The notes below the pieces were generated by a model. That model made no database searches. It saw only the letters and a program-made list of their open reading frames with translations, and was not told the DNA's origin. The position numbers and the translations under genes were made by a program. From positions 1,860,001 through 1,924,000 of the forward strand of contig NZ_CP132294.1 in assembly GCF_030734285.1 (NCBI RefSeq): a DNA stretch of 64,000 bases, in the 5' to 3' direction. Below, piece by piece: positions 1 through 64,000 of this stretch (its first letter is position 1; every line of letters begins with the position of its first letter). This DNA comes from Natronococcus sp. AD-5. Lineage in GTDB: Archaea; Halobacteriota; Halobacteria; Halobacteriales; Natrialbaceae.

Positions 1-25
1 CGCGCGGGAAAGACTTGTACGAGCA

Positions 26-838
26 ATGGCCGGGTTAGACGATGTCTTCGGAGACCTCTTCTCGAGTGTCGATGCCGTTGCACTCTTCTCACCGAGTGGA
101 TCGTACTACGAACGGTTCGTGGCGGTAGACGAGGTCGACGTGATCGTCGTCGGTACCGAGAACGACGTCGGCGCGGAGACGTTCGTCGAACTGCCGCTCG
201 AATTCGACAACATCTCCGATCGGATCCGCTTCGGGCTCGAGGGCGCGCTCAACCAGGACATCATCGAGGACGGCGACACGCTGGCCTGTGCGACGAGCGT
301 CTTCAGCGACGACATCGACACGGTGTCTCGTGCGCGGGCGGACGCGGACTCCCACACCGGGATCTACGACCTGTTCGCGCGGTCACGCGCGGATCCGGAG
401 GTGATCAAGTCGGTGTTGGAGTTGGCGATCGAACTGGGCCAGAAGGGCCAGAAGGGCAAGCCCGTCGGGGCGCTGTTCGTCGTCGGCGACGCGGGCAAGG
501 TGATGAACAAGTCCCGGCCGCTGTCGTACAACCCGTTCGAAAAGTCCCACGTCCACGTCGGCGATCCGATCGTGAACGTGATGTTGAAGGAGTTCTCCCG
601 GCTCGACGGCGCGTTCGTCATCTCGGATGCGGGCAAGATCGTCTCGGCGTACCGCTACCTCGAGCCGTCCGCGGAAGGGGTCGACATTCCGAAGGGGCTG
701 GGTGCCCGCCACATGGCCGGCGGCGCGATCACGCGGGACACGAACGCGATCGCGATCGTGCTCTCGGAGAGTGATGGGCTCGTCCGGGCGTTCAAAGCCG
801 GTGAGCTCATTCTGGAGGTCGATCCGGAGGCGTACTGA
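26..838 (+). CDS. dacZ: Diadenylate cyclase DacZ (c-di-AMP synthase)
   Basis: Makes the second messenger c-di-AMP from two ATP in the cytoplasm. The 270-residue protein has an N-terminal domain (about 1-110) and a C-terminal DAC (DisA_N) domain (about 115-265). The DGA motif is at 194-196 and the RHR-type motif appears as ARHMAG at 227-232, the two diagnostic catalytic stretches of this family. The length matches archaeal DacZ. Only two bases separate it from a downstream mechanosensitive channel gene, so the two are almost certainly cotranscribed. c-di-AMP is tied to osmotic control in haloarchaea, which fits this partner. The start lies near the window edge, so its promoter cannot be judged. 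Confidence 0.95.
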   Translation: MAGLDDVFGDLFSSVDAVALFSPSGSYYERFVAVDEVDVIVVGTENDVGAETFVELPLEFDNISDRIRFGLEGALNQDIIEDGDTLACATSVFSDDIDTVSRARADADSHTGIYDLFARSRADPEVIKSVLELAIELGQKGQKGKPVGALFVVGDAGKVMNKSRPLSYNPFEKSHVHVGDPIVNVMLKEFSRLDGAFVISDAGKIVSAYRYLEPSAEGVDIPKGLGARHMAGGAITRDTNAIAIVLSESDGLVRAFKAGELILEVDPEAY

Positions 839-840
839 CT

Positions 841-1608
841 ATGGTAGACTGGCAGACGCTCATCGACGAGCCGGCGGTTATAGCGACGGCCGTGTTGATT
901 CTGGGGTTCGTCGTCGGCTACCTCGTCGGCCGCCTCAACGAGGAGTTGTTGACGGCTTCGGGCGTGCCGGAGGCCGTCGAGGGAACGCCGTTCGAGCGGA
1001 CCGCCCAGTCGCTCGGGACGTCGACGGTCGAGATCGTCGCCCGGTTGAGCGCCTGGTTCATCTACGGGATCGCCGTCCTGACGGCGATCCACATCGCCCA
1101 GTTGCTGGACACGGACGCGTTCTGGTTGCGCGTGACGGAGTTCATCCCGCAGGTGTTCATCGCCGTTCTCGTCGTGATCATCGGGTTCATCATCGCGGAC
1201 AAGATGGAACTGGCCGTCAGCGAGTATCTCCGCGGCGTCAAACTGCCGGAAGTAGCGCTCATTCCCAAACTCGTCAAGTACTCCGTTCTCTACGTCGCGC
1301 TGATCATCGCGCTGGGACAGATCGGCGTCCACGTCCTCGCGCTGATGATTCTCCTGACCGTCTACGCCGCGGGCCTCGTTCTCGTCGGCGCCTACGCGTT
1401 TCAGGACTTCCTCGTCTCGAGCGCGGCCGGGATCTACCTCCTTCTCAACCAGCCGTACGGTATCGGCGACCGGGTTCGAATCGGCGAGCAGGTCGGAATC
1501 GTCCAGGAAGTCGACCTCTTCGTGACCAAGATCGAGGACGATTCGGAGGAGTACATCGTGCCGAACCGGAAGGTGTTCAAGGAAGGTATCGTTCGGATGC
1601 GAGAGTAG
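841..1608 (+). CDS. MscS-type mechanosensitive channel
   Basis: Membrane channel expected to release solutes on osmotic downshock. The 255-residue protein has hydrophobic segments at about 10-30, 66-87, 98-120 and 143-200. The last one runs into an MscS pore-like stretch (AYAFQDFLVSSAAG) followed by the beta-domain signature GDRVRIGEQVGIVQEVD. The C-terminus stops just after the beta domain, so the large vestibule of long MscS proteins is missing or reduced. It follows dacZ with a two-base gap. The pairing suggests that c-di-AMP level and channel activity are coordinated, an inference from context; no nucleotide-binding domain is visible in the channel itself. Confidence 0.9.
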   Translation: MVDWQTLIDEPAVIATAVLILGFVVGYLVGRLNEELLTASGVPEAVEGTPFERTAQSLGTSTVEIVARLSAWFIYGIAVLTAIHIAQLLDTDAFWLRVTEFIPQVFIAVLVVIIGFIIADKMELAVSEYLRGVKLPEVALIPKLVKYSVLYVALIIALGQIGVHVLALMILLTVYAAGLVLVGAYAFQDFLVSSAAGIYLLLNQPYGIGDRVRIGEQVGIVQEVDLFVTKIEDDSEEYIVPNRKVFKEGIVRMRE

Positions 1609-1735
1609 CGAGACACCGAAGGTGCCTCGAAAAGTGAGCGGGAACGGAGCGACCCGTTAAGTAGCGAGGCGACGGTACCGTCTGAGGAATGGCGAGCGAG
1701 GCAGCGTGTTTCTCGTCCCTTTCCGAGCGACGGTC

Positions 1736-2557
1736 TTACTCGAGCGAGAGCCCGGCGTGCCAGCGGTCGACGCCCGCCTCGCGTTTGACGGCGTCCATCT
1801 TGGCGAGCAGGTGCGTGGCGAGCGTGGCGGTCTCGGCGGCGCGCGACTCGCCCTCGGTGCTGAACTCGCCGCCCTGTCGGTCGGCGTAGACGGTACAGAC
1901 CGCGCCCGCGCGGAGGCCGTAGACGTTCGCGAGCGTGAGGATGGCGCTCGCCTCCATCTCGATGTTCTTGACGTTCGCCTCGGCGAGCTGATCGACCAGG
2001 TCGGTCGAGCCGGCAGCCTCGAACCCCTCGAAGCCGGGTCGTCCCTGGCCGGCGTAGAAGGAGTCGGCGCTCATCGTCACGCCGGCGTGGTAGTCGTAGC
2101 CGAGTCGCTCGGCCGCGGCGACGAGCGCGCTGACGACCTCGTGGTCGGCCACGGCGGGGTAGTCCTCGCGGACGTACTCGTCGCTCGTTCCCTCCTGGCG
2201 GAGCCCGCCGGTCGTGATCACCAGGTCGCCCACGTTCATCTCCGGCTGGACCGCGCCGCAGGAGCCGACTCGAATAAAGGTCTCGCAGCCGACGCGGGCG
2301 AGTTCCTCGACGGCGATCGCCGCGGACGGGCTCCCGATACCCGTCGACGTCACCGAGATCGGCGTCCCTTCGTAGCTCCCCGTCGCGGTCCGGTACTCGC
2401 GGTGGTGGGCCCGCAGCTCGTGATCGTCCCAGTAGTCGACGATGACCTCGAGCCGCTCGGGGTTCCCCGGCAGGAGGACGGTGTCGGCGACGTCGTCCGC
2501 GCTGACCTCGAGGTGGTACTGTACGTCGGCGTTCGGATCTTCGCTGTCTCCGGGCAT
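1736..2557 (-). CDS. udp: Uridine phosphorylase / nucleoside phosphorylase family
   Basis: Phosphorolysis of (deoxy)uridine or a related nucleoside to base and (deoxy)ribose-1-phosphate in pyrimidine salvage. The 273 residues show the PNP/UDP family features in order: a phosphate-binding LLPGNPERL near 28-36, a GIGSPSAAIAVEEL loop, RVGSCGA near the centre, and MEASA that contacts the ribose. The size is typical of the hexameric family. The gene lies beside cytidine deaminase and a nucleoside ABC transporter, which supports uridine as substrate, although purine substrates cannot be excluded from sequence alone. It is transcribed divergently from the DUF488 gene across a 59-bp region. Confidence 0.9.
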   Translation of the reverse strand: MPGDSEDPNADVQYHLEVSADDVADTVLLPGNPERLEVIVDYWDDHELRAHHREYRTATGSYEGTPISVTSTGIGSPSAAIAVEELARVGCETFIRVGSCGAVQPEMNVGDLVITTGGLRQEGTSDEYVREDYPAVADHEVVSALVAAAERLGYDYHAGVTMSADSFYAGQGRPGFEGFEAAGSTDLVDQLAEANVKNIEMEASAILTLANVYGLRAGAVCTVYADRQGGEFSTEGESRAAETATLATHLLAKMDAVKREAGVDRWHAGLSLE

Positions 2558-2584
2558 TCGGGTCCGCCGATTCGCACCCGCGGT

Positions 2585-2593
2585 GTATATAAA
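2585..2593 (+). promoter_or_regulatory. TATA box of the DUF488 gene
   Basis: GTATATAAA ends 24 bp before the ATG at 2617, the spacing expected for a leaderless haloarchaeal transcript. This argues against the in-frame ATG at 2593, which overlaps the TATA box itself. Confidence 0.75.
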
Positions 2594-2616
2594 TGCCGGG
2601 CGCTCGTAGCCCGAGT

Positions 2617-3048
2617 ATGGCGACCGGGACGCTCACGGACACGTACGTGGCCGCGCTGCAGCACGACCTGGCGGACGTGCCGGCCGAGGCGACGCTGGTC
2701 GGCGTCGTCCGCAGTCCGACGCCGTGGTTCCACGCGGCCGTCGACGAGAACGTTCCCGAACTCGGTCCACCCGCCGACGTCCTCGAGTCGATTAAAGAAC
2801 TCGAGGAGGACTTCAAAATGCAAGGTCTCTGTGAGGAAGGTGCGCACAACGCCGCGTGGGACGAGGCCGGGTTCGGCGAGCGGTATCGCGACTACCTCGA
2901 GTCGTCCGCCGAAGCGCGGTCGGCGCTCGAGGACCTCGAACGCCGGCTCGAAGCGGGCGAGTCGCTGGCGCTGGTCTGTTACGAGAACACCGAGAAAAAA
3001 CGGTGCCACCGGACGATTCTGCGGGAGCGACTCGAAGGGCGGCGCTAG
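2617..3048 (+). CDS. DUF488 family protein
   Basis: Cytoplasmic protein of 143 residues and unknown function. Near the C-terminus it carries LALVCYENTEKKRCHR, the Cys and Cys-His-Arg signature typical of DUF488 proteins. The middle is rich in charged helices. The ATG at 2617 was chosen because a good TATA box sits about 25 bp upstream and an earlier ATG at 2593 falls inside that box. The gene sits alone on this strand between udp and cdd and is convergent with cdd; nothing in it ties it to nucleoside metabolism. Confidence 0.75.
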   Translation: MATGTLTDTYVAALQHDLADVPAEATLVGVVRSPTPWFHAAVDENVPELGPPADVLESIKELEEDFKMQGLCEEGAHNAAWDEAGFGERYRDYLESSAEARSALEDLERRLEAGESLALVCYENTEKKRCHRTILRERLEGRR

Positions 3049-3061
3049 AGCGACCGTCGCG

Positions 3062-3454
3062 CTACTCGAGCGTCTCCTGCGTGATCGTGTTCGGCAGCAG
3101 TTCGCCGAGCGCGTACTCGGTGGCCGGTTCGTCGTCGCCCTCGTCACAGAGCACGACGAACGCCTCGTCGCAGAACTCCGCGAGCGTCTGCCGGCACATC
3201 CCGCAGGGGGTGACGCCGTCCCGCCGATCGGAGCTGACGGCGATCCGGGCGAACTCGCGGTGGCCGTTCTTGACCGCCTCGGCGATCGCGACCTCCTCGG
3301 CGTGGAGGCTGTTGCTGTAGTTCGCGTTCTCGAGGTTGCAGCCGACGAACACCTCGCCGTCCGCGGTCTCGAGGGCGGCACCGACGCGGTACTCGGAGTA
3401 GGGCACGTGGGCTCGATCTTGAATCTCGCGGGCGGCCTCGATCAACTCGTCCAT
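3062..3454 (-). CDS. cdd: Cytidine deaminase
   Basis: Zinc enzyme converting cytidine or deoxycytidine to uridine or deoxyuridine. The 130-residue length fits the homotetrameric class. Zinc ligands are visible as His51 in HAEE (with catalytic Glu53) and Cys84/Cys87 in PCGMC. Many short tetrameric enzymes use a cysteine where this one has His51. It is the last gene of the leftward nucleoside transporter operon (60 bp after the second permease) and would feed uridine to the nearby uridine phosphorylase. Confidence 0.95.
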   Translation of the reverse strand: MDELIEAAREIQDRAHVPYSEYRVGAALETADGEVFVGCNLENANYSNSLHAEEVAIAEAVKNGHREFARIAVSSDRRDGVTPCGMCRQTLAEFCDEAFVVLCDEGDDEPATEYALGELLPNTITQETLE

Positions 3455-3514
3455 GGTCGTGGTAGTTCAACTGAACGCAAGAAAGCACCGGCCCGCAGCG
3501 GGTTCGAACGGCGA

Positions 3515-4591
3515 TCAGTCCTCGTCGCCGTCGTAGGGCTCGCCGGCCGCCTCCGGCAGCCGGGTCTTGCCGACGAAGACGAGGACGACGATCACCGTTA
3601 CGTACGGGATCGTCCGGATGAGTTCCGTCGGGACGGCGTAGCCCATGTTCTGCAGCTGGATCTGCATCGCCTCGAGCCCGGCGAAGAGGAACGAGCCGGC
3701 GAGCGCGCCGAGCGGGTGGTAGTTCGCGAAGAGGTAGGTCGCGATGGCGATGAACCCGCGGCCGCCGATGGCCGTCTCGCCGCCGCCGGCGAACGTGCCG
3801 AGCTGGCCGAGTGCGAATCCGGCGCCGCCGAGGCCGGCGAAGACGCCCGAGAGGATCACGGCGGCGTACCGAACCCTGCGGACGTCGACGCCCGCCGTGT
3901 CGAGCGCCTTCGGGTTCTCGCCGCTAGCGACGACCCAGCGGCCGAACGCGGTCCGATTGAGCAGGTACCAGCCCGCGACGGCGGCTCCGAGCATGATGTA
4001 CACCTGCGGCGGCGTGTCGAACAGCAGGTAGCCCAGTAGCGGGATCTCCGAGAGGAACGGGATCGTCACGTTCCGGAATCGGCCCACGCCGGCGGTGTTC
4101 GGGCTGTCGAAGACGATCCGCGACGCGAAGGGCGCGAGCCCGAGTGCGATCAGCCAGACCGCGAGCCCGGCGATGATCTGATCGGCCTTGAAGTCGATAC
4201 AGACGATCGCGAAGAGCAGGGCGAACAGCGTGCTCGCGAGGATGCCGACCGCGAAGCCCCACCAGTGATGGGAGAGCATCAGCGTCGATTCGCCCGAACC
4301 CAGCCAGAACGTCACGATGATCGCCGAGAACGCCGAGACGATGAGCAGCCCCTCGATCCCGATGTTGATCACGCCGCTCTTCTCGGCGAAGATGCCGCCG
4401 ATGGCCGCCAGCGCGATGGGAACGGCGAGTCGAAGCATCGCCGTGTGCGTGCTCGGGCTGGCCGCGATCGAGAGGAGCGCCCCGGCCCACGAGTCGGGAA
4501 ACGCGAGGCCGGCGACGACCCAGATGACCGAGAGCGCGCCGAGCGCGCCGAGAACCGTCCGCCGAGAGAGCCCGTCAATCATCGGCCTCAC
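3515..4591 (-). CDS. Nucleoside ABC transporter permease (NupQ/YufQ-like)
   Basis: Integral membrane subunit of a BMP-type ABC importer. The 358 residues form about nine to ten hydrophobic segments. The family-typical stretch IAEKSGVINIGIEGLL is present here as FAEKSGVINIGIEGLL, a signature of the BPD_transp_2 / branched permease class seen in RbsC and YufQ. Its start overlaps the end of the first permease gene by 17 bp, indicating translational coupling. It acts with the partner permease, the double ATPase and the BMP lipoprotein. Confidence 0.92.
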   Translation of the reverse strand: MRPMIDGLSRRTVLGALGALSVIWVVAGLAFPDSWAGALLSIAASPSTHTAMLRLAVPIALAAIGGIFAEKSGVINIGIEGLLIVSAFSAIIVTFWLGSGESTLMLSHHWWGFAVGILASTLFALLFAIVCIDFKADQIIAGLAVWLIALGLAPFASRIVFDSPNTAGVGRFRNVTIPFLSEIPLLGYLLFDTPPQVYIMLGAAVAGWYLLNRTAFGRWVVASGENPKALDTAGVDVRRVRYAAVILSGVFAGLGGAGFALGQLGTFAGGGETAIGGRGFIAIATYLFANYHPLGALAGSFLFAGLEAMQIQLQNMGYAVPTELIRTIPYVTVIVVLVFVGKTRLPEAAGEPYDGDED

Positions 4592-5801
4592 CTCCGGTGG
4601 TCCGGGCCGGCGCAGCGTCGCCGACGTCGACGAATCGACGGCCGATCATGCGGAAGAACTCGGGCATCGCGACGAACAGGATGACCAGGCCCGAGAGAAC
4701 GCCGACGAGCTCCGGCGGGACGTCCGTCGCGGTGTTGATCGAACTCGAGCCGCTCGAGAGGACGCCGAAGAGGAACGCTGCGGCACCGACGCCGAGCGGA
4801 TTGTTCCCCGCGAGGATCGAAACGGCGATGCCGTCGAATCCGAGCGGGGGAACGTTCTCGAGCCAGCGGCCGTGTTGCATGAGCACCCAGAAGGCGCCCG
4901 CGACGCCGCCGAGCGCACCCGAGAGCGTCATGCTCGCGACGGTCATGCGCTTCTCGTCGACGCCGCCGTAGGCCGCCGCGGCGGGCTGGACGCCGCTCGT
5001 CCGCAGTTCGTAGCCGAACGACGTCCGGGCGAGCAGCCACGCGATCCCGAGCATGAGCGCGACCGCGAATCCGAGCGCGAGCAGCGAGAAGTCCATCCGA
5101 CCGCTAAATCCCACGACCGGTACGTTCGGGATCTCGGCGTACTCGGGTACGGTGCGCGTCTGCGGGTTGGCGCTATCCGGATCCTGGAACCGCCAGGAGA
5201 GCAGCGTCGCGGTGACGCCGGTGGCGATGAAGTTGAGCATGATCGTCGTGATGACCTCGTTGGCGTCCGCGTAGGCCTTGAGCGCGCCCGGGATCGCCCC
5301 GTAAAAGCCGCCGCCGATCGCGCCGGCGAGCACGCCGAGCGGGACCAGAAGCGCGGTTCCGACGCCGCCGCCGGGGACGTACTGCGCCGCGAACAGGACC
5401 GTCACCGCCGTCAGCAGTCCGCCGACGACCAGCTGGCCCTGCGTTCCGATGTTGAACAGTCCCGCGCGGAACGCGACGGCAACGGAGAGGCCGGCAAAGA
5501 TCAGCAGCGTCGTCTGCCGGAGCGTCGTCGCGAGGCTGTAGTTCATCGGACTCCAGTCGCCCTCGAGCGGGTGGCCGAGCGAGCCGAGGAACAGCTCGTA
5601 GTAGACCTGCATCGGGTTGTAACAGAAGGTGGCGCCGCCGAGATCGAGCCCCGTCCGACAGGAGGCGAAGCCGCCGGAGGCGAAGACGAGAACGCCGCCG
5701 ACGAGGATCGCCGCGAACAGCGCCGCGACGCTGATGACGACGCGTTCGAGGACCGACGCGTGAACGAGGCGCTCGAGCAGTCGCTCGATATCCTCGCGCA
5801 T
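4575..5801 (-). CDS. Nucleoside ABC transporter permease (NupP/YufP-like)
   Basis: First membrane subunit of the BMP-type nucleoside importer, 408 residues with around ten hydrophobic segments. It contains the family stretch FRAGLFNIGTQGQLVVGGL, equivalent to the NIG motif of its partner. A longer N-terminal periplasm-facing loop (about 45-100) distinguishes YufP-type from YufQ-type permeases. Its start codon shares a base with the stop codon of the upstream ATPase, so the operon is tightly packed. Confidence 0.92.
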   Translation of the reverse strand: MREDIERLLERLVHASVLERVVISVAALFAAILVGGVLVFASGGFASCRTGLDLGGATFCYNPMQVYYELFLGSLGHPLEGDWSPMNYSLATTLRQTTLLIFAGLSVAVAFRAGLFNIGTQGQLVVGGLLTAVTVLFAAQYVPGGGVGTALLVPLGVLAGAIGGGFYGAIPGALKAYADANEVITTIMLNFIATGVTATLLSWRFQDPDSANPQTRTVPEYAEIPNVPVVGFSGRMDFSLLALGFAVALMLGIAWLLARTSFGYELRTSGVQPAAAAYGGVDEKRMTVASMTLSGALGGVAGAFWVLMQHGRWLENVPPLGFDGIAVSILAGNNPLGVGAAAFLFGVLSSGSSSINTATDVPPELVGVLSGLVILFVAMPEFFRMIGRRFVDVGDAAPARTTGGEADD

Positions 5802-7423
5802 CAGCGCTCACCCCCTTCGGCGGGTTTGTCGACGTCGACCGCCGATTCGCGGCCGCGCTCGTCGGTCTCGTCCGGCCGCTCGCCGGCCATGAGGAGGCCG
5901 AGTTCCTCCTCGGTGACCGTCGCCGGATCGGTGACGTCGACGAACTCGCCCTCGTAGATGACCGCGAGCCGATCGGACAGCCCCTGGACCTCGTCGAGGT
6001 TCGAGGAGACGAGCAACACGGACTTTCCCTGCCGGCGCAACTCGAGGAGGCGATCGTGGATGAACTCGGTCGAGCCGATGTCGACGCCCCGCGTCGGGTG
6101 GGTCGCGACGACCAGATCGGGGTCGCGCTCGAGTTCGCGGCCGACGATGAACTTCTGCTGGTTCCCGCCGGAGAACGATTCGGCGTCGGCGTCGGCGTCG
6201 GGCGGCCGGACGTCGTAGGTGTCGATAACGTCGTCCGCATGGTCGCGAACGGCTCGCCAGTCGATACGGCCGCCGCTTGCGAATCGCGACGAGCGCTGAC
6301 TGCCGAGCACGGCGTTCTCGACGAGATCGAACGGCATGACGAGTCCCTGCTCGTGACGATCCTCCGGAACGTGGGCCATCCCGGCGTCGATCCGGCGACG
6401 CCGGGACCACTCCGTGATCTCCGCGCCGTTGAAGCGAATCGACCCCTCGTCGGGCGTCCGGAGCCCCGTGATCGCCTCGATCAGTTCGCTCTGTCCGTTG
6501 CCGTCGACGCCCGCGATGCCGACGATCTCGCCGGCGCGAACCTCGAGGTCGATCCCCGAGACGAGTTCGATCCCGCGGTCGTCCTCGACGGCCACGTTCG
6601 TCGCAGAGAGAACCGGCTGACCGGTCTCGATCGGTTCGCTGTCGGTCTCGAGCAACACCTCGCGACCGACCATCAGTTCGGCGAGTTCCTCGCGGGTCGT
6701 CCCGTCCGGGTCGACCGTTCCGACCGACTCCCCGTCCCGGAGGACGGTGATCGCGTCGGCCGCGTGCATCGCCTCGCCGAGTTTGTGCGTGATGAAGATG
6801 ATCGTCTTTCCCTGGTCGGTCAGTTCCTCCAGGACGGCGTACAGGTCCTCGACCTCCTGTGGCGTCAGCACGGCCGTCGGCTCGTCCAGGATGAGGACGT
6901 CGGCGCCGCGGTACAGCGCCTTGAGGATCTCGACGCGTTGTTGGGCGCCGACGCTCAGTTCCTCGACCGTCGTCGACGGGTCGACGTCGAACCCGTACCG
7001 GTCACAGAGGTCGCGGATCTCCCGGTCGATGCGCTCGCGGTCGACCGCCAGGCCGCCCCACTTTCGGGGTTCGTTGCCCATCGCGATATTCTCGGCGACG
7101 GTCATCGGATCGACTAGCATGAAGTGCTGGTGGATCATGCCCACGCCGGCGTCGATCGCGTCTCGCGGCCTGTCGAACGATCGTTCCGTACCGTCGACGA
7201 CGACCCGCCCCTCGGTGGGCTCGTAGAGCCCGTAGAGGACGTTCATGAGCGTCGTCTTGCCGGCCCCGTTCTCGCCCAGCAGCGCGTGGACGCTGCCCCG
7301 TTCGACGCGAAGGTCGACGTCGTCGTTCGCGACGACGCCGGGGAATCGCTTCGTGATCCCGTCGAGGTGGACGGCGAGGCCCCGCTGCGCTCGCCCGTTT
7401 CGGTCGGTCACCGAATCGTTCAT
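5801..7423 (-). CDS. Nucleoside ABC transporter ATP-binding protein (double ATPase)
   Basis: Energy-coupling subunit of the nucleoside importer, 540 residues with two fused ABC domains as in RbsA and YufO. The first half has Walker A GENGAGKTT and a signature LSVGAQQRVEI. The second half has a degenerate Walker A (VDGNGQSE) and signature FSGGNQQKFIVGREL, the usual asymmetry in this family. It follows the BMP lipoprotein gene by seven bases and overlaps the permease by one base. The last 30 residues form an acidic tail, a haloarchaeal trait. Confidence 0.93.
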   Translation of the reverse strand: MNDSVTDRNGRAQRGLAVHLDGITKRFPGVVANDDVDLRVERGSVHALLGENGAGKTTLMNVLYGLYEPTEGRVVVDGTERSFDRPRDAIDAGVGMIHQHFMLVDPMTVAENIAMGNEPRKWGGLAVDRERIDREIRDLCDRYGFDVDPSTTVEELSVGAQQRVEILKALYRGADVLILDEPTAVLTPQEVEDLYAVLEELTDQGKTIIFITHKLGEAMHAADAITVLRDGESVGTVDPDGTTREELAELMVGREVLLETDSEPIETGQPVLSATNVAVEDDRGIELVSGIDLEVRAGEIVGIAGVDGNGQSELIEAITGLRTPDEGSIRFNGAEITEWSRRRRIDAGMAHVPEDRHEQGLVMPFDLVENAVLGSQRSSRFASGGRIDWRAVRDHADDVIDTYDVRPPDADADAESFSGGNQQKFIVGRELERDPDLVVATHPTRGVDIGSTEFIHDRLLELRRQGKSVLLVSSNLDEVQGLSDRLAVIYEGEFVDVTDPATVTEEELGLLMAGERPDETDERGRESAVDVDKPAEGGER

Positions 7424-7430
7424 ACGAGAC

Positions 7431-8483
7431 TCACAGTTCCTGCGGGACCTCGATCTCGCCGTCGATGATTTCCTGTCTGGAGCTCTCGACTTCGTCTTTG
7501 ATCTCGTCGGGAATCTCGTCGCCGATCGACTGGCCGTAGACGGTCTCGATGCCGTCGTCCTCGAGGCCGAGTTGTTCGGTGTCGCCGCCCTCGAAGGAAT
7601 CGTCGATGACGGACTCGATCGCGCTGAACACCGCCTCGTCGACGCGTTTGACCATGCTCGCGAGGATGACGTCGGCGTAGTCCTCCTGGCTCTTGGACTG
7701 GTCGTCGTCGACGCCGATCGCGAACCGGTTCTCGGATTCGGCGGCCTGGAAGACCCCGACGCCGGTTCGACCCGCGGCGTGGAACACGATGTCGGCGCCC
7801 GACTCGTACATCGAGCGCGCCGTCTCCTGGCCGCTCGCGGTGTCGTTGAAGTCGCCGACGTAGCTCGAGAGGACCTCCGCGTCCGGGTTGGCGTGTTCGA
7901 CGCCGGCTTCGAAGCCGGCCTGGAACGACTCGATCAGCGGCGATTCCTCTCCGCCGACGAAGCCGACGACGGACTCGTCGGGGTTGGTCTCGCTGTCGCC
8001 CGCCGCGAACTCGGTGTCGGTCAACAGCCCCGACAGGTGACCGACCAGGAACGAGCCCGCGGGCTCGTCGAAGTTGTAGCTCCGAACGTTGTCCGTCTCG
8101 ACGCCCGCGTCGACGATGATGAAGTCCTGGTCCGGATACTCCTCCGCGTTTCCGCGGAGCGCATCCTCCTGTGCGAAGCCGATGCAACTGACCAGATCGT
8201 AGTCGCCGGAGGCGGCGAACTCCCGCTGTGCGCCGTCGAACTCCCCGACTGAATCGGGTTCGGCCTCGTCGTAGGAAATGTTGAACTCCTCGTCGGCCTG
8301 CAACACCCCCTGCTGTGCCATGTCGTTGAACGAGTCGTCGCCGAGCCCGCCGGTCGCGTACACCATCCCCACGGACGCATCCGTTTCGCCTCCCCCTTCG
8401 CCGAACCCGCCGACGCACCCGGCCATCGCTGCGAAGCCAGCCGCGCCCGCTGCGCGCAAAAACCGCCGTCTATCTCGTACCAT
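7431..8483 (-). CDS. BMP-family nucleoside-binding lipoprotein
   Basis: Extracytoplasmic substrate-binding protein of the nucleoside importer, 350 residues. The N-terminus reads RDRRRFLRAAGAAG followed by AGC: a twin-arginine signal with a lipobox cysteine at residue 23, so it should be exported folded and lipid-anchored. The remainder matches the BMP/Med family, with VGMVYATGGLGDDSFND near the start of the mature protein. The start at 8483 places the Tat motif at the N-terminus; a longer frame to 8552 would bury it. A TATA-like TCATTTAAC (minus strand) lies about 30 bp upstream, so this is the first gene of the operon. Confidence 0.93.
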   Translation of the reverse strand: MVRDRRRFLRAAGAAGFAAMAGCVGGFGEGGGETDASVGMVYATGGLGDDSFNDMAQQGVLQADEEFNISYDEAEPDSVGEFDGAQREFAASGDYDLVSCIGFAQEDALRGNAEEYPDQDFIIVDAGVETDNVRSYNFDEPAGSFLVGHLSGLLTDTEFAAGDSETNPDESVVGFVGGEESPLIESFQAGFEAGVEHANPDAEVLSSYVGDFNDTASGQETARSMYESGADIVFHAAGRTGVGVFQAAESENRFAIGVDDDQSKSQEDYADVILASMVKRVDEAVFSAIESVIDDSFEGGDTEQLGLEDDGIETVYGQSIGDEIPDEIKDEVESSRQEIIDGEIEVPQEL

Positions 8484-8695
8484 GATAGCCGGTAGTGTAC
8501 GAGACTGGGTTAAATGATGTGGATTCGTCCCTGACGCTGGACAAACATGCATTGTATCAGCCGCTAGACCCCCATATTCTCGGGCCTACCGTCTTCGTCG
8601 AACGCGGCGTCGTCTCTCGAAACGGACGGACTCTGCCCCGTGATCGTCCGCGGTAACGTTTCGTTACGCCGACCGCTCCCGTCGGGGTCCGGACG

Positions 8696-10081
8696 TTACC
8701 GCACCGCTTCGATCGCGTTTTCGATGATGGTCTTCGCCTCGGCGACCAGTTCGTCCACGTCGTCGCTCTCGGCGTAGAGCCGCACGTACGGCTCTGTGCC
8801 GCTCGGTCGAACGAGAATCCAGGAGGCGTCCTCGAACTCGAGTCGAACGCCGTAATCGGTGTCGACGGTCGCCTCGGGGAACGCCCCGGGGAGGTCGGTC
8901 TCGAGCGCCGCCATCGCGGCCGACTTGCGCGCGTCGGGGCAGTCGACGCTCACCTTCCGGTAGGGGCGCTCGGTGACGGGCTCTCGCAGCGTCGCGGTGT
9001 CGCCGGCTTCGGCGGTGAGCGCGGCGACGACGGCGGCGCTCGCGACGCCGTCGATCCAGCCGCCGAAGGCGGTGTGAATGTGTTTCCAGGGTTCGGCCGC
9101 GAAGACGACCGCGGTGTCGTCGCCGCCCCGTGCGCGCTCGCGCGCGATACCCTCGTGAAGCGAGCCGAGTCGGACGCGTTCGACGCGGCCGCCCGCCTCG
9201 CGGACTCGCTCGTCGATCCGGGCCGATGCGTTCGGCGTAGTGACGACCACGGGATCGGCGGCTTCGCTGGTCTCCGCGTAGTGGGCCGCGACGACGGCGA
9301 GGACGGTGTCTTCGTGGATGACCTCCCCGTCGGATTCGAGCACGACGAGGCGGTCGGCGTCGCCGTCGTGAGCCAGTCCGAGATCGAACGAACTCTCGGC
9401 GAGGAACTCGCGGAACTCCGTCAGCGTCTCGGGCGTCGGCTTGCTGGCGCGTCCGGAGAAGTAGCCGTCGACGTTCGCGTTGACGGCGACGACCTCGGCG
9501 CCGAGGACGTCGAGAACCTGCGGCGTCGCGAGCGCTCCCATCCCGTTGCCGCAGTCGACCGCGATCGACAGCCCCGCGAGCGGGCGGTCCTCGCCGTCGT
9601 CGTCACCGAATCGGGTTCGGACGTAGTTCGCGACGGCGTCGCGGTACGCCTCGAGGACGTCGACGCGCTCCGGTCGACCCCACTCGTCCCACGACGCGAG
9701 CCCGGACGACTCGGTCTGGGCGTCGACCTGCTCGTCGATCAGGCCCTCGGCTTCGCTGTCGTACTCGACGCCGTCGGCGAAGAGCTTGATCCCGTTGTCG
9801 CTCGGCGGGTTGTGACTCGCGGTGAGCATGACGCCACGACGACCGCGCGAGGCGAAGGCGAGCGCCGGCGTCGGCAGCCGGCCGGCGCGGTGCACGTCGG
9901 CACCCGCGCTCTCGAGGCCGGCCTCCATCGCCGCCGCGAGCGCCGGTCCCGTCTCTCGACCGTCGCGGCCGACGACGAACGTCGTCCCGGGTTCGCCGGC
10001 GGCCTGACCGACCGCGAGGGCGAGCGACGGCGATACCTCCTCGACTGGGCCGCGGATCCCAGCGGTCCCGAACAGTGTCAT
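8696..10081 (-). CDS. Alpha-D-phosphohexomutase family enzyme (GlmM-like or phosphopentomutase)
   Basis: Moves a phosphate between C1 and C6 (or C5) of a sugar phosphate. The 461 residues show all four domains: phosphoserine loop TASHNP with Ser89, metal loop DGDADR, and a C-terminal phosphate-binding loop RPSGTEPYVRLYAE. The substrate loop normally reads GExSGH, but here the equivalent region is AEPWKHIH, so the sugar specificity may differ from bacterial GlmM. It lies 212 bp upstream of the nucleoside importer operon on the same strand. This suggests ribose-1-phosphate to ribose-5-phosphate conversion as an alternative role; glucosamine phosphate mutase remains the usual database name. Confidence 0.8.
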   Translation of the reverse strand: MTLFGTAGIRGPVEEVSPSLALAVGQAAGEPGTTFVVGRDGRETGPALAAAMEAGLESAGADVHRAGRLPTPALAFASRGRRGVMLTASHNPPSDNGIKLFADGVEYDSEAEGLIDEQVDAQTESSGLASWDEWGRPERVDVLEAYRDAVANYVRTRFGDDDGEDRPLAGLSIAVDCGNGMGALATPQVLDVLGAEVVAVNANVDGYFSGRASKPTPETLTEFREFLAESSFDLGLAHDGDADRLVVLESDGEVIHEDTVLAVVAAHYAETSEAADPVVVTTPNASARIDERVREAGGRVERVRLGSLHEGIARERARGGDDTAVVFAAEPWKHIHTAFGGWIDGVASAAVVAALTAEAGDTATLREPVTERPYRKVSVDCPDARKSAAMAALETDLPGAFPEATVDTDYGVRLEFEDASWILVRPSGTEPYVRLYAESDDVDELVAEAKTIIENAIEAVR

Positions 10082-10168
10082 GGTGGCCCGTTCCGCGAGG
10101 AGCTACTTATACTGCCTCCGTTCGGCTCGCGGCGGCGGAGAAGCGGAAACCGGCGCGTGCCGAGCCGA

Positions 10169-10801
10169 CTACGACTCGGGCAAGTCGTCGATCAGGACGA
10201 CGGCCTCGCCGTCGACGACCGTCGCGTCCGCGTCCTCGTCGCGGATGATCGTCTCGAGTCGGTACTGTTCGTTCCCGAGGTCCTCGACGATCTCGACGCG
10301 CGCCGAGACCCGGTCGCCGATGCCGACCGGACCGGCGAACTCGAGGTCCTGCGAGAGGTAGATCGTGAGACCGGGCAGGCGGGCCAGGGCGGCGCTGATG
10401 AGCCCGGAGACCAGCGTTCCGTGGACGATGCGCTCGCCGAAGCGGGTGTCTGCGGCGAACCCCTCGTCGAGGTGGAGCCGGTTCGTGTCGCCGCTGATCT
10501 CCGCGAACGCCCGGACGTCGTCCTCGGAGATCACCTTCTCGAAGGTGACGGCGTCTCCGGGGTGCAGGTCCGCCGGGTCGTCGACGCTGCGGTCGAACTC
10601 CCAGTCGGGATCGGCGTACTCGAGCGACGGGATGCTCGCGTCGGTCTCCGCGTCCGATCGTTCGCCGGTCTCCGCCGAATTCATCGCGGAGACAGCGGCG
10701 CGGTTCGCCGCGGTGGCGTTCTCGAGGAGGGCTCGGGTCGTCGCCGACCAGACGTTCGCCAGGGTGGCAAAACCGTTTTCACCAGCGTTCTGGTGTGACA
10801 T
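10169..10801 (-). CDS. MaoC-type (R)-enoyl-CoA hydratase, PHA-linked
   Basis: Probable (R)-specific enoyl-CoA hydratase supplying (R)-3-hydroxyacyl-CoA to PHA synthase. The 210 residues have a roughly 80-residue N-terminal extension, then a hot-dog fold with the hydratase core FAEISGDTNRLHLDEGFA (catalytic Asp and His) and FGERIVHGTLVSGL. The extension begins with a helix rich in Ala and Asn, unusual for simple PhaJ proteins and possibly a granule-association helix. It is divergent from phaR across a 264-bp control region and sits at the edge of the PHA cluster, which supports the role. Detoxifying or general beta-oxidation use is possible. Confidence 0.82.
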   Translation of the reverse strand: MSHQNAGENGFATLANVWSATTRALLENATAANRAAVSAMNSAETGERSDAETDASIPSLEYADPDWEFDRSVDDPADLHPGDAVTFEKVISEDDVRAFAEISGDTNRLHLDEGFAADTRFGERIVHGTLVSGLISAALARLPGLTIYLSQDLEFAGPVGIGDRVSARVEIVEDLGNEQYRLETIIRDEDADATVVDGEAVVLIDDLPES

Positions 10802-10814
10802 CTCGTGACGCCAT

Positions 10815-10838
10815 AGGAGTGAGGGGGTTATGACTCCT
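10815..10838. promoter_or_regulatory. Inverted repeat over the hydratase promoter
   Basis: AGGAGT at 10815-10820 is mirrored by ACTCCT at 10833-10838. Between them, on the minus strand, lies the TATA-like CATAAC about 25-30 bp before the hydratase start. The arrangement resembles an operator that straddles the promoter. Confidence 0.4.
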
Positions 10839-11034
10839 TTGGATGGACTAATTCGTCGTTACCGCCGAACGCCGACAGTAACACTCACTTAAACCGTCCG
10901 TTCCGGGACGCGCGGTCGTCGGTCGCTCGCAAGCGACGAACGGTCGAGTCGTGAGAACGGGGTGGAGACGCGAGACCGAGAGGCCGATACAATAAAAACC
11001 ATCTAATGACATTCAATGGTGTTCAGCGGAAACG

Positions 11035-11041
11035 CTTATTA
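11035..11041 (+). promoter_or_regulatory. TATA box of phaR
   Basis: CTTATTA ends 24 bp before the ATG at 11066, giving a leaderless transcript. It decides the start of phaR against an in-frame ATG at 11006. Confidence 0.6.
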
Positions 11042-11065
11042 GTGACGACGGCCTTGGTACGGGTG

Positions 11066-11380
11066 ATGACGGACGACTCCGACCGATCGTCCTGGTTTCC
11101 GCCCGCGATGTTCGCCGAACAGATGCAGGACGCCGGAGAGCAGGTCGCCGAATCCCAGCAGGAGATGTTGAAACAGTTGATGCAGGCGAGTTCCGCGAAC
11201 CCGTTCCAGAACGCGTCGAACTTCGGCCCGATGAACATGGGCACGGCGACGTTCAAGGCTCGCGTCCAGAGCGGCGGCCGGGTCAGCATCCCCGAACCGG
11301 AACGGGACGCCCTCGACATCGAGGAGGGCGACATCGTCCAGACGATCGTCGTTCCCGTCAAACGCAACCGCGAGGAGTAA
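11066..11380 (+). CDS. phaR: PhaR, AbrB/SpoVT-type PHA regulator
   Basis: DNA-binding regulator of PHA genes, 104 residues. The N-terminal part (1-52) is rich in Gln and Met and helical, resembling phasin-like granule binding. The C-terminal part (about 55-98) is a swapped-hairpin AbrB domain: KARVQSGGRVSIPEPERDALDIEEGDIV. In Haloferax mediterranei such a gene upstream of phaP represses PHA genes and is released by granules; the same order is seen here. It ends two bases before phaP. The start at 11066 is backed by a TATA box 25 bp upstream. Confidence 0.85.
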   Translation: MTDDSDRSSWFPPAMFAEQMQDAGEQVAESQQEMLKQLMQASSANPFQNASNFGPMNMGTATFKARVQSGGRVSIPEPERDALDIEEGDIVQTIVVPVKRNREE

Positions 11381-11382
11381 CC

Positions 11383-11868
11383 ATGACACAGAACCCATTC
11401 ACCGCAGTCTTCGACGCACAGCGCACCGCCATCGAACAGAGCCAGAACCTCACCCACGACGCCCTCGAGGCGCAGAAGACGTCGTTCCGCGCCGTCGTCG
11501 ACGCCGTCGAGTCCTCGGGCGCCGTCGTCGAATCCAACGCCGACCTGACCAAGGGCACCGTCCACGCCTACCTCGACGCCCTCGAGGTCTCGCTGCCCGA
11601 GGACAGCGTCGACGTGGAGACGTTCCGCGAACTCGTCGACGAGAGCGTCGACTCCGCGGTCGACGCCCAGACCGAGTCGCTCGAGTCCATCGCCGAAGCG
11701 CTCGGCGAGTCCGAGGCCGCCTACGACGAGTTCGCCGCCAGCTACGCCAACGTCGTCGACAGCTCGTTCGACGCCGCGCTCGAGGCCCACGAGCAGGTCG
11801 AGCGGAACGTGACGACCGTCGCCGAAAACGTCGAGGAAGCCGCCGACGAGTTCGACGTTTCCGCGTAA
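11383..11868 (+). CDS. phaP: Phasin PhaP
   Basis: Structural coat protein of PHA granules, 161 residues. It is almost entirely amphipathic helix with acidic residues, no cysteine and no predicted membrane span. The N-terminus has NPFTAVFDAQRTAIEQSQ, a typical phasin helix. It directly follows phaR, as in the phaRP operon of other haloarchaea. A T-rich stretch (about 11877-11885) follows, which may partly end transcription before phaE. Confidence 0.85.
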   Translation: MTQNPFTAVFDAQRTAIEQSQNLTHDALEAQKTSFRAVVDAVESSGAVVESNADLTKGTVHAYLDALEVSLPEDSVDVETFRELVDESVDSAVDAQTESLESIAEALGESEAAYDEFAASYANVVDSSFDAALEAHEQVERNVTTVAENVEEAADEFDVSA

Positions 11869-11909
11869 CGACCACAGTCTTTTGTTCACACGCCCCAAAT
11901 TTTCGCCCA

Positions 11910-12455
11910 ATGACAGACTCACAGCCCCAGTCGCAGAACTGGAACGCGTTCGTCGAACAGTGGAACGAGCAATTCCTCGAGGCGCTCGAGGACAACATGG
12001 AAGCCCAGGCCCGCTTCGTCGAGAGCTGGTCCGAGACCGTCGGCGAGATGACCGAGGAGAACGAGATTTCCGACGGCGTCGAGGGCTACGCCCGGGCCTA
12101 CGAGACGTGGATGAACGCCTCGCAGCAGATGGTCGAGCGGATGAACGACCAGCTGGAGGGCGAAGAGGTCGAAATCGAGGAGTTCCGCGACGTCTGGCTC
12201 AACACGGCCAACGAGGCGTTCAAGGAGGTCATGTCGACGACCGCCTTCGCGAAGATGACCGGCGAGACCGTCGGCGACGTGCTGGAACTCCAGCAGCAGG
12301 CCGACGAGGCCGCCGAGGAGACGCTGCACACCCTCGGCTTCGCGACCGAAGGTGACGTCGTCGAGGTCGGCGACCGGCTCGTCGAACTCGAGCGCCGCCA
12401 GCACGCCGTCGAGCAAAAACTCGACCGCGTTCTCGACCAGCTAGAGGAGCAATGA
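11910..12455 (+). CDS. phaE: Class III PHA synthase subunit PhaE
   Basis: Non-catalytic partner of PhaC, 181 residues. Like haloarchaeal PhaE it is short and helical, starting with a Gln/Ser-rich segment, then [23 protein letters not shown] and a C-terminal coil [24 protein letters not shown] likely to bind the synthase. Its stop codon overlaps the phaC start (ATGATGA), which indicates translational coupling. The gene lies 41 bp after phaP. Confidence 0.88.
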
Positions 12456-14047
12456 TGAACCCGTACACGACCGTCCTGGAGATGCAGCGCCAGGCCTGGG
12501 AGGGTGCCGCCGACCTCGCCGAGAAGACGCAGGTCGCGCCCGAGCGAACGGAGACCGTCGAAAACATCGACGTCGGGGGCACGCCGAGCGAGGTCGTCTA
12601 CGAGGAGAACAAGCTCGAACTCCTCCACTACGAGCCCCAGACCGAGGAGCAACACGACGTGCCGATCCTCGTCGTCTACGCGCTGATCAACAGGCCGTAC
12701 ATCCTCGACCTCCAGCCCGACCGATCGGTCGTTCGGACGCTGCTCGAGGCCGGCTTCGACGTCTACCTGATCGACTGGGGCGAGCCCTCGGCGCTCGATC
12801 GATCCCTCTCGCTCGACGACTACGTCAACCGGTACGTCGACAACTGCGTCGACGAGGTCCGCGAGCGCTCCGGCCAGGACGCGATCAACGTCCTCGGCTA
12901 CTGTATGGGCGGGACGATGACCGCCATGTACGCCGCCCTCTATCCGGAGAAGGTCAGAAACCTCGCCCTGATGGCGGCGGGACTGTGCTTCGCCGGCGAG
13001 GGTGGCGTCCTCGAACTCTGGGGCGCCGAGAACTACTACGACCCGGAGACGGTGACCGACACCTTCGACAACGTCCCGGCCGAGTTCTTAGACGTCGGCT
13101 TCGCCCTGATGGACCCCGTCGCGAACAACGTGACGAAGTACGTCCGGTTCTACGACAACGTGGAGGACGAGGACTTCGTCGAGAACTTCGCCCGGATGGA
13201 GCGCTGGCTCGACGAGGGGATCGACGTCGCCGGCGTCGCCTACGAGGAGTTCATCGAGGACATCTACCAGGAGAACAAGCTCTACGAGAACGAACTCGAA
13301 CTCGGCGGCGAACGCGTCGACGTCGGCGAGATCGACATGCCCGTCCTCCAGATCGTCGCGGAGTACGACCACCTCATCCCGCCGGGCGCCTCGAAACCGT
13401 TCAACGAGGCGATCGCATCCGAGGACACCGAGATCATGGAGTTCCCGACGGGTCACATCGGCATGTCCGTCTCCTCGCGGAGCCACGCCGAACTCTGGCC
13501 CGACGTCTGCGAGTGGTTCGAAGCGCGGTCGGGAGAGGACGAAGCCGAGACGGCCGAGCCGGAGATGCCCGAACCCGAGGCGTCGGATGCCGCCCTCGCC
13601 GAAGACGTCGAAGGCGACGAGTCGGGCCCCGAACCCCTTCCAGAGGAGGGTGTAACCGACGACACGACCGAAGCGAGTTCCGGCACCGACGCCGACGTCG
13701 ACGCAGAGACGAGCGCCCACCACGGCGCGGACCGCTCGGACGAAGAGATCGTCGAGCGCGGCGAGGACGACATCCGGGAAGCGCCCGCCGAACCGGGCGA
13801 GATGACCGTCGACGAGGAGATCGCCGACGAGGTCACCGACGAGAACGCGTCGTCGGCGATCGAGTCCGAAACCGACGACCTCACCGAACTGAACGGCGTC
13901 GGGAAGGCCTACGCCGACGAACTCACCGCGGCCGGCGTCGAGACATTCGATCAACTCGCCTCCGCCGACACCGCCGACCTCGCCGCCGAAACGGGAATCA
14001 CCCCGAGTCGGATCGAAGACTGGATCGAGCAGGCCAAGCAGCGGTAA
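12452..14047 (+). CDS. phaC: Class III PHA synthase PhaC with C-terminal helix-hairpin-helix
   Basis: Polymerises (R)-3-hydroxyacyl-CoA on the granule surface. The alpha/beta hydrolase domain occupies residues 1-360 with the lipase-like box GYCMGG (Cys151), Asp306 in [10 protein letters not shown] and His335 in FPTGHIG forming the triad. Residues 361-475 are a highly acidic linker rich in Glu, Asp and Ala. Residues about 476-531 form a helix-hairpin-helix domain ([20 protein letters not shown], then a second HhH-like pair). Two adjacent ATGs (12452, 12455) exist; a GAGGAG at 12444-12449 fits the second one better. Core synthases are about 350-360 residues, so the tail is an addition. Confidence 0.95.
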
Positions 14048-14194
14048 CGCCCCCGCGGCTCGATTTCTTGGCGCCGTATGGACGGTTTCTTCGAGTATAC
14101 GAAGTGACGTGGTCGAGGACGCCGTGAGACCGCTCGAGAACGCGCGGCCCCAAGAGTGTACGCTTCGGGAACATGTTTTGTGCGCCAACGTGCC

Positions 14195-14215
14195 CTTATA
14201 TACCACGGGCCGTGG
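14195..14215 (+). promoter_or_regulatory. phaB promoter: TATA box plus palindrome
   Basis: CTTATATAC (14195-14203) lies about 30 bp before the phaB start. Immediately downstream is a 13-base palindrome CCACGGGCCGTGG (14203-14215), between the TATA box and the start codon. A bound repressor there would block polymerase. Confidence 0.55.
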
Positions 14216-14230
14216 AAGGATCTAGCAACG

Positions 14231-14974
14231 ATGTCCATGGACGGACGCACCTGTGTCATCACAGGCTCGGCACGTGGGATCGGGCGCGGGATCGCGGAAC
14301 ACCTCGGCGAGGAGGGGGCGAACGTCGTCATCAACTACCGCTCGTCGGAGGCGGCCGCCCGAGAAGCCGTCGACGCGATCGAGTCGATGGGCGGACGCGC
14401 GATCGCAGCGCAGGCGGACGTCTCGAGCGACGACGAGGTCGAACACATGCACGACGTCTGCCACGAGACGTTCGGACCGGCCGACGTGCTGGTGAACAAC
14501 GCCGGCATCACCGCCGATAAGCAGTTCACCGAGATGACCCGCGAGGAGTGGGATCGCGTGATGGACGTCAACCTCGGGGGGATGTTCAACTGCACGCAGG
14601 CGTTCTACGACGACATCTGGAACGCCGAAAACGGGCGGCTCATCAACATCTCGAGCGTCGTCGGCAAACAGGGGAACTTCGGCCAGGCGAACTACGCCAC
14701 CGCCAAGAGTGGGATGTTCGGCTTCACCCGAACGATCGCCCTCGAGTTCGCGCAGGGGGGGTCGACGGCCAACTGCGTCGCGCCCGGCTTCACCCGGACC
14801 GACATGGTCGAGAGCGTTCCCGACGAGGTCCTCGATCGGATCGTCTCGGGGATCCCGCTCGAGCGGCTGGCGGAGGTCGAAGACATCGCCGCCGTGGTGC
14901 GCTTCCTCGCGAGCGAGGAGTCCTCGTACGTCACCGGCGAAGTGATCGACGTCAACGGCGGCATGGACCTCTGA
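14231..14974 (+). CDS. phaB: Acetoacetyl-CoA reductase / 3-oxoacyl-ACP reductase (SDR), PHA-linked
   Basis: NADPH-dependent short-chain dehydrogenase expected to reduce acetoacetyl-CoA to (R)-3-hydroxybutyryl-CoA for PHA. The 247 residues have the cofactor motif GSARGIGRG (12-20), NNAG at 89-92, and the catalytic Asn114, Ser141/142, Tyr155 and Lys159 (NYATAK). The start at 14231 follows a TATA box by about 30 bp; a frame opening at 14156 would include the promoter. It lies 183 bp after phaC with its own promoter. FabG-like activity in another pathway is possible, but location favours PHA. Confidence 0.88.
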   Translation: MSMDGRTCVITGSARGIGRGIAEHLGEEGANVVINYRSSEAAAREAVDAIESMGGRAIAAQADVSSDDEVEHMHDVCHETFGPADVLVNNAGITADKQFTEMTREEWDRVMDVNLGGMFNCTQAFYDDIWNAENGRLINISSVVGKQGNFGQANYATAKSGMFGFTRTIALEFAQGGSTANCVAPGFTRTDMVESVPDEVLDRIVSGIPLERLAEVEDIAAVVRFLASEESSYVTGEVIDVNGGMDL

Positions 14975-15137
14975 GGGCGCCGCGGATTCGCGTTTCGGGG
15001 ACCGGCTGACGTCGGTTCAGATCGGGCGAGAACCGGTTCCAACGACCGCTCGAGTTCGGAGCGTTACTCAACCCCGCGGCAGAGCGACGACGGACAAAAA
15101 CGTCGGGTGGGATCGACGGATAGCGTCCTGCTTCTCG

Positions 15138-15239
15138 ATTCGGATCGAAATGAGGTCATATAACCAATCCGGTAGGGTAATTTATTATATTATAATATAA
15201 AAAGTATTAAATCGTTCTGTAATCCGAATCTATTCGGAT
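15138..15239 (+). promoter_or_regulatory. Halolysin control region: AT palindrome and repeated ATTCGGAT octamer
   Basis: A perfect 16-base AT-only palindrome (TTATATTATAATATAA, 15185-15200) serves as TATA box. ATCCGAAT at 15222-15229 and ATTCGGAT at 15232-15239 form an 8-bp inverted repeat whose right arm overlaps the start codon. The same octamer ATTCGGAT also occurs at 15138-15145. Confidence 0.55.
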
Positions 15240-16410
15240 GGTAGAAAATAACGATGCAGTGAACGAATCGCACGCGACCCGTCGATCGATCCTTCGGGCA
15301 ACCTCGGGCGCCGTCGCCGGAGTCGGACTCACCGGCATCGCCTCGGCCGAATCCGGCGAGAAACGCGAGGTGAACGTCGGTTTCGCGAACGAACGCGGCC
15401 GCAACGCCGCGGCGGAAGCGGCGACCGACGTTCACCGTGAGTTCGCCTTCGACGCGATGACGATAACCGTTCCCGAGCAGGCGATATCGGGCCTGCAACG
15501 GAACCCGAACGTTCGGTACGTCGAAGAGAACGGTGAGATGCACGCGTTCGATCAAACCACGCCCTGGGGAGTCGAGCGGGTCGGCGCGCCGGCCGCGCAC
15601 GACGCCGACGAGGGTGGAGCCGGCGCGGACATCGCGATCATCGACACGGGTGTCGATTCGACGCACGAGGCGCTGCAGGGCGTGCTCGGTGAAGGGGCGT
15701 CGTTTACCGGTTGCGGCGGGCTCGCCTGTCTACTCGGCGGCAACGGGAACGATTGTAACCGGTCGTGGGACGACGACAACGACCACGGAACGCACTGTGC
15801 CGGAACGGCCGTTGCACCGGACGACGGAACCGGCGTCGTCGGCGTCGCGACGGCGGCGACGCTGCACGCCGTCAAAGTCCTCGACTGCCTCGGAACCGGC
15901 ACGAATTCGGACATCGCAGCCGGGATCGAGTACACGGCCGACCAGGGCTGGGACGTCGCGAGCATGAGCCTCGGCGGAGCGCAGTCCGACGTCGTCTCCG
16001 ACGCCTGTACGTACGCCCACGACCGCGGGGTCTTCGTCGTCGCAGCCGCGGGCAACGACGGAGAGTGTACCGACTGTGTGGGTTATCCAGCCGCGGAACC
16101 GAACGTGGTCGCGGTCAGCGCGACGACCGAGTCCGACGAGATCGCGAGTTTCTCCTCGACGGGTCCCGAGATCGACATCGCCGCCCCGGGCGAGGACATC
16201 TACTCGACGGTCGCCGACGGCTACGACACGTTCTCCGGAACGTCGATGGCGTGCCCGCACGTCGCCGGCGCGGCGGGCCACCTCATGTCGAACGGGTACA
16301 CCAACGAGGAGGCTCGAACCCGTCTCCAGGAGACGGCGGAGGACATCGGCCTCGAGGACACCGAGCAGGGACACGGACTCCTCGACGTCGCCGCGGCGGT
16401 AGACGTGTAA
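15238..16410 (+). CDS. Halolysin-like subtilase, Tat-secreted
   Basis: Secreted serine protease (S8 family). The 390 residues comprise a twin-arginine signal (TRRSILRATSGAVAG, 14-28), an inhibitor-type propeptide (about 44-100) and the catalytic domain with Asp136 (IIDTGVD), His183 (NDHGTHCAGT), oxyanion Asn273 and Ser336 (GTSMACPH). Several cysteines occur in the catalytic domain. The protein ends right after the catalytic domain, whereas classical halolysins carry a C-terminal extension of about 120 residues. It stands alone behind an AT-rich promoter with inverted repeats, suggesting growth-phase or nutrient control. Confidence 0.93.
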   Translation: MVENNDAVNESHATRRSILRATSGAVAGVGLTGIASAESGEKREVNVGFANERGRNAAAEAATDVHREFAFDAMTITVPEQAISGLQRNPNVRYVEENGEMHAFDQTTPWGVERVGAPAAHDADEGGAGADIAIIDTGVDSTHEALQGVLGEGASFTGCGGLACLLGGNGNDCNRSWDDDNDHGTHCAGTAVAPDDGTGVVGVATAATLHAVKVLDCLGTGTNSDIAAGIEYTADQGWDVASMSLGGAQSDVVSDACTYAHDRGVFVVAAAGNDGECTDCVGYPAAEPNVVAVSATTESDEIASFSSTGPEIDIAAPGEDIYSTVADGYDTFSGTSMACPHVAGAAGHLMSNGYTNEEARTRLQETAEDIGLEDTEQGHGLLDVAAAVDV

Positions 16411-16440
16411 CCCTCCGCGACTCGACGTCCGCGAGCGCGT

Positions 16441-16950
16441 TCAGCGCGTTCGCTTCTCCTTTGCGAGCACTCGAACGTTCTCGATGCGGGTGTCGGGGTA
16501 CTGCCCCTCGCCGTCCTTCTCGACGGCCTTGACCATGTCCCAGACGACGTTCAGCCCCGTCGTGACGCCCTCGAGCGCCTCCATCTCGCAGCCGGTCTTC
16601 CCCGTCGTCTCGACGGCGACCTCGAGTTCGATCCGGTCCTCGCGGCGGTCGAACTCGGTGTCGACGTTCGTGATCGGGATCTGGTGGCACATCGGGATCG
16701 TCTCCCAGGTGTGCTTGACGGCCTGGATCGCGCCGACGCGAGCCGTCGCGAGCACGTCGCCCTTGCCGACCTCGTTTTCACCGATCGCCTCGATCGTCGA
16801 CGGCTGGAGGCGGATCTCGCCCGCGGCGACCGCCCGCCGCTCGCTGTCGGGCTTGTCGCCGACGTCGACCATCTGGACGTCGCCCTCGTCGGTCGTGTGC
16901 GTTAACTCCTCGGCGTCGCCGTACTCGTTCTTGCTCTCGTCTTCACTCAT
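16441..16950 (-). CDS. moaC: Cyclic pyranopterin monophosphate synthase MoaC
   Basis: Second step of molybdopterin synthesis, forming cyclic pyranopterin monophosphate. The 169 residues include the family landmarks MVDVGDKPDSERRAVA near the start, MCHQIPI, KTGCEMEALEGV and a C-terminal VRVLAKEK. The start codon overlaps the end of nnr by eight bases, so the pair is cotranscribed. A start nine bases upstream is possible but less likely. Confidence 0.96.
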   Translation of the reverse strand: MSEDESKNEYGDAEELTHTTDEGDVQMVDVGDKPDSERRAVAAGEIRLQPSTIEAIGENEVGKGDVLATARVGAIQAVKHTWETIPMCHQIPITNVDTEFDRREDRIELEVAVETTGKTGCEMEALEGVTTGLNVVWDMVKAVEKDGEGQYPDTRIENVRVLAKEKRTR

Positions 16951-18370
16951 CGGTCTCACCCCAGAGCACCGCGGGAATCTCCTCGAGTAACTCCGACGCG
17001 AGGAAGCCGAGTTCGTCCGTCTCGGCCAGCCGTTCGCCCGCGAGCCCGTTGACGTGGGCTCCCGCGGCCGCGGCGTCCATGGGCTCGGCGTCCTCGAGCA
17101 GCGCGGCGACGGTGCCGGCGAGCGTGTCGCCGGTGCCGCCGACGGCCATCCCCGGCGTTCCCGAGCGGCTGATTCGGGTTCGCTCGCCGTCGGTGATCAC
17201 GTCGTTTGCCCCCTTCGCGAGGACGACGTGTCCGAGGTCGGCCGCGAACGTCTCGATCTCGTCCGCCACGGCGGCCAGGTCGTCGGTGTCCGGCCCGCCC
17301 ATCCGCGCGAGTTCGCCGCGATTGGGCGTACAGAGCAGCGTCGCGTCGGTCTCGATCTCCGGGACGACCTCGAGGGCGTCCGCGTCGACGACCGCCCGAC
17401 CGGAGTACGACGAGAGGAACTGTCGGGCCGCCTCGAGGGTCTCGTCGTCGGTGCCGAGGCCGGGGCCGATGACGACGACGTTGTCGTACTCCTCGGCGGT
17501 CTCGAGGAGGTTCTCGGCCACGTCGGGCGTGAGCACGTCGTTCTCGTAGGGCTGGACGATGAGGTCCTCGGCGTAGCTCTGGATCTCGCCGGCGACGACG
17601 TCCGGCGCGGCGACGAAGGAGAGCTCCGCACCGGCCCGCAGTGCGGCCTGCGCGGCCAGCGCCGGCGCGCCGGTGTAGGGGCCGCCGCCGATGACGTAGG
17701 GTCGGCCGTCGCGCCCGTCGGGTCGGGCCAGGGAGACGTCGCCGGGGCCGACGTCTCCCTCGGCCGCGGCGGGAATGCCGATGTCGGCGACCGCGAGTTC
17801 GGCGTCGAGGTCCTCGAGACCGGGTTTCGTGTCGTGGAAGGTGACGACGCGGTCGGCCTCGACGGCGTTCTCGGCGACGTCGCCCTCGTCGGCGTCGAAC
17901 CCGGAGGGGACGTCGACCGCCACGACGGTCGCGTCGGCGGCGTTGATCGCCTCGGCGGCGGTCGCGGCGGGCTCGCGGAGGTCGCCGCTGATGCCGGTTC
18001 CGAGCATCGCGTCGATCACGACATCGCAGTCGGGCAGCTCGAACCGACTCGAGTCCGCGATCTCCCGCGTCTCGTAGTCGGCGGCCTGCAGGGCCTCCCA
18101 GTTCTCGCGGGCGATCTCGGTGCCGATATTCTCGGCGCGTCCGAGCAGGAGGGTGGTGACGTCATAGTCGTCCAGGAAGCGGGCGGTCACGAACGCGTCT
18201 CCGCCGTTGTTCCCGCGGCCCGCGACGATCGCGACGCTCGAGCCCGGTTCGGCGACCTCGCGGACGACGCGCGCGACCGCGTGTCCGCTCGACTCCATCA
18301 GCTGCTTTCGCGGCACGCCGAGGGCCTCGGCGTTCTCGTCGACGGCAGCCATCCGCTCGCCTGTGATCAT
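16943..18370 (-). CDS. nnr: Bifunctional NAD(P)H-hydrate epimerase / ADP-dependent dehydratase
   Basis: Repairs hydrated NAD(P)H. The 475-residue fusion has the YjeF_N epimerase (1-210; GRGNNGGDAFVTARFL and VDVPSGFDADEG) followed by the ribokinase-fold dehydratase (about 215-475; NRGELARMGGPDTD and GTGDTLAGTVAALL). The ATG at 18370 begins MITGERMAAV, the common start of the family. It is divergent from the phage-type gene at 18446 and overlaps moaC by eight bases. Confidence 0.95.
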   Translation of the reverse strand: MITGERMAAVDENAEALGVPRKQLMESSGHAVARVVREVAEPGSSVAIVAGRGNNGGDAFVTARFLDDYDVTTLLLGRAENIGTEIARENWEALQAADYETREIADSSRFELPDCDVVIDAMLGTGISGDLREPAATAAEAINAADATVVAVDVPSGFDADEGDVAENAVEADRVVTFHDTKPGLEDLDAELAVADIGIPAAAEGDVGPGDVSLARPDGRDGRPYVIGGGPYTGAPALAAQAALRAGAELSFVAAPDVVAGEIQSYAEDLIVQPYENDVLTPDVAENLLETAEEYDNVVVIGPGLGTDDETLEAARQFLSSYSGRAVVDADALEVVPEIETDATLLCTPNRGELARMGGPDTDDLAAVADEIETFAADLGHVVLAKGANDVITDGERTRISRSGTPGMAVGGTGDTLAGTVAALLEDAEPMDAAAAGAHVNGLAGERLAETDELGFLASELLEEIPAVLWGETDE

Positions 18371-18445
18371 GCCCGTGAGTTCGACGGGACCGCCGTTGAA
18401 GATTGCGGACGAAACGCTGAACGGACTCGAGCCCCTACCGCGGTC

Positions 18446-18961
18446 GTGAACGTCTTCTGGCTCGACGAAGACCCGCGGCTCTCGGCGCGGTACCACTGCG
18501 ACGAGCACGTGAACAAGCTGCTGCTCGAGGCCGCACAGGTGCTCTGTACCGCGGCCCGCGAGAACGGCTCCGACGCCGACTTCCTCTACGCCTCGACGCA
18601 CGTCGGTCACCCGGTCACGCGGTGGGCGGCGGAGTCGCGGGCGAACTGGCTCCGCCTGCGCGAGCACGCCGAAGCGCTCAACGCCGAGTTCGTCGAACGC
18701 TACGGGAAGGAGACCGACCACGCGAGCTGGCAGGTGATCGAGCGGATCGATCCCGACGCGATCGAGTTCCCCGCCGAGGAGCCGACGCCGCGACCGCAGG
18801 CGATGCCGGACGAGTACAAGCGCCTCGACGATCCGGTCGCCGCCTACCGGGCCTACTACGCGGGCGAGAAAGCCGACTGGGCCACGTGGGCCCACACCGA
18901 CGAGCCGCCGTGGCTCGCCGACCACCTGCCCGAGCGCGAGGACGCTCCCGCCGATCGGTAA
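18446..18961 (+). CDS. Conserved protein of a phage-common family (YHCDEHV motif)
   Basis: Function unknown. The 171-residue protein opens NVFWLDEDPRLSARYHCDEHVNKLLLEAAQVL and later has HPVTRWAAESRANWLRLREHAEAL. I recognise this pattern (CDKHV, HPCTxWxRxSxxNYxWL) from a family frequent in bacteriophages and cyanophages, recalled from memory and not searched. The GTG start is close behind the divergent nnr gene (75 bp between starts). GC and codon use match neighbours, so any phage origin is old. No other phage gene is nearby. Confidence 0.75.
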   Translation: MNVFWLDEDPRLSARYHCDEHVNKLLLEAAQVLCTAARENGSDADFLYASTHVGHPVTRWAAESRANWLRLREHAEALNAEFVERYGKETDHASWQVIERIDPDAIEFPAEEPTPRPQAMPDEYKRLDDPVAAYRAYYAGEKADWATWAHTDEPPWLADHLPEREDAPADR

Positions 18962-18988
18962 GCGGCAGCCGAACCGCCGCTCGCAACC

Positions 18989-19267
18989 TCAGTACCGGAC
19001 CTCGAAGCCGTCCTCGCCCCGCGGCTCCTCGTACTCGACCTCGACGTCCTCGACCTCGGCCGCGGGACTGCCCTCGCGACAGAACTCGAGCATCGACTCG
19101 ACGTCGTCTTCCGGTCCTTCGAAGACCGCCTCCACGCGGCCGTCCTCGAGGTTCTTGACCCAGCCGTCGACGCCCGCGTCGCGAGCCGTGTCGCGGGTGG
19201 TCGCGCGGTAGTAGACGCCCTGTACCGCGCCCGAGACGAAGACGTGTGCGCGGGTGCGATCCGCCAT
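18989..19267 (-). CDS. acyP: Acylphosphatase
   Basis: Small enzyme hydrolysing acyl phosphates. The 92 residues show the complete family: AHVFVSGAVQGVYYRATTRDTA with the phosphate-binding Arg22, GVDGWVKNLEDGRVEAVFEG with the catalytic Asn, and a C-terminal FEVRY. The start at 19267 gives the usual N-terminus. It is convergent with the phage-type gene. Confidence 0.95.
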   Translation of the reverse strand: MADRTRAHVFVSGAVQGVYYRATTRDTARDAGVDGWVKNLEDGRVEAVFEGPEDDVESMLEFCREGSPAAEVEDVEVEYEEPRGEDGFEVRY

Positions 19268-19388
19268 ACGCGAGTCGTCACCGGCGACCGGGAAAAATCC
19301 AGCCGTCTCCCTCTCGCGACTCAGCCGACCGTCCGTCGAGCGCGCGGAACCGATAACGGGAGGAGCCTCGAGTCCGTAGCTCGACGCA

Positions 19389-20384
19389 GTGAGGGTACGC
19401 CACCGCGACGGGATCCACTTCGACCTCGAGGGCGGCCCGGTCGTCGCCGACGCTCGCAGCGCGGTCGGCGCGGTCAACGTGGTGAGCCACGCCCACGCCG
19501 ACCATACCTTCCGCTCGACGCCGGAGACGGTCGTCTGCTCGGCCGAGACCGCGGCCATCGCCGAAGCTCGGACCGGGACCGGCTTCCCGTTCGTCGAGCG
19601 CGGTCCGGGCGTCGAACTCGTCCCGGCGGGCCACGTCGTCGGCTCTCGAGCGGCGATCATCGACGACGGAGGCGAGAACGAAGACGGCCGGCGCTACTGC
19701 TACACGGGCGACTTCTCGGTTCGCGATCGGTGCTATCTCGAGGGGTTCGACCCGACCGCGATCGACGCCAACGTCCTCGTCATGGAAACCACCTACGGCC
19801 TGCCGACGTACCGGTTTCCGCCGCAAGAGGCCCTCGAGTCGCGGATCCGCGACTGGCTGCGCGACAACGACGATCGGCCGCTGTTTCTGTTCGGCTACTC
19901 GCTCGGACGCGCACAGAAGCTCCAGTGGCTCGCCGGCGAAGCGACGGGGCGCGACGTGCTGGTCTCGGAGTCGATCCGCGACGTAAACCGGGCGATCGAG
20001 ACGGCGACCGGCCTCGAGTTCGCCGGAGAGCGCTACGAGTCGCTTCGCGGGCTGTCCGACGAGATCGTCGTCCTGCCGTCGAACCAGGCCCGAGCCGACT
20101 GGGTAGAGACGGCCGTCGACCGCGAGGGCGGGCTGAAGGCGGGCTTTTCGGGCTGGGCCGTCGACGACTCGTTCAGCTACCGCGGGAACTACGACGCGAC
20201 GTTCCCGCTCACCGACCACTGCGATTTCGACGAACTCGTCGCGACGGTCCGCGCGATCGATCCCGAGCGGGTGTACACGCACCACGGCTTCGACGAAGCG
20301 TTCGCGGACGTCCTCGAGACCGAGTACGGATATCGGGCGCGTCCGCTGAAGCGAAATCAGACGACGCTAGAAGAATTTCGATAA
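19389..20384 (+). CDS. Metallo-beta-lactamase-fold exonuclease-like protein
   Basis: Likely RNA or DNA exonuclease of the beta-CASP-like metallo-beta-lactamase group. The 331-residue protein has the zinc motif SHAHADH (34-40), a second metal motif near YTGDFSVRDR, and a C-terminal HHGF. GTG is the likely start. The order of motifs resembles mRNA 3'-end processing factor or ligase-associated exonuclease proteins, but no ligase or helicase gene adjoins. Its stop codon overlaps the start of a small membrane protein gene (TAATG). Confidence 0.8.
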   Translation: MRVRHRDGIHFDLEGGPVVADARSAVGAVNVVSHAHADHTFRSTPETVVCSAETAAIAEARTGTGFPFVERGPGVELVPAGHVVGSRAAIIDDGGENEDGRRYCYTGDFSVRDRCYLEGFDPTAIDANVLVMETTYGLPTYRFPPQEALESRIRDWLRDNDDRPLFLFGYSLGRAQKLQWLAGEATGRDVLVSESIRDVNRAIETATGLEFAGERYESLRGLSDEIVVLPSNQARADWVETAVDREGGLKAGFSGWAVDDSFSYRGNYDATFPLTDHCDFDELVATVRAIDPERVYTHHGFDEAFADVLETEYGYRARPLKRNQTTLEEFR

Positions 20385-20632
20385 TGGGACCCATCGACCG
20401 TTTCGAAGAGGAGTACCTCGACGTCTCGAGCAGCCGAGCGACGCTCAGGGAACTGTTCGAACTGGCGGGCGGTTCGATCCTGTTCGTTCTCGTCGCGAGC
20501 GCGCTGACGTACTACATCCTGAGTCGAACGGCCGCGCTGACCGTCGCCGCGGCGCTGGCGGTCGTGTTCACGATTACGATCGTTTCACAGACGTATTGGG
20601 CCGTTACCGGGCGCGAAGACTACGGCGAGTGA
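20384..20632 (+). CDS. Small two-segment membrane protein
   Basis: Unrecognised 82-residue protein. A charged N-terminus of about 28 residues precedes two hydrophobic segments (about 29-46 and 48-70), with a short charged tail. The ATG shares one base with the stop of the nuclease gene, so it is probably translated by re-initiation and cotranscribed with it. Good haloarchaeal codon use supports it as real. Confidence 0.7.
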   Translation: MGPIDRFEEEYLDVSSSRATLRELFELAGGSILFVLVASALTYYILSRTAALTVAAALAVVFTITIVSQTYWAVTGREDYGE

Positions 20633-20663
20633 GCGGCTTTCGAACGAACCGCACGGGTCGGAG

Positions 20664-21545
20664 CTAGTCGCCGGTTCGCAGGTGGTGGAAGACGTACGTC
20701 TGCGCGTAGCCCGCGTACTCGCCGCCGAAGCGTTCCCGGAGCGCCCGCGAGGTCGCCGCGTACGAGCCGCAGTCGCAGTCGGGGTAGTGGTCCTCGACCG
20801 CCGACTTGATCCAGGTGTCGAGCGGGACGGCCTCGTCGAAGCCGAGCGAGAACAGCAGGATGCAGTCGGCCACCTTGTCGCCGACGCCGACGAACCGCGT
20901 CAGGTAATCGCGGGCGGCCTCGTACTCCATGTCGCGAGCCTCGGCGGGGTGGGCCTCACCGTTCGCGACCATCTCCGCGGTTCGGACGACGTACGGCGCC
21001 CGATAGCCGAGCCCGAGGTCGCGGAGTTCGTCCTCGGTCGCCGTCGCGAGCTGGTCCGGCGTCGGGAACGCGTGGTAGGTCTCGCCGTCGAAGGCGACCG
21101 GATCGCCGTACTCGCGAGCCAGCGTCGAGACCATCCCGTGAATGCGGTCGACGCGCATCTGGGCCGAACAGATGAAGGAGATCAGCGTCCCGAACGGGGG
21201 ATCGGCGACCAGCCGCATCCCGCGGTGGGCCTCGTAGGCCTCCCGGAGCAGCGGATCGCCGGGGGCGGCCGCGGCGATCGCCTCGAGATCGTCGTCGAGG
21301 CGCAACAGCCGGCGGACGATCGCCTCCGCGTCGATCGTCGACTCCCACTCGAGGCGGCCGTCTCGGCTGCGAACGCGAACGACGGCCCCGTCGACGACGG
21401 TGTAGTACCACTCGTCGGGCGCCGGCGCGCCGCCGTACATCTCGCCGTCCGTCCGCCGCCAGAGGTAGCTCTGACCGCTCTCGAGGGTGCGGTACAGGTC
21501 GAGTCCGCCGGACAGGTCGTCGAGTGCGAGTGCGCCCGTCTCCAT
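20664..21545 (-). CDS. ogg: 8-oxoguanine DNA glycosylase (Ogg, HhH-GPD)
   Basis: Base excision repair enzyme removing oxidised guanine. The 293 residues have an N-terminal domain with FRTLESGQSYLWR-like sequence (GQSYLWRR at 24-31) and an HhH-GPD domain with the catalytic Lys224 (VGVGDKVADCILLFSL) and Asp243 (VPLDTW). The length and the AGOG-distinct motif order match the archaeal Ogg1 type. The start at 21545 gives the normal N-terminus. It is convergent with the small membrane protein gene. Confidence 0.93.
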   Translation of the reverse strand: METGALALDDLSGGLDLYRTLESGQSYLWRRTDGEMYGGAPAPDEWYYTVVDGAVVRVRSRDGRLEWESTIDAEAIVRRLLRLDDDLEAIAAAAPGDPLLREAYEAHRGMRLVADPPFGTLISFICSAQMRVDRIHGMVSTLAREYGDPVAFDGETYHAFPTPDQLATATEDELRDLGLGYRAPYVVRTAEMVANGEAHPAEARDMEYEAARDYLTRFVGVGDKVADCILLFSLGFDEAVPLDTWIKSAVEDHYPDCDCGSYAATSRALRERFGGEYAGYAQTYVFHHLRTGD

Positions 21546-21657
21546 CTGTGCGAGCCTTCGCGAGCGACGGCTTGGGCCTTTCGGACCGGACCAGCGGACG
21601 GCGCTCGCTCGCGTATCGGGGCGAACCTTCATACTGTAGGCGGCGGTATGCTTTCGT

Positions 21658-22158
21658 ATGAACTGCAGGGTTGTCGTCGAAGCTGCCGTGCCGGTATTCG
21701 ACGTTGAGACGGAAGACGAGGCGATCCGCATCGCCATCTCGAAAACGGGCGAGATGCTGAACCCTGACCTGAACTACGTCGAGATCAACATGGGCGAGCG
21801 CACCTCGCCGTCGGGCGAGGAGCTGCCACCGGCGTTCATCGCGGCCGACGAAGCGCTCGTCGCACTCGAACTGGAGATGACCGTCTTCAACGTCGAGCGC
21901 GAGGAACACGCCTCGCGCATCGCACGCAAGGAGATCGGCCAGCGCCTCGAGAACATCCCGCTCGAGGTCATCCACGTCGAAACGATCGAAGAGGACGACG
22001 ACGAGACCGACGAGGACGAGGCAGAGACGTCCGAGGAACCCTCGGAATCGACGACGGCAGGCGAAGCGACGAACGAGACCGACTCCGAGCGAGAGTCGGC
22101 CGACGAGACCGACGAGGACGACGAGATTCTGCCGGAGTTCGAAGATTTGGTCGAATAA
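21658..22158 (+). CDS. DUF555 family protein
   Basis: Conserved archaeal protein of unknown role, 166 residues. The first 115 residues are the conserved core (MNCRVVVEAAVPVFDVETEDEAIRIAISKTGEMLNPDLNYVEI). The remaining 50 are a low-complexity acidic tail of Glu, Asp, Thr and Ser. It is divergent from ogg across a 112-bp space. A T4 run soon after the stop (22175-22178) may end the transcript. Confidence 0.88.
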   Translation: MNCRVVVEAAVPVFDVETEDEAIRIAISKTGEMLNPDLNYVEINMGERTSPSGEELPPAFIAADEALVALELEMTVFNVEREEHASRIARKEIGQRLENIPLEVIHVETIEEDDDETDEDEAETSEEPSESTTAGEATNETDSERESADETDEDDEILPEFEDLVE

Positions 22159-22284
22159 TTCGGCGTCAGTTCCGTTTTACCTCCCAGTTCGATCCAATTC
22201 AGGAGCTCGCTGTCCGTCGCGGAGGGGATCGACACCCAGTCTGGCCAGTGTCAGGTGTAGCGACCGAAGGAGACTTCGTGACAA

Positions 22285-22527
22285 TTAGTCCGCGGTAGCG
22301 GCGACGGCTTCCTGCTCATCCTCGCGCATGTTCGTCGTGATTCCGCCGGCGAGCGCGAAAACGGCAGCTTTGTGATCAGTTTTCGATTTGTGGATCGATG
22401 TCGGTCGAATCCCGAGGGATTCGTACTCTTCAAGGTCAATCTGACAACCGTTCCACTCCGCGCACTGGTTCGATACCTCCGCAAGAAGGCCGTGAAGGTG
22501 AATGAGCTCCTGCTTCTTCATAACCAT
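22285..22527 (-). CDS. UPF0058 family protein
   Basis: Small conserved haloarchaeal protein of unknown function, 80 residues, with KKQELIHLHGLLAEVSNQC at the start and a helix-rich core. A second in-frame ATG at 22521 (MKKQEL) may be the real start. AT-rich DNA with a TATA-like stretch (about 22546-22558) lies 20-30 bp upstream, consistent with a leaderless transcript. Confidence 0.85.
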   Translation of the reverse strand: MVMKKQELIHLHGLLAEVSNQCAEWNGCQIDLEEYESLGIRPTSIHKSKTDHKAAVFALAGGITTNMREDEQEAVAATAD

Positions 22528-22803
22528 CCATTCCTATCCACTGCAGGGTTATATTATTATCTTGAGTCTCGTTAGCACGCGACCCGTGTTGAATCGATTG
22601 CCTGTCACTAGCTCGAGCAAACGGAAGGCGCTGCTTACACGAGTGGAACCGCTCGCAGGCAGAGGTTACAACGACCTATTTCGATCATAATTTAGCATTT
22701 CTATCCACATTGTGACATACAATTTCTGGCTAGTTAGAAAGTCGTTACTGCGTGTATGAGACCGGGTGAAAATAGCGGCGGGAACCGGAGGGTAGTGAAC
22801 CCT

Positions 22804-22983
22804 TTATCCGAGTTGCTTCAGCGTTTGGAGGTCGCGATCGGTCCGCGTAAACTCCGCGGTCCGACGAGAGGCGTGACAGTTCGGACAGTGGAACATCTCG
22901 GCCGGAGCCGGAAGTTCGCCAGGAGAGACCTGCCAATCTTTCGCACACTCGGGACACAACAGTTGAACGGTCGTTTCGTCCAT
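22804..22983 (-). CDS. Small zinc-ribbon protein
   Basis: A 59-residue protein with two CxxC pairs (CPECAKDW and CPNCHAS), enough to bind one zinc ion. It is short and has no further domain. I recognise the pattern as a common haloarchaeal single-zinc-finger protein of unknown role. Position upstream of the TFB gene with the same direction may be incidental. The start at 22983 leaves the zinc pairs centrally placed. Confidence 0.8.
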   Translation of the reverse strand: MDETTVQLLCPECAKDWQVSPGELPAPAEMFHCPNCHASRRTAEFTRTDRDLQTLKQLG

Positions 22984-23043
22984 GCTACACCGTTTCACAC
23001 AGGAGTTGAAAAACTTTGTCGCAGTCTTATTCCGGGTGGCGCG

Positions 23044-23048
23044 AAAAA
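23044..23048 (-). terminator. T-run after tfb
   Basis: A five-T run on the minus strand 35-39 bp after the tfb stop codon fits an archaeal oligo-T terminator. Confidence 0.4.
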
Positions 23049-23082
23049 CTAATCCGAGTTCCCCGACTACCAAACCGCCTCG

Positions 23083-24057
23083 TTACGCCGGCGCTGCCGA
23101 GTCGGAGGCCTCGAGCAGCTCCTTGTACCGGTTGCGGATGGTAACCTCGGAGATGCTGGCGACCTCGCTGACGTCGTTCTGGGTCACCTTCTCGTTGGTC
23201 AGCAGCGCGGCGGCGTACACCGCGGCGGCGGCGAGGCCGACCGGCGACTTGCCGCTGTGGACGCCTTCGTCGCGGGCCGAGTCGAGCAGTTCGCGGGCCA
23301 TGCGCTCGGTCTCGTCCGAGAGTTCGAGGTCGCTGACGAACCGCGGCACGTAGTGTTCGGGGTCGGCCGGCTGAACCTCGAGGCCGAGTTCCCGGATGAT
23401 GTACCGGTACGTTCGGGTCAGCTCCATCTTGTCGACGCGGCTGACGGCCGAGATCTCGTCGAGGCTCCGGGGGGTGCCGGCCTGGCGGGCAGCGGCGTAC
23501 AGCGACGAGGTCGCGACGCCTTCGATCGACCGGCCGGGCAGCAGGTCCTCCTCGAGGGCGCGGCGGTAGATGACCGACGCGGTCTCGCGGACGTTCTCGG
23601 GAAGGCCGAGCGCGCTCGCCATCCGGTCGATCTCGCCCAGCGCCTGCTTGAGGTTACGCTCCTTGGAGTCGCGGGTGCGGAACCGCTCGTTCCAGGTGCG
23701 CAGGCGCTGCATCTTCTGGCGCTGGCGCGAACTCAGGGACTTGCCGTAGGCGTCCTTGTCCTGCCAGCCGATGTTCGTCGACAGCCCCTGGTCGTGCATC
23801 ATGTTGGTCGTCGGGGCGCCGACGCGGGACTTCTCGTCCTTCTCGGCGGCGTCGAACGCGCGCCACTCGGGCCCGCGGTCGATCTCGTCCTCTTCGACGA
23901 CGAGACCGCAGTCTTCGCAAACGGTCTCGGCGTGCTCGGCGTCGGAGATGAGCCGACCGCCGCACTCGGGACACTGCTCTCGCTCCTCCGCTTGCGAGGT
24001 CGTCTCTTCCTCCGCCTCGTTTTCTCTCGTGTACGTTCTGATGTTTGAATCGGACAT
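23083..24057 (-). CDS. tfb: Transcription initiation factor TFB
   Basis: Archaeal TFIIB homologue that recruits RNA polymerase to TBP-bound promoters. The 324 residues have a zinc ribbon (Cys29, Cys32, Cys47, Cys50), a B-finger/linker and two cyclin folds (about 120-210 and 215-310, including the recognition-helix region EVASISEVTIRNRYKEL). Haloarchaea carry several TFB paralogues; which one this is cannot be told. The upstream region is rich in TATA boxes with paired 8-mers, so it may be autoregulated or multiply started. Confidence 0.97.
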   Translation of the reverse strand: MSDSNIRTYTRENEAEEETTSQAEEREQCPECGGRLISDAEHAETVCEDCGLVVEEDEIDRGPEWRAFDAAEKDEKSRVGAPTTNMMHDQGLSTNIGWQDKDAYGKSLSSRQRQKMQRLRTWNERFRTRDSKERNLKQALGEIDRMASALGLPENVRETASVIYRRALEEDLLPGRSIEGVATSSLYAAARQAGTPRSLDEISAVSRVDKMELTRTYRYIIRELGLEVQPADPEHYVPRFVSDLELSDETERMARELLDSARDEGVHSGKSPVGLAAAAVYAAALLTNEKVTQNDVSEVASISEVTIRNRYKELLEASDSAAPA

Positions 24058-24125
24058 GGTGTATCGGGGTCGTTACTCGGGGCTCCCGGGTGGGGTAACC
24101 AGAAGAAACCCGGTCGCCTCGGCTA

Positions 24126-24206
24126 ACATATAGTTAGACCGTAACTCATATAAGTGTTTCGCCTACGTTATAAACTAACCGGTATTTCTGTTATATATGT
24201 TACGGT
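24126..24206. promoter_or_regulatory. Symmetric promoter block upstream of tfb
   Basis: ACCGTAAC at 24138-24145 and its inverted copy GTTACGGT at 24199-24206 each abut a TATA box (CATATAAG about 24148-24154; TTATATAT 24191-24198). Another minus-strand TATA, CTATATG, lies near 24126-24132. Several start sites for tfb are possible, giving 5' leaders of different length. Confidence 0.55.
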
Positions 24207-24246
24207 TACATAGTGATTAATCGTGAGCGTGGATGGGGCGTTCAAT

Positions 24247-24534
24247 CTACTCCACCGTGAACAGGTGCCCGTCGGTCGGAACGTCGAACAGTCCAACGCG
24301 GGCACCCGCATCGAGCCAGGCGTGGCCGTACGAGAACGACGCGAGCGCGTTGACGAGGTCGTCCTGGTCGCGAAAGTGTCTTCCGTCCTCGAGATACGAC
24401 GACGCCATCTCGTAACAGTCGTCGGCCGCGTCGGCCATCGGCGTTCCCGCCGGTGGCGCGACCGACGCCTCCTCAAGCGCCTCCGCGAGCAACGCGCCGT
24501 ACCGATCCGTCTTCTCCTCGAGATCCGCAGCCAT
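24247..24534 (-). CDS. DUF357 family protein
   Basis: Conserved archaeal helical protein of unknown function, 95 residues. It has the repeated helix pattern of DUF357 (CYEMASSYLEDGRHFRDQDDLVNALASFSYGHAWLDAGARVGLF). It lies upstream of tfb on the same strand, 189 bp away, and is divergent from the DUF389 membrane protein. Confidence 0.88.
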   Translation of the reverse strand: MAADLEEKTDRYGALLAEALEEASVAPPAGTPMADAADDCYEMASSYLEDGRHFRDQDDLVNALASFSYGHAWLDAGARVGLFDVPTDGHLFTVE

Positions 24535-24636
24535 GTCCGTTCCTTGTCGGTCCCAACCGTAAGTGCGTCGCCGGCCGACGACGGAACCGGATTAACACCA
24601 GTATACATTTGGGGAGCGGCTTCCGTGCCTCAAGGA

Positions 24637-25935
24637 ATGCGATTGATCCAGGTGCTCGTTCCCGAGGAGAAACGGGACGACGCACTACGGGTTCTCGACG
24701 ACGAAAACCTCGATTACGTCCGGACCAGCGAGTGTAGCGGCGGGGTCGACGCCGAACTCGTCACGCTGCCGGTCCCGACGCAGGCCGTCGAACACGTGCT
24801 GACGTCGCTCCGGGAGGTCGGCATCGAGGACGAGTTCGTCGTGGTTTCGTCGATCGAGACCGCCCGTACGCCGCAGATCGACGAACTCGAGGAGCGGTTC
24901 GTCAACGGCCGGGAGGAAGACGACAGCATCTCCCAGGACGAAATCCGCACCAAGGCGCTGAACATGACGCCGGGTTGGGTCACCTACTACGCGATGACCC
25001 TGTTGAGCGCGGTCGTCGCGACGGCGGGACTGTTGCTCGATTCGCCCGCGATCGTGGTCGGATCGATGGTGATCGCCCCGCAGATTAGCGCAGCGTTGAC
25101 CGGGACCGTCGGGCTGGTCCTCGACGATCGCCGGATGGTCCTCGGCGGCGTCTCCTCGCTGGTGATCGGCCTCGTCGTCGCCATGCTCGGCGCGCTCGCG
25201 TTCGCCTGGCTGGCGCGGTCGGGCGAGGTCGTCCCGGTCCCCATCGACATCACGGCCATCGAACAGGTCCAGAACCGGATCTCGCCGGGGCTGCTCGCGC
25301 TCGCCGTCGGCGTCTGCGCCGGCGCCGCGGGCGCGTTCGGCCTCGCGACCGCGATTCCCGTCTCGCTGGTCGGGGTGATGATCGCCGCCGCGCTCATCCC
25401 GGCGGCCGCGGCGGTCGGTATCGGAATCGCCTGGGGGGATGTCGGCGTTACACTCGGCGCGTTCGTCCTCGTCGCGATCAACGCCACGTCGATCCTGCTC
25501 GCCGGCCTCGCCGTCTTTTGGTACCTCGGATACCGACCGGAGGGGTGGACCCCCGGCGACGTCCGGGCGAATCTCACGCGGGATCGACTCGGCACCATCG
25601 CCATCACGATCGTCATCGGGACGGTCGTGCTCGCCGGCGCGGGCGTCGTCCTCGGACAGCACGTCACCTTCGAGAACGAGGTCAACGACGAGGTCAAAAC
25701 CGTGCTGGCCGACGAGGAGTACGAGGACCTCGAGCTGGTCGAACTCCAGACCGAGTTCCACGACGGCGGGGCGGTCGCCGACGAAACGGAGGTGACGGTC
25801 GTCGTCCGCCGCCCCGCCGACAGCGTGTACCTGTCTCTCGCGACGGTCATCGAACACGCGCTCGAGGAGCGGACCGGCCACGACGTCTCGGTCGTCCTCG
25901 AGTTCGTCGAGGGAGCGACGGCCTCGGGCGGATAG
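24637..25935 (+). CDS. DUF389 / TIGR00341 family membrane protein
   Basis: Integral membrane protein of unknown function, 432 residues. An N-terminal soluble domain (1-105; MRLIQVLVPEEKRDDALRVL) resembles a small ferredoxin-like sensor. It is followed by about seven hydrophobic segments including the family stretch SPAIVVGSMVIAPQISAALTGTVGL, and an acidic C-terminal domain. The start at 24637 matches the family N-terminus; an earlier in-frame opening covers the divergent gene and is rejected. Confidence 0.9.
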   Translation: MRLIQVLVPEEKRDDALRVLDDENLDYVRTSECSGGVDAELVTLPVPTQAVEHVLTSLREVGIEDEFVVVSSIETARTPQIDELEERFVNGREEDDSISQDEIRTKALNMTPGWVTYYAMTLLSAVVATAGLLLDSPAIVVGSMVIAPQISAALTGTVGLVLDDRRMVLGGVSSLVIGLVVAMLGALAFAWLARSGEVVPVPIDITAIEQVQNRISPGLLALAVGVCAGAAGAFGLATAIPVSLVGVMIAAALIPAAAAVGIGIAWGDVGVTLGAFVLVAINATSILLAGLAVFWYLGYRPEGWTPGDVRANLTRDRLGTIAITIVIGTVVLAGAGVVLGQHVTFENEVNDEVKTVLADEEYEDLELVELQTEFHDGGAVADETEVTVVVRRPADSVYLSLATVIEHALEERTGHDVSVVLEFVEGATASGG

Positions 25936-26022
25936 ACCGCGTGGCGCCGCATCCGTCGCCGAGAACGCGATGGGGGTGCACGGTTTCCTGACCGTCGTCA
26001 CTCGTGCAAACGGGATATCGCG

Positions 26023-27036
26023 TCATCCGATCCGTTGCTCGAGGTGGCGAGCGAGGTTCACCGCCGACAGCGCGATCCGGGGCGACCCGCGCTCCCAGCT
26101 GAGTAAGGGCCGCGCTCGTGCGCCGAACTGCTCTTTGAAGCCGAAGAGGCCGTCCCTGAAATCCGGATCCGTTCGCCGGAAATCGTAGACGTCGTAGCCG
26201 TTCCTGATCCCCCATCGGATCGCGTGCGCGTGAAGCACCTCCGCCGCGCGGTGCTGGTAGTGCTCTTCCCGCACCGCCGAGTAGGCGTAGTGGATCGTCG
26301 ACTGTTCGTCGTCGAGGTGAACCAGTATCGCCCCGCAGTCCGTCCCGTTCACTCGAAGCGTGAACAGTTTCAGGCGATCCGCTAATCGGGTGAGCTCGAG
26401 GAAAAACGACCGCGGGAGCGGCGTCAATCCGCCCCGTTCCATCACTACCGCGTAATCGTCGTGGAAGCTCGAGAGGCGTCGCTCGGTTACGGCTGTGCCG
26501 TCTATTTCGAACGTCTGATCGTTCCCGCGCCTGATTCCGCGGCGACGCGCTCGATCCATCTCGTCGAGTATCGCCTCCCAGCCGGCCGTCAGATCGAGGC
26601 TGAACCGACACCACCTGAGCCGAAGCCGGTACCCGTACTCGGCGAAGAGACCGTGGTAGCGGACGTACCCCTCGTCGAACGTGCTGAGCCTGTTGAGCCG
26701 GATACGGCCCTCACAGAGGCGTGGAACCGCCTCGAGCAATCGTCGTATCACCACCTCTTCGTCGGTTAGCGCGATCGGTCCGCCGAACCCGGGGTACGTA
26801 GAGTCCAATCGCTTTACGGGACCGGCCGCCGTCACGACGCTCGGCAGCATGCCGATCGGATTCCCGTCCTTCGTGACGAGCAAGTGTCTCGGCTCGTAGG
26901 AAGTCCCCTGCTCGATCGCTCGAAGCCACTCGTACCGGTGATACAGGCACCCGAGATCTGCGTGTTCGACGACGTGGTTCCACTGGTTCCGGTTCGCCGC
27001 AACGACGCTGTCGAGGCGTTCGACTTCGAGGGACAT
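26023..27036 (-). CDS. FemAB/GNAT-type acyltransferase
   Basis: Probable aminoacyl- or acyltransferase with the paired GNAT fold of FemAB-like proteins, 337 residues. Features include NQWNHVVEHADLGCLYHRYEWLRAIE at the start, LLVTKDGNPIGMLPSVV, and a C-terminal domain with HAIRWGIRNGYDVYDFRRTDPDFRDGLFGFKEQFGA, the recurring substrate-site pattern of this group. In haloarchaea such genes often serve surface polysaccharide assembly, but no glycan gene adjoins here. A TATA-like sequence (minus GTATATCC) lies about 50 bp upstream. The IS element begins about 90 bp upstream, leaving the promoter intact. Confidence 0.8.
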   Translation of the reverse strand: MSLEVERLDSVVAANRNQWNHVVEHADLGCLYHRYEWLRAIEQGTSYEPRHLLVTKDGNPIGMLPSVVTAAGPVKRLDSTYPGFGGPIALTDEEVVIRRLLEAVPRLCEGRIRLNRLSTFDEGYVRYHGLFAEYGYRLRLRWCRFSLDLTAGWEAILDEMDRARRRGIRRGNDQTFEIDGTAVTERRLSSFHDDYAVVMERGGLTPLPRSFFLELTRLADRLKLFTLRVNGTDCGAILVHLDDEQSTIHYAYSAVREEHYQHRAAEVLHAHAIRWGIRNGYDVYDFRRTDPDFRDGLFGFKEQFGARARPLLSWERGSPRIALSAVNLARHLEQRIG

Positions 27037-27127
27037 CTCGTTCGGACCTCTCTCGATACTATCTTCCCGACGGGACGAAGCCGGATATACGTTGACTCTC
27101 CACCTACCTTTGACAGCGAGAGAGAGT

Positions 27128-27195
27128 CCCGCCCTTCCCGTGAGTGACGAGTGTTCCGACACTCGCTGTCGGAACCGAGAAGCGAACAGGGCGGG
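27128..27195 (+). repeat. Left-end structured region with competing hairpins
   Basis: An outer stem CCCGCCC (27128-27134) pairs with GGGCGGG (27189-27195). Inside, TTCCGACA/TGTCGGAA (27154-27161/27167-27174, loop 5) competes with CGAGTGT/ACACTCG (27148-27154/27159-27165, loop 4), since both use the same bases. Confidence 0.6.
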
Positions 27196-27329
27196 CGTGA
27201 ATCGCGTCAGCTCCGGTGACAAACCACCACCAGACTGCCAGCCCTGAGTCTCCACCAGTCGGTATCAGATTCACTTTCACTGCGGATGGCTGGCCTTCAC
27301 CACGGGTCAGTTCGAATACCAAACTGGGA

Positions 27330-28670
27330 ATGAAGCGTACCAATATGTTCACCGTGCGCCCGCTCTCCGAAGGTGGGGAGCATCTGCTCCGGGACTTGTT
27401 GGACGCTTCTGCCGCTCTCTGGAACGAAACCAACTACGAACGCCTCATGCGGTACAACGATGAAGATGGGTACGAGAGCGAGGACGTATGGGACGCCGAG
27501 ACAGGCCACCTCGAAGGCAGGTACAAAGGCGTTCTCGGTGCGTCTACCGCCCAACAGGTGATTCGGAAGAACTCAGAAGCGTGGCGTGGGTTCTTCCGAC
27601 TCAAAGAACAGTACCACAATGAATCGAACACGTCGGTCACAGAACACCCCGAACCGCCGGGATTCCGTGGCAACGAAGACGAGGGACGCCAACTCAAGAC
27701 CGTCATCCGAAACACGTCGTACACCGTCGAATGGGGCGACCGGTCCCGGCTAGAGATACTGGTCGGCAACGAGTTGAAAAACAGATACGACCACACTGGG
27801 CGTCTCCGGCTGGAAATCGCTGGTGACCCGAATTGGCCTGACTACGAAAAGCAGGGCCGATTAGACCTGTGGTACGACGAGACTGAGAGCACGTTCAGGG
27901 CTTCGCAACCCGTGACTGTTTCTGACGATGTACGGGCAACTCCACTGGCCTCAGAAAAGGCCGCTCTGGACATCGGTGCGAATAATCTCGTCGCCTGTAC
28001 CACCACGACCGGTCAGCACTATCTGTACGAGGGTCGCCAGTTGTTCCAGCGATTCCGGAACACGACGCGCCATATTGCCGAGTTACAGTCGAAACTCGAA
28101 GATGGCCGATACAGTAGCGAGCGTATCCAGCGGCTGTACCGCAAACGCACCCGTCGCCGCGACCACGCCCAAGAAGCATTGTGTCGTGATCTGCTGGACC
28201 GACTGTACGCCGAAGGCGTCGATACCGTGTATATCGGTGGCTTGACCGACGTGTTGGACACGCACTGGTCGGTCGAAACCAACGCCAAGACGCACAACTT
28301 CTGGGCGTTCAGGCAGTTTACCGAGCGACTGGTGTGTACCGCCGAGGAGTACGGTAGCTCTGTTGAGGTTCGGTCGGAAGCATGGACCAGCCAAGAGTGT
28401 CCACAGTGCGGGGGCACTGACCGAACGACGCGGCACCAGGACACGCTCATCTGTCCGTGTGGGTTCGAGGGCCACGCCGACCTCACGGCGTCAGAGACGT
28501 TCTTGGAGCGGCAGACAGACCAAGCAGTCAGGCCGATGGCACGGTCCGTGCGGTTCGAGTGGGACGACCACGACTGGTCGGAGTCACCACGCTCTCACCG
28601 TCCCAAAGACCAGCGCACAGACCCGAGTACCGTCGATCGTGACGGGAATATTGCCCCCGGGGTGACGTAG
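27330..28670 (+). CDS. tnpB: TnpB RNA-guided nuclease-like protein (IS1341 type)
   Basis: Probable RNA-guided endonuclease or its catalytically altered relative, 446 residues. RuvC-I shows Asp214 in ALDIGANN; the zinc ribbon has Cys357, Cys360, Cys375 and Cys377; RuvC-III shows Asp384 in GHADLTAS. The RuvC-II position, normally a Glu in an EDL motif, reads YIGGL (301-305), so the standard Glu is missing; Glu316 in SVETN is a possible substitute. The frame is open to 27216, but the sequence before [12 protein letters not shown] shows no family similarity. Downstream DNA can form the 3' hairpin of a guide RNA. Confidence 0.9.
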
Positions 28671-28730
28671 ACCGGCTGAGACTCCCACGGAGGAAACCGC
28701 GCCGTGAACGGCGCGGAGGATGTCATGAGT
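28560..28730 (+). ncRNA. Likely omega RNA / sense-overlapping transcript at the tnpB 3' end
   Basis: The end of tnpB and the right end are the usual site of the guide RNA. A perfect 7-bp hairpin CCGCGCC-GTGAAC-GGCGCGG (28697-28716) lies just after the stop codon. In Halobacterium, sense-overlapping RNAs are known from IS1341-type genes. The 5' boundary given here is approximate. Confidence 0.5.
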
Positions 28731-29090
28731 ATCGGTCAGTTACGATCGACGCGGGAGTCGGGGAGCGAGAGCGGACCCGCGCCAGCTTGCGAAGCGTAGC
28801 GTTGACCGCAGCGTCGCGGCTCCAAGCCGTCGCCGTTCGACACTACGGGTTACCCACGACCACCCTCTGCTTTTGCGGCTGATCGGACGAACGTGTCGGA
28901 CGTATTCACGAGCCCGGCTGGGCCCAGCGTCCCGGGAGCACAGCGAGGACGGCGTGTTCTGTCCGACTCGACGGTGATCGTCCTCGAAGTCGTCGAAGGT
29001 GCGATGACCGTCGGTCGGTGAGACGGCGGCGCAAGCCACCGCGTTGCTGAGAACGCAAGGGGTTTAGGCGCTGTTTCCTAACAGAGGGAT
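28731..29090. other. Region without a recognised gene
   Basis: About 360 bp between the IS right end and trxB. The reading frames here have arginine- and serine-rich translations with no family resemblance. The last 50 bp hold the trxB promoter (GTTTAGG near 29062-29068) and a small hairpin CTGTT-TCCT-AACAG (29071-29084). The rest may be decayed coding DNA. Confidence 0.5.
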
Positions 29091-30407
29091 ATGAGCGAAC
29101 AGCCCCGCGTCGAGATCTATACCAAGGAGCAGTGTCCTTATTGCGAGAAGGCGAAGGACCTCTTCGACAGCAAAGGGGTCGAGTACGAGACGTACAACGT
29201 CACCGGCGACGACGACCTGTTCGAGGAGATGGTCGACCGCGCCGACGGTCGCAAGACCGCGCCCGAAGTGTTTATCGACGACGAACTGATCGGCGGCTGG
29301 GACGACACCAGCGCGCTCGAGGAGACGGGCGAACTCGACGAGCGGCTGGGCATCGTCGCCGACGGCGGGGAGGACGTCGAACACCGGAAACTGATCATCG
29401 CCGGTACCGGCATCGCCGGGCTCACCGCCGCGATCTACGCCGGTCGGTCGAACAACGAGCCACTGGTCATCGAGGGCGACGAGCCCGGCGGTCAGCTCAC
29501 GCTGACGACCGACGTCGCGAACTACCCCGGCTTTCCCGAGGGGATCAGCGGTCCCGAGCTCGTCAACAACATGAAAGAGCAGGCCAAGCAGTTCGGCGCC
29601 GAGCTCAAAAACGGCATCGTCGAGAGCGTCGACGCGGACGCGCGCCCGTTCCGCGTCGAACTGACGAGCGGCGACGTCTACACCGCCGACGCGATTATCG
29701 CCGCCTCGGGGGCGAGCGCCCGCACGCTCGGCATCCCCGGCGAGGACGAACTGATGGGGTACGGACTCTCGACGTGTGCGACCTGCGACGGCGCGTTCTT
29801 CCGCGGCGAGGACATGCTCGTCGTCGGCGGCGGCGACGCCGCCATGGAAGAGGCGACCTTCCTCACGAAGTTCGCCGACACCGTCTACATCGCCCACCGC
29901 CGCGACGAGTTCCGCGCCGAGGACTACTGGGTCGACCGCGTCCACGAGAAGGTCGAAGACGGCGAGATCGAGATCATGAAAAACACCGAACTCGTCGAGA
30001 TCCACGGCTCCCAGGAGGAGGGCGTCGACCGCGTCACGCTGGTCGAGAACGAGCAGGGCCACCCCACCGACCGACTCGACGATCCCGAGACCACCGAGTT
30101 CGATTTCGACGTCGGGGCCGTCTTCTTCGCCATCGGCCACACGCCCAACACGGAGTACCTCGAGGGCACCGGCGTCACGATGGACGACGAAGGCTACCTC
30201 CGGACCCAGGGCGGCGACGGCGGCGGTCAGACCGAAACCGACGTGCCCGGCATCTTCGGCGCCGGCGACGTCGTCGACTACCACTACCAGCAGGCCGTGA
30301 CGGCCGCCGGAATGGGTTCGAAGGCCGCCCTCGACGCCGACGAGTACCTCGAGGACGCAGAGCGAGCCTCGAGTACGGAAACCGAGGCGGCCACGGCGGA
30401 CGACTAG
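29091..30407 (+). CDS. trxB: Glutaredoxin-thioredoxin reductase fusion
   Basis: Redox enzyme of the cytoplasm, 438 residues. Residues 1-85 are a glutaredoxin domain with CPYC (Cys15, Cys18) and TAPEVFIDDELIGG. Residues 98-420 are a thioredoxin reductase with FAD motif GTGIAG (105-110), redox pair CATC (Cys229, Cys232), NADPH motif GGGDAAMEEA (247-256), and HRRDEFRA that favours NADPH. The fusion could move electrons from NADPH directly to the glutaredoxin domain. A T-rich stretch follows the stop. It stands alone on its strand. Confidence 0.94.
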   Translation: MSEQPRVEIYTKEQCPYCEKAKDLFDSKGVEYETYNVTGDDDLFEEMVDRADGRKTAPEVFIDDELIGGWDDTSALEETGELDERLGIVADGGEDVEHRKLIIAGTGIAGLTAAIYAGRSNNEPLVIEGDEPGGQLTLTTDVANYPGFPEGISGPELVNNMKEQAKQFGAELKNGIVESVDADARPFRVELTSGDVYTADAIIAASGASARTLGIPGEDELMGYGLSTCATCDGAFFRGEDMLVVGGGDAAMEEATFLTKFADTVYIAHRRDEFRAEDYWVDRVHEKVEDGEIEIMKNTELVEIHGSQEEGVDRVTLVENEQGHPTDRLDDPETTEFDFDVGAVFFAIGHTPNTEYLEGTGVTMDDEGYLRTQGGDGGGQTETDVPGIFGAGDVVDYHYQQAVTAAGMGSKAALDADEYLEDAERASSTETEAATADD

Positions 30408-30420
30408 GGCCGTTTTCGTT

Positions 30421-30594
30421 TCATCGTTCTTCCCAGCGATCGGCGAGTAACGCCGCGATCACGACGCCGAACGTGAGTCCCGACGACGCGCCGAGGACGG
30501 GATCGTCGAAGACGGCAACGAAGCCGCCGGCGATCACGACGCCGGAAGCGAGCCCGATCGCGAGCGCTTTCGCGGTTCGCTCGCGGCCGGTCAT
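30421..30594 (-). CDS. Small two-segment membrane protein
   Basis: Unrecognised 57-residue protein with two hydrophobic segments (about 9-28 and 34-50) and charged ends (MTGRERTAKAL, ADRWEER). Convergent with trxB. Codon use is haloarchaeal; the short length keeps confidence moderate. Confidence 0.6.
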   Translation of the reverse strand: MTGRERTAKALAIGLASGVVIAGGFVAVFDDPVLGASSGLTFGVVIAALLADRWEER

Positions 30595-30848
30595 CGTAGT
30601 CCCTCGGCGTCGGTCGCTCTCTGTTTCATGCACGTGTGTGGTCGGGACGGCGGCTTTAGGGTGCTGATTAGCGGGTGGGCTCGAGCGTCGGGCCGCTCGT
30701 GGTGCCGAGTGCTCGTCAGACCGACTCGGCTGCGCGAACTCGAACTGGGCGAGCGTGAGTCGTCGTACCGGCGGTCCAGATGGCGATCGCGCTGCTGATC
30801 GGCGTAACGGGCGACCGATCACGAGACGGGGACAGGTCGTCACGACGA

Positions 30849-32366
30849 TTAGCAGCCGTAGATGATCCGCTCGTGCGGAACGGGATCGCCGACCGGGCCG
30901 TCCGCGTCGACCGACTGTTCGACGTGGTAGATCGTCACCGACGCGGTATCGGACGCCGCGCGCTCGCAGACGTACGCCGCCGCCGGCTCGTAGTGCGCCT
31001 CGTCGGCGTACCGGACCTCGTTCCCGTATTGGCTCCACAGAATCGTCGGATACGTCTCGGCGACGTCCGGCGGTCGGTCGAACGTGACGTCACCGCCGTC
31101 GATCGCGTCCACCGTTTCGCCCGATTCGAGCTCCGCTTCGACGACGTACCAGCTCGAGGAGTCCGGCGGATTCGGCGCGAAAAACGCCCAGCTCGCCTCG
31201 GTCAGTTCGTCGTCCAGCCCGGGTACCGGATTGTCGACAAACCCGACGCCCATCGCCTGCCAGAGGAGTACCGCGACGAGAAAGCAGACGAGTACCGCGG
31301 GACGGCCCGCTCGAGCGCTCCGACGAACGCGAGGCGACGTTACGGCGGAGGCGATCGACGTCGGTTTGCGTTCGGTGTCACCAGGGTTCGATGTGGTGCT
31401 GAACGTGAACCCCCACTTCGTGCCGCCGGTACGGACGAGCCGCTCAGCGCGGTTCCAGACCCCCGGTGGAAGGAACAGGAGCAACCCCGCGATCATGACG
31501 AACGGAAAGATTCCGAGGCGCATCGTCGCGGCCAGTCCGAGGTGTGCACCGACGAACGCGGCGACGAGCGCGATACGCAGTCGACCGGCGAACAGAATGA
31601 GACACGCCGACGCGGTGAGCAGGAAGATCCAGAGCCAGTTGACCGCAGTGAGCAACGTCGGATACGCTGCGAGGGATGGCCCGAACAACACGATGTACTC
31701 CTCGACGTGAAAGATCCGTGGCACTGCCGCGCCGGACATCCAGACGTCGCTCTGGTACTTGAAGACCGCGTTCGTCGCGTAGATGATCACGACGTGGAGG
31801 AGAATCGTCGCCGTCGCGATCGAACAGGCGCGACGAGCGCCCGCGTCTCGATCCCGCGGCCGTCGATCGCTGTCGAGCGACCAGCGCGCGTCGAGCGGTA
31901 CGAACAGGCCGAGAAACAGAAACGAGAGCAGGATCGTATCGCCGCCGTTGACGACGTGCGGGTTTCGTGCGTGCAGCGAGGCGAGCAAGGCGAGGGAGAT
32001 CCCCGTCGAGAGCCGCGTCCGGTAGCCGACCAGTAAACAGACGGCGACGCACGCAGCGATCGCGAACAGGAGGCCCTGTACCCGCGCCGACCCGGACGCG
32101 GCGTGAATCGAGTACGACGCGAACGGCGGGTACACCTCTGCGAGTGCCGATCGAGGGAAGACCCCGTCATCCGTGTAGAAAGGGACCAGTCCCGGCAACC
32201 GATACCCGATTAGGTCGACGAGTACCAGGAGCCCCAGCGCGATCCGAAACGCGCCGAGCGCCCGCAGATCGATTCCGAGGCGAGGGCTGGCGACCGCGCA
32301 CAGCGCCTCGAGTCTCGCGGAGCGGCGACCGGCCCCGATTCGGAGCGACTGTTGGGTGAGTTTCAT
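30849..32366 (-). CDS. HTTM-domain membrane protein (first of a tandem pair)
   Basis: Membrane protein related to vitamin K-dependent gamma-carboxylase, 505 residues. It has about eight hydrophobic segments with the HTTM landmarks FRIALGLLVLVDLI, FYTDDGVFPRSAL, SIHAASGSARVQ and LASLHARNPHVVNGGDTIL. The C-terminal 120 residues are soluble and probably outside the membrane. The start at 32366 begins MKLTQQSLRI; a longer frame to 32483 looks non-coding. No substrate can be named. It lies next to a second gene with the same architecture. Confidence 0.85.
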   Translation of the reverse strand: MKLTQQSLRIGAGRRSARLEALCAVASPRLGIDLRALGAFRIALGLLVLVDLIGYRLPGLVPFYTDDGVFPRSALAEVYPPFASYSIHAASGSARVQGLLFAIAACVAVCLLVGYRTRLSTGISLALLASLHARNPHVVNGGDTILLSFLFLGLFVPLDARWSLDSDRRPRDRDAGARRACSIATATILLHVVIIYATNAVFKYQSDVWMSGAAVPRIFHVEEYIVLFGPSLAAYPTLLTAVNWLWIFLLTASACLILFAGRLRIALVAAFVGAHLGLAATMRLGIFPFVMIAGLLLFLPPGVWNRAERLVRTGGTKWGFTFSTTSNPGDTERKPTSIASAVTSPRVRRSARAGRPAVLVCFLVAVLLWQAMGVGFVDNPVPGLDDELTEASWAFFAPNPPDSSSWYVVEAELESGETVDAIDGGDVTFDRPPDVAETYPTILWSQYGNEVRYADEAHYEPAAAYVCERAASDTASVTIYHVEQSVDADGPVGDPVPHERIIYGC

Positions 32367-32492
32367 GTTGGAGGGGAGCCTCAGCGTTGGTGGCAGTATG
32401 GTAAATGTTTTGTCATCACCGGCCCGATCGGCTGCCAGCTGATCCGAAATCGACACGGCGTACGCGCCTCTCTCGGGGGGCACCGAAGCGGA

Positions 32493-34058
32493 TCAGCAGT
32501 CGCGCTCGATGACCGTGAGGCGGTTCGGATCCTCGTACTCGCCGTCGACGGGGCTGGGTTGGATGAGTCGGTACACCGTCACCTGCTCGACCTGCCCGCC
32601 GTGTTGCGCGTTGGCGCGCACGCACGCGTGATCGGCGTACTCCTCGGCGACGACGTCGAGCGTTCCTTCCCGCCCGGAGTCGCGGACCGTCTGCATGAAC
32701 TTCCGATGGCGGAAGGTGTCGTACTCCTGGGACGCGTCCGGCGGCCGATCCATGGTCACGTTCCCGCCCTCGTGCGCGTCGACCGTCCCGCCGCTCGCTA
32801 ACTCGGCTTCGACGACGTACCAGCTGTACGATTCGGAGGGGTCCGGCGCGTACAGCCCCCACCGCTGCTGGTCGAGGTGGGCGTTATCGATCTCGTCCGG
32901 GAGGTCCGCGTCGGCGACGTAACTGGCGCTGAAGAGGACGATCCAGAGGAGGACCATGACGCCGACGACCGTCAGCAGCGATCGACCGAACTCGACGGTG
33001 AACGACGCGAGGGAGTCGTACCCCCGCGTCCGGAGGACGTCGAGTGCGCGGTGTTCGGCGGGCGGACGGGTGAACGGACCGAGCCACGACGCGGACGGAC
33101 GGCGGTCGGCCCACCGGGACGGAACCAGGCGAGCGGCCGTCTCCCAGAACGGCGCCGTGAGAAACGGAATCACCGACGCCGCCAGCACGAACGGAAAGAG
33201 ACCGACGGAGAGCGACGCCAGCATCCCCGCGAACGCCCCCATGTACGCGAGCGCGAACAGCGCACGCAGCCGTCCGACGGGTAGTAGGAGAAACGCGAGC
33301 GATCCCGCTAACAGGATCACCCAGGCCCAGTTGAGAACCTCGAGGAGGGCGGGATAGGCGCCGAGGGAGTTCCCGAGGTGGACCGTCATGACGTCGTTGG
33401 CGAGCGCGATTCGGACCGCCTCGCCAGCGTACCAGTTCTCGCCCCCCTGCTTGAGAATCGCGTTCGAACAGAACACGGCGAGGGGTTGTGCGAGGAGCGC
33501 GGCGGTCCCGAAGCTGACCACGGCGGGTCGAGCCGAGCCGCGACGGAGCGCGTCGATCGACCAGCGTTCGCCCAGCGGAGACACGAGCGACACCAGGAGC
33601 AGGACCCACAGCAACCGATCCCCGCCGTTGAGGACCGACGGGTTCCGCGCGTGGAGCGAGAGCAACAACACGAGCGAGACGAATCCGACCAGCCGCGTCC
33701 GATACCCCAGTATCAGCGCGATCGCGAACAGCCCCGCGATCGCGAACACGAGCTGCTGGAACCACAGCTCTCCGGACGCTGCGTGGATCGAGAGTCCGGT
33801 GTATCGGCTGTACGTTGCCTCGTACGCCGCCAGCGAGTAGACGCCGCTGTCGGTGTAGAACAGTTCGATGTAGGCTGCACGGTGGAGCAGATCGAACAGG
33901 ATGATCGAGCCGAGCGCGATGCGGAGGGCGGCGAGGGACCGCGTATCGATCGCAAAGCGCGATCGAACCTTCCCGCGGACCGGCTCGAGCGCGTCCCAGA
34001 TCTCACGGCAGCTGTCGGCGAACGGCCGTATTCGTCGGTGTCCTGATTGTGTACCCAT
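32493..34058 (-). CDS. HTTM-domain membrane protein (second of a tandem pair)
   Basis: Paralogue of the previous protein, 521 residues. It shares, in the same order, LRIALGSIILFDLL, FYTDSGVYSLAAYE, SIHAASGELWFQQ and SLHARNPSVLNGGDRLL, and both have a soluble C-terminal domain with a YSWYVVEAELASGGTVDA stretch (SSWYVVEAELESGETVDA in the partner). The pair is thus an internal duplication. A TATA-like TTATATCGATAAAAT (minus strand, 34168-34182) lies about 110 bp upstream, giving a leader of roughly 85 bases. The 126-bp gap to the next gene suggests cotranscription. Confidence 0.85.
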   Translation of the reverse strand: MGTQSGHRRIRPFADSCREIWDALEPVRGKVRSRFAIDTRSLAALRIALGSIILFDLLHRAAYIELFYTDSGVYSLAAYEATYSRYTGLSIHAASGELWFQQLVFAIAGLFAIALILGYRTRLVGFVSLVLLLSLHARNPSVLNGGDRLLWVLLLVSLVSPLGERWSIDALRRGSARPAVVSFGTAALLAQPLAVFCSNAILKQGGENWYAGEAVRIALANDVMTVHLGNSLGAYPALLEVLNWAWVILLAGSLAFLLLPVGRLRALFALAYMGAFAGMLASLSVGLFPFVLAASVIPFLTAPFWETAARLVPSRWADRRPSASWLGPFTRPPAEHRALDVLRTRGYDSLASFTVEFGRSLLTVVGVMVLLWIVLFSASYVADADLPDEIDNAHLDQQRWGLYAPDPSESYSWYVVEAELASGGTVDAHEGGNVTMDRPPDASQEYDTFRHRKFMQTVRDSGREGTLDVVAEEYADHACVRANAQHGGQVEQVTVYRLIQPSPVDGEYEDPNRLTVIERDC

Positions 34059-34707
34059 AGTTCTCGTGTCCGTCTTGGCCGGAGCGAGCGGCGCCGGAAT
34101 CGTACGAATCCGCGCGACGGCCGGCTCACGCCACGTCGGTGGAGGGCGACGTGTTGGCTTGTGTGAATTTTATCGATATAAGCTTTCTGAACAGATTCAT
34201 TCACGAGTAATACTTGGGTTCTGACAAGGCGGAGGAGATGGTCGCCGGTTGGTGCTCGAGTCGCTTTCGAGGGGCGTTTCGACGGACAAGCGTTCATCGA
34301 CTCGAGGCCGTATTCGATCGGTTCGTAGCGGAGTTGGATGCGTCTCTCGGTGGAGGTATCTGCGGCGCGATTAATCTATTCACTACTTCAGCACTCGATA
34401 GGACCACCCGAACGCCCCGCTTCATCAACCTCCTCAACCAGTCGCCTGTGTGTCAACTGTAGCGGGCGCTTACGCTCAGAATTGCCGTCCGATCGAACGC
34501 AGTAATCCGTGGCCGTTCGCCGTTCCTATTTCTTAGAACTACCATGCTTTTTCTCCGATACCAAGGTCAAGCGTTTCATCGCTCGTTTCGACTCTAAGTG
34601 ACAATCGACAACGCCCCATATCGATTAATACAATAATTCAAATACTTCATGTCCTTATTTCCTTCACACATAGATATATATTATTGAATATATTTATTGG
34701 TGATGCC
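34059..34707. other. AT-rich region without a recognised gene
   Basis: About 650 bp with lower GC than the flanks. It holds the minus-strand promoter of the HTTM pair and, at 34670-34700, several overlapping TATA-like sequences before the next gene. A frame of 82 codons at 34214-34462 shows no family resemblance. The drop in GC marks the left edge of a probable transferred segment. Confidence 0.5.
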
Positions 34708-36276
34708 ATGTCAGATGGTTACACGGGGCGATCGGAACACCGATCGTATCGACCCACACGGCGAGATATTCTGAAAGTCGGAGCAACGAGTGCTGCAACT
34801 GCCAGCGTTAGTAGCGGTATTGCCGGTGCGGAGTCAGACGGTACTCGGCGATCGAACGATCGGGAGGCCGGAGATAGTCGCTGGGAGCGAACGCAAGATC
34901 TCGACCAACAAGCGCCAGAGCGCGCAATTGAGGGGTATACATCACAAATAAGTGCGAAACCAGGAGAAAGCGTCGATATTTACGTGAGTACCGATCCCGT
35001 CGAACGGTACCGAATCGCCGTCCATCGTATCGGCTGGTACGATGGCGATGGCGGGCGCCGAATGACCACCATCCCTAGCCCGGATTCATCGACAGAGGGT
35101 ATCCGCCAGCCAATTTCTGAACCCGATCCCGACACGGGCTATAACGATGCTGATTGGGAGGTGACGGACACCCTGGACATCCCTAATAATTGGCCCAGCG
35201 GACTCTATATTATCGAATTTATCCTCACGACGGGAGCGAACAGCGGTCAGTCTCGATGGTATCCGCTCGTCGTCCGTCCGAGAAATCACAATACGGCAGA
35301 CATCCTGTTACAGGTAATGTCCTCGACGTGGCAAGCGTACAACCACTGGGGAGGAAAGAGTCTCTACGGATTCAATAGCGATGGCGATGGCACGATTACG
35401 GATGCAGCGAATATCGTTTCATACAACCGCCCACTTCGGAATCCGCTACTCCCCCACGGCGAAGACGGCGGGCCGATGGCGGTGTACTACTGGGAAGCCC
35501 CGCTCATCCGATATCTCGAGCGGGAAGGCTACACGGTCGGTCTGTTTGCGGACCAAGATACCGACACCGAGCCGAAGGCGCTCCAAGAATATGATGTAGT
35601 AATGACCGGCGGACACGACGAATACTGGAGCAGACGGCAACGAGACGCCTTCGAAGACGCTCGCGATTCTGGGGTGAATCTGGTATTCACCGGTGCAAAC
35701 ACCGCGTACTGGCAGGTTCGATTCGAAGACGGTGGTCGCACGCTGGTCGGGTATAAAGAAACAGCAGCCGAGGAAGACCCGGTCGATGATACGAGCGAGA
35801 TAACCGATCGGTTCCGAGATCTCTATCCGCCTCGGCCGGAGTGCGAACTCTTAGGGGTGATGTACAATCCGCCGATCGTTAGCGCGAATGCGGATACCTT
35901 CCCGCCGTACACCGTGACGGAGGAAGCGCTCAACCACCCGTGGATGGAAGATACTGGCTTCGAGGCGGGTGACGAACTTCCGCATCTCGTCGGGTACGAA
36001 CTCGATCACATCGTTCCGGGATGCCCCGTTCCGGGCGACCTTTCGGTGCTGTTCGAATACGAGCCGGGGACGAGCGAGTACTTAGCGGATACGGAGTACG
36101 ATGGTGGGGCCCAGGCGGTGACGTACACCGCTCCCTCGGGTGCACGGGTGTTTTCATCGGGAACGATGAACTTCCCGTGGGCGCTCGATGACAGCACTCC
36201 GCCCTGGGGACCGGAAGTGCGGGCAGATAGCCGTCTCGAACGCTTCATGCGTAACGCACTCGATGACATGACCTGA
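34708..36276 (+). CDS. Tat-secreted N,N-dimethylformamidase large-subunit-like protein
   Basis: Exported protein resembling the C-terminal part of the N,N-dimethylformamidase beta subunit, 522 residues. A twin-arginine signal (PTRRDILKVGATSAA, Arg18-Arg19) is followed by an Ig-like domain (about 75-195; ISAKPGESVDIYVSTDP and RIGWYDGDGGRRM) and the amidase-like domain with YYWEAPLIRYLEREGYTVGLFADQD and VMTGGHDEYWSRRQRDAFEDA, the family hallmark. The true substrate is unknown. GC is well below the neighbours and AT-ending codons are common, suggesting transfer. ATG at 34708 places the Tat motif correctly; a TTG at 34684 is a weaker alternative. Confidence 0.85.
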   Translation: MSDGYTGRSEHRSYRPTRRDILKVGATSAATASVSSGIAGAESDGTRRSNDREAGDSRWERTQDLDQQAPERAIEGYTSQISAKPGESVDIYVSTDPVERYRIAVHRIGWYDGDGGRRMTTIPSPDSSTEGIRQPISEPDPDTGYNDADWEVTDTLDIPNNWPSGLYIIEFILTTGANSGQSRWYPLVVRPRNHNTADILLQVMSSTWQAYNHWGGKSLYGFNSDGDGTITDAANIVSYNRPLRNPLLPHGEDGGPMAVYYWEAPLIRYLEREGYTVGLFADQDTDTEPKALQEYDVVMTGGHDEYWSRRQRDAFEDARDSGVNLVFTGANTAYWQVRFEDGGRTLVGYKETAAEEDPVDDTSEITDRFRDLYPPRPECELLGVMYNPPIVSANADTFPPYTVTEEALNHPWMEDTGFEAGDELPHLVGYELDHIVPGCPVPGDLSVLFEYEPGTSEYLADTEYDGGAQAVTYTAPSGARVFSSGTMNFPWALDDSTPPWGPEVRADSRLERFMRNALDDMT

Positions 36277-36400
36277 TCAGCACACAGACACTTGCTGGTA
36301 ACCGCGAGGTCGCGCTCGAGTCACAGTCCCGTTTCACGAGTGAACGGACGACCGGTATAATAAGAACTCCTTTATTTCAGTTCTATAAACATGATCGGTG

Positions 36401-37516
36401 ATGACACTGAACCGACGGACTCTCCTCGAGCTCACCGGCGCGATGGCAGCCGCGTCGGTCGGCACCACCGCGGGCTGTCTCGAGACGGTCGGCCTCGAGA
36501 ACGACGGCGACTCCGAGGACGACGGCGAGGTGCCGGCGTACGCGGACTGGCTCCGCGTGGACGAGAACGGCAGGGTCGGCTTCGTTTACGTCGACTGGGA
36601 AGCGCTCGAGGCGCTGGACGATTCGGGACCGAATCCGGAAGCGAACGAAGAGTCCGAGGAGTGGCAGGACCACGAGGACGCGATGGTCGCCTATCCCATG
36701 CTCGGCGCGGTCATCGGCGTCATAACCGCCAGCCTCGGACTCTGGGGAACCGGACTGGAGGGAGTCGTTCAGCCGAGTACCGACGAGGACGCGGACGAGT
36801 CCACCGGTGCCGACTTCGAGACGAACGTCGAGGAGTTCATCATAGTGAACGAGGCGATCGTCCTCGCCGGCGAGATCGACGCCGAGGAGGTCGACGCCGA
36901 ACTGACGACCGCGCCCGACGACGCGTTCTCCATGAAGAGCGAGTACGAACGAACCGGCGAGATCGGTGCCTTCGACCGGTACGAGCGGGTCGAAGACGAC
37001 GCGATGGGTCCCGCCGTCCTCGCCGTCAACGAGGAGGCGATCGTCTTTGCGGTCGGCGACGATGACGACACCGACGCCGCTGAAGTCGTCCGCGGACCGA
37101 TCGAGGCCCGCGAGGGCGAGACCGCAGCCGACGAGAACTCCGACGTCGAGTGGCTCCTCGAGGAGGCGGGCCACGGTCAGCTCGTTCTGGGCGGGTATGG
37201 CGAGGACCTCGACGAGCCGGTCGACGACGAGCCGGCCGATGAGCCGGTCGATAACGAGACAGCCGACGACGAGGCGTCCGTGAGCGATGCGGAATTCGCC
37301 GAACTCGAGGGCCTGATCGGGATCTGCAGCTCGCTCGAACTCGAGGCGGACGGCGCCACCGGGGCCTTCGCCGCGATCGACGACGACCTCCCCGACGAAG
37401 ACGAACTCGAGGACGTGCTCGGCACGTCGGCCGCCGAGGCGACGCTCGAGGTCGACGACGACCGCGTGACCGCGTCGGCGACCTGGGAAGAGGACGTCAC
37501 CGACCAACAAGTCTGA
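36401..37516 (+). CDS. Tat lipoprotein of unknown function
   Basis: Unrecognised 371-residue lipoprotein. The N-terminus NRRTLLELTGAMAAASVGTTAGC has a twin-arginine motif and a lipobox Cys26. The mature part is very acidic with a low-complexity Asp/Glu/Pro segment (about 265-290) and a weakly hydrophobic stretch around 105-125. A TATA-like TTTATTT lies about 25-30 bp upstream. I see no enzyme motif; a surface or adhesion role is only a guess. Confidence 0.72.
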   Translation: MTLNRRTLLELTGAMAAASVGTTAGCLETVGLENDGDSEDDGEVPAYADWLRVDENGRVGFVYVDWEALEALDDSGPNPEANEESEEWQDHEDAMVAYPMLGAVIGVITASLGLWGTGLEGVVQPSTDEDADESTGADFETNVEEFIIVNEAIVLAGEIDAEEVDAELTTAPDDAFSMKSEYERTGEIGAFDRYERVEDDAMGPAVLAVNEEAIVFAVGDDDDTDAAEVVRGPIEAREGETAADENSDVEWLLEEAGHGQLVLGGYGEDLDEPVDDEPADEPVDNETADDEASVSDAEFAELEGLIGICSSLELEADGATGAFAAIDDDLPDEDELEDVLGTSAAEATLEVDDDRVTASATWEEDVTDQQV

Positions 37517-37655
37517 CGGACGGATCCTCACACACCGTTCTCGTCTCCGTTCCGATCTGATCCCGGACCGAGTCGGCACTTCGTTCCTCGCAGTGAGTAT
37601 CCGAAACAGGCATCCCGCTCGTAAGAGGGGAGTCGACGACGAACGGGAATCCGGA

Positions 37656-38192
37656 TTATTGGGCCTCTTTACGCGAGTCGATAGACGAATCGGTCCCGTC
37701 ACGACGATACCGATCGATTCCCCAGACGAGCGCCGCGAGACCGCCGGCGACGAGCGCCGGCCAGCGATCGCTACTTAGGAAGAGCCCGCCCGCCGGCAGT
37801 CGGCGCTCCGTGAACGGCCAGAACACGGCGTAGGTCCGTCCGGTCGGAGTCATGAGCGCGAGGTCCAGGGCGTGGTGCGAGGCGGCGCCGATCGCGACCA
37901 GCGCGAGCGCGTGCCACCGATACTCGGGGGCGACCAGCAGCGATCCGAGCAGCACGACGAGGATCGTGCCGCCGAGCGTGTGTAGCGGCGACCAGGAGAA
38001 CGGAATCCCGAGCAGCGACTGGACGACCCAGTCCGAAACGAACAGATCGGCCTTCGCGAAGTCCGGCGAGAGCGCACCGATCATGACCAGCGTGACGTGG
38101 GCCGGACGCACCCACTCGTATCGGAACGAGAGTCCCATCCCGATCACGTAGCCGATGAGGACGTGAGTGAGGACGTCAGGCACGGCGCTCAC
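37656..38192 (-). CDS. YdjM/DUF457-type membrane metal-dependent hydrolase
   Basis: Membrane protein of 178 residues resembling the YdjM family. It carries DVLTHVLIGYVIGMGL near the N-terminus, PDFAKADLF, SPLHTLGGTIL and SHHALDLALM, which supply His and Asp residues in the pattern of the family's putative metal site. Four hydrophobic segments are visible. GTG start; a nearer GTG at 38183 is possible. It overlaps the upstream gene by 17 bp, so the two are coupled. Confidence 0.8.
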   Translation of the reverse strand: MSAVPDVLTHVLIGYVIGMGLSFRYEWVRPAHVTLVMIGALSPDFAKADLFVSDWVVQSLLGIPFSWSPLHTLGGTILVVLLGSLLVAPEYRWHALALVAIGAASHHALDLALMTPTGRTYAVFWPFTERRLPAGGLFLSSDRWPALVAGGLAALVWGIDRYRRDGTDSSIDSRKEAQ

Positions 38193-38817
38193 CCCCGCTC
38201 GAGCGGCTGCGACCGTCCTGCGTCACGGAAGCGGGTTCATCGCGCGCTCGTGCGTTGGCAGCCCGATCCGCGTCGGACCGTTCACGATCGGTGCTCTCGG
38301 CCTCGTCGCGCGAACGCGCTCGGTCGCGCGGAACGAACGCGAACCGCTCGAAGTCGAAGCGCCATCCCCGGACGAACCGGCCGGCGACCCAGAGCCCGCC
38401 GAGCAGCGAAACGAGGACCATGTACCGCGTCTCGGACGGCTGCTGGATCGTCGCGCGCTCGACGACGAGCGTCGACTCGTCCTCGAGCGTCCCGTAGGCG
38501 GTCACGTGGTCGCCGGTCTCGAGCGGCTCGTCCGAATTCTGGACGTGTGCGTCGGCGTCGACGAGGGTGAACTGACCGTCGCCGCTCGCCCACGTCGCGA
38601 GCACGACGGGATCGGTGTCGACGACGAAGCCGCCGAGGGCCACGCGTTCGCCGACGTACGCCTCGCGGTCGGACGTGACGTCGACCTCGTTCGGCACGTC
38701 GCTCTCCAGCGGAGTGACGGGTGACGCGCCCGTCCAGACCATGAGCCCGAGCAGGGCTGCGAGGAGGACGCCAGCCGCGACGGTGCGACCGAACTGGCCG
38801 AACGGTTCCTGCGTCAT
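38176..38817 (-). CDS. Membrane-anchored protein with OB-like domain
   Basis: Unrecognised 213-residue protein. One N-terminal hydrophobic segment (12-30) precedes an exposed domain (about 45-125) of beta-strands (YVGERVALGGFVV, DGQFTLVDADAHV, GDHVTAYGTL) that resembles an OB-fold. A second membrane segment (131-150) and a charged, Arg/Asp/Ser-rich cytoplasmic tail follow. It overlaps the YdjM-like gene and is probably cotranscribed with it. Confidence 0.7.
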   Translation of the reverse strand: MTQEPFGQFGRTVAAGVLLAALLGLMVWTGASPVTPLESDVPNEVDVTSDREAYVGERVALGGFVVDTDPVVLATWASGDGQFTLVDADAHVQNSDEPLETGDHVTAYGTLEDESTLVVERATIQQPSETRYMVLVSLLGGLWVAGRFVRGWRFDFERFAFVPRDRARSRDEAESTDRERSDADRAANARARDEPASVTQDGRSRSSGGERRA

Positions 38818-38976
38818 CCTCTCGAGGGAGGGCGAACGTCATCAAAGGTTTTCTGTTTCGGTGGATCGACGCCTCGTCGGCGTGGTGGCCGTGGATCTCT
38901 CCGTCGATCCTCGATGTCTCAATTTACCGCTTTTGATGCCCGAAAACTAAGCCGCGGTGCGTCTCTAGTGCCACGT

Positions 38977-39963
38977 ATGAGCGCTGCTACCGATACCGAC
39001 GAGAGTACACAGGTCGCAATCGCCTGTCAGGGAGGCGGCAGCCACACCGCTTTCACCGCGGGTGTGCTCAAACACCTCCTCTCCGAGCACGAGCGGCAGT
39101 CGTACGAACTCGTCGCGCTGAGCGGGACGTCGGGCGGTGCCGTCTGCGCGACTGCCGCCTGGTACGGCCTTCTCGCCGGAGGGACGGACCGTGCCGTCGA
39201 AACGATCGAGGGTATCTGGCGGGACTTTGCCGCCCACTCTCCGCTCGACAAACTAACGAATACGTGGACCGTCAGGATGGTACAGTTTGCTGCACGCGGA
39301 GGTCCGATGCTAACGGTCAGTCCCTACGATCTGCCGTTCACCTCGAGCGGACGCGACCGATTTCTCAGCACGCTCGAGGCCCACATCGACTTCGATCGGG
39401 TCCCCGAACTCGCCGCCGACGCTCCCGTGGACCTCATCGTCGGAGCAGCCGACGTAACCGAGGGCGAATTCGACACCTTCCACAACGAGGCGGTCACGGC
39501 GGAAGCCGTTCTCGCTTCGGCGGCGATTCCGACGCTGTTCGAAGCCGTCGAGATCGACAACCGCTGGTACTGGGACGGCTTATTCTCGCAGAACCCCCCG
39601 ATCCGCGATTTTCTGACGATGCCCCGGGACGTCGAAGAGAAACCCGACGAGATCTGGATCGTCCAGATCAACCCGAAACACCGCGAGGAAGTCCCCGAGT
39701 CGATCGAAGACATCGGCGACCGGCGCAACGAACTCGCCGGCAATCTCTCGCTGTACCAGGAGATCTACTTCATCAGGCAGATCAACGACCTCGTCGAGCG
39801 GGGCGACCTTCCAGAGGAGTACAAGCCGATCGACGTCAAGTTTATCGAACTCGGCGGCGAGCTGTCAGCGCCGTCGAAACTCGACCGAGATCCGGCGTTC
39901 GTGAAGCAGTTGATGCAGCGGGGTGAGCGCCGCGCCGAACGGTTTCTCGACGCGCGGTCGTGA
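38977..39963 (+). CDS. Patatin-like phospholipase
   Basis: Predicted lipid acyl hydrolase, 328 residues. The oxyanion glycine loop is GGGSHTAF (19-26), the nucleophile elbow GTSGG contains Ser52, and the catalytic Asp200 sits in the WDGLF motif, completing the Ser-Asp dyad. The start at 38977 removes a spurious upstream extension. No signal peptide, so action in the cytoplasm or on the inner membrane face is likely. Convergent neighbours give no functional hint. Confidence 0.9.
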   Translation: MSAATDTDESTQVAIACQGGGSHTAFTAGVLKHLLSEHERQSYELVALSGTSGGAVCATAAWYGLLAGGTDRAVETIEGIWRDFAAHSPLDKLTNTWTVRMVQFAARGGPMLTVSPYDLPFTSSGRDRFLSTLEAHIDFDRVPELAADAPVDLIVGAADVTEGEFDTFHNEAVTAEAVLASAAIPTLFEAVEIDNRWYWDGLFSQNPPIRDFLTMPRDVEEKPDEIWIVQINPKHREEVPESIEDIGDRRNELAGNLSLYQEIYFIRQINDLVERGDLPEEYKPIDVKFIELGGELSAPSKLDRDPAFVKQLMQRGERRAERFLDARS

Positions 39964-40103
39964 ATCTCCTCGAGGGCACGCGGTTCGAGCGCGCATCACT
40001 CGCTCGTCATCGAACGAAACGCCGGAAGGCACTCGTCCTAGTCGCGAGTTATCATCCGTCTAGAGCGAACACATCGCACCTCAGTACACTCGCGTGAGGG
40101 GTA

Positions 40104-40445
40104 ATGGCTGACGACGTCGATCCGAGTACAGTCGCGGACGCAACGGCCTCGTTCCTCGAGGACCGTGCCGACGGCGATCGGGTGCTGGAACGCGTACTCG
40201 AGGTCGATGACGAATTAGAGCGCTGGACGTTCGACGACCACGAGGCGGATTCGGGGATCTTCGGCGAGGTCGCCTCGCGGGGGATCGTCGAGAAGGTCGA
40301 CGGCGAATACCAGGTTGCGGACGTCGGCGCGGTCAAGGTCGTGCTCGATGGTGTGGAGGTGAGCGTGGATTCACCCGTCGACTGTCCGCCTCACGATCAG
40401 ATACTCTGCTCGCGGCGCAACAGCGCGACCAGAAACTCCGCGTGA
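40104..40445 (+). pseudogene. Probable truncated 5' gene fragment
   Basis: The first 80 codons make a good haloarchaeal protein (DATASFLEDRADGDRVLERV and SGIFGEVASRGIVEKVDGEYQVAD) with a winged-helix-like look. After about codon 93 the frame runs antisense into the end of the GH15 gene and loses coding character. The pattern resembles the N-terminal cytoplasmic segment of some larger haloarchaeal proteins, an impression from memory. Either it is a short real gene or the remains of a longer one cut by the carbohydrate operon. Confidence 0.5.
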
Positions 40446-41767
40446 CACCACGCCAACGGCTCCGCGAAGGAAATGACCTCCCGCTCCTCGAGCGCGGCCG
40501 CCATCTCGTCGTAGGCCTGCTGCATGTGTCCGAGTTCCTCGACGATGCGATCCTGCGGGACGTCGCGGAGGACGTCGTCGTCGAACTCCTTCTCGTAGTC
40601 GAGTCCGGTATCCCACTCTCGCTCGACGAACTGCTCGAACCGCTCGCGCGTCGAGAGGTGCTCGGGGATGTAGCCGTCCTCGTCCGCGTGGCGCGTAATT
40701 GTCGCCAGCACCGCGTCGCCGCGCTCGCGCTCGCGGTGATCGAACCGGAACTGCGCGTGCCAGGCGGTGTACTGCATCCACGGGCCGTTTCCGCCGTGCT
40801 GGTGGACGTCGAAGTCGCGGTAGAACCCGCGGAACCGCTGGAGGCCGCCTAGCCGAGGATCCTCGAGGGCGCTCGCCGCGCGGGTGGCCGCGTTCGCGGC
40901 GTGCTCGCCGAACGCTTCCTCGAGTCCGAAGTAGTACGGCGCGAACAGCGTGATGTCGGGGCGCTCGTCGCGTTCGCCGTCAGGGGTGTACCGCCGCGGG
41001 ACCGGCATCCCGTCGACGGCGAAACTGCGTTCGACGCCGCCCTCGAGAAGCGTCCGGAACGAGTCGATGCGCTCGTGAACCGCGGTCGCATCGTCGATGG
41101 CGACCGCATCCGACGCCGCGAGTCGCTCGAGCGCGTCGGCGGCCCGTTCAAGCGCGGCGAGCGCGGCGCAGTTGACCCAGAGCGTGTACCCCGACTCGAT
41201 GCGCCCCTCGTGGATGCTGGAGGTGCTCTCGAGCAGGTGGGCGTTGGCGTCGTAGAGTTCGTCACGGAGCACGGCGACGGCGTCGTCGATCCGGTCGACG
41301 AGCGTCTCGAGAAACGGTTCGTCGACCGGACCACCGCCGTCCCCGGACAGATCGCCGCACGCGGCCGCCGCCTGGATTGCGTGCGAGAGCACGCGGACGC
41401 CGTGGGCGACGTTATCTTCCTGATGGTAGATCGAGGCGTCCGCGCCGTCGAGCGCGTAGCGCTGGTACCACCAGCCGTCGGACTGCGCGGCGGCGAAAAA
41501 GCGGGCGGCCTCGACGATGCGGTCGCGGCAGGCGTCGGGCCGAACGCCCGCCTCGGTTGCGGCGAGCCAGGCGCGCGTGATCGACGCCACGTCGCGGGGA
41601 TAGACGTAGGGGTACCGGTTATCGGGGAGGCTGGCGAGCGGCACCGCGCCGTCGGTCTCGGCGTCGAAGGTCAGCTCGTCGAGCACGTCGAGGTGGAACG
41701 TCGGCTCGGCCATCGGCGCGCCGACGTGCTCCGATACGATTCCGTCGGGGGAGTGTCGAGTATGCAT
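40397..41767 (-). CDS. GH15-type glucoamylase-like glycosidase
   Basis: Predicted cytoplasmic alpha-glucosidase or glucoamylase-fold enzyme with an (alpha/alpha)6 barrel, 456 residues (438 if it starts at 41713). Landmarks include VYPRDVASITRAWLA, SDGWWYQRYALDGADASIYHQEDNVAHG, GYTLWVNCAALAAL and PWMQYTAWHAQF. No signal peptide is present. It is the last gene of the seven-gene transporter operon, 19 bp after the second ATPase, so it should act on imported sugar. Confidence 0.78.
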   Translation of the reverse strand: MHTRHSPDGIVSEHVGAPMAEPTFHLDVLDELTFDAETDGAVPLASLPDNRYPYVYPRDVASITRAWLAATEAGVRPDACRDRIVEAARFFAAAQSDGWWYQRYALDGADASIYHQEDNVAHGVRVLSHAIQAAAACGDLSGDGGGPVDEPFLETLVDRIDDAVAVLRDELYDANAHLLESTSSIHEGRIESGYTLWVNCAALAALERAADALERLAASDAVAIDDATAVHERIDSFRTLLEGGVERSFAVDGMPVPRRYTPDGERDERPDITLFAPYYFGLEEAFGEHAANAATRAASALEDPRLGGLQRFRGFYRDFDVHQHGGNGPWMQYTAWHAQFRFDHRERERGDAVLATITRHADEDGYIPEHLSTRERFEQFVEREWDTGLDYEKEFDDDVLRDVPQDRIVEELGHMQQAYDEMAAALEEREVISFAEPLAWCHAEFLVALLRREQSI

Positions 41768-41786
41768 CGTCCGAATAACGTAGATA

Positions 41787-42950
41787 TCAGCTGCGTTGCG
41801 TCGATCGTGGCTCGGTTCGTTCGGCGTCGATTCCGCGCGTTTTGATCGCGTCGCCAGTGTCCGGTTCGAACAGGTATACGTCTTCCGCGGCGACCGTAAC
41901 CTCGACGTCGGCTCCCGGATCGGGATAGACGGCCGGCGGAACGCGCGCGGTCAGCGTGCGATCGCCCGCCTCGAGGTAGACGAAGTTGTCGTTGCCCTGG
42001 TACTCCGAGACGGTCACGGACGCCTCGAACCGGCACGCCGCCGTCGCGTCCTGGGGCGGCCCGTCCAGGTGGAGGTCTTCCGGCCGCAGTCCGAGTCGAA
42101 CGTCGGCGGCAGCGAGATCCCGATCGACGGCGCCGGTCGGGAGCCGGGCGAACGTGACGGTATCGCGCTCGACGACGTACTCGTCGCCGCGCTCCCGGAC
42201 GACCGCGTCGAAGACGTTCATCGCCGGACTGCCGAGGAACGTTCCGACGAACTCGTTCGCCGGGTGATCGTACGCGACCTCCGGGGGAGCGACCTGCTGC
42301 AGGACGCCGTCGTCCATGATCGCGAGCCGATCGGCCATCGTCATCGCCTCGGTCTGGTCGTGCGTGACGTACACCGCGGTCACGTCGAGATCCTCCTGGA
42401 TCCGCTGGAGCTCGGTCCGCATGTGGGATCGGAGCTTCGCGTCGAGATTCGACAGCGGTTCGTCGAGTAAGAACACCGACGGCTCGCGCACGATCGCCCG
42501 GCCGAGCGCGACGCGCTGTTTCTGCCCGCCGCTCATCGCTTCCGGTTTGTCCTCGAGCAACGCCTCGATGCCGAGCAGTTCCGCCGTCTCCTGGACTCGC
42601 CGTTCGCGTTCGTCGGCGTCTAGGTCCGTCGAGTGTTTCAGCCCGTATCCGAGGTTCTGGCCGGCGGTCATGCGCTTGTACAGCGCGTAGCTCTGGAACA
42701 CCATCGCGATGTCGCGCTCGCTCGGTGCCAGGTGGTGGACCGTTCGGTCGCCGATCGTAATCTCGCCGTCGGTGACCGTCTCCAGCCCGGCGATCATCCG
42801 CAGCGTCGTCGACTTGCCGCAGCCCGACGGGCCGACCAGCACGAGAAACTCCCCGTCCCGGACGGACACCGAGAGATCGTCGACGGCGGTTATCGACCCG
42901 TCCGTATCGTCGTAGACTTTCGTAACGTCGTGTAGCGTGAGTTCAGCCAT
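41787..42950 (-). CDS. Carbohydrate ABC transporter ATPase (MalK type), second copy
   Basis: ATP-binding subunit of a sugar importer, 387 residues. Walker A GPSGCGKST (40-48), Q-loop FQSYALYKRMTAG, signature MSGGQKQRVALGR, Walker B VFLLDEPLSNLD and a C-terminal TOBE-like domain are present. It differs from the first MalK in several loops (TAGQNLGYGL instead of the usual SVRGNLEFPL). It lies between the debranching enzyme and the GH15 enzyme and starts one base after the former ends. It may serve this transporter or another permease set. Confidence 0.93.
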   Translation of the reverse strand: MAELTLHDVTKVYDDTDGSITAVDDLSVSVRDGEFLVLVGPSGCGKSTTLRMIAGLETVTDGEITIGDRTVHHLAPSERDIAMVFQSYALYKRMTAGQNLGYGLKHSTDLDADERERRVQETAELLGIEALLEDKPEAMSGGQKQRVALGRAIVREPSVFLLDEPLSNLDAKLRSHMRTELQRIQEDLDVTAVYVTHDQTEAMTMADRLAIMDDGVLQQVAPPEVAYDHPANEFVGTFLGSPAMNVFDAVVRERGDEYVVERDTVTFARLPTGAVDRDLAAADVRLGLRPEDLHLDGPPQDATAACRFEASVTVSEYQGNDNFVYLEAGDRTLTARVPPAVYPDPGADVEVTVAAEDVYLFEPDTGDAIKTRGIDAERTEPRSTQRS

Positions 42951-42951
42951 T

Positions 42952-45006
42952 CTAATCACCTCTCGCCCGCGATCCGGATCGGTCGGTCGTCGGGGTCACC
43001 ACGATCGACTCGTTGGTACCCCGGAGCGCGTACGTCGCGGTGCGGCAGCGCACCGTCGCGTGAACGGCCTCGAACCGGTCCGGAAGCGCGGGTCGGGCGA
43101 CGGGTTCGCCGTCGCGAACGTCGAGTCCGAGCGCCGCCCGGGCGAATCCGAACGCGCTCCCCGCGCTCCAGGCCGCCGGCTCGCAGGAGTCCGGGTGGTG
43201 GATCCGGCCGGTCTCGAGCGCGGGGGCGTCGAAGCCGACCATCAACTCCGGAAACCCCCACCGTTCGGGGTCGGTCGCGGCGCTCGCTTCCAGCGCGTCG
43301 AGCCCTCGGCCGACGAGCGCGGCGACGGCATCATCGCGCTCGTAGCGAGCGGCCCCCATCGTCGCGAGACTCGTATCGTGGGGCCAGACGCTGCCGCGGT
43401 GGTACGAGAGCGGATCGAACGCGTCGTGCGACGCGGCGAACGTCCGAATGCCGGCGTCGGTGAGCAAGTCCGGCTCGAGCAGCCGATCGATCACGGCGTC
43501 CGCGCGGTCGTCCGGCACGATACCGGCCCAGAGCGCGTGCCCCTGGTTCGAGGCGACGCTCTCGACGACGCCGTCGTCGTCGAGCGCCAGCGCGTAACAC
43601 CGCTCGTCGGGCAGCCAGAACCCCTCGTCGAAGGCGTTGCGGACGCGCCGCGCCTGCTCCGCGAACCGATCGTGCAGTTCCTCGTCGCCGCGATTCGCGG
43701 CCAGGGTCGACGCGCCGGTCAGCGCCCGATAGGCGTACCCCTGTACTTCAGCCAGCGCGATCGGCGGGACGGCCGGGGTGCCGTCCGGGTGGGCGATCGC
43801 GCGCGAACTATCCTTCCAGCCGAGGTGGGTAAGCCCGTACTCGTGGTCGTGGGGGGCGTACCAGAGCAGGCCGTCGGTCCCGCTCGCGTCGCGGACCCAC
43901 TCGGCCGCGTCAACCGCGGCGGCGTAGCACTCGTCGGTCACGGCGTCCGCACCGGCCCACTCGCCGTAGGCGGCCACGAGGGCCGCGTACAGCGGCGTCG
44001 CGTCGACCGTCCCGTAGTATGGCGACCGAATCGATCGCCCGACGGCGGGGCGGTCGCCGTGGCGTTTCTCGTGGGGGATCTTCCCCGGCTCCTCGAGGGT
44101 CGCGTCGTCGGTCGTCGTCCCCTGCTGGCCGGCGAAGTACTCGAGCACTCGCCGGGTGAGCTGCGGCGCGAACGGCAGCGTCTGGAACCCGACCAGGAGC
44201 GCGTCCCGTCCGAACGGGGCGAGAAAGCGCGGGGCGCCGGCGGCCGGCACGCCTTCGGGGAGCACCAGCGCTGTGAGCGTCTCGGCGGCAGCGTCGAACA
44301 GCGGCGACGACGGCTGTGTCGACACGGCGGACGGCACCCGTCCGTCGGACGGCTCGCGCGCCGGGGCGAACGTCGCCGACGCGGTAATCGCGGCAGTCTC
44401 TCCCGGTGGGATCGAAACCGTCGCGGTGATCGTCGTCCGCGCGTCGTCGTCGACGGTCGTCGCTATCGACGACGCATCGGTCACGTCGATCGTCGCTCGC
44501 CGCGTCGTGCCGTCGGGACACTCGGCGGACAGGACGGCCCCGCCGGATCGCTCGCGAACGTCGAGCGTCCGGTCGACGGGCTCGCGCGCGGCGAAGAAGC
44601 CGGAACACTCGAACACGTGGCGAAACGCCGACCGGGCGGTGACTTCGACGTCGACCGTGCGCCGCTCGGCGGCGTAGTTCTCGACGGTCGTCGTCAGCGT
44701 AACGCCGTTCGCGTCGGGCACGAGCCGTTTCTCGAGCAGCAGCGGTCGAGCGTCGCCCCGGCCGTCGCCGGCCGCGCCGCTCGCTAGAACGGTCGTCACC
44801 CCGTCCGGGTCCGCTCGACGAGCGATGCGATCCCAGCCCGTCGTCGGCGCGTCGCGGTCCGTCGGTCGAACGGCGAGCTCGCGGAGGAACTGGACGTCGC
44901 TCGCGTAGACGCCGCTCTCGCCGTGGTCACCGCGGACGTCGCCGAACTCGTCGACGACGGCGACGACGCCGTCCGCGACGGCGAGCGCGCAGTCGTCGGG
45001 GATCAC
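42952..45006 (-). CDS. Amylo-alpha-1,6-glucosidase-like (glycogen debranching type)
   Basis: Predicted intracellular glycosidase cleaving alpha-1,6 branches or related glucans, 684 residues. The N-terminal domain (1-210) is the GDE-type beta-sandwich (DEFGDVRGDHGESGVYASDVQFL). The C-terminal (alpha/alpha)6 barrel has FGRDALLVGFQTLPF, DATPLYAALV, EVQGYAYRAL, ASNQGHALWAG and YHRGSVWPHDTSLA, typical of this family. It overlaps the end of the first MalK gene by four bases. Confidence 0.88.
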   Translation of the reverse strand: MIPDDCALAVADGVVAVVDEFGDVRGDHGESGVYASDVQFLRELAVRPTDRDAPTTGWDRIARRADPDGVTTVLASGAAGDGRGDARPLLLEKRLVPDANGVTLTTTVENYAAERRTVDVEVTARSAFRHVFECSGFFAAREPVDRTLDVRERSGGAVLSAECPDGTTRRATIDVTDASSIATTVDDDARTTITATVSIPPGETAAITASATFAPAREPSDGRVPSAVSTQPSSPLFDAAAETLTALVLPEGVPAAGAPRFLAPFGRDALLVGFQTLPFAPQLTRRVLEYFAGQQGTTTDDATLEEPGKIPHEKRHGDRPAVGRSIRSPYYGTVDATPLYAALVAAYGEWAGADAVTDECYAAAVDAAEWVRDASGTDGLLWYAPHDHEYGLTHLGWKDSSRAIAHPDGTPAVPPIALAEVQGYAYRALTGASTLAANRGDEELHDRFAEQARRVRNAFDEGFWLPDERCYALALDDDGVVESVASNQGHALWAGIVPDDRADAVIDRLLEPDLLTDAGIRTFAASHDAFDPLSYHRGSVWPHDTSLATMGAARYERDDAVAALVGRGLDALEASAATDPERWGFPELMVGFDAPALETGRIHHPDSCEPAAWSAGSAFGFARAALGLDVRDGEPVARPALPDRFEAVHATVRCRTATYALRGTNESIVVTPTTDRSGSRARGD

Positions 45007-46109
45007 CGATCGATCACCTCGCCGCGCTCGTCGAAGCGGTGGACGGACGCCGCCGGAAACTGCAGCGTGGCGGTCGCGCCGGGTTCGATACGCTCGGGAC
45101 GCTGGCGAAGCCGCGCGGTCACGAGTTCGCCGCCGCAGTCGAACTCGATCTCGTAGGCGTTGCCCAGCGGTTCGACGACGACCGCTTCGCCGTCGAGCTC
45201 GAACGTCCGAGCGTCGGTCGATCGCTCGCCGCCGTCAGCGACGGTGGCGGCCTCGCTGACGACGCGGACGTCTTCGGGACGAATCCCGATCGTCTCCGCG
45301 TCCGCCAGCGTCGGCTCGTCAGCCGCGACGCGATCGGGATCGAGGAAGTTCATGGGCGGTTCGCCGAGGAATCCCGCGACGAACTCGTTCGCCGGGTTCT
45401 CGTACACCGCTTTCGGCGTGCCGACCTGCTGGAGCTCGCCGTCGTTCATCACCGCGATACGATCGGCGAGACTCATCGCCTCCTCCTGGTCGTGCGTGAC
45501 GTACACCGTCGTCGTCCCCAGTTGCTGCTGGAGGCGACGCAGCTCGGAGCGCGTCTGGACGCGGAGTTTGGCGTCGAGGTTCGACAGCGGTTCGTCCATG
45601 AGGAACGCGCGCGGCTCGCGGACGATCGTCCGCCCGAGCGCGACGCGCTGGCGCTGCCCGCCGCTCAGTTGTCCGGGCTTCTGATCAAGCAGATCGTCGA
45701 TCTCGAGCAACTCGGCGGTCCGCCGAATGCGCTCGTCCGCGTCGTCGACGTCCATCTTGGCCAGCGGGAACTCGAGGTTTCCCCGGACCGACTTGTGCGG
45801 GTACAGCGCGTAGCTCTGGAACACCATCGAGAGCTCGCGGCGCTGGGGGAGCGTTTCGGTGACGTCCTCGCCGCCGATTGCGATGCGCCCCTCGGAGGGC
45901 GTCTCGAGGCCGGCGATCATCCGCAGCGTCGTCGACTTCCCGCAGCCCGACGGCCCCAGGAGGACGAGGAACTCCCCGTCCCGAATCGTCAACGCGAGGT
46001 CGTCGACGGCGACGAGATCGCCGAAGCGCTTCGTGACGCCGTCGAGTCTGATCTCGGCGCTCTCGTCGGAGCTCAGCGTGTCGGTCGCGGCGGTGGTGTT
46101 TCCGGACAT
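45003..46109 (-). CDS. Carbohydrate ABC transporter ATPase (MalK/UgpC type), first copy
   Basis: Energy subunit of the importer, 368 residues with Walker A GPSGCGKST (52-60), Q-loop FQSYALYPHKSV, signature LSGGQRQRVALGR, Walker B FLMDEPLSNLD and a regulatory TOBE domain. Its start is one base past the MalG-type permease stop. It is the more canonical of the two ATPases in this operon and is most likely the partner of the two permeases. Confidence 0.94.
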   Translation of the reverse strand: MSGNTTAATDTLSSDESAEIRLDGVTKRFGDLVAVDDLALTIRDGEFLVLLGPSGCGKSTTLRMIAGLETPSEGRIAIGGEDVTETLPQRRELSMVFQSYALYPHKSVRGNLEFPLAKMDVDDADERIRRTAELLEIDDLLDQKPGQLSGGQRQRVALGRTIVREPRAFLMDEPLSNLDAKLRVQTRSELRRLQQQLGTTTVYVTHDQEEAMSLADRIAVMNDGELQQVGTPKAVYENPANEFVAGFLGEPPMNFLDPDRVAADEPTLADAETIGIRPEDVRVVSEAATVADGGERSTDARTFELDGEAVVVEPLGNAYEIEFDCGGELVTARLRQRPERIEPGATATLQFPAASVHRFDERGEVIDR

Positions 46110-46110
46110 G

Positions 46111-47019
46111 TTATCCCTCCACCGCGCCGAAGGTCAGCCCCTCGACCATGAACTTCTCGAGGTAGGTGAACATCACGATCAGCGGGACGCTCGTCAGCAG
46201 CGAGGCGGCCATGATCTCGCCCCAGACCTGGTGGAAGCCGGAGGCGAGCGCTTCGATGCCGATCGGCAGCGTGAACACGCCCTGGGACTCGAGGAAGATA
46301 CTCGCGAACAGGTACTCGTTCCACGCGATCATGAAGGTGAAGAAGAACACCGCCACGATCGCCGGCGCCGACAGCGGGAGCGTGATCTTGAAGATCACCT
46401 CGAGCCGCGAGTAGCCGTCCATGATCGCCGCTTCTTCGATCTCCTCGGGAACCGACCGGAAGTAGTTCCCGAGCATGTACAGCGAGACGGGCAGCGTCTG
46501 CACGAGGTAGGTGATGAACAGGCTCCACAGCGAGTCGACGAAACCCAGCCAGACGATTAGCTGGAACATCGGGACCACGAGCAGGATGCCCGAGAACATG
46601 TAGACCATGAGCACGCCCCGGGAGAAGATCCCCCGGCCCCGATAATCCAGGCGCGCGAAACTGTAGGCGCCGAAGGTAGCGACGAACACCGACGCGCCGG
46701 CGGTGATCGTCGCGATGATGAGACTGTTCTTGAAGTACGTGAGGAACGGGAACGTCTCGGGGCCGAAGACGGTCCGGTAGTGCGTGAACGTGATCTCGTC
46801 GGGGATCAGCGTCGGCGGCAGCGAGTAGAGGCTCGACTCGGGGGAGAGACTCGCCACGATCATGTAGTAGAACGGGAACAGCGTGACGAACAGCGACAGG
46901 CCCAGCGCGACGTAGAAGACCAGGCGCTCGACCAACGAGGTTTCGATCGTCTGCTCGCCGAGCCCGAGCGCGTTCTTGAACGACTCGACCGTGTGTCGGT
47001 AGGTGGATTTCGTACTCAT
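46111..47019 (-). CDS. Carbohydrate ABC transporter permease (MalG type)
   Basis: Inner permease subunit, 302 residues with six hydrophobic segments. The EAA loop reads EEIEEAAIMDGYSRLEVIFKITLPLSAPA, the site that docks the ATPase. The N-terminal 35 residues are cytoplasmic. Four bases separate it from the MalF-type gene. Confidence 0.94.
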   Translation of the reverse strand: MSTKSTYRHTVESFKNALGLGEQTIETSLVERLVFYVALGLSLFVTLFPFYYMIVASLSPESSLYSLPPTLIPDEITFTHYRTVFGPETFPFLTYFKNSLIIATITAGASVFVATFGAYSFARLDYRGRGIFSRGVLMVYMFSGILLVVPMFQLIVWLGFVDSLWSLFITYLVQTLPVSLYMLGNYFRSVPEEIEEAAIMDGYSRLEVIFKITLPLSAPAIVAVFFFTFMIAWNEYLFASIFLESQGVFTLPIGIEALASGFHQVWGEIMAASLLTSVPLIVMFTYLEKFMVEGLTFGAVEG

Positions 47020-47023
47020 CGTA

Positions 47024-47914
47024 TCACCAGTCCAGTATCCAGGCGACGTACACGAGGACGAACCCGATGAGCGCCAGAAACAGCACCATCGAGATCGCCG
47101 CCGCCTGTCCGTGTTGGTAGTTCGCGAACGCGACCTTGTACGCGTGGATCGGCAGGGTGTCGACCTGTCGGGTGAGCAGCCAGATGTCGGCGAACTTGTT
47201 GAAGTTCCAGATCCAGCGCAGCAGGAACACCGTCGCGAGGATGTACTTGAGTTCGGCCAGCGTGATGTCTTTGAACTGCGCGAGCCGCGAGGCGCCGTCG
47301 ATCTTCGCCGCCTCGTACATGTCGCTGGGGATCGCCTGCACGCGCGCGATCAGCATCAGGAACGCGAACGGGAAGTAGCGCCAGGCGTCGATGAAAATCA
47401 CCGACCACAGCGCCGTCCGGCCGTTGCTCAGCAGATCGATGTCGCCGCCGTACAGCCCGAGCACGTCCGCCCCCACGTACGGGACGATTCCGTACAGCGG
47501 GTCGAGCATGAACCGCCAGACGAACGCGATCGAGATCAGCGGCGCGACGTAGGGCAAGAGAACGAGTCCGCGCGCGAACCGTCGACCCCGGAATTTGCGG
47601 TTAAACAGCAGTGCCGCGGCGAGGCCGCCGAGCGTCGCCAGCGTGGTGCTGAAGAACGTGAACACGACGGTCGTCCAGAGCGCCGACCAGAACTCGCCGC
47701 TCTGGGCCAACTCCCGATAGTGTTGGAGCCCGATCCACTCGGGGGACTCGGTCGGCGAGAGCGGGACGGCGGTAAAGCTCAGGTAAACGTTGTACAGTAC
47801 CGGATAGAGTATCACCGCCGCGATCAGCAGCAGCGAGGGAATAATCAGCGCGTATCCCAACAGCGCCTCCTTCTCCTCGATCGTTCGCTCGCCGCTCCGT
47901 GTTAGTGAAACCAT
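47024..47914 (-). CDS. Carbohydrate ABC transporter permease (MalF type)
   Basis: Outer permease subunit, 296 residues with six hydrophobic segments. The EAA loop is MYEAAKIDGASRLAQFKDITLAELK. It lacks the long periplasmic loop of enterobacterial MalF and is in the size range of most archaeal sugar permeases. It follows the binding-protein gene by 22 bp. Confidence 0.94.
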   Translation of the reverse strand: MVSLTRSGERTIEEKEALLGYALIIPSLLLIAAVILYPVLYNVYLSFTAVPLSPTESPEWIGLQHYRELAQSGEFWSALWTTVVFTFFSTTLATLGGLAAALLFNRKFRGRRFARGLVLLPYVAPLISIAFVWRFMLDPLYGIVPYVGADVLGLYGGDIDLLSNGRTALWSVIFIDAWRYFPFAFLMLIARVQAIPSDMYEAAKIDGASRLAQFKDITLAELKYILATVFLLRWIWNFNKFADIWLLTRQVDTLPIHAYKVAFANYQHGQAAAISMVLFLALIGFVLVYVAWILDW

Positions 47915-47936
47915 GATTTGTGCGGGCCGGTTGAAG

Positions 47937-49253
47937 TCAGTTGACCACGTCGCGCATCTGTTCGGCCTGTTCCTCCGCGACGGTCTGCGCGTCGTCTCCG
48001 TCGGAGACCCGTCGGACCGCCTCGGCGACGAGGAACCGGCTCGTGATCTCGCTGAATTCGGGGAACATCTCTCCGTCGACGTAGCCGAACCGTTCCATGG
48101 TTTCGAACGCGCCGGAGATGTTCTCGATCGTCTCCTCGTCCCACTCTTGAAGGACCTCGTTGTCCCGGTACGCCTCGCTCTCGGAGGCTTCGCGCAATAC
48201 CGGATTCATTCCGCCCGGCGCCATGTGGAGCCAGTCGATATACTCCTCGTCGGTCATGACGAACTCGGCGAAATCCGCGGCGACCTCGCGTTCGTCCTCG
48301 CTCGCGGTGTCGAGCAGATTGAGCGCGATGACCGCTCCGAACGAACTCTGACGCTCGTTCTCGAGGAACGGTGCAAATCCGACGTTCTCGGCGTCGACGT
48401 CGTCGCTGTCCCCGACATCGCCCATGATGTACGAGGAGTACTCGATGAGGTGGCTCTGCTCGTTCATGAACGTGTTATTCGCGTCCTCCCAGACGTTGTT
48501 GCCCGGCGGACTGTACTCCGAGAGCGACCCGTAGAACTCGAGCGCCTCGACCATTCCGTCGCTGTCGAACACGATCTCGCCGTCCTCGTTAAACACGCGG
48601 GCGTCGTTCGATCGGGCGAACGGCGTGAAACACTGCCGCGCGAACGCGGTCTCGTCGGAGCCGACGACGATCCCGTACTCGTCGTTGTCCGGATCGTGGA
48701 GCGCCTCCGCGGCCTCGAGGAGACTGTCCCAATCGGTCGGCTCGTCGAGGCCGAGTTCCTCGAAGCGATCCCGGCGATACCAGAAGCCCTGTACCCACCC
48801 GTGCATCGGCACGGCGAACCGATCGCCGTTGGGCGCCGTGGTGAGATCCAGTGCCCCCTCGAAGAACTCGTCTTCGCCGATGCGACCGATGACGTCTTCG
48901 GCCGCGTCCGTCGAGAGTAAGCCTTCGCCGCCGAGGGTTTGCATCGGATCGAGCGGCAGTTCGGCGATCGACGGGAGTCGATCGGACGCCTGCGCGGAGG
49001 AAATCTGCGACGGAACGTCGTCCTCCTCGATCGCGTGGAGTTCCAGGTCGCCGTCGTGTTCGCTCTCGAACCGATCCAGAAGGCCGTTGATGACCTGTTG
49101 GCGGTCCTCTTCGACTTGCGTCGACCAAAACCGGTTTTCGGCGCCGCCGTTGCCGCCACCGCCTACACAGCCGGCAGCAGCGGTGAGGGCTGCCGTCGCC
49201 CCGATCGATCGGAGAACGGTACGACGGGTAGCGTCGGTGGACTGTCTTGCCAT
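47937..49253 (-). CDS. Sugar-binding Tat lipoprotein (family 1 solute-binding protein)
   Basis: Substrate receptor of the importer, 438 residues. The N-terminus DATRRTVLRSIGATAALTAAAGC has a twin-arginine motif and lipobox Cys29, followed by a Gly/Asn-rich linker. The rest is a family 1 extracellular binding protein (for example MHGWVQGFWYRRDRFEELGLDEPTDWDSLL). It is the first gene of the leftward operon. Its TATA box (minus TTTAAATA, 49280-49287) lies 27-34 bp upstream of the ATG. Confidence 0.93.
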   Translation of the reverse strand: MARQSTDATRRTVLRSIGATAALTAAAGCVGGGGNGGAENRFWSTQVEEDRQQVINGLLDRFESEHDGDLELHAIEEDDVPSQISSAQASDRLPSIAELPLDPMQTLGGEGLLSTDAAEDVIGRIGEDEFFEGALDLTTAPNGDRFAVPMHGWVQGFWYRRDRFEELGLDEPTDWDSLLEAAEALHDPDNDEYGIVVGSDETAFARQCFTPFARSNDARVFNEDGEIVFDSDGMVEALEFYGSLSEYSPPGNNVWEDANNTFMNEQSHLIEYSSYIMGDVGDSDDVDAENVGFAPFLENERQSSFGAVIALNLLDTASEDEREVAADFAEFVMTDEEYIDWLHMAPGGMNPVLREASESEAYRDNEVLQEWDEETIENISGAFETMERFGYVDGEMFPEFSEITSRFLVAEAVRRVSDGDDAQTVAEEQAEQMRDVVN

Positions 49254-49255
49254 TG

Positions 49256-49330
49256 TGTATCAACCGCACGGAATAGTAATATTTAAATTTTTTGTATCCG
49301 TTTTGTACCTCAGTGAAGAACGAATGTACC
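49256..49330. promoter_or_regulatory. Control region between the sugar operon and TrmB gene, with repeated TGTAYC hexamers
   Basis: Copies of TGTATC or TGTACC occur at 49256-49261, 49293-49298, 49304-49309 and 49325-49330. The last three are spaced 11 and 21 bp, close to one and two helical turns, and lie just upstream of the binding-protein TATA box. They are candidate regulator sites. No classical TrmB palindrome was seen. Confidence 0.45.
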
Positions 49331-49452
49331 AAGCGGGGCGGATCGATCGCCGAACCGGCACCCCTCCGGACGAAACGACGACGAACGGCGCGGATGACAC
49401 TCAGGGCGGCCAATTACCAACGTATACGGATCACGGCCGGTTCGTCCTAGCC

Positions 49453-50544
49453 ATGGATCAGGAGACTCTCCACGAGGGGTTGATGGACGCCGGCCTGACG
49501 CAGTACGAAGCCGACGCCTATCTCGCGCTTCTCGAGCGGGGGAAGGCGCCGGCGGTGCGGGTCGCCGAAGACACCGAGATCCCGAAGTCGCGCGTCTACG
49601 ACGTCCTCCGGGATCTCGAAGAAGAGGGGTACGTCGAGACTTACGAGCAGGACTCGCTCCACGTACGGGCGCGCGATCCGACGGACGTTCTCGCGGATCT
49701 CCAGCAGCGCGCCGAGCGACTGCTCCGGACCGCCGACGAGATCGAAGAGCGCTGGGAGCAACCCGGAATCGACGATCACAAGATCACGATCGTCAAGCGG
49801 TTCGAGTCGGTCCTCGATCAGTTCCGCGAGATCGCGGGCGCCGCGGACGATCAGATTCAGCTCGCCGCATCGCCCGAACAGATCGAAAAAGTTCGCCCCG
49901 CGCTACGAGGGGCGATCGAGCGCGGCGTGTTCGTCAAACTGTGCGTCACGACGGGTCCGGGCGACGAGCACCTCGTCGAGGAGATGGAATTCGCCGACAT
50001 CGCGACGGAGGTTCGACATCGGCACCTTCCCGCCCCGTTTACTGCGCTACTCGACCGACGCTGGACGTGCTTTTCGTCGCAGACCCGCGTAAACGACCGC
50101 TACGGGATTCTCGTCGACGATCTGACCCTGACGTACGTCTTTCACTGGTACTTCCAGAGCGCACTCTGGGTGACCTGGAACCTCGTCTACGCGGACAGCA
50201 CGGACGGGAGCAAACGCGAGTACGCCAACGTCCGGGAGTGTATCTGCGACATTGCGCCGCTCGTCACCGACGGCATCGATATCCCGGTAACGGTCCGCGG
50301 ATTCGATATCCGGACCGGCGACGACGTCGCGCTTTCGGGACGAATCGTCGACATCATCTCCGCCGGAACGCCCACCAGGGACGACGGCTCGCTGACCCTC
50401 ACACACCTCGCGGGCCAGGCGACGCTCGTGGTCGAATCCGACGGGACGGAGTACGGAATCGGCGGGCGCGGAGCGACGCTCGAGGACGTCGAGGCGACCA
50501 GAATTATCATCGAAACGACAGACGTAACCGACCGAACCGACTAA
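49453..50544 (+). CDS. TrmB-family sugar-responsive regulator
   Basis: Transcription factor expected to control the divergent sugar operon, 363 residues. The winged helix lies at 1-75 (GLTQYEADAYLALLERGKAPAVRVAEDTEIPKSRVYDVLRDLEEEGYV), a coiled coil at about 75-105, and the TrmB ligand-binding domain beyond 110 (YVFHWYFQSALWVTW). A TATA-like GTATACG lies about 25-30 bp before 49453. An earlier in-frame ATG at 49324 would add a low-complexity leader and is less likely. It is cotranscribed with two metabolic genes. Confidence 0.88.
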   Translation: MDQETLHEGLMDAGLTQYEADAYLALLERGKAPAVRVAEDTEIPKSRVYDVLRDLEEEGYVETYEQDSLHVRARDPTDVLADLQQRAERLLRTADEIEERWEQPGIDDHKITIVKRFESVLDQFREIAGAADDQIQLAASPEQIEKVRPALRGAIERGVFVKLCVTTGPGDEHLVEEMEFADIATEVRHRHLPAPFTALLDRRWTCFSSQTRVNDRYGILVDDLTLTYVFHWYFQSALWVTWNLVYADSTDGSKREYANVRECICDIAPLVTDGIDIPVTVRGFDIRTGDDVALSGRIVDIISAGTPTRDDGSLTLTHLAGQATLVVESDGTEYGIGGRGATLEDVEATRIIIETTDVTDRTD

Positions 50545-50546
50545 CG

Positions 50547-51365
50547 ATGCAATACGGACTCAACCAGTGCGGATTTCCGAGCGAGAACGTCGAACAGACC
50601 TGTGCGATCGTCGCCGACGCCGGCTACGACGGCATCGAACCGAACGTCGAAAAAGACGGTCCGCTGACGACCGACAGCGGCCGACGAGAGTTCCGCGAGA
50701 CGGTCGAGCGGTTCGATCTCGCCGTCCCCGCGCTCTCGACGATCAGCCACTGGGAGTACCCGCTGTCGAGCGCCGACGACGAGTTGCGTGAGACCGGCCT
50801 TCGAATCGGTCGCGACATGATCGACGCCGCAGTCGCACTCGACGCGAGTGCGGTTCTGATCGTTCCGGCCGCGATCGACCCCGGAACGCGCTACGAGGAG
50901 GCGTATCGGCGAGCCGCGACCTCCGTTCGGGAGCTCGCGCGCTACGCGGACGGGCGCGGCGTCACCGTCGCGATCGAGAACGTCCAGAACAATTTCCTTC
51001 CCTCGCCGGAGGGGTTCCTCGCGTTTCTCGAGGAGGTCGACCGGGCCGGGCCCGTCGAAGCGTACTTCGACATCGGGAACGCGTTTCGCTCGGGACTGCC
51101 GAGCCGGTGGCTGCGAACCCTGGCCGATCGAATCGCGAAGATCCACGTCAAAGACTGGCTCCGGGACGCGCATCGACCGACGTATCCGCCACAGGGCGAC
51201 GTCGACTGGGCGCACGTCGCCGACGCGTTCGACGCCATCGGCTACGACGGCTGGATCACCGCCGAAGTGCCGCCGTACCCCTCGTTCGGCGAGCGAATGC
51301 CTCCGCAAGTGCTGGAGACCGTGCGATTTCTCTTCGAAGAGGTCGCCGGAGGTGAGACGCGGTGA
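50547..51365 (+). CDS. Sugar phosphate isomerase/epimerase (TIM barrel)
   Basis: Predicted metal-dependent isomerase or epimerase of the xylose isomerase-like TIM barrel family, 272 residues. Candidate metal ligands lie in AIENVQNNF, YFDIGNAF, KIHVKDW and ITAEVP, spaced as in hexulose or inosose isomerases. It begins two bases after the TrmB stop and its end overlaps the next gene by four bases. The substrate is unknown but should derive from the imported sugar. Confidence 0.85.
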   Translation: MQYGLNQCGFPSENVEQTCAIVADAGYDGIEPNVEKDGPLTTDSGRREFRETVERFDLAVPALSTISHWEYPLSSADDELRETGLRIGRDMIDAAVALDASAVLIVPAAIDPGTRYEEAYRRAATSVRELARYADGRGVTVAIENVQNNFLPSPEGFLAFLEEVDRAGPVEAYFDIGNAFRSGLPSRWLRTLADRIAKIHVKDWLRDAHRPTYPPQGDVDWAHVADAFDAIGYDGWITAEVPPYPSFGERMPPQVLETVRFLFEEVAGGETR

Positions 51366-52378
51366 CTCGAGCGATCGTCGTCGGCCCGCTGTTCGAGGAC
51401 GTCTGGCCGTTCGCGGCCGACGACCTCCGCGAATTGTGGCGCGAGCGAGGGTCGGTCGAATTCGTTCGCGCGGACGAGACGCCGGAGACCCTCGTCGACG
51501 TTCTCGACGATCCCGCCAGCCTGACTAAACTCGTCTCGCTCGGCATTCCCGTTACCGAGGATTGCGTCGATCGACTCGAGAACCTGGAGGCGGCGTTCGT
51601 GATGACGACCTCGATGTACGAGGTCGACGCGGAGGTCCACGCCGCGTTGGCGGAGCGGGGCGTCGCGGTTCACGACCACACCGACGGAGGGTTCTGGGCG
51701 CAATCGGTCGCGGAGTTCGGGGTCGGTCTGACGATCGACGCGCTACGGAAACTCCCGCAGAAGCACGCCCGGATGACCGACGATCACGATCCCTGGGACC
51801 TCGAACAATTAGCCAACGAGGTCCCCGGCGCTCGCGGCCACCAGTTCGCCGACGATCCGACGTTTACGAACGGAACCGTCTCGGGTTCTCGAGTGCGCGT
51901 CGCCGGCGTCGGTAACATCGGGAGCACCTACGCGAGCATCGTCGACTTCCTCGGCGCGGACGTCGCGGCGTACGATCCGTACGCCGACGAACCGTGTTTC
52001 CATCGCTCCGGGGCGCGCCGGGCCCACTCGCTCGACGCGCTCGTCGAAGACGCGGAGGTGTTCGTTCCGGCGGTGCCGCTCACGGACGCGACCGAGGGGC
52101 TGGTCACTGCGGATCACGTCCGCGCGCTCCCGGAGGGCTGCGTCGTCGTCCTGATCACTCGAGCCGGCGTGATCGATATGGACGCGGTTCGAGCGCGCGT
52201 GCTCGACGACGAAATCGCGCTCGCGGCCGACGTCTGGGACGAGGAACCCCTCCCGCTCGAGGATCCGTTACTCGGTCGCCACAACGTGGTCCACACCCCC
52301 CACATCGCCGGTCGGACGCGCGACGCTAACAGGGCGTGGGCCGAGCGACTCGACGCTCACTTCCGAGCGGCGAAGTGA
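51362..52378 (+). CDS. D-2-hydroxyacid dehydrogenase family
   Basis: NAD(P)-dependent oxidoreductase, 338 residues. The Rossmann motif is GVGNIG (182-187). The catalytic triad of the family appears as Arg267 (TRAG), Glu295 (DEEPLP) and His314 (TPHIAG). The start is GTG, overlapping the isomerase stop by four bases. It may reduce a keto-sugar acid or hydroxypyruvate-like product in the same pathway. Confidence 0.88.
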   Translation: MTRAIVVGPLFEDVWPFAADDLRELWRERGSVEFVRADETPETLVDVLDDPASLTKLVSLGIPVTEDCVDRLENLEAAFVMTTSMYEVDAEVHAALAERGVAVHDHTDGGFWAQSVAEFGVGLTIDALRKLPQKHARMTDDHDPWDLEQLANEVPGARGHQFADDPTFTNGTVSGSRVRVAGVGNIGSTYASIVDFLGADVAAYDPYADEPCFHRSGARRAHSLDALVEDAEVFVPAVPLTDATEGLVTADHVRALPEGCVVVLITRAGVIDMDAVRARVLDDEIALAADVWDEEPLPLEDPLLGRHNVVHTPHIAGRTRDANRAWAERLDAHFRAAK

Positions 52379-52442
52379 GACGATCGCGTCTGCGGGTGGA
52401 AGGGCGCGGGATCGCGGGCGGTCACGCTCGAGTCGCTCGTAA

Positions 52443-52456
52443 GGGAGACTTCTCCC
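52443..52456. repeat. Inverted repeat GGGAGA-CT-TCTCCC
   Basis: A 6-bp inverted repeat with a two-base spacer in the 239-bp gap between the dehydrogenase and the DUF1616 gene, followed directly by an ACATAAATGG sequence. It may be a terminator stem or the start of a small transcript; nothing further supports either. Confidence 0.35.
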
Positions 52457-52617
52457 ACATAAATGGAGTCTTGGCATACCTGCGACTTTCGGCGCAAGGA
52501 AAGCGGTAGGATCTGTCGTACGTCCCCTTGTGACGAACGTTCTGTGGGGCGTTAATGGTGCAGTTCACCCGTCGGCTGGAGAGCGACCGCTCTGACTCGA
52601 TCCGGACGGATCTGATG

Positions 52618-53730
52618 TCAAGCGTCGCTCTCATCGACGTCAATCCAGAGGTGAACGTGGTACTCGGTATCGTCAATCGACGGCTCGTCGGGGACCGCTT
52701 CGTCGGGATACAACAGCCACACGATGCGGACGTCGTCGCCGACCATCGTCGGCTCGAGTTCGTAGGTGTGGTGCCACGATTCGTTGTGCTCGAGGGTCGT
52801 CTCGAACCGATCGAGTTCTCGCTGGTCGGTCACGACCGTCTCGTTGACCGGGGTGTCGTTCCCCGCGGTCTCGTTCCCGTCGGGAGGTGATCCGGTGGCG
52901 CTCTCGTTGACGACCGTCTCGGTCTCCTGCTCGAGGACGACCACCGTGTAATCGGTCGTCTCGTGTTCGTGGTTGTCGACGCCGACGACGATCTCCTCGC
53001 TCTCCCCCTGCGTAAACTCGGTCGGATAGCCGTCGGCGACGAGCTCGCCGTCGTCGTCCTCGGTGAGGACGTAGATCGCGGAGAACTGCTCGCCCTGGGG
53101 CGGGGAGACGACCGCGAAGCCGACGACGCCGACCGCGAGGACGATCGACAGTACGAGCATGACGTTCAGCGCACCGTCGAGTCGGGTCTCGGGCTCGAGC
53201 AGCTCCGTGCGGCCGGCCCAGTACCACTCGCGATACGGCACCTGAAACCGCTCTTCGGCGGGGAGCTCCCATCGACGATGGGCCGCGACGGCGGTTGCGC
53301 CGATCGTGAAGCCCGACAGCGACACCATGATCGGCGTCAGTCGGATCCCCCACGGCGTGAAGTTCAGCGCGAGGCCGATCAGCGGCACGATGGCGATACT
53401 CAGGCCGAAGGCGAGCGCGACGCGTTCGATGCCGTCGATCCCCGACCGGAACAGTGCATCCGCGAACAGTTCGTCCTCGTCCGCATCGTCAGGCTGATCA
53501 GCTGTCGGGGACTCTCCGGCCTCGGGAAAGAGCGCGGCGACGAAGACGTAGCCCGGGACGAACAGCGCGAACGCGAGTCCGAGCGGTACGCGAAGTGAGG
53601 TCTCGCGAATCAGCGGCGCAAAGACGGCGACGTTGACCAGCGCGGTCACCGCGAGCACCGCCACGAGATCGGCGGGCAGCCTGCGCAATGGGCGAGGGAG
53701 CAACAACCAGAGCGACCGTCGGTCGTCCAT
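52618..53730 (-). CDS. DUF1616 membrane protein
   Basis: Membrane protein of 370 residues with the DUF1616 pattern: two N-terminal hydrophobic segments (about 21-60), LALFVPGYVFVAALFPE-like sequence (FALFVPGYVFVAALFPE), then IERVALAFGLSIAIVPLIGLALNF. The C-terminal third is exposed and beta-rich (TYELEPTMVGDDVRIVWLLY). Members are linked to surface polysaccharide and S-layer functions in archaea, but role is unproven. It lies 50 bp after the DUF4129 gene on the same strand. Confidence 0.85.
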   Translation of the reverse strand: MDDRRSLWLLLPRPLRRLPADLVAVLAVTALVNVAVFAPLIRETSLRVPLGLAFALFVPGYVFVAALFPEAGESPTADQPDDADEDELFADALFRSGIDGIERVALAFGLSIAIVPLIGLALNFTPWGIRLTPIMVSLSGFTIGATAVAAHRRWELPAEERFQVPYREWYWAGRTELLEPETRLDGALNVMLVLSIVLAVGVVGFAVVSPPQGEQFSAIYVLTEDDDGELVADGYPTEFTQGESEEIVVGVDNHEHETTDYTVVVLEQETETVVNESATGSPPDGNETAGNDTPVNETVVTDQRELDRFETTLEHNESWHHTYELEPTMVGDDVRIVWLLYPDEAVPDEPSIDDTEYHVHLWIDVDESDA

Positions 53731-53780
53731 TCAATACTGTATCAGCGAGGCGGTAACAAAAGTCGGTCGATCGATCTCGG

Positions 53781-55952
53781 TTAGTCGTCGCTCGAGTGGG
53801 ACGACGCTTCAGCTGATCGCTCGTCGGCTCGACACAGCTGCCGCGTTCGCTCGAGGACGTTCCGGGCCGCCGACTCCGAGATCGAGTCGGGCGTGAACGC
53901 GGCCCGCTCGTAAGTCTCGATGAGTTCGCGGAGCTGGTCGCGCTCCGCGTTCGGGGTGTCCGTCTCCGCGTGCTCGCGGTAGAACTCCCAGTGGGTGAGC
54001 GCGCCGGCACCGCCGAGAGCCGCCCCGCGAGCGTGCCGGACGGCCGCGTAACAGGACCGCACCGCCGAATCCGCGCGGCCGTCCGCGAGTTGGTCGGCCG
54101 CCCGCGCGACCAGCGCGTCGACGAGCGCGCGAGACGGTGTCGCCGACTCGGTTACGCGGTCACCAGCGGCCGAGTCCGCCGTCGCTGTAGGGTCGTGCGT
54201 CGGCCGGCCGTCGCCGGTCCGGCGGCGACGCCACCGGGCGGTGACGGTGATGGCGACGGCTGCGAGCAATGCGCCGACGACGGCCAACGCCGAGGATGGG
54301 ACGCCGTCGAGCAGCCCGCTTCCGGGTACCGGCACCGTCGTCTCGGTCGTGGCCGCCGCCAGACTCGTATCCGCTCCCTCGTACGTCGCGGTGACGGTGA
54401 CCTCCTCGTCCGTCGGCGAGGAAATGGAGACGGTGTCGGCGAACTCGCCGTCCGCGTCGGTGGTGATCGTCTCCGCGGTCCCCTCGACTTGCACCTGAAT
54501 CGGCTGCTCTTCGAGGCCCTCGCCGTCGGCGGTCTCGAGGCGTCCCTCGAGGGCGAGTTCGTCCTCGCCGACCGCCGTCGCCTCGACCGTCAGGTCGGTC
54601 TCCGTTTCGGTAATCGTCACCTGCGTCTCGGCCGACGTAGCGGCGAGTGCCTGGTCCTCGAACGGGAGCGCCACCTCGACCGTCTGTTCGCCGTCGGCGA
54701 CGTCCGCGGGCACTTCGGCCGACCCCTCGAATGTGCCGTCGGAAGTGGTGACGTTGCCTAGCGGCTCGCCGTCGACCGTCACGGCGAGCGGCACGTCGTC
54801 GACCGGCACCCCGTCGACGGCCAGTTCGCCGCTGACCCGCAGCGTCTCGCCGTAGGCGACCTCGTCGGTCGCCTCCAGTTCCGTGATCGTCGGTTCCTCC
54901 TGCTCGATCGTGACATCGAGTTCCGCCTCGCTACCGAGATACGCTGACGCGTCGTCGGGGACGTACTCGACGGTGATCGAGTCCGTCTCGAGATCGAGCG
55001 TCGTCGGACGGTACTCGAGTTCGAACTCGCCATCGGCGTCGTCGGACCACCAATTGCCCGACTCGTTGTTGACGGTGACTGGTTCACCCTCGACCAATAG
55101 CTGGATCTCATCGTCCTCGACCGTCGATCCGTCGGCCGTCTGGATCTCACCCTGTACAACCAGCGGATCGCTAAACGACGCCGTCTCGTCGTCCGTCTCG
55201 AGGTGGAGTTCCGTCTCGACGAACTGCTCGTCGCGAACCACCGTCTGCTCGTCCGCGATCTCCGCTCGCGTCTCGTTGACGGCGGCGGCTGCCTCCGAGA
55301 GATCCGCCTCCGTCTCGTTCGATATCACCTCGTAGTTGGTGACGACGTTTCCGCCGGCGTCGTCGATCTCCTCGTACAGTTCTTCGAGCTCTCGGGCGAG
55401 TTCGCGGGCGCGCTCGTCGTCGCCCTCCTCGAGTGCGGTTTCGTACTCGGCTTTCGTCTCGTGGTACTCTTCGACGCGATCGGCCAATCGCTCCTGCTCC
55501 GCGGCCGCCTCCTCGTACGCCTCGCTCGGATCGGTCGCTTCGTCCTCGTCGGCGTTCGTCGAGTCCGTTTCGCCGACCACCTCGACGTACTGACCGAGCC
55601 GGTCGTAGTACTCCTCGCCGACGTGCTCGCGCGCCAGGTCGTACTCGCCTTCGCTCAGCGCAATCGTTCCCTCCTGTAGCTGCGCGGAGAGCCGGTCCGA
55701 CAGCCACGACTCGAGTTGCTCGTCGTCGCCCTCGGCGTCGTACTCGTCGGGGTTTCGGTGGCGAACCGTCTCGTTCTCCGATTCCGCCTCGTCGGCCGCA
55801 GCGAGTGCTTCGGGGGCCGGAATCGACTGAGAGGCTAGAGTCGACTGGGACGATTCGGTTGCGATCGGTGCCCCCGCTCCCGCGAGCACCGTGCCGGGCA
55901 GACAGAGGATGAGCAGCGTGGCCACGAGCACGCTGGCGGCCGCGTCGTTCAC
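53781..55952 (-). CDS. DUF4129 surface protein with coiled coil and Ig-like repeats
   Basis: Large exported protein, 723 residues. A signal-like hydrophobic stretch (VNDAAASVLVATLLILCLPGTVLAGAGA) is at the start; a coiled coil of Glu/Ala/Leu follows (about 125-230); then several Ig-like repeats (TVNNESGNWWSDDADGEFE, VDGEPLGNVTTSDGTFEGS); a membrane segment (SALAVVGALLAAVAITV, about 560-580); and a C-terminal DUF4129 domain (RAADQLADGRADSAVRSCYAAVRHARG). The GTG at 55952 was chosen because the signal follows at once; an ATG at 56048 would add 32 residues. DUF4129 proteins associate with MoxR/DUF58 genes, as here. Confidence 0.82.
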   Translation of the reverse strand: MNDAAASVLVATLLILCLPGTVLAGAGAPIATESSQSTLASQSIPAPEALAAADEAESENETVRHRNPDEYDAEGDDEQLESWLSDRLSAQLQEGTIALSEGEYDLAREHVGEEYYDRLGQYVEVVGETDSTNADEDEATDPSEAYEEAAAEQERLADRVEEYHETKAEYETALEEGDDERARELARELEELYEEIDDAGGNVVTNYEVISNETEADLSEAAAAVNETRAEIADEQTVVRDEQFVETELHLETDDETASFSDPLVVQGEIQTADGSTVEDDEIQLLVEGEPVTVNNESGNWWSDDADGEFELEYRPTTLDLETDSITVEYVPDDASAYLGSEAELDVTIEQEEPTITELEATDEVAYGETLRVSGELAVDGVPVDDVPLAVTVDGEPLGNVTTSDGTFEGSAEVPADVADGEQTVEVALPFEDQALAATSAETQVTITETETDLTVEATAVGEDELALEGRLETADGEGLEEQPIQVQVEGTAETITTDADGEFADTVSISSPTDEEVTVTATYEGADTSLAAATTETTVPVPGSGLLDGVPSSALAVVGALLAAVAITVTARWRRRRTGDGRPTHDPTATADSAAGDRVTESATPSRALVDALVARAADQLADGRADSAVRSCYAAVRHARGAALGGAGALTHWEFYREHAETDTPNAERDQLRELIETYERAAFTPDSISESAARNVLERTRQLCRADERSAEASSHSSDD

Positions 55953-56055
55953 GAGCAGTGATTCTTCACTCAGCACAAAAAGTTGTGTGGTCGGACTCGA
56001 CAAATTTGACTGACAATCAGTAAGTTCAACACGGTACCGATGAACCACTAAGTGT

Positions 56056-57501
56056 ATGCGCCCGACGCGTCAGATATGGGGAGTCGGCGTTCTCGCGGTC
56101 CTGCTCGCTGGCCTCGCCGTCGTCTTCGCTCGCCCACTGTTACTCGCAGCGACGGTGCTGCTCGGCGCGTGGCTCCTGAGCGAGCAGTACCGGTTTCTCA
56201 CAGCCCTTCGCGAGACGACCGCATCGCTGACGGTCGTTCAGGCACCTGTCGCGAACGCTGTCCGAACCGACGAGTCGACACCCGTTACTCTGCAGGCGAG
56301 TCTCGAGGCCGCGAGCTCACTCTCGCTGACCGTCGTCGCCGGTGTTCCGCCTGCCGGCACCGTCGACGACACACCGCGTGTGTCGCTCGATCCGGACGAA
56401 ACGGTCGAGCGGCACACGACGACCGTGAACTGGCCGGTCGCGGGACGTCACCGATTCGCCCAAGCGACGCTCACCGCCACGGATGGCTCTTTCGAGACGA
56501 CGCTGACGGTCGGCCCAACGCCCGAAGTGACGGTCGAGCCGAGGGGACCGCGGTCCGTTCACATCGGAAAAGGCGGCGACCGGCTGGCCATCGCGCCCGG
56601 CGACCACGAGACGGGACGGTTCGGATCGGGCACCGAGCCCGCCGAGCTTCGCGAGTACGTCCCCGGCGATACGGCCGACCGGATCGACTGGAAAACCACT
56701 GCGCGCCAGGATTCGCTTTACGTGCGCGAGTACGAGGCCGAGACTAACCGCCCGACGATGGTGATCGTCGACCACCGGAACTCGCTCGGCGGGGATTCGC
56801 CTGCGGCGTCGAAACTTAGCTATCTCCGGGAAGCCGCGCTCGCGATGGCTGCGGGCGCCCGCCAACTCGACGACCCGGTCGGCCTAATAACGGTCGGCGA
56901 CGAGGGGCTCACGTCGCGGCTCGAGCCGGCCACGGGACCGACCCATTATCTTTCGATTCGTCGCCAGCTGCTTGACCTCGAGCCGACCGAGACATCCCAG
57001 CGATCCCCGATGCCGGCGCCGAGGGCGGCGGCGGTTCATACCCGCGGTTCGCCGTCTAGTCTCGAGCAAGCCTCCGACACCTCCGATAGGTTCGCGCGTA
57101 CGCTCGAACCGTTCTACGGGGCCCAGGGATACGAGACGCGTCTCGAGTCGGATCCGTTACTCGGAGCCGTCCGGTACGCAGTGGGACAGCGATACGAACG
57201 AACTTGGATGGTGCTCTGTACGGACGATTCGAACCCCGAGGCGCTCTACGAGGCGATCCTGCTCGCCCGGCAAAGCGGTAACGAGGTTCTGGTCCTGCTC
57301 ACGCCGACGCCCCTCTTTTCGTCGGGCGGACTGGCCGACGTCGAGCGAGCGTACGACCGGTACCGCGACTTCGACGCCTTCCGGCGAAAACTCGATCGAA
57401 TGGAGAAGGTCACGGCGCTCGAGGTTGCGCCCGACGACCGGCTGTCGACCGTCCTCGGCGCGGGTCGCAAGCGCGCGCAAGCGCGAGGTGGGCAGCGGTG
57501 A
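56056..57501 (+). CDS. DUF58 family protein
   Basis: Membrane-anchored protein with a von Willebrand-like fold in MoxR clusters, 481 residues. Two hydrophobic segments at the N-terminus (about 9-45) precede the conserved DUF58 core ELREYVPGDTADRIDWKTTAR and YVREYEAETNRPTM. A low-complexity insertion (about 310-345) splits the C-terminal part. It is divergent from the DUF4129 gene and overlaps the next gene by four bases. Confidence 0.88.
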   Translation: MRPTRQIWGVGVLAVLLAGLAVVFARPLLLAATVLLGAWLLSEQYRFLTALRETTASLTVVQAPVANAVRTDESTPVTLQASLEAASSLSLTVVAGVPPAGTVDDTPRVSLDPDETVERHTTTVNWPVAGRHRFAQATLTATDGSFETTLTVGPTPEVTVEPRGPRSVHIGKGGDRLAIAPGDHETGRFGSGTEPAELREYVPGDTADRIDWKTTARQDSLYVREYEAETNRPTMVIVDHRNSLGGDSPAASKLSYLREAALAMAAGARQLDDPVGLITVGDEGLTSRLEPATGPTHYLSIRRQLLDLEPTETSQRSPMPAPRAAAVHTRGSPSSLEQASDTSDRFARTLEPFYGAQGYETRLESDPLLGAVRYAVGQRYERTWMVLCTDDSNPEALYEAILLARQSGNEVLVLLTPTPLFSSGGLADVERAYDRYRDFDAFRRKLDRMEKVTALEVAPDDRLSTVLGAGRKRAQARGGQR

Positions 57502-58043
57502 CCGACGGAACGCCGTTCGCGGACGGCCGCGTCGGATCGCGGTTTGCTGCCCGTAATCGGACCGACTCGCGGTGGTCGGCGGTCGTCGTGGCGTTCGTCC
57601 TCGTCACCGCGTTCGGGCTCGCCGGCGGCCTACTCGGTGGTCTCGCGGGGGCGACGACCGTCCTCGTCTGGTACGTCGTCGGCACTCCATACGCGATCGC
57701 CGTCGGACACGTCGTGCTCGTCGCGGTGTTCCACGGCGGTATCGATCCGATCGCGTTCGCGGTCGTCGAAGCCGGCTTCCTCGTGATGATGCTCGAGCCG
57801 GCGATCCGTTCCGAGGCACCGGGTCGCGTCGGTGCGGTGACGCTCGGTGCCAGCGTCGCGCTGGGCGGACTCGCCTGGCTCGTCGTTCGCTCACAGCCGC
57901 TGTGGCTCGCCGCTGCGGTGACGATCGGCGGTCTCACGCTCGCGAGTTACGGCCTGTATCGCTACGGGCTGGTCATGTTCGGGCTCGTCGAGGATTCGGA
58001 GGCGCCGCACAATGAGCCGCACAACGATGGTGATGACGTATGA
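57498..58043 (+). CDS. Membrane protein in the MoxR cluster
   Basis: Unrecognised 181-residue protein with about four to five hydrophobic segments (about 27-50, 52-70, 72-95, 110-128, 131-155) and an acidic tail. The GTG start overlaps the DUF58 stop, so it is translationally coupled. It is likely a cluster-specific membrane partner. Confidence 0.75.
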   Translation: MTDGTPFADGRVGSRFAARNRTDSRWSAVVVAFVLVTAFGLAGGLLGGLAGATTVLVWYVVGTPYAIAVGHVVLVAVFHGGIDPIAFAVVEAGFLVMMLEPAIRSEAPGRVGAVTLGASVALGGLAWLVVRSQPLWLAAAVTIGGLTLASYGLYRYGLVMFGLVEDSEAPHNEPHNDGDDV

Positions 58044-58945
58044 GTACAAACGATTTCGAATCTAACAATCATACCGAAACGGAGACGGCCGACGACGGGA
58101 ACGGGGACGCGACGACACGGCGCGAGCAGGCCGCGGCGCGTGCGGAACTGCTCGCCGAGGAGAATCGCCGGCTCCGGGCGGAGTACGCCCGCGCCCGCCA
58201 GTCGCAGTACCGTCGGACGGCAATCGGCCTAGTGGCCATCGGCCTGGTGGCGATCGCCACCGGCATTGCCTTCCCCGGGAGTCGCGAGGTACTCGTTGCG
58301 CTCGGTGCTACCGGGCTGTTCGGCGGACTCTTGACCTACTATCTGACTCCCGGCCAGTTCGTCGCCGCCTCGGTCGGCGAGCGCGTCTACGCCGCCTGGG
58401 CCGAAAACGGCGCCGCCATCGCGTCCGAGCTCGGCCTTCGCGACGAGCGCGTCTACCTGCCGGACGACGGCTCGGCGACCGCCCGGCTGTACGTCCCGCT
58501 CCACGCAGCCTACGAGCCGCCGACGGACTACGGCGGTCCGATCGTCCTCGAGGAGGACGAACGCGGGCTCGTCCTCACGCCGACCGGGGCCACGCTGTTC
58601 GAGGAGTTACGGCGCGTGCTCCCCGGCGATCTCGCGAGTGCGGCGACGCCGTTAGCCGCACAGCTCTGTGACGGGCTCGTCGAGCAGTTCGAACTGGCGG
58701 GCAGCGCCGATGCCGACGTGGACCCGGCTGACGGGCGCGTCACGGTCGCGATTTCCGACAGCGCGTTCGGCGCCGTCGACCGGTTCGACCATCCGATCGG
58801 CTCGTTCGTCGCTGTCGGTCTGGCGGTCGGGCTCGAGCGCCCCGTCACGCTCGAGGTCGACCCCGGCGACGAGCGTGCGGATTGGCTGGTGACCTGTCGA
58901 TTCGACGCTCAGACGGCGGACGACGGAGCCGCTATCGACGGTTGA
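58040..58945 (+). CDS. Conserved haloarchaeal membrane-associated protein
   Basis: Unrecognised 301-residue protein. An acidic N-terminus and a short coiled coil (RREQAAARAELLAEENRRLRAEY) precede two hydrophobic segments (about 60-100), then a soluble domain with VLTPTGATLFEELRRVLPGDL. It overlaps the previous gene by four bases and ends the rightward DUF58 operon. Function is unknown; the conserved context suggests a role with the MoxR complex. Confidence 0.75.
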   Translation: MSTNDFESNNHTETETADDGNGDATTRREQAAARAELLAEENRRLRAEYARARQSQYRRTAIGLVAIGLVAIATGIAFPGSREVLVALGATGLFGGLLTYYLTPGQFVAASVGERVYAAWAENGAAIASELGLRDERVYLPDDGSATARLYVPLHAAYEPPTDYGGPIVLEEDERGLVLTPTGATLFEELRRVLPGDLASAATPLAAQLCDGLVEQFELAGSADADVDPADGRVTVAISDSAFGAVDRFDHPIGSFVAVGLAVGLERPVTLEVDPGDERADWLVTCRFDAQTADDGAAIDG

Positions 58946-59006
58946 GCCGTAATCGCAGTGTCCACCCAGAAATCGAGGGGTCGTGCTGTCTCGTCGCAAC
59001 TCGTTC

Positions 59007-60017
59007 TTAGTCGGCTTCGGGCTGCTCGACTTCGGTGACGTTCGTATCGGGCATCGTCGCGGTGTCGACGATGTCCGCGGCGACGTCAGCAGCTTGAACG
59101 TCGGCCAGCTCGGCCTCGGTGTCCAACACGAGGCGGTGGGTCAGTATCGGATCGGCGAGGGCCTTGACGTCGTCTGGAAGGGCGTAGTCGCGGCCGTGAA
59201 TCGCCGCCCGTGCCTTTGCTCCGTTGAGAAACGCAAGCGACGCTCTCGGAGAGGCGCCGTGATCCACGTCCGGGTGGTCCCGGGTCGCCGCGACGAGATC
59301 GAGGATGTACTCCTTGACCGGGTCGGCGACGTGAACATCCGTCACTACGCTCTGGGCCGAGCGGAGACTCTCGGTGCTGACGGCCTGGCCGATCTCATCG
59401 GGGCCGAGCGCCGGTTCGGCGTCGAAGCGATCGAGCAGTTCGGCCTCCTCGTCGCGCGCCGGCAGGTCGACCGTGAGCTTGAACATGAAGCGGTCGCGCT
59501 GGGCCTCCGGCAGCTCGAAGACCCCTTCCATCTCGATGGGGTTCTGCGTCGCGACGACTGTGAACGGCTCCGGCAGCGCGAGCGTCTCACCCTCGATCGT
59601 GACGGTCCGTTCCTGCATCGCCTCGAGCAGGGCGCTCTGGGTCTTCGGCGTCGCGCGGTTGATCTCGTCGGCGACGACCAGGTTCGCGAAGATGGGCCCA
59701 CGCTGGAGATCGAACTCGCCGGTGGGTTCCCGGTAGACGTGCGTGCCGGTGATGTCGGCGGGGAGGACGTCGGGCGTCATCTGGATGCGCTGGTACTCGA
59801 GACCGGACGCACGCGCTATGAGGTTCGCGATCGTCGTCTTGGCGACGCCGGGGACGCCCTCGAGCAAGAGATGGCCGCGGGACAGTATTGCGATCGTGAG
59901 GTGCTCGATCGCGTCGTCGTTCCCGATCAGGACGCGCTCGGTTTCCGCTCGGATCTCGTCGTAGACCGCCTGCGGGTCGCCCGCGAAGAACTCGGTGCCG
60001 TCAGTCTCGCTCATCAC
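59007..60017 (-). CDS. MoxR-type AAA ATPase
   Basis: Chaperone-like AAA+ ATPase, 336 residues. Walker A GVPGVAKTT (54-62), Walker B VADEIN and sensor region TQNPIEMEG are visible; the lid domain is C-terminal. MoxR proteins assemble or activate DUF58/VWA partners, which are encoded convergently here. Its start overlaps the DUF4350 stop, so the two are coupled. A second Met three bases downstream may be used. Confidence 0.94.
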   Translation of the reverse strand: MMSETDGTEFFAGDPQAVYDEIRAETERVLIGNDDAIEHLTIAILSRGHLLLEGVPGVAKTTIANLIARASGLEYQRIQMTPDVLPADITGTHVYREPTGEFDLQRGPIFANLVVADEINRATPKTQSALLEAMQERTVTIEGETLALPEPFTVVATQNPIEMEGVFELPEAQRDRFMFKLTVDLPARDEEAELLDRFDAEPALGPDEIGQAVSTESLRSAQSVVTDVHVADPVKEYILDLVAATRDHPDVDHGASPRASLAFLNGAKARAAIHGRDYALPDDVKALADPILTHRLVLDTEAELADVQAADVAADIVDTATMPDTNVTEVEQPEAD

Positions 60018-61125
60018 TCGTCTCGTTTCGGTCGGAACGGTTAAGCGCTGTTATGATTCGCTGAATGCGTTCCTCGTCCCAGTCGGGATGGCGCTCGCGC
60101 AAGTAGGCGGCCCGTTCGTCGTTGGAGAGCCTCGCCTGCTCGGCGGATGGAAGGGCGCTCGCACCCCGTGAACGCGACGTGCGGGCTCGAATCGCCTCGA
60201 GCACGGGTCCGAGCGGCCGCCGTGCCCCGCCGGCGACGGCCGCGATTGCCAGTAGCCCGAGCAGCGCCTGGAGCGCGGGCAGATCGCGAAGCATCAGCAC
60301 GGCGCCCATAAGCGGCGGGACCTCGCCCGTGTGCGTCGCGTCGAATAGGACGCGCTCCTCGTCGGCGTACTGGCGCTGCAGGAAGGCGGCGTTGTCGGGC
60401 TCGTCGTACATCGCGTTGATGGCGATGCTCGGATCGCCGACGACGACCACCTTGCCGTCGCCGACGTCTTCGACGGTGGCGACGGGATACGAATCGAGTT
60501 CCGCCTCGTCGTCGAGTTCGGCGTCAGCCGAGTCGCCGAGGTACGCGTAGTCGCTCGTCTCGACGAGCACCGTTGCGCCGTTGGGTTCGATCGCCGTCGC
60601 GTGGTTGAGCGTGAGCTGGTCGACGCCGGCGGTGCGCGAGTGATTCTTGACGCCCGTGGCGACGGGCATCGCCGGTCCGCGATCGTAGTGGCGCTCGTCG
60701 AGCACCACTCGTCCGTCCGTACGGGCATCGGCCCCGATGTCGGCGAGCAGGGTGTCGCCCTCGGTCCCGAAGTTCTCGAGGACGATCAGCGTCCCGCCGT
60801 CCTCGACGAACTGCTGGACGCGGGCGGCTTCCTCGGCGTCGTAGGACTCTTCGGGGGCGATGACGATCGACGTCGTTCCGTTGGCCGGGACCTCCTCATA
60901 GCGGCTTGTCTCGCGGACCAGCTCACCTTCGACGCTGTCGTCGGTTTCGATCACCTCGCGGAAGTCGTCGGTCCCGTCCCACGACGGATTATAGGGGCCG
61001 AACGCGGCCGTCGACGTGCTGGCCGCGATCAGGGCTGTTATACCGACGACGATCGCGAGTGCGAACAACAGGACGGCCGGCCAGTCTACGCCGTCGCCGT
61101 CGCGGAGCCACTCGCGCGGGTTCAC
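60001..61125 (-). CDS. DUF4350 membrane protein
   Basis: Membrane-anchored protein of 374 residues. One N-terminal hydrophobic segment (about 15-35) precedes a large exposed DUF4350 domain (about 45-260; RVQQFVEDGGTLIVLENFG), a second membrane segment (about 275-295; LPALQALLGLLAIAAVAGG), and a cytoplasmic tail. It overlaps moxR by 17 bases. This is the usual MoxR neighbour in archaea. Confidence 0.85.
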   Translation of the reverse strand: MNPREWLRDGDGVDWPAVLLFALAIVVGITALIAASTSTAAFGPYNPSWDGTDDFREVIETDDSVEGELVRETSRYEEVPANGTTSIVIAPEESYDAEEAARVQQFVEDGGTLIVLENFGTEGDTLLADIGADARTDGRVVLDERHYDRGPAMPVATGVKNHSRTAGVDQLTLNHATAIEPNGATVLVETSDYAYLGDSADAELDDEAELDSYPVATVEDVGDGKVVVVGDPSIAINAMYDEPDNAAFLQRQYADEERVLFDATHTGEVPPLMGAVLMLRDLPALQALLGLLAIAAVAGGARRPLGPVLEAIRARTSRSRGASALPSAEQARLSNDERAAYLRERHPDWDEERIQRIITALNRSDRNETSDERD

Positions 61126-61159
61126 GGCTCCACCTCCTGACAGCGCGGATCGGATGGAA

Positions 61160-61441
61160 CTACCACGGCAACACCTCCGGTGGGAGGATCTTGAGGATCC
61201 GTCTGACGACGACGATCGCGAAGCCGACCAGCCCCAGCGCGATCAGCCATAGCAGGCGGCGCCGCCAAGCCGGCGCGATGTTGACGGGCGCCGTCAGCTC
61301 CGTGACGATCAACAGGCCGATCAGCGAGAGGACGAAGAATAACTCGTAGGAGAGCGACCCGAGCAGCGTCAACGCCACGATTGTCGCGACCATCCAGGCG
61401 AGCTGTCCGTGGACGAACCGCATTCGGCGCTGCGTCGGCAT
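61160..61441 (-). CDS. Small membrane protein of the MoxR cluster
   Basis: Unrecognised 93-residue protein with three hydrophobic segments (about 8-26, 28-48, 60-83) and a basic start (MPTQRRMRFVHGQ). It is the first gene of the leftward moxR operon, 34 bp before the DUF4350 gene. Confidence 0.75.
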   Translation of the reverse strand: MPTQRRMRFVHGQLAWMVATIVALTLLGSLSYELFFVLSLIGLLIVTELTAPVNIAPAWRRRLLWLIALGLVGFAIVVVRRILKILPPEVLPW

Positions 61442-61584
61442 CTATTTCTTAGACTGTGTAGCCGGGTGATAAAAGTCTCGCTCGGATTCGTTGCTTTGCG
61501 TCCGCAGCTAAGCCGCATCCTGCGAAGACGTCGTACATTTATCTACCCGGATGATGCTCTTTCGAGTCGTACACTCTCGAGCCT

Positions 61585-64000
61585 ATGAACTATCTCCGCG
61601 TCCTCGTCGGTCGGTGGTCGCGCCGCGACCGACTGGCGGTGCTCGTCATCGCGCTCACGGTGGCGCTGCTAGTCGGCGCCACGCTGCTGGTCGGCGCCGC
61701 GGGCGATCAGACGAGCACTCTCGCCGCCGAGTACGATACCAACGCCTCCGTCGCCGCCTACGACTCCGTCGACGCCGCCCAACAGGCGGCGGGCTCCGGT
61801 GCAGTCGTCCTGCCGATGGCGACGGCGGTCGGTCCCGACGGGGAGCGCTACCGCGTCGTCGCGATCCCTGACGACTCGGCCGATCTCAGCCTCCCTCCCC
61901 AGCCCGAGGGAACCGTCGGTCCGGGCACCGAATCGGCCGAGTGGCGACTCGAAGGAACGGACGACTCGCGGACGGAAACGGTCGAGCCCGCGGGGACGGC
62001 GTCGCCGGGCCTCCTGCCGCCGACGTGGCTCCGGACGACACCCGAGACGCTCGAGGCGATCGGACCGACGGAAGCGTTAGTCGTTACGCCGGCGAACGCT
62101 GACGCTGGCGTCGCGAAAGGGGCCCCGCTCGTCGGCGCGCTGGCGTTTTTCGTCGAGGGGACCGACGACGTCCTCGAGATCGTCTGGACCGGCGTCGCCG
62201 CGGCGGGCGTCATCGTCGCAGTGACGCTCTCGAGCGTCGTCCGAATGACGATCCGGGATCGCGCGCCGACGATTCGCGTGATCAGGGCGACGGGGGCGCC
62301 GCCGCGGCGGGTTCGGGCCGCGCTCGCGGCACGGGCCGGTGCGCTCGCGGCCGCGGGTGGCGTCCTCGGCTACGCGGTCGGGGTGATCGTGACGAACGCT
62401 GCGGTCACCGTCGCGGTGGTCGTCGGCCTTCCGACGACGCTCTCGGTGCGGGTCACCCCGCGGATCGCTCTGGGCATCCTCGGGATCCTCGCGGTGCTCA
62501 CGACTGTGGGGCTCATTACGGGCTACCTCGCGGCGCGCATCGCGACGGCGAAGCCGCCCGCCCACGTCGGTCGCGACGGCCAGCCGTCCAGCTCGAGTAA
62601 ATCACGCTCGTGGCTGCCCCATGGCACTGTTCCGCTCCGCCGTCGTCTCGCTCCGGCCGTGCTCGCCCCGCGGACGGTCGTCCCGACGACGGCAACACTG
62701 TCGACGTTCGCCGTGGTCGTCCTGCTGGTCGCGTCGCTGGGCACGATCGGCGCCTCTGTCTCGACGGGTGAAGCAACCATTTCGGAACCCGGTGCCGCCC
62801 ACCCCGTCAACAGCCGGATGCCCGCGGGATATGCCGAGACGCTTTCGGACGATGGCGTCGCGGCCAGTCCCGAGATCCTGCTATTTTCGAGCTACGAGAA
62901 CAAGCCGTATCTTGCCCGCGGCGTCGACTACGATTCGTTCGCCGAGGTCACCGACGCGCGCATCGTCGACGGCGAGCCCCTGGAGACGGACGGTGAGGCC
63001 ATCATCGGCGTCGAGTTGGCCCGGACGCTGGAGCTCGAGCCCGGCGACGAACTGGTCGTCGGCGGCAGTACCGAGGAGGCGCTGACGCAGGTGACCGTCG
63101 TCGGCACGTACGAGACCGGCGGGCTGGAAGACCACCAGTTGCTCGTCTCGCTGTCGACGGCCCGGCACCTCTCGGCGGTCGAGGCGGGGCAGGTGAACCT
63201 GATCCGGACGGATGCGACGGACCGAGCGGGCGCGTCGGAGGCGAACACGACCGTCGTGGACGTCGACGCGCCCTCTCACGTGCGCCCCGGCGAGATGGTC
63301 TCGGTCGAGGCGGCCGTCTGGAACCCGACGGACGACCATGTCGAGCAGGAGGTCGCGGCCACACTCGGTGATTCGCAGGCGAGTCGGACGGTCGATCTCG
63401 AGGCCCACGAGCGCCGGACGGTCGCGCTCGAGCTCGACGCGCCGGCGGCGGGCGAGTACGAACTCGCGGTCGGTGGACTCACCCAGTCGGTGACCGTCGC
63501 CGACGCGCCGCCGCTCGAACTGGCTGCGCTTCCCGACACGGCACCGACCGGCGAGTCGCTTCAGGTCCGCGTTCGCGATACGACCGGTGAGTCGGTCGAC
63601 GGCGCGACGGTGACGATCGACGGCCGGACGGCCGAAACTGACGCATCGGGGACGGCGTGGCTCGAGCTGCCACCGACCGCCGCCACATACGACGTGACGG
63701 TGCACGCGGACGACCGGGAAGTAAACGAGTCGATTCGAGTCGCCGACGACGTCGAGCCAGGCCCCGCCGCCGACGTTTCGCTGGCCCCGAACTCGCCGTC
63801 GGTCCATACGGAACCGACCGCCGAGGTCAGGTTCGCGAACCCGTGGAATCGCACCGTCGAGGCGCCCGTCGTGATCGAGGGCCCCGAGACGACCCACCGC
63901 GAAGAGGTAGTCCTCGAGTCCAACGAGACGACGACGGTGACGACGACGCTACCCCGGCGGCCGCCGGGCGAGTACTCCGTTCGCGTGAGGTCGGCGGGAC
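61585..64000 (+). CDS. FtsX-like permease with Ig-like insert (partial, runs off the window)
   Basis: Open without a stop from 61585 to the window end, at least 805 codons. A hydrophobic segment (about 17-39) precedes an exposed domain (40-195), then three FtsX-type membrane segments (about 200-320) with the TIRDRAPTIRVIRATGAPPRRVRAAL loop. A linker leads to a new hydrophobic segment (about 355-380), a MacB-like exposed domain (IIGVELARTLELEPGDELVVGG), and at least two Ig-like or CARDB-like repeats (SHVRPGEMVSVEAAVWNPTDDHV, APTGESLQVRVRDTTGESVDGATV). The second permease half must lie beyond the window. Such proteins usually work with a LolD/MacB-type ATPase; none is seen here. Confidence 0.8.
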   Translation, partial: MNYLRVLVGRWSRRDRLAVLVIALTVALLVGATLLVGAAGDQTSTLAAEYDTNASVAAYDSVDAAQQAAGSGAVVLPMATAVGPDGERYRVVAIPDDSADLSLPPQPEGTVGPGTESAEWRLEGTDDSRTETVEPAGTASPGLLPPTWLRTTPETLEAIGPTEALVVTPANADAGVAKGAPLVGALAFFVEGTDDVLEIVWTGVAAAGVIVAVTLSSVVRMTIRDRAPTIRVIRATGAPPRRVRAALAARAGALAAAGGVLGYAVGVIVTNAAVTVAVVVGLPTTLSVRVTPRIALGILGILAVLTTVGLITGYLAARIATAKPPAHVGRDGQPSSSSKSRSWLPHGTVPLRRRLAPAVLAPRTVVPTTATLSTFAVVVLLVASLGTIGASVSTGEATISEPGAAHPVNSRMPAGYAETLSDDGVAASPEILLFSSYENKPYLARGVDYDSFAEVTDARIVDGEPLETDGEAIIGVELARTLELEPGDELVVGGSTEEALTQVTVVGTYETGGLEDHQLLVSLSTARHLSAVEAGQVNLIRTDATDRAGASEANTTVVDVDAPSHVRPGEMVSVEAAVWNPTDDHVEQEVAATLGDSQASRTVDLEAHERRTVALELDAPAAGEYELAVGGLTQSVTVADAPPLELAALPDTAPTGESLQVRVRDTTGESVDGATVTIDGRTAETDASGTAWLELPPTAATYDVTVHADDREVNESIRVADDVEPGPAADVSLAPNSPSVHTEPTAEVRFANPWNRTVEAPVVIEGPETTHREEVVLESNETTTVTTTLPRRPPGEYSVRVRSAG

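Follow-up and report, generated by a model that had tools for sequence, protein, structure and literature searches.

The stretch of DNA analyzed here (64,000 nt, hereafter the window) carries a tnpB gene whose product lacks the glutamate expected in the RuvC-II motif, E(D/N)L. This raises the question of whether the protein has decayed, binds its target without cutting it or has a rearranged active site. The preliminary description had reported an intact zinc ribbon together with Asp214 and Asp384, a RuvC-II motif that reads YIGGL, and Glu316 in SVETN, 13 residues further on. All of these were found at their places, with Gly303 at the column of the missing glutamate.

A tnpB gene without the canonical RuvC-II glutamate

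Two sources, 391 genomes of the class and the public genome collection, supplied the close relatives of the protein, and the 99 distinct full-length copies with at least 60% identity were taken as the close copies. The features of the gene are as follows:

27330..28670 (+): tnpB, 446 aa, predicted Ealt-type RuvC; reading frame without internal stops
27969..27971 (+): Asp214, RuvC-I (D-I-G, in ALDIG); Asp in 99/99 close copies (GAC 65, GAT 34)
28236..28238 (+): Gly303, in YIGGL (301-305), the canonical RuvC-II glutamate column; Gly in 99/99 close copies, Glu in the 23 canonical TnpBs of the 136-row alignment presented below
28275..28277 (+): Glu316, in SVETN, a rejected candidate; Glu in 82/99 close copies
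28377..28379 (+): Glu350, putative alternative RuvC-II glutamate (Ealt), in E-x6-CxxC; Glu in 99/99 close copies (GAA 62, GAG 37)
28398..28460 (+): zinc ribbon C357, C360, C375 and C377; invariant in a 71-row alignment
28479..28481 (+): Asp384, RuvC-III (in HADL); Asp in 99/99 close copies (GAC 87, GAT 12)

The protein exceeded the cut-offs of the Pfam families OrfB_IS605 (PF01385, 103.4 bits against 30.5) and Cas12f1-like_TNB (PF07282, 48.3 against 26.3), and scored 148.5 bits with NCBIfam guided_TnpB (NF040570, cut-off 100). D412, located in the conserved C-terminal tail of the haloarchaeal group, was invariant (97/97 rows). Four other TnpBs of the same genome had motifs readable by pattern, and all four were canonical (L115, L117, L119 and L123).

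Gly303 is a trait of the family

Glycine occupied position 303 in every close copy and was encoded by four different codons (GGT 44, GGC 38, GGG 15 and GGA 2), which ruled out a chance point mutation. It was also present in 18/18 intermediate relatives (26-44% identity by that alignment), a hand-picked subset of a longer list that was fetched after the 136-row alignment presented below. The suspicion that the missing glutamate may be a family trait rather than a sign of decay was thereby borne out. That the window protein is an individually decayed point mutant of a canonical TnpB has practically no probability left and was rejected: the whole clade has Gly303 together with Glu350, and nothing was found in favor of such a mutant.

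As a separate observation, in-frame stops were present inside tnpB in several close copies (L044, L062, L081, L088, L097, L100 and L105), indicating that single copies of this family often decay.

Glu350 as the probable replacement of the canonical glutamate

According to the preliminary description, Glu316 could move in for the missing residue and so give a rearranged site. This residue was indeed Glu in 82 of the 99 close copies; the other 17 carried a different residue, mostly Lys or Arg, with D214, E350 and D384 intact (e.g., L011, L020, L025, L049 and L070). The same column held Lys in 14 of the 18 intermediate relatives; the remaining four each had a different residue (Glu, Asp, Ala or Thr). 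These substitutions ruled out Glu316 as the substitute and refuted it as the general mechanism of the family, so that we regard a takeover by the SVETN glutamate as very improbable. The idea of a rearranged active site was upheld as the most probable explanation, with Glu350 instead of Glu316 as the residue concerned. This other acidic residue in the predicted RuvC-II role, the kind of finding that the preliminary description had set against its own proposal, was recognized by sequence and not by measured geometry.

Two more acidic residues were rejected as substitutes. Asp310 was acidic in most close copies, yet Ser, Gly, Lys or Asn in some. Glu340 was invariant in the close copies, but conserved in 111/136 rows of the wider set, and lay at a helix end in the structure model.

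Glu350 was Glu in 18/18 intermediate relatives as well as in all close copies. Invariance alone is weak evidence for it, because 72 of the 446 columns were invariant among the 99 close copies, including that of the acidic E340. The exchange between two glutamate positions is stronger evidence. We have assembled 136 distinct TnpB-like ORF rows from the collected loci, using as filter a recognizable zinc ribbon, which is blind to either glutamate. In 113 rows (Ealt), Glu stood at the 350 column and Gly (112) or Ser (1) at the 303 column, while the 23 others (Ecan) had Glu at the 303 column and Pro, Ala, Arg, Gln or Ser at the 350 column. Rows with both glutamates or with neither amounted to 0/136 in this alignment-based count. 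This offers a simple sequence test, since within the archaea sampled the two glutamates were never together and never both missing.

The Ealt rows are not all independent, as 106 of the 113 had >50% identity with the window protein over the aligned part and 7 were distant; the 18 intermediate relatives obtained later all fit the Ealt side and add to the distant rows. A 43-row tree was computed with both trait columns masked, by a quick method, with some long branches and with archaeal but no bacterial rows. A single branch parted the 20 Ealt from the 23 Ecan sequences (SH-aLRT 96).

Structure model

An AlphaFold2 (AF2) model was obtained from the 71-row alignment (mean pLDDT 79.5). D214 lay within strand 209-215, and strand 297-303 ended with G303. 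E350 followed two residues past strand 344-348, in a region with a pLDDT of only about 70, and D384 fell at the beginning of helix 383-396. The model could be superposed on AsCas12f (8dzj; Z 24.0, rmsd 4.8, 366 residues), ISDra2 TnpB (8h1j; Z 21.1, rmsd 5.5, 336 residues) and mimivirus Fanzor2 (9b0l; Z 18.2, rmsd 4.8, 358 residues aligned). When a profile of 8 Ealt segments was compared with AsCas12f, the Ealt glutamate fell opposite a proline and the Gly column opposite the E of MEDL.

The element and its omegaRNA

The tnpB gene belongs to an element with the following parts:

27104..28725 (+): whole tnpB-only IS200/IS605 (IS1341-type) element; left end CTACCT..., right end ...GGAGGATGTCA
27104..27329 (+): non-coding leader from the left end to tnpB; no divergent small gene in the window copy
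28630..28645 (+): omegaRNA helix 1, overlapping the ORF end; 4/5 pairs changed on both sides, 92.3% of cells paired
28697..28716 (+): omegaRNA 3' terminal hairpin; 6/8 pairs changed on both sides, 95.9% of cells paired
28726..28745 (+): presumed guide, the host flank past the right end; length assumed, edge taken from the element boundary

The blastn alignments with related loci began mostly at 27103/27104 or, where the leader was of another type, close to the start of the ORF; they stopped at 28725/28726, and the flanks outside were unrelated. Between 27104 and 28725, tnpB was the sole gene, with no tnpA inside. The locus is a complete tnpB-only IS200/IS605 element of the IS1341 type. Its right end finishes in a TCA-type sequence, as does that of ISDra2. 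The CTACCT at the left end is a candidate transposon-adjacent motif. The sole Y1 transposase found in this genome adjoins a TnpB on the second contig (G000:C2:182479-182838 and G000:C2:181262-181948), and this transposase is a possible helper in trans.

Sixteen nucleotides of the presumed guide (28727-28742) had one exact match in the genome, the element's own flank, and one more place with 2 mismatches, on the second contig. A search with the downstream flank among 9 genomes of the genus yielded no usable empty donor site.

Within the last 105 nt of the element, two helices covaried, 10 of their 13 pairs being altered on both sides. The alignment comprised 64 of 89 usable copies (~25 unused), in which the window copy stood in for L120; 16 copies whose terminal hairpin has a large insert and 2 that lack the end motif were excluded. 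The cells were paired in 94.6% of cases against a mean of 73.0% in shuffles, and 122 cells had double changes against 29.1. On four of five measures, 0/500 shuffles reached the observed value, and 13/500 did so for the count of double-change pairs. Synonymous codon entropy was 0.31 in codons 391-420 and 0.26 in codons 421-446, compared with 0.45-0.68 in codons 31-390 (0.37 in codons 1-30), and this fall at the ORF end is consistent with an RNA that covers the last part of tnpB. When folded thermodynamically on its own, the window RNA did no better than shuffles (z 0.13), so the support for the structure comes from covariation. Taken with the codon constraint, the covarying hairpin that extends to the right end points to an omegaRNA over the 3' end of the gene, as is typical of TnpBs, which would use the adjoining flank as guide. 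Sense RNAs over the 3' end of tnpB are also a feature of the IS1341 sotRNA/omegaRNA loci of H. salinarum, and haloarchaeal omegaRNAs of such a layout are already known (PMC12558985 and PMC8303175).

No Rfam family reached its gathering score in the 64-kb window. A sub-threshold match to HgcC covered the omegaRNA (28641-28738; 25.4 bits, E 0.0008, gathering score 50), with similar weak matches in L036, L091 and L120, the latter being the window copy itself. HgcC may be an omegaRNA-like family, which we note as a weak lead. The 16 copies with the insert (L009, L018, L047, L068, L080 and others) carried it in the loop of an otherwise conserved terminal hairpin; it measured ~40-50 nt in most and had hairpin-like arms of its own in the sequences inspected.

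Membership of the Ealt clade

PMC10711439 defines Ealt by a glutamate that six residues separate from the zinc-finger motif (E-x6-CxxC). It presents a tree in which Ecan and Ealt TnpBs clearly separate, the Ealt side being split into a D-Phi-G clade and a DPG clade that includes the Fanzors. The window protein has D214-I-G at RuvC-I and E350 followed by C357xxC360, with Gly303 at the canonical position, and this combination assigns it to the D-Phi-G/Ealt clade; its group also formed a branch separate from the canonical TnpBs in our tree. Judged by its sequence, it is thus a TnpB of an already described kind. Like the Ealt D-Phi-G TnpBs of PMC10711439, it combines D-I-G, the absence of the canonical glutamate, the E-x6-CxxC glutamate, the zinc ribbon and the RuvC-III Asp. 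No tested feature distinguished it from them, and the haloarchaeal group has its conserved C-terminal tail.

The alternative glutamate position and the overall fold are also shared with pro-Fanzor TnpBs and Fanzors (SpuFz1 and mimivirus Fanzor2). However, the DPG mark of this lineage at RuvC-I was absent from the window protein, which has DIG, and the window element is tnpB-only. With ISDra2 TnpB it shares the domain order, the fold and an omegaRNA at the gene's 3' end, whereas ISDra2 has the canonical glutamate instead of Glu350. In the literature searched, with many journals outside its coverage, we found no description of haloarchaeal Ealt proteins or of the upstream small genes presented below, and no biochemical test or cleavage data for the haloarchaeal Ealt clade.

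Predicted activity

We consider it very probable that the window protein is an Ealt-type TnpB with a D214-E350-D384 metal site, guided through its omegaRNA by the right flank and cutting the empty donor site. In the proposed mechanism, the RuvC-II glutamate would have been relocated to Glu350, just past the strand that comes after the usual RuvC-II strand, 7 residues ahead of the first zinc-ribbon cysteine. There it would replace the canonical column-303 glutamate and complete the metal site. The omegaRNA would derive from the terminal part of the tnpB transcript, with the flank past the right end as guide, and the RNP would recognize the empty donor site and cut it through D214-E350-D384. Such cutting would favor copying the element back and help to keep it in place.

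The preliminary description had offered, as its other reading, a protein that binds guide and target without cutting. TldRs are nuclease-dead TnpB repressors defined by the loss of RuvC catalytic residues; in the window protein, D214, E350 and D384 are present, and they are invariant in the close copies. A transcription repressor of the TldR or Cas12m2 type, that is, a nuclease-dead RNA-guided DNA binder, would fit the absence of the canonical glutamate, and Cas12m2, with an H-D-D site, binds without cutting (PMC10442227). This binding-only relative, however, has an altered triad, whereas all three acidic positions of the window family were under purifying selection, where drift would be expected in a dead enzyme. 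Against a repressor also stand the location of tnpB in an element of a mobile, multi-copy kind whose ends are defined and which retains its omegaRNA, and the 16 guide nt, whose exact match was confined to the element's own flank. With the three acidic positions fixed while most of the protein varies, and in view of the mobile multi-copy locus, we judge a nuclease-dead binder unlikely, its chance being small though larger than that of a Glu316 takeover. Alternatively, purifying selection could act on D-E-D through a role in processing or binding RNA rather than in cutting DNA.

Relocation of the glutamate does not preclude nuclease activity, since SpuFz1, a Fanzor, cuts dsDNA; its E541, D383, N385 and D606 hold two Mg ions (PMC10432273). 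E541 probably is the Ealt residue, judging from what PMC10711439 says on Fanzors. Hence, the window protein is most likely an active Ealt nuclease, as predicted from its residues. A likely misreading is corrected in this way, as the lack of E(D/N)L does not suffice to call a TnpB nuclease-dead; the E-x6-CxxC position has to be checked first. Changed side activities with the relocated glutamate have been suggested for pro-Fanzors (PMC10711439), and small, salt-adapted Ealt nucleases with a visible omegaRNA would be material for asking whether the relocation alters such activities.

Small genes upstream of tnpB in related elements

The accessory small genes of the relatives are a more unusual by-product of the analysis than the glutamate finding. 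Among 161 loci with a match, 103 had enough upstream sequence to be used (58 were skipped), and 62 of these carried one of three unrelated genes of 45-75 aa on the opposite strand, just before tnpB. The types encoded proteins of 47 aa (36 elements), 45 aa (20) and 75 aa with CxxC/CxxC (6), the window copy being a form without one. Sixty of the 62 genes could be read from a start codon, in most cases ~32-59 nt from that of tnpB. None of the small genes had a Pfam or NCBIfam family above cut-off.

Median dN/dS was 0.15 for the 47-aa type (164 pairs) and 0.45 for the 45-aa type (59 pairs). The AF2 model of the 47-aa protein (pLDDT 85.7) showed an extended start followed by two helices. Its best Foldseek matches had E-values of 3.7 or worse; ribbon-helix-helix proteins were among them, and this fold assignment is a guess.

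Homology upstream of the 47-aa and 45-aa types reached or neared the CTACCT-like left end, where checked, which places the small gene within the element. It is conceivable, if on the doubtful side, that an exchangeable accessory slot exists in the haloarchaeal Ealt tnpB elements and that the small genes in it perhaps serve specifically to repress or inhibit tnpB or its RNP. In that case, the clade would provide a natural collection of TnpBs whose small controllers can be swapped. Examples of the 47-aa type were seen in L009, L013, L037, L039, L043 and L066, of the 45-aa type in L092, L101 and L114, and of the 75-aa type in L040 and L080.
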